DNA of 34,709 nucleotides, from positions 1 to 34,709 of the forward strand of contig JAADEJ010000071.1 in assembly GCA_013153475.1 (NCBI GenBank). Direction: 5' to 3'. The notes beneath the pieces were generated by a model, which saw only the letters and a list, made by a program, of their open reading frames with translations, had not been told where the DNA came from and did no database searches. Position 1 is the first letter of the stretch. Every line of letters starts with the position of its first letter. Below are positions 1 through 34,709 of the stretch, in pieces. Source of the DNA: Campylobacterota bacterium (lineage in GTDB: Bacteria; Campylobacterota; Campylobacteria; Campylobacterales; Hydrogenimonadaceae). Made by a program: the position numbers and the translations under genes.

Positions 1-1329
1 TTGGGGTTTTTGGGCTTTTTGGAGTTTTCGCAGGATGTAACGGTAGAGAAACTGGTCGTAAACGCCCCAGTCGTGGTAATCTTTGGGGTCAAGGTGGAGC
101 GCGGCGCCGATTTTGGCCCTGCCCTCAACGTGCTCGAATCCCTGTCTGGCGAAGAAGTTGCCCACGTTTCGCCACGAAAGATCCCCGCCGTAGAGGAAGG
201 TGGTCTCGTACCCCGCCTTTTGGTAGACGATCGCGGCGGCGGTGGGGAAGGTGCGGGTCTGGCAGGGGCCCTGGCCGTAGGGGGTGGAGCCGGGCAGGGC
301 CGTGAGGTTGAGCAGTGTGGGCTCCATGGAGGCGATGGTGCCGTTGGCGGTGGAGATGAAACGGGTAAAGAGAATATCTTTTTCAAAGTGGGGTTTGAGC
401 CGCCCCATGATGTCGAAATCGGGGCTTTGGTAACGCAGAATCGGGGTACCAAAGCTCTCGGCCATAATCACCACCACATGGGGACGCAGACGCTTCGCGG
501 CCGGGTTGGGAGGGGTAACGCGGCGCAGGCAGGCGAGGGTTGCTTTGGGGCAGGGGTGTTCGGCCACCGCGGCGTAGGCTGCGGCGGTCGTGCCGCGCCA
601 GCCGACTCGTTTGGCGTAATCGGCATGGCCCGATTTACTCTTGCGATACTGTTTGACGGCCCGAACGAAGGCATAAAATGCGCTTTTGGAGATCTGGTTG
701 GCGTAACGGTCGGCTACCACATCCTCGCTCCAGCGGTAGATGGGGTATTTTCCCAGACTGCCCCTAAGCGCCGCGAGATCCAGGAGTATGAGAGCAAGAA
801 GCAACAGCCGGGTTTTCGCGCGGTTTTCCTTTGGTTTTGAGGGAACGTCGAAGAGTCGACCCAGGCCGATCCAAAGGAGTGAGAGAAAAAAGGCGGCGAC
901 GGCGATGATAGAGAATACCGGGTAGTTTTTTCGGGCGATGGCCCAGAGGGCGCGGGTGTCGTCATCAAACACCCCGAAGATTGTCAGGGTCATGTGGCCG
1001 CCGAAAAAGGAGAAGTAGGCGGCGTCGGCGAAGAGGATGGCGCCCAGAAGGCTGAGCGCGATGAAGAAATAGATGCGCAAACCGCCGCGTCGGACGGGGC
1101 CCGGCGCCGAAGGGGCGGCCAGAAGGGCCAGCAACGGCGGTAGAAAAAGATACGCCAGGGTCGAAAGATCCAGACGGGCGCCGAAAAAGAGGAGTTTGGC
1201 TATATCCGTTATGGAGACGGGCGGAGTATCCGGCGGCAGAAAACGGAAGTAGAGAAAGAGCCGAAAAAGGGTCATGGCCGTCAGTGTCAGAAGAAGAAGC
1301 GCAATCAGGCGTTTAAGCAGCGGTTTCAA
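1..1329 (-). CDS. LTA synthase-like membrane sulfatase-fold transferase (partial, C-terminus missing)
   Basis: This frame is open through 443 codons and leaves the window, so the C-terminal part is absent. About five hydrophobic segments lie near residues 5-28, 55-72, 84-107, 137-158 and 173-188. A sulfatase-type catalytic domain follows. The run around MAESFG contains E291, and NGTIASMEP contains T331; these match the metal-ligand Glu and nucleophile Thr of the LtaS / alkaline-phosphatase superfamily. DWGVYD at about 420-425 fits the same family. The later Asp-His metal ligands would lie beyond the edge. Such enzymes transfer phosphoglycerol or phosphoethanolamine outside the inner membrane; the substrate here is unknown. 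The TTG start at 1329 overlaps the gspK stop as TTGA and has a GGGAGAG ribosome site upstream, so it is coupled to the pseudopilin genes. An internal ATG (residue 19) is a less likely start. Confidence 0.82.
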   Translation of the reverse strand, partial: MKPLLKRLIALLLLTLTAMTLFRLFLYFRFLPPDTPPVSITDIAKLLFFGARLDLSTLAYLFLPPLLALLAAPSAPGPVRRGGLRIYFFIALSLLGAILFADAAYFSFFGGHMTLTIFGVFDDDTRALWAIARKNYPVFSIIAVAAFFLSLLWIGLGRLFDVPSKPKENRAKTRLLLLALILLDLAALRGSLGKYPIYRWSEDVVADRYANQISKSAFYAFVRAVKQYRKSKSGHADYAKRVGWRGTTAAAYAAVAEHPCPKATLACLRRVTPPNPAAKRLRPHVVVIMAESFGTPILRYQSPDFDIMGRLKPHFEKDILFTRFISTANGTIASMEPTLLNLTALPGSTPYGQGPCQTRTFPTAAAIVYQKAGYETTFLYGGDLSWRNVGNFFARQGFEHVEGRAKIGAALHLDPKDYHDWGVYDQFLYRYILRKLQKAQKPQ

Positions 1330-2255
1330 GGGGTCTCTCCCTGTCTGTTTTCGATTGGAACGAGGGGTTGGAAAGTCAGGTGATAGACTTTCGCCTTTTT
1401 TCCCGTGGCGAGGTAGAAGGAGATACGGCTCTGCCACTCCCGATGGTAGGTGTAGTCGATGACGACTTCGAGGGTCTGGGTTTTGAGGGTCGGGGTGATC
1501 CCGAAGCGGGGCGCGAGGATTTTTCTGCGCAGATCGGGGGGAAGCGGCAGATCGTCGGCGCTTTTGTAAAAGGTGTCATGGGCGGCCACACGGGTCAGTT
1601 GATCGCGGGGAAAATCGGGATAAAGGAGGATTAACTGGTCGAGGGTGGCGTAATTGAGGTCGAATGAGAATGGGTCGAACCCGAAGTTTTCATCGAACGG
1701 GCGGGCCGTGGCGTTGCGGTCGCGGGTGTGTTGGCGATAGGCGCGAAAAATCGCCGGAAGGGAGCGTTTGGGGAAGACGGCGCCGTTTTGGAAGCGGGGG
1801 TCTTTCAAACGCAACTCACTTCCCGTGACACGTTCGTTGAGGTCCTTGTCCAGGGTGTCCAGCAGCAGGGCAAGAAGAAAAGAGGGGTTTTTATACCCTT
1901 TTTGGGCGAGCCAGTTCAAAAAAGCCTCATAGGCGCGCTGGTCGGTTCCCAGATGTTTGAGATAGGTGTTGAGGTCGATTTTGCGTTGGGCGGAGTAGAT
2001 GGTAACCGTGCCCTCCATACTATCCAGGGCCATGGCGACGGGTATACCGGCGCCGCCGAAAATCTCTTCGGGTGTCAGGGCGTTGGAGAGGAGGTATTCG
2101 CTCATGTCCCGTATAAACAAGGTGCCCTGTACGTAGGCCGCCTCCTTCTCCACGCTCTCTTTGAAACGGCTTTCGGTACGCAGCAGGAGCAACACCGCGG
2201 AACCGATCAACAAAATCACCCCCAGGGTCATGTATAAAACGACGGCCTTTCGCAT
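1326..2255 (-). CDS. gspK: Type II secretion minor pseudopilin GspK
   Basis: The protein has 309 residues, typical for GspK, the tip-capping minor pseudopilin of the T2SS. The N-terminus is a short basic leader and one hydrophobic helix (about residues 4-24). The prepilin site is atypical: no Gly precedes the helix (A4 is the best -1 residue) and position +5 is hydrophobic instead of Glu. Absence of Glu5 is normal for GspK; the weak cleavage site is less usual. The DLNYATLDQL segment near residue 200 resembles the helix-hairpin region of T2SSK proteins. ATG at 2255 overlaps the gspJ stop (TGATG), which favours it over an upstream in-frame start at 2306 that lacks family sequence. It is fifth in the G-H-I-J-K order, which strongly supports the call. 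Confidence 0.83.
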   Translation of the reverse strand: MRKAVVLYMTLGVILLIGSAVLLLLRTESRFKESVEKEAAYVQGTLFIRDMSEYLLSNALTPEEIFGGAGIPVAMALDSMEGTVTIYSAQRKIDLNTYLKHLGTDQRAYEAFLNWLAQKGYKNPSFLLALLLDTLDKDLNERVTGSELRLKDPRFQNGAVFPKRSLPAIFRAYRQHTRDRNATARPFDENFGFDPFSFDLNYATLDQLILLYPDFPRDQLTRVAAHDTFYKSADDLPLPPDLRRKILAPRFGITPTLKTQTLEVVIDYTYHREWQSRISFYLATGKKAKVYHLTFQPLVPIENRQGETP

Positions 2256-2764
2256 CAGGGGGTTCCTTTGGGGATCGTCGCGACGACGGGGTCTACCCCT
2301 TTGCATCGCACGAGCAGGTCATAACGGTCGAACTGCTCTCCCAGCCGCAGGGAGTCGCACTCTCTGGCGAGTACGTCGGCGAAAAAGAGGGGTCTTGTGG
2401 CGGTGGCCGACAGGGAGATAAAACGAATGGGCTCGGTCGACTCTACCCGGATCAGGGCACGCTCCTTTTGGCTGACGAAATAGTAGACCCAGGGACGGGG
2501 GATGCCGTAAAGGGAGTGGTCGCTGAGAAAGCCGAAGCGGTCGTATCCCGCTTCGTGCTCCACCTTGGGTTTCTCCCGTATCTCCGTCAGATCCAGAAGC
2601 AGCAGACTGTAGAGAGTCTGGCCCGTTTCGTTCTTCTTGAGGCGGTCACGATAGTGCCGGACGTCGAAACGAAGGGCGTCCGTCAATCCGTACATGGCTG
2701 TAAATAGGATTCCGGTCAGGACGACGGCGACAACCATCTCGATCAGTGTAAATCCCCGTTTCAC
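2255..2764 (-). CDS. gspJ: Type II secretion minor pseudopilin GspJ
   Basis: This 169-residue minor pseudopilin begins with a class III signal, KRG then FTLIE, with cleavage expected after G4 and Glu at mature position 5 (E9). A hydrophobic helix runs to about residue 25. GspJ joins GspI and GspK in the tip complex of the T2SS pseudopilus in the periplasm. The GTG start at 2764 overlaps the gspI stop (GTGA), indicating translational coupling. The body is Arg- and Leu-rich without a diagnostic motif, so separation of J from other minor pseudopilins rests on length and gene order. Confidence 0.83.
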   Translation of the reverse strand: MKRGFTLIEMVVAVVLTGILFTAMYGLTDALRFDVRHYRDRLKKNETGQTLYSLLLLDLTEIREKPKVEHEAGYDRFGFLSDHSLYGIPRPWVYYFVSQKERALIRVESTEPIRFISLSATATRPLFFADVLARECDSLRLGEQFDRYDLLVRCKGVDPVVATIPKGTP

Positions 2765-3150
2765 GGCGTGATCCTGATAAAACGAAGGGTGCCCTTCGTA
2801 TCGGAGACGGTGACGGGCCAGACGTTATACCGCAGGGTCTCAAAGAGGGTTTCGCGTCGCGGTTTGGCCCGTCGGGCCGTGATACGCAGGTTTTTGAGAA
2901 AGAAAATCTCGTCGTCCCGTAACGTTTTGAAACGCACCAGGCGGTAAAGGGGGGTGGATCTTTTTCGCAGGGCCTCGACCGGAAGAGAGAGCACCGGGGT
3001 GACGGTCTGTAGCAGCACGGCTTTGTGTCGCGCGGTTTGCAGATCGTCGACGATACGGCGCTGAATTTTCATCAGGGCGAGTCCCGCGGTAAAAAGCAGC
3101 AATACGGCCAAGAGCACCTCGATCAGCGTGAAAGCCTTTTTAGCGGGCAT
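2761..3150 (-). CDS. gspI: Type II secretion minor pseudopilin GspI
   Basis: This 129-residue pseudopilin has the prepilin motif KKAFTLIEVLL: cleavage is expected after A6, with F7 at +1 and E11 at +5. Ala instead of Gly at -1 is tolerated by some prepilin peptidases but uncommon. GspI nucleates the I-J-K tip complex. The start at 3150 is chosen because the prepilin leader begins there; an in-frame extension to 3270 would place about 40 unrelated residues before the cleavage site. The start lies 11 bases inside the end of the preceding pseudopilin gene. Confidence 0.84.
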   Translation of the reverse strand: MPAKKAFTLIEVLLAVLLLFTAGLALMKIQRRIVDDLQTARHKAVLLQTVTPVLSLPVEALRKRSTPLYRLVRFKTLRDDEIFFLKNLRITARRAKPRRETLFETLRYNVWPVTVSDTKGTLRFIRITP

Positions 3151-3691
3151 ATCCGGCCTTGTCGGGGAGGTAGGATTCCGCGTGAATATGGGCGATGAGG
3201 TCGGCGCTGTTAACAAAACGGGCAGTGGGGCGGAAAGGGTGAATATAGAGCCATCCCTCTTCGGTCTCAAGAATGAGCGGCTCCATAAGCCCTTCCCGAT
3301 TGCAGACCAGGCGGTAGAGGGGGCGGTACTCTTTGCCCTCTATCCGCACCGGTTGGGGATCCGCGGGATCGAGAGATTCGTCCGGCATCAACGTATAGGG
3401 GCGGGCTTTGGGAAGATGGCCCGTGAATGTCACGGCCTCTCCGTCGCGCAGCAGTATCGGGTCGCCTTTCTCCTGGACATAAAGTTCAAAGCGGGCATGG
3501 CCGTACCCCGGAAGTTTTTTGAAGTAGGTCAGCGGATTGTCCATCTCAAAATCCGTCTTTTTCTGGGGTTTGAAAGTGTGTGACAAAGAGGTATTCAGAA
3601 GCAGGCCGTAGGCGATACCCATAATCAGAACAACCAGTAGGAGTTCCAGCAGGGTAAACCCCCGCCGCAAAAAGGTCAGCGGACTTTGCAC
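3140..3691 (-). CDS. gspH: Type II secretion minor pseudopilin, GspH-like
   Basis: This 183-residue protein has the prepilin signal RRG then FTLLELLLVV: G11 is the cleavage residue, F12 +1 and E16 +5. It sits between GspG and GspI, where GspH is expected. GspH links the tip complex to the GspG major shaft. Beyond the helix I see no signature that proves H. The GTG start at 3691 overlaps the end of gspG by 16 bases and has no strong ribosome site, so it probably depends on coupling; an internal TTG at residue 8 would give a shorter leader. Confidence 0.8.
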   Translation of the reverse strand: MQSPLTFLRRGFTLLELLLVVLIMGIAYGLLLNTSLSHTFKPQKKTDFEMDNPLTYFKKLPGYGHARFELYVQEKGDPILLRDGEAVTFTGHLPKARPYTLMPDESLDPADPQPVRIEGKEYRPLYRLVCNREGLMEPLILETEEGWLYIHPFRPTARFVNSADLIAHIHAESYLPDKAGYAR

Positions 3692-4122
3692 GATTTGAGC
3701 GTAATATCCGCGGCGTTGCCCTCACCCCCCTCTTTACCGTCGGCTCCAAGGCTGATGAGGTTGATGCCGTCATCTTCTTTGATGTAGATATAGGGGTGTT
3801 TCCAGGGATCTTTTGGCACGCTTTTGCCGTCGAGATAGCCGCCCGCCGTGTAATTTGTGTATTTTTCGGGATCGGGGTTTCTCAAAAGCGCGGCCAGACC
3901 CTCTTCCGTCGTGGGATAGTCGCCGTTGTCGAACCGAAAGGACTTGAGCGCTTCTTCAATCTGCTTCATCTGGATGCAAACCAGTTTGCTTTTGGCCTGC
4001 TCCGCCTTGCCGAGCAGGTTGGGCAGTACCAGGGCGCTGAGAAGTCCGAGGATCACGATGACGATCATCAATTCCAGGAGTGAAAAACCGCTACGCCATC
4101 TCTTTTTTCCGATCGCACTCAT
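3676..4122 (-). CDS. gspG: Type II secretion major pseudopilin GspG
   Basis: The protein has 148 residues, the family length. Cleavage is after G12 in RSG-FSLLELMIVIVILG, with E17 at mature position 5. The C-terminal stretch ISLGADGKEGGEG matches the GspG calcium-binding loop, and YPTTEEGLAAL is a standard GspG segment. GspG polymerises into the T2SS pseudopilus in the periplasm. An AAGGA ribosome site lies 7 bases before the ATG at 4122. It is the first gene of the minus arm, preceded by a likely promoter at 4166-4176. Confidence 0.95.
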   Translation of the reverse strand: MSAIGKKRWRSGFSLLELMIVIVILGLLSALVLPNLLGKAEQAKSKLVCIQMKQIEEALKSFRFDNGDYPTTEEGLAALLRNPDPEKYTNYTAGGYLDGKSVPKDPWKHPYIYIKEDDGINLISLGADGKEGGEGNAADITLKSCKVR

Positions 4123-4165
4123 GCCGTTCCTTGGTCGTGAAATTGTTCTTTTGGATATTGCCGTT

Positions 4166-4176
4166 ATTCTAACATA
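4166..4176 (-). promoter_or_regulatory. Extended -10 promoter of the gspG arm
   Basis: Read on the minus strand, TATGTTAGAAT is an extended -10 element (TG, one base, TAGAAT). It lies about 45 bases before the gspG start, giving a leader of roughly 38 bases. No clear -35 is visible, which is common for the housekeeping sigma factor of Campylobacterota. Confidence 0.5.
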
Positions 4177-4179
4177 CCT

Positions 4180-4192
4180 GCGGTTACGCCGC
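4180..4192. promoter_or_regulatory. Possible operator between the divergent T2SS promoters
   Basis: GCGG-TTACG-CCGC is an inverted repeat lying exactly between the two divergent -10 elements, where both -35 regions would be. A regulator bound here could control both arms together. It is short, so chance is possible. Confidence 0.25.
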
Positions 4193-4202
4193 GTATGACA
4201 AC

Positions 4203-4213
4203 TATGTTAAAAT
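4203..4213 (+). promoter_or_regulatory. Extended -10 promoter of the gspL-gspF arm
   Basis: TATGTTAAAAT is an extended -10 element (TG, T, TAAAAT) and nearly an inverted copy of the element at 4166-4176. Transcription would start near 4220, about 37 bases before the TTG start at 4257. No strong -35 is visible. Confidence 0.55.
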
Positions 4214-4256
4214 AGCGGGAATTTCTACGAATCGAAGAACATGGTGAAGGATCGCA

Positions 4257-4976
4257 TTGGTTTACCTGAGGGAAAAGGGGAGCGTGACGCTGGGCGAGGG
4301 TGAAGGGGTGGTGCTGGCCCCTTCAATGTACTGGTACGCCCATGCCGCGTTTCCCGGTGTTTCGTTACGCAAAGCCAAAGCGATGGCGGACGCCTATCTA
4401 AAACCCCGGCCGGAGCGGTACGATACGCTTTTCGTGGCCAGACGCGGGGAGGGGTACGACTGTTACGCCTATGACGCCGAAGCGTTGATGAAAAGGCTTG
4501 CGCGTGAGGGGTTGGCGGGGCAGCCGGTCTGGTTTTTGCAACAGTGGATCGACTGCGTGCCCTTTCGACTGGACGAATCCCGCGCGGCCGTGGCGCTGAA
4601 CGGTATCGTGCTGGAGATGCCCGGAGCGGAAGCGCCCTCTTTGCCAGGGCGTGCGGGGTGTGTCGCGCCCCGGCCCTTTATGCAGAAAGGAAAAGAGGGC
4701 GGAAACGGGACGAGACTGTTGAAAACGGCCATCGCCGTGTCGGCCGTGGCGATGGTACTCGATTTTGCCGCCGCTTTTCAGGAAAAAGCGGCGTTGGCGT
4801 CACGCTTGCAAACGTGGCGGAGCGAGCGGACGACTTATGAGATCAAAGCGATGATCGGTTCTTATGAGAAGATGAAAAAGCGGGAAGAAACGTTACGGGA
4901 GCATCTGGGCAGAGCGTTGGCCGGAAGAACGGTAAAGAGCGTGACCTGTACGGCGAAAGGGTGCAAGAGTGAGTGA
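4257..4976 (+). CDS. gspL: Short GspL-like T2SS inner-membrane platform protein
   Basis: This 239-residue protein has a soluble N-terminal part, one transmembrane helix at about 153-175 and a coiled-coil-like periplasmic tail. That is the bitopic layout of GspL, which couples the GspE ATPase to GspF and GspM. It is much shorter than typical GspL (about 400 residues), and I cannot see the full actin-like cytoplasmic fold, so the name rests on topology and on the L-M-N-C-D-E-F order. The start is TTG at 4257: AAGGA lies 5 bases upstream, and the nearby ATG at 4241 is out of frame. It overlaps the next gene by 8 bases. Confidence 0.65.
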   Translation: MVYLREKGSVTLGEGEGVVLAPSMYWYAHAAFPGVSLRKAKAMADAYLKPRPERYDTLFVARRGEGYDCYAYDAEALMKRLAREGLAGQPVWFLQQWIDCVPFRLDESRAAVALNGIVLEMPGAEAPSLPGRAGCVAPRPFMQKGKEGGNGTRLLKTAIAVSAVAMVLDFAAAFQEKAALASRLQTWRSERTTYEIKAMIGSYEKMKKREETLREHLGRALAGRTVKSVTCTAKGCKSE

Positions 4977-5358
4977 GCGTCGTCTCTGGATCGTTCTGGC
5001 CGGACTGTTGCTGTTTTGGGCGCTTGGGCATGGATGGCTCGACCGTCAAAACGCTCTCCTCTCTTTAAAGGTGAAAGAGCGGGGAGAATGGATGACCCGT
5101 TATGAGGCGTTGCGAAAGAAATACGGGCTCAAGGCGCGTCAAAAAGCGTGGGACAACCTGATCCGTTACCTGACACGACGAGGCGTAAACTATACCCGGC
5201 ATAAAGATGGACGCAAGCGGGTGTTGGAGGCGACATTGGATAAACGGGAAGCTGAGATTTTCCTAAATCGCGTTTTTCAAACCCATCTGGTTCCTGACAG
5301 CATTGCCGTTGAGAAGACGGGAGCGGGTGTTCAGGTGAGGCTGGAGGTGCGGCTGTGA
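4969..5358 (+). CDS. gspM: GspM-like T2SS protein
   Basis: This 129-residue protein has an N-terminal transmembrane helix (about 6-24), a charged coiled-coil-like segment and a small C-terminal alpha/beta domain. This matches GspM, the single-pass partner of GspL in the T2SS inner-membrane platform. Sequence identity is not obvious and the call depends on architecture and position. The GTG start at 4969 overlaps the preceding stop by 8 bases; the end overlaps the following gene as GTGA. Confidence 0.65.
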   Translation: MSERRLWIVLAGLLLFWALGHGWLDRQNALLSLKVKERGEWMTRYEALRKKYGLKARQKAWDNLIRYLTRRGVNYTRHKDGRKRVLEATLDKREAEIFLNRVFQTHLVPDSIAVEKTGAGVQVRLEVRL

Positions 5359-5864
5359 ACGGCCGGCTGGCAAAAGCGGGGTTGGTGATAGCGCTGTTTG
5401 CGCTCTTTGCGGGTTTGACGCTTCTATTTTTCCCGAAAGAGCGGTTGGTTTACCTGTTGACCGGGCGCTTGGCCAGGGAAGGCGTGACGCTCTGTTTCAA
5501 AGAGATTTCGTGCGGATTGACGGGGTGTCGGCTTCAGGGTGTTACCGTTTTGACGCGGGGGGTTCCGGTGGCGAAGATACAAAATGTTTCCATGGGGATT
5601 GACCGGGTGACACTGCGTTCGGTGCTTCCGGTCGGAACGGTGGCCGGCATGGTGAAGTACCGGGTGGACAGGGCTGTATTCCATCCTTTTTCCGGTACGT
5701 TTGAGGCAACGGGAGATTTCGGTTCGCTTCAGGGGCGTGTGGATCTTTTGAAACGGCATATCGCTTTGACGCTGATCCCTTCGGGGCGTCTTCGCAGGGG
5801 CGGTGAATTGAGAGGCGTCATGGCCTTTGACGGAAAAAGGTATCGGTATGAAAGCGATTTTTAG
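5355..5864 (+). CDS. gspN: GspN-like T2SS accessory protein
   Basis: This 169-residue protein has one N-terminal membrane helix (about 7-26) and a beta-rich remainder, with a Cys pair near CGLTGC. The layout resembles GspN/T2SSN proteins, accessory inner-membrane parts of some T2SS. It is shorter than classical GspN (about 250 residues). The GTG start at 5355 forms a GTGA overlap with gspM, and the end overlaps the gspC start by 17 bases. Position between gspM and gspC is the main support. Confidence 0.58.
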   Translation: MNGRLAKAGLVIALFALFAGLTLLFFPKERLVYLLTGRLAREGVTLCFKEISCGLTGCRLQGVTVLTRGVPVAKIQNVSMGIDRVTLRSVLPVGTVAGMVKYRVDRAVFHPFSGTFEATGDFGSLQGRVDLLKRHIALTLIPSGRLRRGGELRGVMAFDGKRYRYESDF

Positions 5865-6675
5865 CGGATCGGGAGTCGGGAGGATCGTTTTGGTTCTCCT
5901 GACAGTCGCCGCGGCGGCCAGGGGGACGGCCATGCTGGTCGCGCTCTTTTTGCCTCCGTCGCTTCCCGTTTCGACATGCCCGCAAACGGACGGGAATCCC
6001 GTAAAGTTGACGCTTCCTTCGGCCTGGGACGGGAAAAAGAGGGTTTCGCAAGCGCCTGTCGCGCCGACGGAAGAGAGAATGACGGGATACCGTCTGCTAC
6101 TGACGGCCGTGGGAGACGGAGGAGTGGCGATGGTGGCCAAAAACGGCGGCAAAGGCCGGATTTTGAAGGTCGGTGAAGAGATAGACGGGTTCCGTTTGGA
6201 ATCGGTCTATACCGATCGCGCGGTGTTCGTTAAAAACGGCAAACGCTATATGCTCACCCTAAAACGTTCGGATGGTGACGTCTCTTTGAAACGTGTCTCG
6301 AAAACGGCGGCAAAACCTTCCGTGGAGAGCCGTTACGCCGATCAGATTCAGCAGGAGGACGGCACGTTCTTCGTGCCCAAGGAGTTGCTCGGTGAGATGC
6401 ACGATCTGAAAAAAATTTTCAAACGCATCTCCATCGTTCCGGTGCGAAAAGGGAAAAAACTGGAGGGGTTTCTGGTTACCCGTGTGGCGAGGGGATCGGT
6501 TTTCGAGAAGATCGGTTTGCGCCCGAGGGATATGATTGTCGCCGTGGACGGCAAACCTCTCAAAAAAGAGAGCGACGCCATGGCCTATTTCGGCAAGCTC
6601 TCCGATTTGAGCGCGCTGGAACTTACCGTCGTTCGAAACCACAAGAAAAAGGTGATACGTTATGAGGTTTATTAA
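5848..6675 (+). CDS. gspC: Type II secretion protein GspC with PDZ domain
   Basis: This 275-residue inner-membrane protein has a hydrophobic segment at about 11-36, a homology-region domain at about 80-140 and a C-terminal PDZ domain at about 195-268 (GFLVTRVARGSVFEKIGL then RDMIVAVDGKPL). GspC links the inner-membrane platform to the secretin: the HR domain binds the GspD N0 domain, and the PDZ domain is implicated in substrate choice. ATG at 5848 is preferred because AAAGG lies 7 bases upstream; an in-frame TTG at 5827 adds seven residues. The end overlaps gspD by 14 bases. Confidence 0.88.
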   Translation: MKAIFSGSGVGRIVLVLLTVAAAARGTAMLVALFLPPSLPVSTCPQTDGNPVKLTLPSAWDGKKRVSQAPVAPTEERMTGYRLLLTAVGDGGVAMVAKNGGKGRILKVGEEIDGFRLESVYTDRAVFVKNGKRYMLTLKRSDGDVSLKRVSKTAAKPSVESRYADQIQQEDGTFFVPKELLGEMHDLKKIFKRISIVPVRKGKKLEGFLVTRVARGSVFEKIGLRPRDMIVAVDGKPLKKESDAMAYFGKLSDLSALELTVVRNHKKKVIRYEVY

Positions 6676-8473
6676 GGGATTTTTGCTGTTGACGCTGCTG
6701 TTGGCCTCGGCATGGGGTTCGCAGAAGCTGATGATCAACTTCTCCGATACCCCCATCGAGGATGTGGTGCGTTTCGTGGCCAAAGAGACGGGTCACAACA
6801 TTCTGATGACAGAGAAGATTACGGGAAAAGTCAATTTTATCTCCGAAAAGCCGATCGAGAAACGCAAACTTCTCTCGCTTTTGAGAAAAATCCTTCAGAC
6901 CAAAGGGTACACGGTAGTTCGGGACGAGAGCGGCGGCTACCTGATGGTCACCCGTTCGGCCAACGCCCGCAAGATGGCGACAACACGGCCGACCGACGCG
7001 GGCATGGTGACAAGGATTTTTCATCCCGGTTATATCAAACCCAGCGACGCGGTACAGAAACTGCGCTATCTGCTCAGCCAGTTCGCTTCGGTAACTTTTG
7101 ACAACGGGAAGATGGCCATTATCGTGACCGACTATCCCGAACGGGTGGAGCAGTTTGCCCTGATGCTCTCAAAAATAGACCGTCCCGTCAAAAAGAGCGT
7201 CTGGTTTATGGCGTTGCGGCACGCCGACGCCAAAGCCGCCGTGACCGATCTGATGCCGGTCTTCAAGGCGATGGAGTCGTCGTTGCGTTTTCCCGTGACG
7301 CTGAAAGCCGATACCAAGAGCAACGGTCTGATCGTCATTACCGACACGGCCGACACCGGAAAGATCAGGAAAATTATCGAAGAGTACGACACCCGGAGCG
7401 TTCCCAAAAAGATTACCAGCGACGTGCTCTTTCTCAACAACGCCGAGGCCAAGGCGACGGTGGGCATTTTGAAAGGGTTACTCAAGAGTTTTGACGCCCA
7501 GACCCGCAGCCAGGTCTCTTTCGAGGCCAAAGAGGATATCAACGCCATCGCCATCACCGGGACGCCCGAAGCCGTCAAACTGATCGAGAAAGTGATCAAA
7601 AAACTCGACATCGAGCAGCAACAGGTCTACATCAAGGCCCATATTTACGAAATCAGCCAGCGCAAAGTCGAGAATCTGGGCATTCGCTGGGGCGCGTTGG
7701 CGGGCGGTATCACCGGTAACGCCCTGGTGACGGGGCAACTCAACACCGGTACGGACGTTTTTCAGTTTCCTTCGCTGCTTCAGGGGTTGATCAATATGGA
7801 TAACATTGACGCCAACGTGGCGGTGGGCGCCATTATCGACCTGCTCAAGCAAAACGGCGCGGTGAACGTGGTGAGTGAGCCCAACATCCTTTGTATCAAC
7901 AACAAAAAATCCTCCGTCTACATCGGCAAGACCATCTCGATTCTCACCAGTACCGTTCAGGGCAACCAGACCACCGACCTGGCCCGCAACACCTACAGCC
8001 GGGAGGATATCGGTCTGACTTTGGAGGTCAAACCCCAGATCGCCAACGACAACAAGGTGTTGCTGGAGGTCAAAACCAAGCTGGAGGATATCGACCAGGC
8101 CAATACCACCGAAGCCGATCGCCCCACCACCTTCAAACGGGAGGTGCAGACGGTGGCCATCGCCAGAGACGGTGAGAACGTGATCATCGGAGGGCTGCTC
8201 AAAGACTATTACTCCAAGGGCGAGAACCGGGTGCCGATACTGGGGGATATACCGGTGATCGGTACGATCTTCCGCTCCAAAAACAATGTCAAAGACCAGG
8301 TCAATGTGATCATCATCCTGACACCCTACATTGTCAAAAACAGCCAGTCACTGGCCCAGATTCAGGCCAAGATCGCCGAGACGGAGAAGTTGAAAGCGGA
8401 ACTGGCGGTCGCGCTCGAGAAGCGTCTGGTCGGCAATGAAAAAGGCGAAAAACATGGCAAAAAAGAGCCTTGA
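6662..8473 (+). CDS. gspD: Type II secretion secretin GspD
   Basis: This 603-residue secretin begins with a signal peptide (about 1-20). An N0 domain follows (SDTPIEDVVRFVAKETG), then N1-N3 repeats and the C-terminal secretin domain with VVSEPNILCINNKK, IGLTLEVKPQI and VPILGDIPVIGTIFR, all secretin hallmarks. It forms the outer-membrane channel of the T2SS. The last ~65 residues after the beta-barrel are charged and could be a pilotin-binding S-domain; no pilotin gene is visible. ATG at 6662 lies inside the end of gspC, and the gene end overlaps gspE by 20 to 38 bases depending on the gspE start. Confidence 0.96.
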   Translation: MRFIKGFLLLTLLLASAWGSQKLMINFSDTPIEDVVRFVAKETGHNILMTEKITGKVNFISEKPIEKRKLLSLLRKILQTKGYTVVRDESGGYLMVTRSANARKMATTRPTDAGMVTRIFHPGYIKPSDAVQKLRYLLSQFASVTFDNGKMAIIVTDYPERVEQFALMLSKIDRPVKKSVWFMALRHADAKAAVTDLMPVFKAMESSLRFPVTLKADTKSNGLIVITDTADTGKIRKIIEEYDTRSVPKKITSDVLFLNNAEAKATVGILKGLLKSFDAQTRSQVSFEAKEDINAIAITGTPEAVKLIEKVIKKLDIEQQQVYIKAHIYEISQRKVENLGIRWGALAGGITGNALVTGQLNTGTDVFQFPSLLQGLINMDNIDANVAVGAIIDLLKQNGAVNVVSEPNILCINNKKSSVYIGKTISILTSTVQGNQTTDLARNTYSREDIGLTLEVKPQIANDNKVLLEVKTKLEDIDQANTTEADRPTTFKREVQTVAIARDGENVIIGGLLKDYYSKGENRVPILGDIPVIGTIFRSKNNVKDQVNVIIILTPYIVKNSQSLAQIQAKIAETEKLKAELAVALEKRLVGNEKGEKHGKKEP

Positions 8474-9968
8474 GCCCGCGTTTCGCAAGGTCGGGCAGAT
8501 CGATCCCCAGCCCTGGCGGGAGCTGGAGGGTATCGACTTTTTTCTCCGTAACGGCCTGCTCTTTACGCTTTATGAAGGCAAACCCCACGCCTGTTTGAAG
8601 GAGCAGCCCGATCCGGCGGCGCTCAACGCCTACGCCCGCCTGCCCGATCCGTTGCCGGTACTGTTGCTGGACGAGGAGCGTTACGGGCTTTTGAAGAAAC
8701 GCTTCAAGGAGATCGAGAGCGACGAACCGATCGGCGGCATCGAGGGGTATGAGGACGAGGAGCGTATTGACGAGATCCTGCAAAACGGGGATCTGATTTC
8801 GGGCGAGGAGTCTGCGCCGGTTATCCGTTACGTCAACTCCCTTTTTCTCAGGGCGATGAAAAAGCGGGCGACTGATATTCACATCGAGTCCTTTGCCAAA
8901 GAGGGGACGGTACGTTTTCGGATCGACGGGGTGCTCAACAAGGTGACGACCCTGAACAAAAGCGCCGTGGGGGCGGTGATCAACCGTATCAAGGTCATCT
9001 CCAACCTCGACATCTCCGAAACCCGCCTGCCCCAGGACGGCCGGACCCGTGTGACGGTGGCCGGCAAGGGGGTGGACGTGCGGGTGTCGGTGGTGCCGAC
9101 CTATAACGGGGAAAAAGTGGTGCTACGGCTCTTGATGCAGGAAGGCGCCGTGCCCTCTTTGCCGGAGCTCGGCTTTTCCGATGATGTTTTTGGGGGATTG
9201 AAGAGCCTGTTGAGACGCAGTTACGGCATGATTTTGATTACCGGCCCCACCGGATCGGGAAAATCGACGACGCTGCACGCCTTTTTGAGAGAGATCGACC
9301 ATGACCATTTCAATATCGTCACCGTCGAGGACCCGGTGGAGTACAACGCCGAGGGCATCAACCAGATTCAGGTCAACGAGAAGATCGACCTGACCTTTTC
9401 CAACGCCCTGCGGGCCATTTTGCGCCAGGACCCCGACATTATCATGGTGGGCGAGATGCGTGACCATGAGACGGCCAGAATCGCCGTGCAGGCCGCTACC
9501 ACCGGGCACCTGCTGCTTTCCACTCTACATACCAACAGCGCCGTCAGCGCCGTGACCCGGCTGATCGACCTGGGCATTCCTCCCTATCTGATCAGCTCTA
9601 CGTTAATCGGTATCGTGGCCCAGCGGCTGGTGCGTCTGCTCTGCCCCCACTGCAAACGCGAAACCGTGCCGGATGACGAGGATATCCGCTATTTCGATCT
9701 CTCCGAGAATCAGAGAGTCTACGAGGCGGTCGGTTGCGAGCGGTGCGACGGGACGGGTTATGTGGGACGCCGTGCCGTCGGGGAGATCATTCTGGTGGAC
9801 AGGGCTTTCGCGGCGTTGATTAAAGAGGATGTGACGGAAGAGACTCTTCTGGCCCATCTGGAACAAAACGGCCGTTTCGTGCCGCTTTTTGAAAAGGTGC
9901 GCCGGATGGTTGTCACGGGAGAGACCAGCGTGGTGGAAGCGGTTCGGGTGGGGGTCAAAGGGGTATGA
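8454..9968 (+). CDS. gspE: Type II secretion ATPase GspE
   Basis: This 504-residue cytoplasmic ATPase powers pseudopilus assembly. Walker A GPTGSGKST is at about 264-272, followed by the Asp-box region (VTVEDPVEYN), Walker B (DPDIIMVGEMRD) and the His box (LSTLHTNSA). A C-terminal zinc module has CPHC and CERC pairs, as in T2SS GspE and PilB. The N-terminal domain should bind GspL. ATG at 8454 is favoured because AAAGG lies 8 bases before it; an in-frame ATG at 8436 has no clear ribosome site. The stop overlaps the gspF start as ATGA. Confidence 0.96.
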   Translation: MAKKSLEPAFRKVGQIDPQPWRELEGIDFFLRNGLLFTLYEGKPHACLKEQPDPAALNAYARLPDPLPVLLLDEERYGLLKKRFKEIESDEPIGGIEGYEDEERIDEILQNGDLISGEESAPVIRYVNSLFLRAMKKRATDIHIESFAKEGTVRFRIDGVLNKVTTLNKSAVGAVINRIKVISNLDISETRLPQDGRTRVTVAGKGVDVRVSVVPTYNGEKVVLRLLMQEGAVPSLPELGFSDDVFGGLKSLLRRSYGMILITGPTGSGKSTTLHAFLREIDHDHFNIVTVEDPVEYNAEGINQIQVNEKIDLTFSNALRAILRQDPDIIMVGEMRDHETARIAVQAATTGHLLLSTLHTNSAVSAVTRLIDLGIPPYLISSTLIGIVAQRLVRLLCPHCKRETVPDDEDIRYFDLSENQRVYEAVGCERCDGTGYVGRRAVGEIILVDRAFAALIKEDVTEETLLAHLEQNGRFVPLFEKVRRMVVTGETSVVEAVRVGVKGV

Positions 9969-11161
9969 CCTACCGCTACAAAGGGTATGACGAAGCAGGC
10001 AAACGGGTACGCGGTACTGTCGTGGCCGATACGCCCGACGCCGCGACGGCCGTTTTGCGGGAGAGAGGTGTTTTTGTAGAGAAACTGAGCGAATATACGC
10101 CTCTTTTTACACGGGCTCTTCCTCCCGCCGTGATGGAGGCGCTGGGTCGTAATCTCGGGCTGTATCTGAAAGCGGGGATTCCCCTGCCCAAAGGGCTTAA
10201 ACTTTTGATGGAAGGGTACGCGCCCGCTTCGCCCGCCTACCGTTTTTTGGCGGAACTTTTGCGGGAGATCGAGGGGGGACGCGGCTTTTACGAGGCCCTG
10301 AGCCGCCAGAAAATCTACCGGATACCCCCTTTCTATCTTCAGACGGTGCGGGTGGCCCAGACGGCGGGTACACTGGAGCGGGTTTTGCCGGAATTGGCCG
10401 ACTATGTGGCCGCCCAGGAGCGGGTGCGGCGCGAGACGGCCAAAGCATTCATCTATCCCGCTTTTATCATGATCATCGCCGTGGGGATGATCAACTTCAT
10501 GCTGGTGGCTATTATTCCCAAGATTGTCGGTATGTTCGAGACCACCGGTTCCAAACTGCCGACAGCTACCAAAATCACGCTGGCCGTCTCCGATTTTTTC
10601 CGCTACCACGGCGTGTTGCTGCTGGTGTTGCTGACTGTTGTGGCGGCGGCGGGCGTATGGGCGTGGCGCAGTGAACGGTTTGGGGTCGTGATGGAGCGGT
10701 GGTTGCTGAAATTTCCCTTTTTCGGTAAGATGGTCGCCATGCGGGAGCTGGGGCGCTTCAGCCGGGTGATGGCGTTGTTGATGCAAAGCGGCGTACCTTT
10801 CGCCGTGGCGTTGGACAATGCCGCCAAAACCGTCACCAACCGTTATATGCGAGGTCTCTTTACGAAGGTGGCCGAGCGGGTTGTGGAGGGGCGCGGTTTT
10901 ACCGCCGCCGTCGGGGAGGTAATGCCTCCGCGTCTCATTCCCAAAGATTTCGTCAATGCCGTGGCATTGGGAGAGCAGAGCTCCTATCTCGCGGATTCCC
11001 TGGCCGCGTTGGCCGAGCTTTACGATCGACAGAACCGTGACCGGATCGACGTGATGCTGGCCCTGCTTGAACCGGTGCTGATGCTGGTGATCGGCGGGGT
11101 GATCGGTTTTCTGGTGATCTCGATGCTGCTGCCGATTTTTACGATCAATCTGGAGGGATAG
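9965..11161 (+). CDS. gspF: Type II secretion inner-membrane platform protein GspF
   Basis: This 398-residue polytopic protein opens with the YRYKGYDEAGKRVRG segment typical of GspF/PilC. Two T2SSF repeats follow (about 65-190 and 265-390), each followed by hydrophobic helices (about 168-190, 215-235 and 368-392). It is the rotary platform at the base of the pseudopilus, contacting GspE and GspL. The ATGA overlap with gspE shows coupling. It is the last recognisable T2SS gene of the plus arm. Confidence 0.95.
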   Translation: MTYRYKGYDEAGKRVRGTVVADTPDAATAVLRERGVFVEKLSEYTPLFTRALPPAVMEALGRNLGLYLKAGIPLPKGLKLLMEGYAPASPAYRFLAELLREIEGGRGFYEALSRQKIYRIPPFYLQTVRVAQTAGTLERVLPELADYVAAQERVRRETAKAFIYPAFIMIIAVGMINFMLVAIIPKIVGMFETTGSKLPTATKITLAVSDFFRYHGVLLLVLLTVVAAAGVWAWRSERFGVVMERWLLKFPFFGKMVAMRELGRFSRVMALLMQSGVPFAVALDNAAKTVTNRYMRGLFTKVAERVVEGRGFTAAVGEVMPPRLIPKDFVNAVALGEQSSYLADSLAALAELYDRQNRDRIDVMLALLEPVLMLVIGGVIGFLVISMLLPIFTINLEG

Positions 11162-11163
11162 TC

Positions 11164-12063
11164 ATGGTTATCAAAGAGATTCAGCAATATGCCGAAATCC
11201 GTCCCAAAGCGCGGGCCTATCTTTGTTTTCTGCTTTCAAGAAACATTCCCAACAAGACGCCCGAGATCACGCTGGATACCATCGTCACGGCCCTGAAACG
11301 GATCAAGAAAGAGGTTCGGGAGATCGAGGCGCTCTATGTGCTCGATCCCAAGGGAAAGCAGGTGATCAACAACATTTCCCGCAATCCCGACTACCGAACC
11401 GGCGAGGGTGAGAACCGGGCGGAGCGGGCCTACTACTACCGGGCGGTGCGGGAGAAGCGCTGTATCCTGACCGATCCCTACCCCTCCCGGATCGAGGGAA
11501 AGCTGGTGGTGACGGCGGCCTATCCGGTCTATGACGACAAAGGGAAACTGCGCTACGTGGTGGCGTTGGATATTCCGCTGGACAGACTCCTGCACATGGT
11601 GCACCCCTCTTCGGGAGAGACGGCCTTCGGACGCTTTTCCAAAATCAGTTACGGCGCCTTTTCGGCGGCTTTGCTGGCGGTAGCTTTTATTCTCTTTATC
11701 AACGGTGTCAAAGCTTTCTTTACCTCCGAACTCAATATTTTACACATCGACATCAAGGAGATGTTCGAGGCGACCATTCTGCTCACACTCTCGCTGGCCA
11801 TTTTTGACCTGGTCAAGGCGATTTTCGAGGAAGAGGTGTTGGGCCACCACAAGAAAGGGGAGCCCGACGAGATCCACAAGACAATGGTACGGTTTCTGGG
11901 CTCCATTATCATCGCCCTGGCTATCGAAGCGTTGATGCTGGTTTTCAAATTCGCTATAATCGACCCCGAAAAACTGGTCTATGCCGTCTATCTGATCGGC
12001 GGCGTGACGATGCTTCTGTTTGGACTCTCCATCTATTTACGGAGTATCTCGAAACGCTCATAG
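11164..12063 (+). CDS. PDC-type sensor membrane protein, possibly PglG-related
   Basis: This 299-residue protein has an N-terminal PDC/dCache-like sensor domain (about 45-150; LYVLDPKGKQVINNIS and LVVTAAYPVYDDKGKL with a final VALDI are typical). Four hydrophobic helices follow near 160-180, 200-222, 243-263 and 270-291. No membrane helix precedes the sensor domain, although such domains usually lie outside the cytoplasm, so the topology is unclear. Length, layout and nearness to cheY recall PglG (Cj1119c), a protein of unknown role beside the C. jejuni N-glycosylation genes; this link is from memory. There is no output domain. A GGAGG ribosome site precedes the ATG. It follows gspF by 2 bases and may be cotranscribed with it. 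Confidence 0.7.
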   Translation: MVIKEIQQYAEIRPKARAYLCFLLSRNIPNKTPEITLDTIVTALKRIKKEVREIEALYVLDPKGKQVINNISRNPDYRTGEGENRAERAYYYRAVREKRCILTDPYPSRIEGKLVVTAAYPVYDDKGKLRYVVALDIPLDRLLHMVHPSSGETAFGRFSKISYGAFSAALLAVAFILFINGVKAFFTSELNILHIDIKEMFEATILLTLSLAIFDLVKAIFEEEVLGHHKKGEPDEIHKTMVRFLGSIIIALAIEALMLVFKFAIIDPEKLVYAVYLIGGVTMLLFGLSIYLRSISKRS

Positions 12064-12079
12064 GCCGAAAGAGGGATCA

Positions 12080-12688
12080 ATGGTCGCGATTATCGACTAC
12101 AATATGGGTAACCTGGCCAGCGTGCGCAACGCCCTGGCCAAGATCGGCGCCGAATGTAAGGTGGTTTCCGACCCCGACGCGGTTCAAAGCTATGAGAGGG
12201 TGTTACTGCCCGGGGTCGGGGCCTTTGGTGACGCCATGGTCCATCTGCGCCAAAACGGTATGGATGAAGCGATCAGGGCCTACGCCCTCTCCGGCCGGCC
12301 GATGCTGGGGATCTGCCTGGGGATGCAACTGCTTTTTGAGAAGAGTGATGAGTTTGGCGAGCACGAGGGGCTGGGTCTCATTCCCGGTGAAGTCAAACCT
12401 TTTGATACCGCCCGGTTTGAGACCCCCCACAAAGTGCCCCATATGGGCTGGAACGCCCTGCGCCGGGAGGAGAGCCCGCTTTTTAAAGGTCTGCCGGCCT
12501 CGTTTTACCTCTACTTTGTCCACTCTTTTCATGCCGTTACCGGTGACGCTTACACGATTGGGCGTACCTTTTACGGCTATGAGTTTGCCGCCGCCGTGGC
12601 CAAAGAGAATGTCTTTGGTATTCAACCCCACCCCGAAAAATCCCATGACAACGGATTGAAAATTTTGAAAAACTTTATGGAGCTGTAA
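12080..12688 (+). CDS. hisH: Imidazole glycerol phosphate synthase glutaminase subunit HisH
   Basis: This 202-residue class I glutamine amidotransferase has the nucleophile elbow GICLGMQ (C79), the oxyanion strand [10 protein letters not shown], and the His-Glu pair in QPHPEKS (H184, E186). It supplies ammonia to HisF for step five of histidine synthesis; hisF is not in the window. ATG at 12080 has GAGGGA just upstream and begins the conserved IIDYNMGN strand; an in-frame ATG at 12020 inside the previous gene is rejected. It stands 5 bases before hisA. Confidence 0.95.
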
Positions 12689-12693
12689 AAACG

Positions 12694-13404
12694 ATGGATA
12701 TTTTACCCGCGATTGACCTCAAAGACGGCCGCTGTGTGCGTCTGACCAAGGGACTGATGGAGAGCGCCAAAATATACAGTGACGAACCGTGGCAGGTGGC
12801 CCGGGCGTTTGAGCGGATGGGCGCCAGGTGGTTGCATCTGGTCGATCTCAACGGCGCCTTCGCCGGTGAGCCCAAAAACCTTGAGCAGATTGAGATGATC
12901 CGCAAACATTGTAATCTGAAGATGGAGCTGGGTGGCGGCATCCGGGACGAGGCGACGATTCGCCGTTATCTCGATTTGGGCATCGACCGGCTGATTTTAG
13001 GGTCCATCGCCGTCAAAGATCCCGATTTCGTCAAGGCGATGGCGGCCAAATACCCCATTGCCGTGGGCATCGACGCCGTTGACGGCTATGTGGCCGTGGA
13101 GGGGTGGGCCGAAGTGAGTGAAATGCCCGCGACCGAGTTGGCCAAGGCCTTCGCCGACTGCGGCGTGGAAGCGATTATCTGCACCGATGTGGGAAAAGAC
13201 GGTACACTTTCGGGCGTAAATGTCGATTTTACCGTTAGCATCGCCGAAGCTTCCGGCGTGCCTACCATCGCCAGCGGTGGTGTGAGGGACATGCGTGATA
13301 TCGAAGCGCTTCAGGCTACGGGTCGGGTAGCCGGCGTGATTGTCGGGAAAGCCTATTACGAGGGGACGATTGACCTCAAAGAGGCTTTCGCGGCGATAGC
13401 TTAA
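12694..13404 (+). CDS. hisA: Phosphoribosylformimino-5-aminoimidazole carboxamide ribotide isomerase HisA
   Basis: This 236-residue TIM-barrel enzyme catalyses the Amadori isomerisation of ProFAR to PRFAR, the substrate of HisFH. The catalytic Asp is D8 in [13 protein letters not shown]; the second is in CTDVGKDGT. Phosphate-binding GGGIRD and SGGVRDMRD segments are present. The downstream neighbour of hisH makes substrate and glutaminase supply adjacent in one operon. The N-terminal sequence identifies HisA rather than the homologous HisF. Confidence 0.95.
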
Positions 13405-13405
13405 A

Positions 13406-13420
13406 CTGCTTTAAAAGCAG
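13406..13420 (+). other. Short hairpin before cheY
   Basis: CTGCT-TTAAA-AGCAG can form a 5-bp stem just after hisA. No U-run follows, so it is not a standard terminator. It sits where the -35 region of the cheY promoter would be. Confidence 0.3.
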
Positions 13421-13427
13421 ATGTGGA

Positions 13428-13433
13428 TAAAAT
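13428..13433 (+). promoter_or_regulatory. Probable cheY promoter -10
   Basis: TAAAAT lies about 31 bases before the cheY GTG, in the A+T-rich gap after hisA. The -35 is not recognisable. Confidence 0.4.
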
Positions 13434-13463
13434 AGTCACAATTTTACAGATGAAGGATCGACA

Positions 13464-13841
13464 GTGAAAATCATGGTGGTTGACGACAGTTCGACAATGC
13501 GTCGGATTATCAAAAACACGCTGAATCGCCTGGGATACAAAGATCTTCTCGAAGCCGCCGACGGGGCGGAAGCCTGGGAAATCATGCAGGCGAACAAAGA
13601 TTCGATCGGGGTACTCATTACCGACTGGAATATGCCCAACATGAACGGTCTGGAACTGGTCAAAAAAGTACGCTCCCAGCCGGAGTTCGAGGATATTCCC
13701 ATCATCATGGTCACCACCGAAGGCGGGAAAGCCGAGGTGATTACGGCCCTCAAAGCGGGGGTGAACAACTACATTGTCAAACCCTTTACCCCGCAGGTTC
13801 TCAAAGAGAAACTCGAAGCGGTACTGGGTCTGAACGACTGA
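13464..13841 (+). CDS. cheY: Chemotaxis response regulator CheY
   Basis: This 125-residue single receiver domain carries the signals of phosphorylated chemoreceptor arrays to the flagellar switch. The acidic pair is D7-D8, the phosphoacceptor D54 (ITDWNMPN), the switch Thr T84 (MVTTEG) and the Lys K106 (VKPF). There is no output domain. The GTG start at 13464 is supported by AAGGA with a 6-base spacer. cheY followed by prmA and ftsH is a known arrangement in Helicobacter and Campylobacter. With the PflB candidate further along, it suggests a motile cell. Confidence 0.93.
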   Translation: MKIMVVDDSSTMRRIIKNTLNRLGYKDLLEAADGAEAWEIMQANKDSIGVLITDWNMPNMNGLELVKKVRSQPEFEDIPIIMVTTEGGKAEVITALKAGVNNYIVKPFTPQVLKEKLEAVLGLND

Positions 13842-13855
13842 CGCCGCAAACCCCC

Positions 13856-14686
13856 ATGAACGCCATTTACTACGAGCTGACGGTGAGGCCGTCGGCCCAT
13901 CCTGACCTTTTTGCCGACTATATCCAGGAACTTTTCAACGACGCCATCGAAATCGGTGAAGATGCCGTGATTGTCAGGAGCGAAAAACCGGTTGACGCAC
14001 TGCGACAACAGATTGAGGCCTTTGCCGATACCCTCTCTTCGCGCCTGAACGAACCGGTGACGGTGCGGTGTGAAGTGGAAGAGAAAGAGAACGTGGACTG
14101 GATCGCCGCCTATCGGGCGGCCATCCGGCCGGTGGAAGTGCCCCCTTTTTACGTCTATCCCAGTTGGGAGTCGCCCAAAGAGGGGATGATCAATATCTGT
14201 ATCGATCCGACGCTGGCTTTCGGGTCGGGCCATCACGAGACCACCGCGGGGTGCCTGCGGGCTCTTGGGCGCTATGTCCAAAGCGGTGAGCGGTGGCTGG
14301 ACGTGGGGTGCGGCAGCGGGATACTGGGCATCGCCGCCGCCAAACTGGGCGCGCGGGTGGAAGCGTGCGACACCGATCCCCTGGCGGTAGAGAACGCCGC
14401 CAAAAATTTCGCGCTCAACCGTTGTGCGTATACCCGTATCTGGGAAGGCTCCGTGACGTTGGCCGAAGGGGAGTATGACGGCGTGGCGGCCAACATTGTC
14501 GCCGATGTGCTCATCATGCTCGCCTCCGACTTAAAAAAGCGGGTTAAAAAGGGCGGCCTATTGATTCTTTCGGGGATACTCGATACAAAAGAGGCGGCGG
14601 TGGCGGAAAAGTTTTCCGATCTTCAACTGCTTGAGAGCTTCGCCGACAACGAGTGGCGAACCAAAATCTACCGGAAACAAGGATAA
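13856..14686 (+). CDS. prmA: Ribosomal protein L11 methyltransferase PrmA
   Basis: This 276-residue enzyme is a SAM-dependent methyltransferase that trimethylates ribosomal protein L11. The C-terminal Rossmann domain has motif I LDVGCGSGILGIAAAKLGA, the acidic loop ACDTDPLAVENA and the NIVADVL motif IV-like segment. IDPTLAFGSGHHETT is the classic PrmA family signature before motif I. The N-terminal domain should bind L11. It lies between cheY and ftsH and its stop is only 2 bases before the ftsH start. Confidence 0.93.
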   Translation: MNAIYYELTVRPSAHPDLFADYIQELFNDAIEIGEDAVIVRSEKPVDALRQQIEAFADTLSSRLNEPVTVRCEVEEKENVDWIAAYRAAIRPVEVPPFYVYPSWESPKEGMINICIDPTLAFGSGHHETTAGCLRALGRYVQSGERWLDVGCGSGILGIAAAKLGARVEACDTDPLAVENAAKNFALNRCAYTRIWEGSVTLAEGEYDGVAANIVADVLIMLASDLKKRVKKGGLLILSGILDTKEAAVAEKFSDLQLLESFADNEWRTKIYRKQG

Positions 14687-14688
14687 CC

Positions 14689-16650
14689 ATGGCGGACAAC
14701 AACCAAAAAGGTCCCGATAACCAGAATTTTTTCAATAAAAATCCCCTCTTTACCTTTGCCATTTTCTCACTGCTGATTATTGTGCTTTTCAAGAGCCTGG
14801 TGGGGCAGGAGGAGTTTGGGGCGCACAATCCCGCGGCCATGGGGGGTGCTTCCATGACGCCCGCCCAGACGCGGATGGTGCCCTATTCGGATCTGAAAAA
14901 GATGATCAAAGAGGGCAAGATCAAGTATGTCTCCATCGGTCAGACCACCATCAAGGCCGTCGGCGGCAGCGGCGGTGTGAAAACCCTTTATGTGGCCAAA
15001 CGGGTGGGGGAGGACAATACTCTCATTCCCCTGCTGGACAAGATGGGGGTGGAGTATAGCGGTTACAGCGAGAACAACTGGCTGGGCGAGATTCTCTTCG
15101 GCTGGGTACTGCCCATCTTTATCTTTTTTGGTATCTGGATGTTTCTGGCCAGCCGGATGCAAAAGAATATGGGCGGCGGGATTCTCGGGATGGGAAGCGC
15201 CAAGAAGCTGGTCAACTCCGAAAAACCCAAAGTGAAGTTTGACGATGTGGCCGGCGTGGAGGAGGCCAAGGAGGAGGTACAGGAGATTGTGGAGTTCCTG
15301 CGCCATCCCGAGCGCTACATCCGCCTGGGGGCCAAGATCCCCAAAGGGGTGCTGCTGGTGGGCCCTCCGGGTACCGGTAAAACCCTGCTGGCCAAAGCGG
15401 TGGCGGGCGAGGCGAGCGTGCCTTTCTTCTCCGTCAGCGGCTCCAGCTTCATTGAGATGTTCGTGGGTGTGGGCGCGGCCCGGGTGCGAGACCTCTTTGA
15501 GCAGGCCAAAAAGGAGGCGCCGGCCATTATCTTTATTGACGAGATCGACGCCATCGGCAAGAGCCGCGCCGCCAGCGGGCAGATCGGCGGCAATGACGAA
15601 AGAGAGCAGACCCTCAACCAGCTGCTGGCCGAGATGGACGGCTTCAGCTCCGATACCCCCATTATCGTATTGGCGGCCACCAACCGCCCCGAGGTACTGG
15701 ACGCGGCACTGCTTCGGCCCGGGCGGTTTGACCGGCAGGTTTTGGTGGACAAGCCCGATTTCGAGGGGCGGGTGAAGATTTTGAAGGTACACGTCAAGGC
15801 CATCAAGATCGCCGATGACGTGGATCTGGAGGAGATCGCACGCCTGACCGCCGGATTGGCGGGGGCGGATCTGGCCAACATCGTCAACGAGGCGGCCCTG
15901 CTGGCCGGACGCCAGAACAAGGAGCAGGTGGAGCAGCAGGATTTCCGCGAGGCGGTCGAGCGGGCGATTGCCGGGCTGGAAAAGAAGTCCAGACGCATCA
16001 GCCCCAAAGAGAAGCGGATTGTCGCCTACCACGAAAGCGGCCACGCGCTTATCGCCGAAACCACCGAGGGGGCCAAGAAGGTCTCCAAGGTCTCCATTAT
16101 TCCCAGGGGTCTGGCGGCGCTGGGGTATACGCTCAATACGCCCGAAGAGAACAAGTACCTGATGCAAAAGCATGAGCTGGTGGCCGAGGTCGATACCCTT
16201 TTGGGCGGTCGGGCCGCCGAGGAGGTCTTTATTGAAGAGATCAGCACGGGGGCCAGCAACGACCTGGAGCGGGCTACCGATATCGTCAAAGCGATGGTGA
16301 GCCTGTACGGCATGAGCGACGTGGCGGGGCTGATGGTACTGGAGAAGCAGACCAATATGTTCCTGGGCGGCGGGATGAGCCAGAAAGATTACAGCGAAAA
16401 GACCGCCGAGGAGATGGACGCCTTTGTCAAAGCCTTCCTGGATGAGCGCTACAAGGCGGTGGTAGAGCGGCTGGAGCGCTACCGGGGCGCCATCGAGGAG
16501 ATGGTCGAGGAACTTTTCAAGGCCGAAACCATCGAAGGGGAGACGGTGCGCCGCATTATTCGGGCCTTTGAAGAGAGAGAGGGCCTGCCTTCGTTGCTGC
16601 AGGATGAAGAGGGGGAGGATACATCGACCCAAAACGACCCGAAGGCGTGA
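14689..16650 (+). CDS. ftsH: ATP-dependent zinc metalloprotease FtsH
   Basis: This 653-residue membrane-bound AAA protease degrades misfolded and regulatory membrane proteins. It has a first membrane helix (about 20-40), a periplasmic domain and a second helix (about 136-160). The AAA module follows, with Walker A GPPGTGKT (225-232), Walker [13 protein letters not shown] and the second region of homology [21 protein letters not shown]. The zinc motif is HESGH (448-452), and the third ligand is expected in [12 protein letters not shown] at 14689 is chosen because AAGGA lies 6 bases upstream; an in-frame ATG at 14653 inside prmA is unlikely. Confidence 0.97.
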
Positions 16651-16664
16651 GCTTTCGGGAAGTA

Positions 16665-16673
16665 TGCTATACT
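16665..16673 (+). promoter_or_regulatory. Extended -10 promoter of the leuA leader
   Basis: TG-C-TATACT is a strong extended -10 element in the gap after ftsH. It lies about 28 bases before the leader-peptide start and about 190 bases before leuA, so the leuA transcript would have a long 5' leader. Confidence 0.55.
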
Positions 16674-16700
16674 TTCATCATGACTTCACAGGAGTGTATG

Positions 16701-16790
16701 ATGCAAGGCAGTGAAACAGGCCGTATCAAAGCCATTCGACACCTTCCCAAAATCGAGATCAAAAATACCCTCCTATTGCCGCTGTTTTAA
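16701..16790 (+). CDS. leuL: Candidate leucine leader (attenuator) peptide of leuA
   Basis: This 29-codon ORF ends with codons ACC CTC CTA TTG CCG CTG TTT and stop: four leucines in the last six residues (TLLLPLF), including CTA, which is little used in this window. AGGAG lies 6 bases before the ATG at 16701; an adjacent in-frame ATG at 16698 is only 3 bases from it. It sits between a promoter and leuA, exactly as a leucine-sensing leader would. Ribosome stalling at the Leu codons when charged tRNA-Leu is scarce would then favour leuA expression. I see no clear G+C-rich terminator hairpin after it, only two U-rich runs at 16793-16825, so the mechanism downstream of stalling is open. Confidence 0.6.
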   Translation: MQGSETGRIKAIRHLPKIEIKNTLLLPLF

Positions 16791-16865
16791 TACTTTTTTA
16801 CCCGTTTTTACACCCCGTTTTTTTAAAGAAGAGAACCGGAAGGTTTCATAACCAAAGGATGAACC

Positions 16866-18425
16866 ATGAATCAGAAAGCAAAAGAAAGAGTCTATATATT
16901 CGATACCACGTTGCGTGACGGTGAGCAGAGCCCCGGCGCCTCCATGAACACCGAAGAGAAGATCAAGATCGCTTTGCAACTTGAGCGGTTGGGCGTGGAT
17001 ATTATCGAAGCCGGGTTCGCCGCCGCCAGCCCGGGCGATTTTGACGCCATCAGCCGCATTGCCGACGCGGTGAAAAAGAGTACCGTCTGCTCTTTGGCCA
17101 GGGCCGTGGAGCGGGATATCGTCAAGGCGGGCGAGTCGCTTGAAAAGGCCGAAAAAAAGCGGATTCACACCTTTATCGCCACCAGCCCCATCCATATGGA
17201 GCACAAGCTTCGCATGAAGCCTGACGAGGTAATCGCCCGTGCCGTCGAGGCGGTGAGGCTGGCCAAAAGCTTTACCGATGACGTGGAGTTTAGTTGCGAG
17301 GACGCGGGCCGCAGTGAGATGGGCTTTTTGAAAGAGATCCTTGACGCGGTGATCGAGGCGGGGGCTACGACGCTCAACATCCCCGATACCGTCGGCTACC
17401 GCCTGCCCCAGGAGATGGGGGCGATGATCAAAGAGCTTTATGATCATGTGGGAAAACGCGCCATCATTTCGGTCCATTGTCACAACGACCTGGGCCTGGC
17501 CGTGGCCAATTCGCTCTTTTCGGTCTTAAACGGCGCGCGGCAGGTGGAATGTACCATCAACGGATTGGGTGAACGGGCCGGTAACGCGGCGTTGGAAGAG
17601 ATCGTGATGGCCATGAAGACCCGAAGTGATGTTTTCAATGAGGTAGAGACCGGCATCAACACCCGCGAAATCTACCCTACCAGTCGCCTGGTGGCCGCCA
17701 TTACCGGCATCGAACCCCAGCCCAACAAAGCGATTGTGGGCAAAAACGCCTTCGCCCATGAAAGCGGCATTCACCAAGACGGTGTGCTCAAGTGCCAGGA
17801 GACCTACGAGATCATGAAGGCCGAGGATATCGGTTTGGAGGCCAACCGCATTGTCCTTGGCAAGCACAGCGGGCGCCACGCGTTCAAAGAGCGCTTGCAG
17901 GAGCTGGGATTCGACCTTGGCGAAGAGGATTTGAACAAGGCCTTTGAGCGCTTTAAAGTGTTGGCGGACAAGAAGAAAGAGATTTACGATGACGACATCC
18001 GTATGCTGATCGCCAACGAGATCACCAATATCCCCCAAACCTATGAGTTGGTGGGCTTGCAGATCGCCGACTGCTCCGGCGGGGTGCCCAGCGCGGCGGT
18101 GAGAATCCGTCATGAGGGCAAGGAGTTGCTGGACGCGGGTATCGGTGACGGGACGATGGACGCTATTTTCAAAACCATCGACCGCATCAGCGGCCACACG
18201 GGCCAGTTGATGGATTACCGGGTCGAGGCGGTTACCAAGGGCAAGGACGCTTTGGCCAAGGTGGTCGTCAATGTCCGTTTTGACGAGAGCCAAAACGCCG
18301 TCATCGGGCACGGGCTCAGTATCGATACGATGCTTGCCAGCGCCAAAGCCTACATCGGGGCGCTCAACAGCTATCTTTCCATGCGGCCCGAAAAGAGCGA
18401 CGAAAAAGCGTGCGGCGGGGTTTGA
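16866..18425 (+). CDS. leuA: 2-isopropylmalate synthase LeuA
   Basis: This 519-residue enzyme condenses acetyl-CoA with 2-oxoisovalerate, the first committed step of leucine synthesis. The TIM barrel starts with [13 protein letters not shown] (R17, D18), has the metal site VHCHNDLG and the GLGERAGNA loop. GIHQDGVLK and LGKHSGRHA mark the linker region. The C-terminal domain (about 395-510; [16 protein letters not shown]) is the leucine-binding feedback domain. Length and motifs indicate a true IPMS instead of homocitrate or citramalate synthase. AAAGGA lies 6 bases before the ATG. It ends 6 bases from the convergent pflB gene. Confidence 0.95.
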
Positions 18426-18431
18426 TCGCTT

Positions 18432-20780
18432 TTAGCGCTTCTTTTCCGTCGGTAGGTTACGTTTGTAACCTGTGACATCAAAATCGAAAAAGCGGGAGTG
18501 AAAGGTGCCGTCGGGGATTTTGTTGAACTGAATGGCGGCCGCTTCCAGGTTCTCCTGCTCCAGATAAAGAAGTCCCAGGGCGTAGCGGCTCTCCAGGTTG
18601 TTCGGGTCAGTCAGTTTGGCCAGCTCCAGCAGCGCCGCCGCCGTGGCGTGGTGGTCGGCGGCGATGGCGGCGACGGCGGTTAAAAAGAGGGTGCGGCTGT
18701 CCTGTCGGTTGTATTTGTCCACCAATTGGTTGAGCAGGGTATAGGCCTCTTCAAACTGGCGCAGATAGATATTGACCAGCGCCAGCGCTTCGATAATCCC
18801 CTCCGGTTCCTCGTTTTCTGCTATCAATTTCTGTTCCAACCGTTTTTTAAGCGGATAGAGCGTGCCGGTAATATGGCGCAACGTGATATAGTTGACGCGG
18901 GTGAACGAGCTGCCGTAGTAGATCGCGTCCAGGTCCATGGGGTGGCGCTTGAGATAGGCGATGGCTTTGGCGCTGAAAGATTTGACGGGCAGGTTGCGGT
19001 AGCGTATATCCAGATAAAGCAGGTTGGCCAGAATGTCCCTGGGGAGTCTGTCCCGCAGCTTTTTGGCGGTTTCGAGAGCTTGCGGCCAACTGTTGCGCTG
19101 GGCCTGGATCAACAGGTCAAGAAGCAGATAGGCGGGCCGGTTGTCGTGGGTTTCGTCCAGCCACTGGGACGCGGCGGCGATATTGCCTTTGTAAAAATAG
19201 TAGAGCGCTTTGAGATAGCGCTGGGGGAGGGTGGGGTTGATCAGGTTTTTCAGGTCATCCTGAATGAAACGGGCCACCTGGGGAATGGTTTTGTGGATCA
19301 GGTTTTCGCAGATCAGGGCGAAGATCCCCGAGAGGTAGTTGGATGTATTGAGGTGGTAGCTTCTTAGGAAATGGTCGTGGGCCTTGCCAAATTCTCCGAG
19401 TTGCGCGTAGGTCAGTCCCAGGTTGTAGTGGAGAATCGAGTGGTTGGGGTACCGCTTGAGCGCCTTTTGAAGCAGACGGTTGGCCCGTCGCAGCCGGTGG
19501 TCGAGCGCCTCTTTGATCGCCTGGGAGATCAGGAGGTTGACATGGGAGATGTTGGAACTTCTTGTCAGGTATTTGGCGGCGTTTGGCGCTTCGTCCACGT
19601 AGATGGAGGCGTTGCCTTTGCGAATATAGTTGATGGTCTGCGCGGCGTTGAATACCTTGAAAGGGGCGAATTCGAAGATCAGGCGGTAGGCGTTCGGCGC
19701 GGTAATGAGAGCGTCGGCGCTGTAACGTTTCTGAGCGGCGTCGATGGATGTGACGGTATCGGCCAACGCCACGTGGATGGGGTAGGCGATCTGCTCCGTT
19801 TTTCGGCGATCTTTGATCTTTCTGAGAAGTTTGGCGCTTTTTTGGGGCTGGCGGTTTTTGAGACGGACGAGAGCCAGGGCCTTCATTGTCGGAATTTGGG
19901 GATTTTCACCCATCGCTTTTTGCAGGGCCCTGGCCGCGGCGTCGTAGTCGCCGATGCGGGCATAGAGAAGTCCCAGGAAAAGAGGATCTTTCAGCGTTCT
20001 GTCCGCTTCCATCAGCCCGATCGCCTTTTTGGAGCGGCCGTAGACGGTATAGGCGATAGCCCCCAGCGATCCCAGCTCTTTGGTGTAGTGGCGTGTCATG
20101 GGGTGTTTGAGAGCCGAAAGGATTTCGTAGTAGTTGCCCTTGTAGAAATTGATCAGGGCGTAAAGGTAGCTATAAAGCGAGGAGCCGTAACTCTCCGGCA
20201 GGCTGGCTTCGGCCATCCGGATATAGTAGTCGAAGCGTTGACGATCATGAAGATGCAGGGAACAGGCGGCGGCGTTGAGGGCGCTGATGGCGCGGTTTTC
20301 ACCGTTTTGGATCGCTTTTTTGAACGATTCGATCGCCTCGGCGTACTTCTCCTGACGCATCTGGGCCACACCGAGGTTGTAGTAGGAGACCGAAGCGCTG
20401 TAGGCGGCGATCTGCTCAAAAAGGGCCAACGCCTCTTTTTTCTCTCCCCGTTCGTAAAGGATATTGGCCTTTTTAATCATACTTTCAATTTCGGAAGGGG
20501 TAGCAAGAGGCGTGACGGGCTTGTGGGAGGATGAGGCGATCTTTTTGGCCAGTTTGGCGGTATCGACGGGCGGCGTGACGGGTTTGTTCTTTTGCGAAAG
20601 AAGAAGATAGAGGGCCAACAGGGCCAGAAGCAGGACCAGAATGGAGAGCGCGAGCAGCAGATAGAGCTGTTTCCTCTTTTTCGGATCGTTTTGAGGGGCG
20701 GGTGCCTCCTCCGCTTCGGTATCGGCCTCTTCCTGGCCGCTCTCCTCTTCGAGGATGATGACCTCTTCTTCTTCCGCCAT
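18432..20780 (-). CDS. pflB: Membrane-anchored TPR protein, probable flagellar motor protein PflB
   Basis: This 782-residue protein has a very acidic N-terminus (about 1-35), one transmembrane helix (about 38-62), a Pro/Thr-rich linker, then many TPR-like helical repeats (for example around 108-155, 440-480 and 700-760). The long C-terminal part should face the periplasm. It lies directly downstream of serS, as Cj0390 (PflB, paralysed flagella B) does in C. jejuni, with the same layout. There PflB and PflA form the periplasmic scaffold that positions MotAB stators. The identification is from position and architecture; generic TPR protein is the fallback. An AAGG ribosome site precedes the ATG, 8 bases after serS. 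Confidence 0.75.
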   Translation of the reverse strand: MAEEEEVIILEEESGQEEADTEAEEAPAPQNDPKKRKQLYLLLALSILVLLLALLALYLLLSQKNKPVTPPVDTAKLAKKIASSSHKPVTPLATPSEIESMIKKANILYERGEKKEALALFEQIAAYSASVSYYNLGVAQMRQEKYAEAIESFKKAIQNGENRAISALNAAACSLHLHDRQRFDYYIRMAEASLPESYGSSLYSYLYALINFYKGNYYEILSALKHPMTRHYTKELGSLGAIAYTVYGRSKKAIGLMEADRTLKDPLFLGLLYARIGDYDAAARALQKAMGENPQIPTMKALALVRLKNRQPQKSAKLLRKIKDRRKTEQIAYPIHVALADTVTSIDAAQKRYSADALITAPNAYRLIFEFAPFKVFNAAQTINYIRKGNASIYVDEAPNAAKYLTRSSNISHVNLLISQAIKEALDHRLRRANRLLQKALKRYPNHSILHYNLGLTYAQLGEFGKAHDHFLRSYHLNTSNYLSGIFALICENLIHKTIPQVARFIQDDLKNLINPTLPQRYLKALYYFYKGNIAAASQWLDETHDNRPAYLLLDLLIQAQRNSWPQALETAKKLRDRLPRDILANLLYLDIRYRNLPVKSFSAKAIAYLKRHPMDLDAIYYGSSFTRVNYITLRHITGTLYPLKKRLEQKLIAENEEPEGIIEALALVNIYLRQFEEAYTLLNQLVDKYNRQDSRTLFLTAVAAIAADHHATAAALLELAKLTDPNNLESRYALGLLYLEQENLEAAAIQFNKIPDGTFHSRFFDFDVTGYKRNLPTEKKR

Positions 20781-20788
20781 CGGTTACC

Positions 20789-22057
<1,269 letters not shown>

Positions 22058-22069
22058 CTATGGTTTTCT

Positions 22070-22097
22070 ATTTTACTAAAAAGCGGTTGAGTTTTCA
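22070..22097 (-). promoter_or_regulatory. Probable internal promoter for serS-pflB
   Basis: On the minus strand CTGAAA, a 16-base spacer and TAAAAT (22075 to 22070) resemble a sigma-70 promoter. It would let serS and pflB be transcribed apart from the genes upstream. Confidence 0.4.
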
Positions 22098-22916
22098 GAG
22101 ATCCTCAAAAAAGTTGTACGCCTCCGCCGCGGCAATGGCCGTGAAGTAGATCATCCACAGCAACAGCAGCAGGCCCACGGGAATCAGGATAACGGTGGCC
22201 ATGCAGATACCGAGGACAATGGCGGCCGCCAGCATGATGAGCATCCACAACGAGACGTGGCGAAAATAGGCGCCGTTAAAAGAAGCGCGCCAGAAACGGG
22301 GCGAGAGCAGCATGAAAGAGGCTTTGAACGCTTCGCCGAAACGCTCTTGGGTCAGGGCGTATCCGTATACCAGCGGCCAGACATAGCTGAAAAAGAGGCT
22401 TACGAGTATCAGAAAGAGAAAAGCGGCCGATCCGCCGCCCGCCGCCTGTCCGTAGAGGGCGTCGATCTGTTCGGGGGTCGGGGTGTCGCCTTGCATATGG
22501 GTGACGGAGACCATCAGGGTTTCGGAACCGCCTCCGAGCCAGAAGATGAGTCCCGTTATCACGAAAACCGCCAGCGTCATGACCATGAAACCGAGATAGT
22601 AGCCGGCCGCCGGACCGAAATGTTTCGTCAGGACCGATTGGACATTTTCGGCGGCCATGGCGTTTTTGAAGGTTTCCGGGGTGCCGTTTTGCCGCATGAG
22701 CGCGACAATCCGGTAGGCCGGCGCGTAAAGGAAAATACCCTGAACGACCGACGCGAAGAGGCCGAGCAGCGGGATCGCGCTGAGAACCGACAAAATGGCC
22801 AGGGAAAGGGCGATCAACAGGGTGGTGGTCCAGTTGGCCGACAGGGCGGCCCAGGCATAGGCCCGTCCCGAGGTGATGGGCCGGGTTATGAGTGTATCGT
22901 CGCTGAATATTCGCAT
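22095..22916 (-). CDS. Multi-pass membrane protein of unknown function
   Basis: I do not recognise this 273-residue protein. It has roughly five to six hydrophobic segments, near 30-60 (possibly two), 106-130, 162-187, 222-240 and 240-262. The loop around 132-158 is polar and Gly-rich. Hydrophobicity and repeated small residues suggest an integral inner-membrane protein of the DUF4013 kind, but there is no diagnostic motif. It lies between the small cysteine protein and serS; the ATG at 22916 has AGGGGG upstream. A -10-like TAGAAT is at 22943-22938. Confidence 0.75.
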   Translation of the reverse strand: MRIFSDDTLITRPITSGRAYAWAALSANWTTTLLIALSLAILSVLSAIPLLGLFASVVQGIFLYAPAYRIVALMRQNGTPETFKNAMAAENVQSVLTKHFGPAAGYYLGFMVMTLAVFVITGLIFWLGGGSETLMVSVTHMQGDTPTPEQIDALYGQAAGGGSAAFLFLILVSLFFSYVWPLVYGYALTQERFGEAFKASFMLLSPRFWRASFNGAYFRHVSLWMLIMLAAAIVLGICMATVILIPVGLLLLLWMIYFTAIAAAEAYNFFEDL

Positions 22917-22955
22917 GGTTTCCCCCTTTTGTCTACCATTCTACAACAGAACCCT

Positions 22956-23177
22956 TTAGATTTCGGCGGGGCAGGCCAGCTCGACGCGAATGGTGAACGT
23001 TTCGCCCTCTTTCGTGACGTAAAAGCGGTGCTTTTTGCAGTAGTTCGCGTTCATATGGTTCGCGAGTTTGAGCGCCTTCAACTCCGCTTCCGCCTCGTTG
23101 TCGAACGAAAGCGGAAGCGAGAGCTCTTTGTCCTTTTTCACGCAGCTGCACCGCTTTTCGATATCGATTTTGTACAT
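22956..23177 (-). CDS. Small cysteine-containing protein of unknown function
   Basis: This 73-residue soluble protein has C10 and C12 (RCSC), C47 (NYCKKH) and C69 (ACP), with His residues near 41 and 50. The spacing could bind a metal such as zinc, but this is only an inference. Length, a strong ribosome site (GGAGA, 7 bases from ATG) and a tight fit 10 bases after crcB show that it is a real gene. The function is unknown. The C-terminal half (FYVTKEGETFTIRVELACP) reads like a small beta-sheet. Confidence 0.72.
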   Translation of the reverse strand: MYKIDIEKRCSCVKKDKELSLPLSFDNEAEAELKALKLANHMNANYCKKHRFYVTKEGETFTIRVELACPAEI

Positions 23178-23187
23178 GGCGTCTCTC

Positions 23188-23568
23188 CTATCCGTAGATT
23201 TTTTTGAAAAGGATCATGCCGCCCACGGTAGCCGTGGCGCACAGCAGCACGTTCAGTCCCGCGTTGAGCGCGGCGCGGCTCCAGAGGCCGTCCTGCACCA
23301 TGGTAACGGTCTCCAGCGAAAAGGTGGAGAAAGTGGTCAACGCCCCCAGCATGCCGGTGACCAGCAGCGCTTTTTGGTGGGGCGCGACGACATTCTCGAA
23401 ATAGAGGGCCAGAAAACCGATGATAAAGCTTCCCAGTACGTTGACGCTGAGTGTGCCCACGGGGAAAAGCAGGGCGCTTTGTTTCTGCACGAAGGTCGCG
23501 ATGAGAAAACGCAAAATCGCCCCGATGAACCCGCCCGTTCCTACGGCCAGAATCATGGAAAGGCCCAT
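23188..23568 (-). CDS. crcB: Fluoride channel CrcB/Fluc
   Basis: This 126-residue, four-helix membrane protein has GTGGFIGAILRFL near the N-terminus, the conserved Asn in SVNVLGSF and the hallmark GALTTFSTFSLE. Fluc dimers export fluoride passively. The start at 23568 overlaps the preceding stop (TAATG); a longer frame from 23646 adds 26 unrelated residues and is rejected. It follows a DUF190 gene, a frequent crcB neighbour. No fluoride riboswitch is possible immediately upstream because the genes abut. Confidence 0.93.
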   Translation of the reverse strand: MGLSMILAVGTGGFIGAILRFLIATFVQKQSALLFPVGTLSVNVLGSFIIGFLALYFENVVAPHQKALLVTGMLGALTTFSTFSLETVTMVQDGLWSRAALNAGLNVLLCATATVGGMILFKKIYG

Positions 23569-23918
23569 TACGCCTCCTCGTGTCCGGGGTGTTTGTAGGC
23601 GATCACCTCCACCTCTTCCATCGTCACGAAGGCTTCGTTCAGCCACGCGTCGGCTTTTTGCAGAAAGCCACGGATTTTTGTCTCCTCATCCACCATCTCC
23701 ACGATCAGCGGAAGATTCTGGCTGAGGCTCCAGACATTGAAAGTCCGGATCTCGGAGTGGGCGCCGAATCCCGCGACCGCCTTATAGACCGTAGCGCCCG
23801 TCATGCCCTCTTTCTGGGCCTGGGTGAGCAGATGCTCCCATAACGGCCTGCCCTCATACGTGTCGCCGCTGTCCAGGTAGATCCGTACCCGCTTGCGTGA
23901 ACCCAGGAACCGTTTCAT
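23568..23918 (-). CDS. DUF190 family protein
   Basis: This 116-residue protein has the DUF190 layout: a short basic start, RVRIYLDSGDTYEGRPLWEHLL, GATVYKAVAGFG and LPLIVEMVDEETKI. DUF190 proteins have a PII-like ferredoxin fold and often sit beside crcB; their biochemical role is not settled, with a regulatory link to the channel suspected. A perfect AAGGAGG ribosome site overlaps the trpS stop. Its stop overlaps the crcB start by one base. Confidence 0.88.
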   Translation of the reverse strand: MKRFLGSRKRVRIYLDSGDTYEGRPLWEHLLTQAQKEGMTGATVYKAVAGFGAHSEIRTFNVWSLSQNLPLIVEMVDEETKIRGFLQKADAWLNEAFVTMEEVEVIAYKHPGHEEA

Positions 23919-23927
23919 TCTGCCTCC

Positions 23928-24914
23928 TTAAATGTCGCAGGAGATCTCGAAGACCGCCTTGTTGACTTTGGCCATGGTTTCGGCCGCTTCCGCCTTGGCT
24001 TTGGCGTTACCCGTTTCTATGATCTCATCGACGGTCTGATCGTCCAGTTTTTCGCGGCGCTCGCGCATGGGTGCAAGCAGACGCTCAATACTTTGGGCGC
24101 ACAGTTTTTTGCAGTCAAAACAGCCGATGGCGCCCGCGCGGCACTCGCTCTCGATCTGCCGGATCGTCTCGTTGTCGCTAAGCGCCTTGTGGTAGTCGAA
24201 TACCAGGCACACGTCCGGGTTGCCCGGGTCGTTGCGGCGTACCCTCTGGGTGTCGGTTTTGGCCGGTTTGAGTTTCTCCCACACCTCTTCGGGGGTGTCG
24301 GAGAGGTAGATGGCGTTGCCGTAGCTCTTGCTCATTTTGCGGCCGTCAAGCCCCGGCAGGCGGGGGGTGTCGGTGAGCATCTCTTTGGGTTCGGTAAAGA
24401 CCTCGCATTCAAAAAGGTGGTGAAAACGGCGCACGATCTCACGGGTGATCTCCAGGTGGGGCTTCTGGTCTTCGCCGATGGGTACGGCCTGAGCGTTGTA
24501 GAGCAGGATGTCGGCGGCCTGAAGCACCGGGTAGGTCAAAAAGCCGGCGGTACGTATATCTTTGCTGCCCATCTGCTGGAGCTGATCTTTGTAGGTGGGG
24601 TTACGTTCCAGGTCACCCAGGGAGGTGATCATATTCAAAATCACGTAGAGTTCGGCGTGTTCCTTGACCGCGCTTTGAACAAAAAGCGTCGCTTTGTCGG
24701 GGTCGATGCCCGCGGCGATCCACTCCCGAACCAGCTCTCTGCCCAGCAGGCGCAGGTTGAGTTTGTCTTCGTAGCTGGTTGAAAGGGCGTGCCAGTCGGC
24801 GACGAAAAAACGGCAGTCGTTTTCATTTTGCAACTGAATCCAGTTTTTGAGCACACCCAGATAGTGGCCCAGGTGCAGCCGCCCCGTCGGGCGCATTCCG
24901 CTAACGATTCGCAT
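23928..24914 (-). CDS. trpS: Tryptophanyl-tRNA synthetase
   Basis: This 328-residue class I synthetase charges tRNA-Trp. It has the HIGH-equivalent in GMRPTGRLHLGHYLG (HLGH) and the KMSKS loop (GRKMSKSYGNA). GSKDIRTAGFLTYPVLQAADILLY and GEDQKPHLEITR are standard TrpRS active-site segments. It heads the minus run that includes the crcB module, serS and pflB. AAGGA lies 9 bases before the ATG. Confidence 0.96.
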   Translation of the reverse strand: MRIVSGMRPTGRLHLGHYLGVLKNWIQLQNENDCRFFVADWHALSTSYEDKLNLRLLGRELVREWIAAGIDPDKATLFVQSAVKEHAELYVILNMITSLGDLERNPTYKDQLQQMGSKDIRTAGFLTYPVLQAADILLYNAQAVPIGEDQKPHLEITREIVRRFHHLFECEVFTEPKEMLTDTPRLPGLDGRKMSKSYGNAIYLSDTPEEVWEKLKPAKTDTQRVRRNDPGNPDVCLVFDYHKALSDNETIRQIESECRAGAIGCFDCKKLCAQSIERLLAPMRERREKLDDQTVDEIIETGNAKAKAEAAETMAKVNKAVFEISCDI

Positions 24915-24940
24915 CGGTCGGTATCCTTCTTTTTTACGGG

Positions 24941-24946
24941 ATTATA
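24941..24946 (-). promoter_or_regulatory. trpS promoter -10
   Basis: On the minus strand a perfect TATAAT lies about 27 bases before trpS. The -35 is not clear. Confidence 0.55.
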
Positions 24947-24985
24947 GCCCAAGTCGATTTTAGTACGGTTTAATCCTTTCCGCTC

Positions 24986-24991
24986 TAAAAT
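24986..24991 (+). promoter_or_regulatory. Probable promoter of the 25026-27117 pair
   Basis: TAAAAT lies 34 bases before the ATG at 25026, in the divergent gap with trpS. Confidence 0.4.
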
Positions 24992-25025
24992 TACCTTTTG
25001 CCATGAATTTTCACAAGGACGCGTC

Positions 25026-25403
25026 ATGAACCTGGAAAAGGTGATTTCGGGCTTTTTCATCATTTTGGCCCTTACGATGAACTTCGGTTTCTTTTACGGC
25101 GATCCGACGGTACTGGAAGAGCACAGCCGCTATGAGCTTTTCGCCGCGATTATCATCAACCTGATCGCCACCATCTACAAACTGGGCGACAAGACGCAGC
25201 TCGGCGCCGTGCTGCTGGCCACCAGTCTCGTCGCCGATATCCAGCTCATCGGCGCCGCTTCCATCTGGGCGCTGGGCGAGTATGTGACGGGCATGAATAC
25301 CGAAGTGGTCGTGGCCATCATCTCCTTCTCCGGCGGGGCGTTGCTGGCCAACATTGTCTCGGTGATTCTCTTTACCGGCGACGTGCTCAAGTCCAAACGG
25401 TAA
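25026..25403 (+). CDS. Small membrane protein, DUF6394-like
   Basis: This 125-residue protein has about four hydrophobic helices (near 6-24, 38-52, 58-82 and 92-118). It resembles a family recalled as DUF6394 in Campylobacterota, with no assigned function. Its stop lies 10 bases before the potassium channel gene, and its last codons carry that gene's ribosome site, so the two are translated together. An accessory role for the channel is a reasonable guess, not shown. AAGGA lies 6 bases before the ATG. Confidence 0.75.
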   Translation: MNLEKVISGFFIILALTMNFGFFYGDPTVLEEHSRYELFAAIIINLIATIYKLGDKTQLGAVLLATSLVADIQLIGAASIWALGEYVTGMNTEVVVAIISFSGGALLANIVSVILFTGDVLKSKR

Positions 25404-25413
25404 GGAGCGCCCC

Positions 25414-27117
25414 TTGGGCAACAACTCCCTCTTTCTGATCATCAAGCGGATGCGGACGCCGATGTTCGTATTGGTGATCACCTTCGCCATCTCGATTCTT
25501 GGGATGGTGCTCATACCCGGTGTGGACGATCAGGGCAAACCCTACCATTTGAGCTTTTTCGACGCCTTCTACTTCGTCAGTTACATGGCCACCACCATCG
25601 GGTTCGGCGAATCCCCTTACGCCTTTACCTATCCGCAAAAACTCTGGGTGGGCTTTTGTATCTACCTGACCGTCATCGGCTGGTTCTACGCCATTGGGTC
25701 CATCGTTTCGCTGGTGCAGGACAAAGTGCTGGCGGCGCAGATCGCGTTGGCCAATTTCCAGCGCAAGATCCGCAAGATGGAGGAGCCGTTCATCATCTTC
25801 GTCGGTTACAACACCATGACCCGGCAGATTATCGACCGCCTGGCCCATAACGGAATCCGCAGTGTGGTGATCGAGAAGAACGAGGAGAAGGTCAAAGCCC
25901 TCAGTCTGGAGGATTACGCCATCGAGGTGCCGGCGCTGGTGGGAGATGTGCGTGACCCCAAGGTTTTCAAGATCGCCGGTATCCACAAGCACAATTGCCG
26001 GGCGGTGGTGTCGCTCTTTAACGACGATGTCATGAACCTGCACGTGGCGCTCTCGGCCAAGCTGATGAACAAGCATGTCATGGTGGTCGTGGAAGCGACA
26101 CAGGATGAGTATGGACAAAACCTTTCCACCATCGGGGCGGATGTGGTGGAGAACCCTTTTAAGATCGTGGCCAAACGGGTCTATCTGTCGCTTACCTCTC
26201 CTTCGCTTTTGATGATCGAGCAGTGGCTCTACGGCGATCCGCTGGTGTTACGCAAAAAAGACCGCCTGCCCCGTGAGGGAAAATATATCGTCTGCGGGTA
26301 CGGGCGGATGGGTACGGCCCTGGAAGTGGGGCTGAGACGGGCGGGGATCGACTATATTTTCATCGAGGCCAGTCCCGAGAAGGCGGCCAAGGCCCGCAGC
26401 GGGGAAAAGGTGATCGTCGGGGACGCCGACGACAAGAAGATTCTGCTCAAGGCCGATATTCAGGAGGCCTCCTGCATCATCGCCGCCACCAAAGACGATT
26501 TGCTCAACCTCTCCATTATCATGGCCGCCAAGCGGATCAACCCCGACATCTACACCATCGCCCGCGAAAACCGGATGACCGACGCGGTGGTTTTCCAGGC
26601 GGCGAAGATCGACCGGGTCATTATGCTCGAATCGCTGATGATCAACAAAACCTACAACGTGCTGGCCCGTCCCCTGGCCGACCGGTTTATCCGGTTGATG
26701 GCCTATCGGGGAGAGGAGTGGGGCGAGAAAGTGGTCAAACTGCTCAAAGAGCATATCAACAACAATCCCGAGACCATGGAGACGGTGATCGACGAGGATC
26801 ACGCCTACGCCTTGAGCCGGCTTCTGCGTGAGGACGGGGAGAGAACGATTCCCTACAACATACTCTACCGGCGTCGGGACGACTGGCGTCTGGAGAACAG
26901 AATGCTGGTACTCTATATCCGTCGCGGTGAGGAGGAGATGCTGCTGCCCGATCCCGCCATGCCGATTCATCTGGGTGACGAGGTGCTGCTGGCGGGAACC
27001 AAAGAGGCTTTTGAAGATGTGGAATATATCCTTGAAAACATCTATGAACTGCACTACGTGATGCAGGGCAGCGAACACGAGTTGAGTCTTGCCAGGAAAC
27101 TGGGATTTGAAGAGTAG
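25414..27117 (+). CDS. Two-helix potassium channel with tandem RCK/TrkA domains
   Basis: This 567-residue protein has M1 (about 16-35), a pore loop with filter TIGFGE (61-66) and M2 (about 77-101). Two TrkA-N/RCK domains start near 125 and 290, and a TrkA-C-like end lies at about 480-555. It should be a ligand-gated K+ channel of the MthK/Kch type. The filter is GFG rather than GYG. The first RCK domain has GYNTMT (131-136) where GxGxxG is expected, while the second has an intact GYGRMG (295-300), so nucleotide may bind only the second. The start is TTG at 25414 with AAGGAG 6 bases upstream. Its stop abuts the convergent der stop with no gap. Confidence 0.9.
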   Translation: MGNNSLFLIIKRMRTPMFVLVITFAISILGMVLIPGVDDQGKPYHLSFFDAFYFVSYMATTIGFGESPYAFTYPQKLWVGFCIYLTVIGWFYAIGSIVSLVQDKVLAAQIALANFQRKIRKMEEPFIIFVGYNTMTRQIIDRLAHNGIRSVVIEKNEEKVKALSLEDYAIEVPALVGDVRDPKVFKIAGIHKHNCRAVVSLFNDDVMNLHVALSAKLMNKHVMVVVEATQDEYGQNLSTIGADVVENPFKIVAKRVYLSLTSPSLLMIEQWLYGDPLVLRKKDRLPREGKYIVCGYGRMGTALEVGLRRAGIDYIFIEASPEKAAKARSGEKVIVGDADDKKILLKADIQEASCIIAATKDDLLNLSIIMAAKRINPDIYTIARENRMTDAVVFQAAKIDRVIMLESLMINKTYNVLARPLADRFIRLMAYRGEEWGEKVVKLLKEHINNNPETMETVIDEDHAYALSRLLREDGERTIPYNILYRRRDDWRLENRMLVLYIRRGEEEMLLPDPAMPIHLGDEVLLAGTKEAFEDVEYILENIYELHYVMQGSEHELSLARKLGFEE

Positions 27118-28515
27118 CTACGCCTCCTCTTTCTCTTCGTCCCGCTCTCCCCGCTTTTTGGGCACCAGTACCACCGGGGTGCCTTCCAGGTCGAAATGTT
27201 CGCGCAACTGGTTGGTCAGATAGCGCAGGTAGCTGAAATGCAGCCCTTTGGGGCGGTTGGATACCAGGGCGATCGTAGGCGGCTTGACGGCGTACTGGGA
27301 GGCGAAGAGAATGTTGACCGGTTTGCCCCTGAGGCTGGGAATGTGGTGGCGAACGGTGGCCTGTTTGATGACGTCGTTGAGTTCACGTGTCGGGATGTGA
27401 CGGGTGTAGTTTTCGTAGACTTTCAACAGGGTTTCGGCGAGTTTGTGCACCCGTTTGCCGGTTTTGGCCGAGAGGGTGAGAATGGGTGCCCAGCTTAGAA
27501 ACTTGAATCGGTAGCGTACTTCCGCCACGACCTCCTCGTAGCTGCCCAGCGCCTCATCCCACTTGTTGAGCACGATGATACATCCCAGTTTGTATTCGTC
27601 CACCAGACCGGCGATCTTCTCGTCCAGGTCGGTCAGGGGGGTGGAGGCGTCGAGAACCATCAGGGCGATATCCGCTTTTTCCAGCATCTGCCGGGTTCTT
27701 CCCAGGGCGTAACGTTCGACTCCCTGAATCTTTCCCCTGCGTCTCAGGCCGGCCGTATCGACGAACGTGACCACTTTCCCGTCCAATATCACGCGTTCGT
27801 CCACCGGGTCGATGGTGGTGCCGGCGATGTCGCTGACCACTGCCCGTTCCTCTCCCGACAGGGCGTTGAGCAAAGAGCTCTTACCCACGTTGGTGCGGCC
27901 GATGATGGCGACGCGGATCTCGTTCTCCTGCGTCTCCTCCTCCAATCGGTCGCCTTCGTCGCTGAAGGCGTCAATCAGGCTCTCAAAGGCGTCCGGCTCC
28001 TCTTCCACAAGCAGGGCGGGCGTGTCGGGTTCGTCCAGGTGGGAGCGGATCCATGCCATCAGCGCGCCGACGCGCCGGTTGTGGCTGACGGAGATAAAAA
28101 AGAGGTTTTCGGCGCCAAACTCCGCGAACGCCCAGGCGTTTTGCTCCTCTTTGTCGTTGTCGATCTTGTTGACCACCAGGGCGATCGGTTTACCTAGATC
28201 CTGGAGGCGGTAAAAGAGCCGTTTGTCCCGCTCGTCCGGCAGGCTTTTGCCGTCGACAAGATAGAGAATGAGGTCGGCCTCCCGTGCCGCCTCGATCGCT
28301 TTGTTGCCTACTTTCCTGAAAAGCTCACTGCTGTCGTCGATACCGCCGGTATCGAGAATCTGGGCTTCCTGCCCCTCGAAATCGATGATCTCTTTTCTGA
28401 CGTCGCGGGTCGTGCCCGCCATATCGGATGTGATGGCGATCCGCTTTCGGGCGAAGCGGTTGAAAAGGGAACTTTTGCCGACATTCGGCTGACCGAGAAT
28501 GGCGATTTTTTTCAT
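27118..28515 (-). CDS. der: Ribosome-associated GTPase Der (EngA)
   Basis: This 465-residue protein has two tandem GTPase domains and a C-terminal KH-like domain. The first domain has GQPNVGKSSLF and DTGGID; the second has GRTNVGKSSLL, DTAGLRRRG and NKWD. The acidic linker lies between (about 165-200). Der is needed for assembly of the 50S subunit. In C. jejuni engA lies in this same neighbourhood. The ATG has no good ribosome site. It is convergent with the channel gene and divergent from the DUF3108 gene. Confidence 0.96.
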   Translation of the reverse strand: MKKIAILGQPNVGKSSLFNRFARKRIAITSDMAGTTRDVRKEIIDFEGQEAQILDTGGIDDSSELFRKVGNKAIEAAREADLILYLVDGKSLPDERDKRLFYRLQDLGKPIALVVNKIDNDKEEQNAWAFAEFGAENLFFISVSHNRRVGALMAWIRSHLDEPDTPALLVEEEPDAFESLIDAFSDEGDRLEEETQENEIRVAIIGRTNVGKSSLLNALSGEERAVVSDIAGTTIDPVDERVILDGKVVTFVDTAGLRRRGKIQGVERYALGRTRQMLEKADIALMVLDASTPLTDLDEKIAGLVDEYKLGCIIVLNKWDEALGSYEEVVAEVRYRFKFLSWAPILTLSAKTGKRVHKLAETLLKVYENYTRHIPTRELNDVIKQATVRHHIPSLRGKPVNILFASQYAVKPPTIALVSNRPKGLHFSYLRYLTNQLREHFDLEGTPVVLVPKKRGERDEEKEEA

Positions 28516-28567
28516 GGTTTGTGTCTTTGTTTCGCAAATGGTATCGAATGCGTAAAAATTTATGGCG

Positions 28568-28573
28568 ATTTTA
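28568..28573 (-). promoter_or_regulatory. Probable der promoter -10
   Basis: On the minus strand TAAAAT lies about 53 bases before the der ATG, within an A+T-rich divergent gap. Confidence 0.35.
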
Positions 28574-28608
28574 TCGTAAATGTGTTTAAATCGGCGAAAG
28601 GATGTGCA

Positions 28609-29364
28609 ATGGCGAGATTGGGGTGGATAGTCTGGTTGACAGTTTTCGTACCGGCGCTCTGGGGTCAGGTTTTAAGCGGCAAATATGTGATCGAGTACGG
28701 GATTTTCGGCAAGATGGGGACGGCGGAGGCAACGCTGGAACGTAACGCCACCCGTTACAAAATCGAGATGACCGCCGTGGCGACGGGACTGGCCAAGGTG
28801 CTTAGCGGTGGGAGGGTAGAGAAGTACCGCAGCGAAGGGCGCATTGAAAAGGGGTGGCTGGTGCCCGATCTGTACGCCAAGGATATCGCCTATTCGGGCA
28901 AACGGCGGATCAAGACGTACCGCTTTGATCACGCGCATAAAAAAGTGGCGGTCTCCCAACGGAAGTTTCGGGATGGCAAAATGGTGCAGGAGAGCAACGC
29001 CACGTTGCCCTATTACGCCCAAAACGATATCTTCTCGCTCTACTTCAACATTCTGCGTATCATCGGTGACTGTTCCAAACCCTATGACCGGGATCTTCAC
29101 GCCGTCGGGGCGGAGAAGCATACCGGCAAGGTTCACGTGCAGACACTGACGACCCCCAAGGATCGACTCTTTGTCAAAGAGTTGCTGGGAGAGGCGGATT
29201 GCTATCTGAAAGTGACCATTTTCCAGAAACTTTTCGGCTCGAAGGGGGGCGAGCTCTATCTGGCTCTCGGTAAGGACGGAACCGCCAAGACCGCGGTGCT
29301 TAAAGACGTGGTGATGTTTGGTGACGTACGGGGGCGGATGGTTTCGTTCAAAGAGAGCAAATAA
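28609..29364 (+). CDS. DUF3108 family exported protein
   Basis: This 251-residue protein has a signal peptide (about 1-19, ending ALWG). A beta-strand-rich body follows, with GKYVIEYGIFGKMGTAEATL and the later FYNIL-like and LTTPKDRLFV segments recalling DUF3108. The fold is lipocalin-like and probably periplasmic; the function is not known. AAAGGA lies 6 bases before the ATG at 28609. An in-frame start at 28519 would hide the signal peptide behind 30 residues and overlaps the der promoter region. It is separated from the next gene by 3 bases. Confidence 0.78.
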   Translation: MARLGWIVWLTVFVPALWGQVLSGKYVIEYGIFGKMGTAEATLERNATRYKIEMTAVATGLAKVLSGGRVEKYRSEGRIEKGWLVPDLYAKDIAYSGKRRIKTYRFDHAHKKVAVSQRKFRDGKMVQESNATLPYYAQNDIFSLYFNILRIIGDCSKPYDRDLHAVGAEKHTGKVHVQTLTTPKDRLFVKELLGEADCYLKVTIFQKLFGSKGGELYLALGKDGTAKTAVLKDVVMFGDVRGRMVSFKESK

Positions 29365-29367
29365 GCG

Positions 29368-30258
29368 ATGCGCGCGCGTTTCATGGCCCTGGACGCGGGG
29401 GTGCGGTATATGCTTTTCGCCTCCCTGATGTTCGCGTTGATGGGGGTCTTCGCCAAACTGCTTAGCCGCGATATGCCCTCGTTGGAGGTGGTTTTCTTTC
29501 GTAACGTTTTCGGGGTGGCGGTTGTGGCGGCCACACTTTTTAAACATCCGTTCAACCATGAGGGGGGCAAGCCCTTTTTGCTCTTTTTTCGCGGGCTGAT
29601 GGGCTTTCTGGCTCTGCTTGCCTTCTTTTACAATATTGCCCACATTCCGTTGGGTGACGCCATGACCTACTCCAAGACCTCCCCCATCTTTACCGCCTTT
29701 TTCGCCTGGCTCTTTTTAAAAGAGCGGATGGGCGTTTACGGCTGGCTGGCGCTGGCGGCAGGTTTTCTGGGGGTGGTGCTCATTGCCAAGCCGACGGGGT
29801 TGCATCTGGACAAGACGGCGTGGCTGGGGATTTTCAGCGGGGTGGGCGCGGCGTTGGCCTACACGGCGGTACGGGAGTTGAAACGCTATTACGATACCCG
29901 CGCCATCGTTCTCTCTTTCATGGGGATCGGCACTCTCGGCCCCCTGCTTCTAATGCTTCTTAGTCCCTACGTCGAGTGTCCGGAACTCGATATGATGCTG
30001 GGGGTTTTCGTGATGCCCCACGGCATTATGTGGCTCTATGTGGCGGCATTGGGAGTTTTCGCAACGTTCGCACAGGTTTACATGACCAGGGCCTACGGGG
30101 CTACCAAGGCTGGAATTGTAGGGGCGGTCAGTTACAGCAATATCCTCTTTTCGATTCTTCTGGGGCTTCTGATCGGCGATCCTCTTCCCGACCTTCTTAC
30201 CTGGGGCGGGATTTTTCTGGTGGTGGCGGCCGGTGTGTTAGTCATGAAGAAAGGATAA
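29368..30258 (+). CDS. DMT superfamily (EamA) transporter
   Basis: This 296-residue inner-membrane protein has about ten helices in two EamA repeats. The first repeat ends with SKTSPIFTAFFAWLFLKERM, the usual EamA signature, and the second with the parallel SYSNILFSILLGLLIGD. It is likely a metabolite exporter; the substrate cannot be read from sequence. In C. jejuni an integral membrane protein lies between kdsA and engA, so the position may be ancestral. Confidence 0.9.
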   Translation: MRARFMALDAGVRYMLFASLMFALMGVFAKLLSRDMPSLEVVFFRNVFGVAVVAATLFKHPFNHEGGKPFLLFFRGLMGFLALLAFFYNIAHIPLGDAMTYSKTSPIFTAFFAWLFLKERMGVYGWLALAAGFLGVVLIAKPTGLHLDKTAWLGIFSGVGAALAYTAVRELKRYYDTRAIVLSFMGIGTLGPLLLMLLSPYVECPELDMMLGVFVMPHGIMWLYVAALGVFATFAQVYMTRAYGATKAGIVGAVSYSNILFSILLGLLIGDPLPDLLTWGGIFLVVAAGVLVMKKG

Positions 30259-30277
30259 ATATGTTAAAGTTTGCGTT

Positions 30278-30949
30278 ATGGAAACGACAACACATATGGA
30301 AATGATTATTACCGGCGTTATTCTGGCTATCGGGATTGTCGCGGCGGTCTGGGGCGCGTGGAGCGCCAAACGTGCCAAAAACGAGATGGCGACCTGCGAG
30401 GAGAGAATCGAGGCGCTCAAGCAGGAGCTCAAAGATGCCCGAACCTACGATCCGGTGACAAGGACTCTCAACTACCAGGCGTTCAGCAAAGGGGCCTACA
30501 TTCTTTTCCGCCTGGCCCATCGTCACCAGTGGCCGGTTTCGCTGTTGGTCATCGATGTGATCGATCTGGAGCGGATCAACCTCAAATACGGCTACAAAGC
30601 GGGCAACGCCGTGCTGATCAGCATGGCTTCGGCCATCGATTATGCGGTACGCAGCAGCGATGTGGTCGGACGTTTCGAGGGGTCGAAATTCTTCGTGGTG
30701 CTTCAGGAGTGTGACGAAGAAGGTGTGCCCAATATCCTGAAACGGATCGTGGAGAAGGTGGAGGAAGAGCCGCCGGTCTATCACGATAAGGAGGTGCCGT
30801 TCGATTTCCGTGCCGCGGCGACCACCAATACGGGAAAAGAGGCCTATCTGCAGGAGATGATCAGCGACGCGGAACGGGGCCTGCAGGAGGCCAAGTCGCG
30901 GGGTGAGAAGTTCGTCCGTATCAAGAGCGAGCCGAAAGAGAGCGCATGA
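30278..30949 (+). CDS. Membrane protein with degenerate GGDEF domain
   Basis: This 223-residue protein has one N-terminal helix (about 8-28), a short coiled coil (about 33-54) and a GGDEF-like domain (about 57-215; [29 protein letters not shown]). The active loop reads EGSKF (134-138) where GGDEF is required, and the catalytic Glu and substrate Gly-Gly are lost, so diguanylate cyclase activity is not expected. No EAL or inhibitory-site signature was noticed. It could be a c-di-GMP binder, a scaffold or a decayed enzyme. The ATG lacks a clear ribosome site. The end overlaps kdsA as ATGA, suggesting coupling. Confidence 0.85.
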
Positions 30950-31740
30950 TCCTCATCGCCGGTCCCTGTGTGATCGAGAGCCGTGACAATCTTTTACGGA
31001 TTGCCGAAGGGTTGGCTACGGTAGCGGAGCAGAAGAACCTGACGTTCTATTTCAAAGCCAGTTTCGACAAAGCCAACCGTACCTCACTGGAGAGTTTTCG
31101 GGGTCCCGGGTTGCAGGAGGGTCTCAAACTGTTGGAAGAGGTGAAAACCTCTTTTGGTTATCGCATTCTTACCGATATTCATGAATCCTCCCAGGCCGCG
31201 CCGGCGGTCGAGGTAGCCGACGTATTGCAGATTCCCGCTTTCTTGTGCCGTCAGACCGACCTGCTGGTAGCCGCCGCCCAAACCCCCGCGGTGGTGAACA
31301 TCAAAAAGGGGCAGTTCATGGTGCCTTCGGATATGCGCTATTCGGTTTTGAAAGTGCTAAAGACGCGGGGGTATGAGCGGGTCGATTACGAAACGAGCTT
31401 GAAAGCGGGTGTCTGGCTGACCGAGCGGGGCAGTACGTTTGGCTACGGCAACCTGGTGGTGGATATGCGAAGCCTTGCTATTATGCGGCAGTTCGCGCCG
31501 GTGGTGTTCGACGCCACCCACAGCGTACAGATGCCGGGTCAAAATGGTAAAACCGGGGGAGATCGGCGTTTCGTGCCGATTCTCGCCAGGGCCGCGGCGG
31601 CGGCGGGCGTGGACGGCTTTTTCTTTGAGACCCATTTCGATCCTGATAGCGCGCTCTCTGACGGCCCCAATATGATCAGGCTGGAGGATCTTCCTCCCCT
31701 GGTCGATCAGCTTGCCCAAATCGGCGAAATAGTCGCCTGA
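30946..31740 (+). CDS. kdsA: 3-deoxy-D-manno-octulosonate 8-phosphate synthase KdsA
   Basis: This 264-residue TIM-barrel enzyme joins phosphoenolpyruvate and arabinose 5-phosphate to make KDO 8-phosphate for lipopolysaccharide. Landmarks are [30 protein letters not shown] and [10 protein letters not shown]. Cys8 in AGPC is the metal-binding Cys that separates metal-dependent KdsA (Aquifex type) from the metal-free E. coli type, which has Asn there. The order kdsA-ribH-nusB matches HP0003-HP0001 of H. pylori. Translation is probably coupled to the preceding gene. Confidence 0.95.
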
Positions 31741-31751
31741 AAGTCGGCTTA

Positions 31752-31766
31752 GCCCGTTAAACGGGC
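31752..31766 (+). other. Short hairpin after kdsA
   Basis: GCCCG-TTAAA-CGGGC forms a 5-bp G+C stem 11 bases after the kdsA stop. No U-run follows directly, so it is at most a weak or factor-assisted terminator. Confidence 0.35.
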
Positions 31767-31796
31767 GCGCTGATCTGAAATTTATACCACTTTCGC

Positions 31797-31802
31797 TAAA
31801 AT
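31797..31802 (+). promoter_or_regulatory. Probable ribH promoter -10
   Basis: TAAAAT lies 30 bases before the ribH ATG after an A+T-rich stretch, the usual look of a Campylobacterota promoter. Confidence 0.5.
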
Positions 31803-31832
31803 ATTCCCAATTTATCTTCGCAAGGAAAGAGC

Positions 31833-32303
31833 ATGAATATTATTGAAGGCAAACTGCGCCTGCACGGCAGTGAGCGGATCGCCGTGATCGCCAGCCGTTT
31901 TAACCATATTATTACCGACCGTCTGGTGGAGGGGGCCAAAGACGCCTTTTTGCGCCACGGCGGCAAAGAGGAGAACCTGGACCTGATTCTGGTGCCCGGG
32001 GCTTTCGAGATCCCGTTTGCTTTGCAAAAGGCGCTGGAGAGCGGCAAATATGACGGTGTGTGTTGCGTGGGAGCCATTATTCGGGGTTCTACGCCCCATT
32101 TTGACTACGTGGCCGCCGAGGCGACCAAAGGGGTGGCCAACGTCACGCTCAAACACGGCAAGCCGGTGGCCTTTGGCGTGCTGACCACCGACACGATCGA
32201 GCAGGCGATCGAGCGGGCGGGCTCCAAAGCGGGCAACAAGGGCTTTGAGGCGATGGCCGGCGTGATCGAGATGATCGACCTTTACCGCGCCCTGGAGGCC
32301 TGA
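31833..32303 (+). CDS. ribH: 6,7-dimethyl-8-ribityllumazine synthase RibH
   Basis: This 156-residue enzyme makes lumazine, the penultimate step of riboflavin synthesis, as an icosahedral or pentameric assembly. Motifs are ASRFN near the N-terminus, [23 protein letters not shown] (with the catalytic His) and FGVLTTDT. Full length. AAGGA lies 6 bases before the ATG. The stop overlaps the nusB ATG (TGATG). Confidence 0.96.
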
Positions 32304-32722
32304 TGGCGACCCGTCACCAGGCCCGCGGGGCCGTCATCAGCCTGCTTTACGCTCACGACATCGGCAATCCGGAGGTGGAGAAATTTGCCGAGGATATGCT
32401 GGAAGAGAAGAAGATCCGCAACCGCCAGCGGGCCTTTGCCATGGGTCTTTACAAGGGGGTGCTGGAGCATCTGGCGCAGATTGACGAGGAGATCAAGGCG
32501 CATCTGAAAGATTGGGATTTCGAGCGGCTTGACCATGTGGACCGCTCCATTTTACGGCTGGGTACCTACGAACTGCTCTTTAGCGACCTGGATAGAGCCG
32601 TCGTGATTGACGAGGCGGTGGAGCTGGCCAAGGAGCTGGGCAGCGACCAGTCGCCCAAATTCGTCAACGGGGTACTGGATGCCGTGAAAAAGAGCAGTGA
32701 CGCCAAGGACGCCGCGCAATGA
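32303..32722 (+). CDS. nusB: Transcription antitermination factor NusB
   Basis: This 139-residue, all-helical protein binds boxA RNA with NusE (S10) for rRNA antitermination. Recognisable segments are RHQARGAVISLLYAHDIG, DHVDRSILRLGTYELL, VVIDEAVELAKELGS and KFVNGVLDAV. It sits in the conserved kdsA-ribH-nusB order. The stop overlaps the next start as ATGA, so mqnC is probably coupled to it. Confidence 0.95.
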   Translation: MATRHQARGAVISLLYAHDIGNPEVEKFAEDMLEEKKIRNRQRAFAMGLYKGVLEHLAQIDEEIKAHLKDWDFERLDHVDRSILRLGTYELLFSDLDRAVVIDEAVELAKELGSDQSPKFVNGVLDAVKKSSDAKDAAQ

Positions 32723-33765
32723 GCCGCATGAGCGCGGCCGAGGCGGTAGAGCTGATTCGCCACGGCGATCTCAAAGAGTTGGGGCGTATGGCCTATGAGA
32801 AAAAGAGGGCGCTTCACCCCAAGGGCATCACCACCTTTGTCGTCGATCGCAACATCAACTACACCAACCGCTGCTGGGTGGATTGCAAGTTTTGCGCTTT
32901 CTACCGCCACGCCGAGGATGAGGATGTTTATGTGCTCAGCTTCGAGGAGATCGACCGAAAGATCGAGGAGCTGTTGGAAATCGGCGGCACGCAGATCCTG
33001 TTTCAAGGGGGCGTGCATCCCAAGCTCAAGATCGAGTGGTACGAGGATCTGGTCGAACACATCCACCAAAAATACCCCCAGGTGACCATCCACGGCTTTT
33101 CGGCGGTGGAGATCGACTATATCGCCAAAGTTTCACGCATTTCGGTCGAAGAGGTCTTAAAACGCCTCAAAGCCAAGGGCCTTAGCTCCATTCCGGGGGC
33201 CGGGGCGGAGATTTTAAGCGATCGGGTGCGCGATATTATCGCGCCCAAAAAGATCGACGTCAAAGATTGGCTGAATGTCCACCGCTTGGCCCACCAAAAC
33301 GGCATCAAATCGACCGCGACGATGATGTTTGGCACCGTCGAGAGTGACGAGGAGATCGTGGAGCACTGGGAGCACGTGCGCAACCTACAGGATGAGACCG
33401 GGGGCTTTCGGGCTTTCATTATGTGGAGTTTTCAGCCCTACAACACCGCTTTGCAAAAAGAGGGCATCGTCAAGCACAAAGCCAGCCCCAACCGCTATCT
33501 TAGGCTTTTGGCGGTAAGCCGCCTCTTTTTGGACAATGTCAAAAATATCCAAAGCTCCTGGGTGACCCAGGGCAGTTACATCGGCCAGATGGCCCTGCTT
33601 TACGGCGCCAACGACCTGGGCAGTACGATGATGGAGGAAAACGTCGTGCGCGCCGCGGGGGCGGTAAACCGGATGAATCAGGAAGAGATGATCCGCCTCA
33701 TCCGCGACATCGGCGAGACTCCCGCCAAGCGCAACACGGCCTACGAGATTTTGGAGGTCTTTTAG
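32719..33765 (+). CDS. mqnC: Cyclic dehypoxanthine futalosine synthase MqnC
   Basis: This 348-residue radical SAM enzyme has CX3CX2C at C52, C56 and C59 (RCWVDCKFCAF). It should cyclise dehypoxanthine futalosine in the futalosine route to menaquinone, which Campylobacterota use. ILFQGGVHPKLKIEWYEDL matches MqnC better than its paralogue MqnE, which is the main alternative. The Y in NINYTNRC and the SSIPGAGAEIL segment are also standard. It is the last gene of the run joined to nusB; the stop overlaps the next start by one base (TAGTG). Confidence 0.88.
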   Translation: MSRMSAAEAVELIRHGDLKELGRMAYEKKRALHPKGITTFVVDRNINYTNRCWVDCKFCAFYRHAEDEDVYVLSFEEIDRKIEELLEIGGTQILFQGGVHPKLKIEWYEDLVEHIHQKYPQVTIHGFSAVEIDYIAKVSRISVEEVLKRLKAKGLSSIPGAGAEILSDRVRDIIAPKKIDVKDWLNVHRLAHQNGIKSTATMMFGTVESDEEIVEHWEHVRNLQDETGGFRAFIMWSFQPYNTALQKEGIVKHKASPNRYLRLLAVSRLFLDNVKNIQSSWVTQGSYIGQMALLYGANDLGSTMMEENVVRAAGAVNRMNQEEMIRLIRDIGETPAKRNTAYEILEVF

Positions 33766-34202
33766 TGGGAAGCGAGGAAGTCCGGCTTTTTCACAGACTC
33801 TTGGCGGAGGCGAAGATCCATAGAAAACGGATCGACGACGCGTTGGCGTGTCTAAAGAAGGATCCTCTTAGTATTCCCTGCTCCGATCAACTCATCTACC
33901 GCTTTTCCAAGCTTCAGGATACGATGGGACGCAAACTCTTTCGGGCTCTGATGGATGCGGTAGGTGACTGGAGCGCGACCACGACGATGATAGATATTCT
34001 CAATTGGTTGGATAAACAGGGCTTGATCGAATTACAGATGTGGCAAAAAGTCCGGAATATTTGCAACGAGATTGCCCACAATTACGATGATGATCCCAAA
34101 ACGACCCGGGCGATTCTGGATGAGATCGCAAACGCTTTGCCCGCTATGGATGCCGTGATGGAAAACGTTGAAACATTTGCCGATCGCAAAGGCCTTTTAT
34201 GA
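33765..34202 (+). CDS. HEPN-domain protein, HepT-like (probable toxin of a HEPN/MNT pair)
   Basis: This 145-residue, all-helical protein has R97, H105 and Y107 in RNICNEIAHNY. HEPN RNases have R-x4-6-H; the spacing here is R-x7-H, so it is a variant. Tyr107 in the H-x-Y position is the residue that MNT partners AMPylate in HepT. It lies directly upstream of a minimal nucleotidyltransferase gene and overlaps it as ATGA, the standard type VII toxin-antitoxin layout. The start is GTG at 33765 with GGAGG 7 bases upstream. Toxicity is an inference. An alternative is a nucleotidyltransferase substrate-binding protein without RNase activity. Confidence 0.75.
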   Translation: MGSEEVRLFHRLLAEAKIHRKRIDDALACLKKDPLSIPCSDQLIYRFSKLQDTMGRKLFRALMDAVGDWSATTTMIDILNWLDKQGLIELQMWQKVRNICNEIAHNYDDDPKTTRAILDEIANALPAMDAVMENVETFADRKGLL

Positions 34203-34498
34203 GACTCGAAGCGTGGGAAGTGGCGGCGATTGTCGAGTGTTTGCAAGAGAGTTTCGGCCACGGGGCGAAGGTCTATCTTTTCGGCAGTCGGACAGATGAC
34301 AGCAAGCGGGGCGGAGATATCGATCTGTTTGTCGAATGCTCACCTTTGCCTGAGGATTGGCGCGGGCGAAAATCGGACTTTTGGATCTGTTTGCAGGAGC
34401 GCCTGGGGGAGCAGAGGATCGATATTCTCGTTGCCCGCGATCCCGACGATCCCATTGAACGCATCGCCCGGCGCGACGGGATTTTGCTGGAAGGTTGA
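34199..34498 (+). CDS. Minimal nucleotidyltransferase, MntA-like (probable antitoxin)
   Basis: This 99-residue MNT protein has the active site GS (29-30) then D40-I-D42, and a third Asp in RIDIL (D75). The spacing is GS-x9-D-x-D, one shorter than the usual x10. Such enzymes add AMP to the Tyr of the HEPN partner and silence it. All three acidic residues are kept, so it is probably active. The ATGA overlap with the HEPN gene indicates a coupled pair. The stop is 2 bases before the next gene. Confidence 0.85.
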   Translation: MRLEAWEVAAIVECLQESFGHGAKVYLFGSRTDDSKRGGDIDLFVECSPLPEDWRGRKSDFWICLQERLGEQRIDILVARDPDDPIERIARRDGILLEG

Positions 34499-34500
34499 AT

Positions 34501-34709
34501 ATGAATAGACTCTTTTTGATTTTGTTGTTTGTGCAAGGAGTGTTGATGAGCGCGGTGTTGGAAAAGGTAGAGATCGGCGGCGTGGCGGTGCCGCTGATTT
34601 TTGAGCAGGATCGGCACCTGCCGATCGCTTCGATGCAGGTGGTCTTTCGCTACAGCGGGGCGCTGGCCGACGGGACACTTCCGGGGTTGGCCAAGTTTTC
34701 GGCCCGCAT
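34501..34709 (+). CDS. M16 family zinc peptidase (partial, C-terminus missing)
   Basis: The first 69 codons are present. A hydrophobic signal peptide (about 1-18) is followed by LPIASMQVVFRYSGALADGTLPGLAK, the usual opening of the M16 (insulinase/PqqL) fold. The zinc HxxEH motif would lie past the window edge. GGAAGG lies 6 bases before the ATG at 34501. An in-frame ATG at 34546 also has a good ribosome site but would remove the signal peptide. Confidence 0.75.
   Translation, partial: MNRLFLILLFVQGVLMSAVLEKVEIGGVAVPLIFEQDRHLPIASMQVVFRYSGALADGTLPGLAKFSAR

Follow-up and report, generated by a model that had tools for sequence, protein, structure and literature searches.

A LeuL leader peptide preceding leuA in a Hydrogenimonas-like genome: a likely leucine sensor with a terminator-free, probably Rho-dependent, readout

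Between ftsH and leuA of a Hydrogenimonas-like genome lies a short open reading frame (ORF) that closes on a cluster of leucine codons, and the question it raises is how such a leader could control leuA with no intrinsic terminator between them. We analysed a contig stretch of 34,709 nucleotides, called the window throughout, in which the order of ORF and leuA on the + strand was confirmed by re-reading the sequence. Its nearest labelled relatives are MAGs labelled Hydrogenimonas or Campylobacterales; LeuA of locus L002 is 99% identical. The elements of the region are as follows.

Ends at 16650, + strand: ftsH (name from the preliminary description of the region and from reading of the sequence)
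16665-16673, + strand: extended -10 element TGCTATACT (sequence)
16668-16673, + strand: -10 hexamer TATACT, inside TGCTATACT
About 16679-16681, + strand: expected transcription start, judged from the promoter motif
16680-16700, + strand: in-frame upstream extension from ATG 16680, a possible leaderless LeuL start
16690-16694, + strand: leader Shine-Dalgarno sequence AGGAG (SD1; sequence)
16698-16703, + strand: tandem ATG ATG at the leader start (sequence)
16701-16790, + strand: LeuL leader ORF, 29 codons plus TAA, peptide MQGSETGRIKAIRHLPKIEIKNTLLLPLF
16743-16766, + strand: codons of the conserved peptide core LPKIEIKN (alignment within relatives)
16765-16774, + strand: segment AUACCCUCCU, with Leu codons, able to pair with the SD1 region AGGAGUGUAU at 16690-16699
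16770-16784, + strand: Leu control codons CTC 16770, CTA 16773, TTG 16776 and CTG 16782
16791-16853, + strand: linker containing three T-runs, free of terminator-like hairpins; putative Rho entry region
16854-16859, + strand: leuA Shine-Dalgarno sequence AAAGGA (SD2; sequence)
16866-18425, + strand: leuA, 2-isopropylmalate synthase, 519 aa (relatives by protein search; name from the preliminary description and sequence reading)

The preliminary description had placed a 29-codon ORF with its own SD between an extended -10 element and leuA, and our reading confirms it. The encoded peptide has 29 residues with four Leu among the last six codons, and the 3' end of the ORF reads CTC CTA TTG CCG CTG TTT, then TAA. 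The four Leu codons are thus as first described, except that they do not stand right before the stop, a Phe codon (TTT) separating CTG from TAA. From the LeuL stop to leuA is 75 nt. An ATG at 16680 is in frame with LeuL and falls approximately at the expected transcription start. In L002 the SD and start codons of the window, AGGAGTGTATGATG, read AAAAACGTATCCAG, with the remaining ORF almost unchanged. L002 has lost SD1 and ATG 16701 and has kept, as in the window, the ATG near the expected start and the open frame, which suggests a leaderless start; translation of LeuL from such a start is possible in the lineage of the window and L002. Leaderless mRNAs have been reported in C. jejuni (PMC3847290, PMC11955535).

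That a leucine leader is undescribed in Campylobacterota, as first supposed, is refuted by two papers. In C. jejuni, a 28-aa peptide with five rare Leu codons encoded upstream of leuABCD received the name LeuL from Porcelli et al. 2013 (PMC3847290), who reported that its RNA ends shortly 3' of the stop codon and that orthologs exist in most Epsilonproteobacteria having leu genes. Ribosome profiling of C. jejuni in 2025 (PMC11955535) placed initiation peaks on LeuL, which is accordingly translated; in the tblastn search of that study, leuL was generally confined to C. jejuni or related Campylobacter. By the character of its sequence we identify the window ORF as LeuL, a kind of leucine leader already known from Epsilonproteobacteria. 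It shares with the LeuL described in PMC3847290 a length of 20-35 aa, several C-terminal Leu, a place directly upstream of leuA and its own RBS, as well as rare Leu codons and an upstream transcription start, which in the window is predicted from a promoter motif.

Of 100 non-redundant loci (L002-L111 minus two without a LeuA motif and eight same-contig duplicates removed by hand), 52 have upstream of leuA an SD-led short ORF with at least four Leu in its last 12 codons; among 2000 dinucleotide shuffles, 33 do. Most Hydrogenimonas leaders, which have only two or three Leu in the last 12 codons, lie outside the 52. Within this genus, 18 genomes including the source genome gave 16 readable leuA upstream regions, 15 of them with a called leader, and the motif TGNTATA[AC]T (extended -10) precedes leuA in 14 of the 16. 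The first reading had been made to depend on conservation in related genomes; all 15 called leaders carry the same core, and at the sixteenth locus (L002/L083) the core is in frame, with SD and start lost. Conservation and the excess over shuffles together support the view that this is a leader peptide with terminal Leu codons.

By pattern search the LPKIEIKN core was found in 80 of 223 distinct upstream regions (kept from 253 loci), across six families. The 75 distinct sequences found in this way have the core residues fixed by construction, and the fixation is informative at positions outside the pattern, where one G (74/75) and two K (72/75 and 73/75) are fixed. Leader bodies vary by group: next to LPKIEIKN we distinguish an Arcobacter type (FIKSVNSLLLL), two Sulfurovum types, a Helicobacter type and two smaller groups, all named after labelled members and drawn up from the peptides by the analyst. 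Leaders of family f10, such as MSENGIIKSRKFLPKIEIKNSLLLLLR, contain the LPKIEIKN core and, with 27 aa and five consecutive Leu, are similar in size and Leu number to the published C. jejuni LeuL (28 aa, five Leu). Some leaders end with two Leu codons only, as in NTLLS-stop of L003, and the peptide tail 3' of the Leu pair is variable. Core and Leu codons are also kept in an f18-like group (L099, L112-L121, L123), in which the SD is mostly weak (AAGGA). Among Nautiliaceae-labelled loci none of ten gave a convincing call (L033, L045, L047, L048, L051, L052, L059, L060, L065, L066).

The LeuL body in Hydrogenimonas is under peptide-level selection. Across codons 2-25 of the 15 leaders, which were selected by position and not by motif, pS is 0.642 and pN 0.106, and in the other two frames the relation is reversed (pS/pN 0.121/0.256 and 0.122/0.241); leuA of the same set has pS 0.763 and pN 0.071. 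Synonymous sites are free at codons 18-21 (pS 0.829, pN 0.013). At codons 22-25, which encode Asn-Thr-Leu-Leu, pS is just 0.297, and these codons are constrained at the codon level. Fourteen of the 15 leaders have CTA as their second Leu codon, although CTA accounts for 1.7% of the 300 Leu codons counted across six genes of the window. Codons and SD/Leu complementarity were read in 68 of 69 selected leaders, L106 being left out; core-bearing leaders have a strong CTC-CTR bias, and Arcobacter-type leaders use TTA in 5 of 75 Leu codons versus 83% TTA in leuA there. The source genome holds tRNA-Leu genes with anticodons CAG, TAA, CAA and TAG. No tRNA-Leu with anticodon GAG was found in the eight stretches scanned, which covered those eight of 38 matches that were at least 80 nt long; the assembly is 92.5% complete and may be missing one. 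Given a tRNA-Leu set without GAG, CTC and CTA probably share tRNA-Leu(UAG).

A further property lies in the RNA. Many leaders have an SD complementary to their own Leu codons, some beyond the SD core, as where AGGAGGATAGA pairs with TCTATCCTCCT in an 11-bp helix of the Sulfurovum-type leaders L012, L016 and L110, and AGGAGAATAG with CTATTCTCCT in L022; in the window nine of ten positions pair between 16690-16699 and 16765-16774. The pairing was tested on 169 leaders drawn from the 223 upstream regions and defined by peptide pattern, at least two Leu, a linker of 25-230 and distinct SD and tail, in seven groups, of which Sulf1 includes doubtful calls (L015, with its SD cut off, L046 and L169). 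Cognate SD1:Leu duplexes have a mean of -10.99 kcal/mol versus -10.04 in within-group permutations (z -7.6, 0/5000). By group, permutations reached the cognate value in 0/5000 for LPKIEIKN and for each Sulfurovum type and in 93/5000 and 586/5000 for two small groups; cognates had no advantage over permuted pairs in the Arcobacter (2349/5000) and Helicobacter (4709/5000) types. The overall result holds in finer subgroups (z -5.5, 0/20000), where the Sulfurovum types and one small group account for most of it. Taken singly, the five LPKIEIKN subgroups tested are all non-significant, Hydrogenimonas included (723/5000), so that the group-level LPKIEIKN signal is one between subgroups, the level with the least control for relatedness. 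Nearest-neighbour swaps for SD1:Leu gave 60 better, 30 worse and 39 tied. The probability that SD1 pairs with the last 36 nt is 0.85 for native leaders, 0.37 after codon-order shuffling and 0.73 after synonymous permutation (n=161, without the Helicobacter type), and the Helicobacter type behaves in the opposite way (0.29 native versus 0.43 and 0.59). Pairing is weak in f18-like leaders (mean -5.55). SD1:Leu pairing thus clearly covaries in Sulfurovum-type leaders, and such a lock is absent from the f18-like and Helicobacter-type groups.

The window itself is less distinctive. Folding of its leader, an early suggestion, revealed an unexceptional overall fold (z -0.71). The SD1:Leu duplex (-10.7 kcal/mol) has no advantage over synonymous recodings of the window leader, of which a fraction of 0.53 is at least as strong. 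The minimum-energy folds of that leader lack the SD1:Leu helix and place SD1 elsewhere, and forcing the helix costs 3.5 kcal/mol, though SD1 pairs with the last 36 nt at a probability of 0.73. With an unexceptional duplex and the best folds elsewhere, the lock is to be taken as a finding on the relatives, one with which the window is compatible; in the window, as within Hydrogenimonas alone, it is without statistical support.

How the state of the leader would reach leuA depends on what lies between them. A terminator scan gave no match between the window ORF and leuA, its two matches lying at 16392-16408 (- strand) and inside leuA, and an intrinsic terminator was accordingly rejected for the window leader; the preliminary description had likewise seen no terminator with high G+C here, and the T-runs are where it had put them. 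Comparison with known Rfam leaders returned nothing at gathering and two chance-level matches (E 2.7 and 7.4). Just 5' of the leuA SD, at 16833-16846, GAACC-GGAA-GGTTT could form a small GNRA-capped hairpin, also present in L002. Linkers have more C than G in 150 of 161 non-Helicobacter leaders versus 24 of 62 control 5' flanks, the latter drawn from longer loci only. The median length of LPKIEIKN-type linkers is 57 nt, and they contain 5% G and 19% C; positions 16775-16850 of the window, with 15 C and 12 G, are only mildly G-poor. Few terminators and G-poor linkers are features of the family, and the source genome contains, besides the tRNA-Leu genes, a probable rho gene: a 438-aa ORF with a Rho_N match above cut-off was read as Rho.

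Linkers of other groups hold further elements. Small inverted repeats such as ATCGTTTAAAACGAT or ATAGTCTCACTAT start at the LeuL stop in L013, L022, L028, L029, L042, L164 and L194, which are part of the Sulfurovum-type leaders, and the changes between them are paired. A post-stop hairpin was considered as a general terminator and rejected, since folding of 81 leaders from four groups found it in only part of the Sulfurovum- and Arcobacter-type leaders. Arcobacter-type linkers (e.g. L049, L071, L079) contain a -10-like box, often GATATAAT, in 18 of 18 cases by a loose pattern without a chance control, as if a second leuA promoter bypassed the leader.

Two rival readings keep the Leu codons as sensor and differ in the readout. 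In classical attenuation, an intrinsic terminator would compete with an antiterminator. Terminator-like sites are indeed present in 13 of 169 leaders, eight times as often as in mononucleotide shuffles (8 of 845), with the excess spread over four groups, and some lineages may therefore use intrinsic terminators. In eight f10 leaders (L204, L244, L246, L248, L249, L251, L252, L253) the last Leu codons form a hairpin whose 3' arm, in all but L204, includes the stop codon, and this hairpin is possibly a ribosome-controlled terminator or a 3' end. Readouts may thus differ by lineage. Against classical attenuation as the explanation for the window stand the terminator-free leader, its ordinary fold and the short, G-poor LPKIEIKN linkers, and we regard it as improbable. 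The other reading is translational attenuation, with the Leu codons masking the leuA SD, as proposed for the actinobacterial LEU element; a UCCU in the Leu segment is indeed complementary to AGGA of the leuA SD (4 bp), and SD2 pairing slightly exceeds the shuffled-linker value in three of seven groups (+0.01, +0.03, +0.09). In the four other groups, comprising 150 of the 169 leaders, SD2 pairing averages below that value, and SD2:Leu duplexes of the 169 leaders had no cognate advantage under within-group permutation (z +0.23, 2914/5000). Masking of the leuA SD by Leu codons, without covariation and with little or no excess pairing, was rejected, and we consider this reading very improbable.

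Two further rivals look to the peptide. That LeuL is a functional small protein, for instance a modulator of LeuA, and no cis regulator would fit its peptide-level selection, and adjacency to leuA is no independent evidence on the point because only leuA upstream regions were examined. The tail 3' of the Leu pair is variable, however, and the N-T-L-L codons are themselves constrained, so that a small-protein function seems to us scarcely credible. More serious is a nascent-chain sensor, in which LPKIEIKN within the exit tunnel would induce a ribosome pause at the Leu codons that follow, or a ribosome response to leucine as such. Peptide-level conservation, at codons 18-21, is found directly 5' of the Leu codons; the core recurs in six families, with a G and two K fixed outside the pattern; and leaders such as that of L003 have only two terminal Leu codons. 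On the other side, bodies differ in the Sulfurovum-, Arcobacter- and Helicobacter-type groups, and the CTC-CTR codon bias argues for tRNA sensing. We consider nascent-chain sensing possible, if on balance doubtful; it is compatible with leucyl-tRNA sensing as an added layer, in which the peptide, and not only tRNA supply, would set the pause.

LeuL, just ahead of leuA, is very probably where the ribosome senses leucine shortage. The reading we prefer is a leucyl-tRNA sensor with a terminator-free readout in Hydrogenimonas, most likely Rho, and perhaps with a self-lock on leader translation. Taken as a whole we think it reasonably probable, slightly less so in view of the subgroup results, which count against the lock in this genus. 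When the UAG isoacceptor of leucyl-tRNA is in short supply, the ribosome would pause at CTC-CTA, and RNA polymerase would continue into leuA. With ample leucine, the ribosome would finish LeuL and leave, and RNA polymerase would be halted before leuA. As no intrinsic terminator is seen here in Hydrogenimonas, Rho is the most likely agent of this stop, and the linker, terminator, SD2 and Rho_N results together led us to choose this readout for the genus. Of the two readouts raised at the outset, the Rho-based one is accordingly plausible, and translational control at the leuA SD is unsupported. Rho would halt transcription on the stretch between the Leu codons and leuA, an unstructured and G-poor RNA that a paused ribosome would shield. 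In many relatives, free Leu codons can pair with SD1, such that a finished leader would tend to close its own initiation, and a paused ribosome would keep SD1 open and allow more ribosomes to load, the self-lock sharpening the switch; we infer this effect on leuA, as we do the working of a lock in the window.

A more far-reaching version of this reading would make LeuL an attenuator of new build, in which the control codons are the anti-SD of the leader start, a conserved nascent peptide sets the pause and Rho is the brake. We judge it rather unlikely in full; if true, a paused ribosome would hold its own gate open. These findings make LeuL, hitherto a predicted regulator, testable in its mechanism: peptide conservation, rare-codon choice and, in relatives, covarying pairing constitute three separate point-mutation predictions. 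If Rho is the brake, this would be amino-acid attenuation without a hairpin terminator.

For LeuL itself, ordinary stall-dependent antitermination was proposed in PMC3847290, and the accessible part of that paper presents no peptide-level selection, SD1:Leu pairing or Rho readout. A search of titles and abstract starts, outside subscription papers and supplements, likewise returned no SD1:Leu pairing or Rho readout for LeuL; its peptide sequence conservation, the constraint on the Asn-Thr-Leu-Leu codons, the SD1:Leu pairing in relatives and the usually G-poor linker with its rare terminators look new. The window shares with classical amino-acid attenuators the control codons near the ORF end and differs in having no intrinsic terminator before the first gene. 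TnaC of E. coli is also a short conserved peptide, and its stalled ribosome is proposed to shield a Rho entry region just 3' of the ORF; the signal for TnaC is an excess of tryptophan, acting at the stop codon, whereas LeuL would answer leucyl-tRNA shortage at Leu codons. For E. coli trpL, distal leader RNA reportedly masks the leader RBS and so limits the peptide to about one copy per transcript; an intrinsic terminator is present in trpL, and its masking segment is not known to be the control codons. The ilv-leu attenuator peptide of S. aureus (PMC5794164) resembles LeuL in being a leucine-dependent 26-aa leader with Ile and Leu codons, and differs in operon, in phylum and in a predicted terminator hairpin 52 nt 3' of the stop that is kept in staphylococci. 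The actinobacterial LEU element (Seliverstov et al. 2005, PMC1262725), in a paper that also mentions Rho-dependent tna attenuation, is again a leuA leader with a Leu run whose Leu codons pair with an SD. In the LEU element the partner is the leuA SD, and there is a conserved pseudoknot (PMC1262725), whereas in LeuL the partner is the SD of the leader itself and the leuA SD is without signal.
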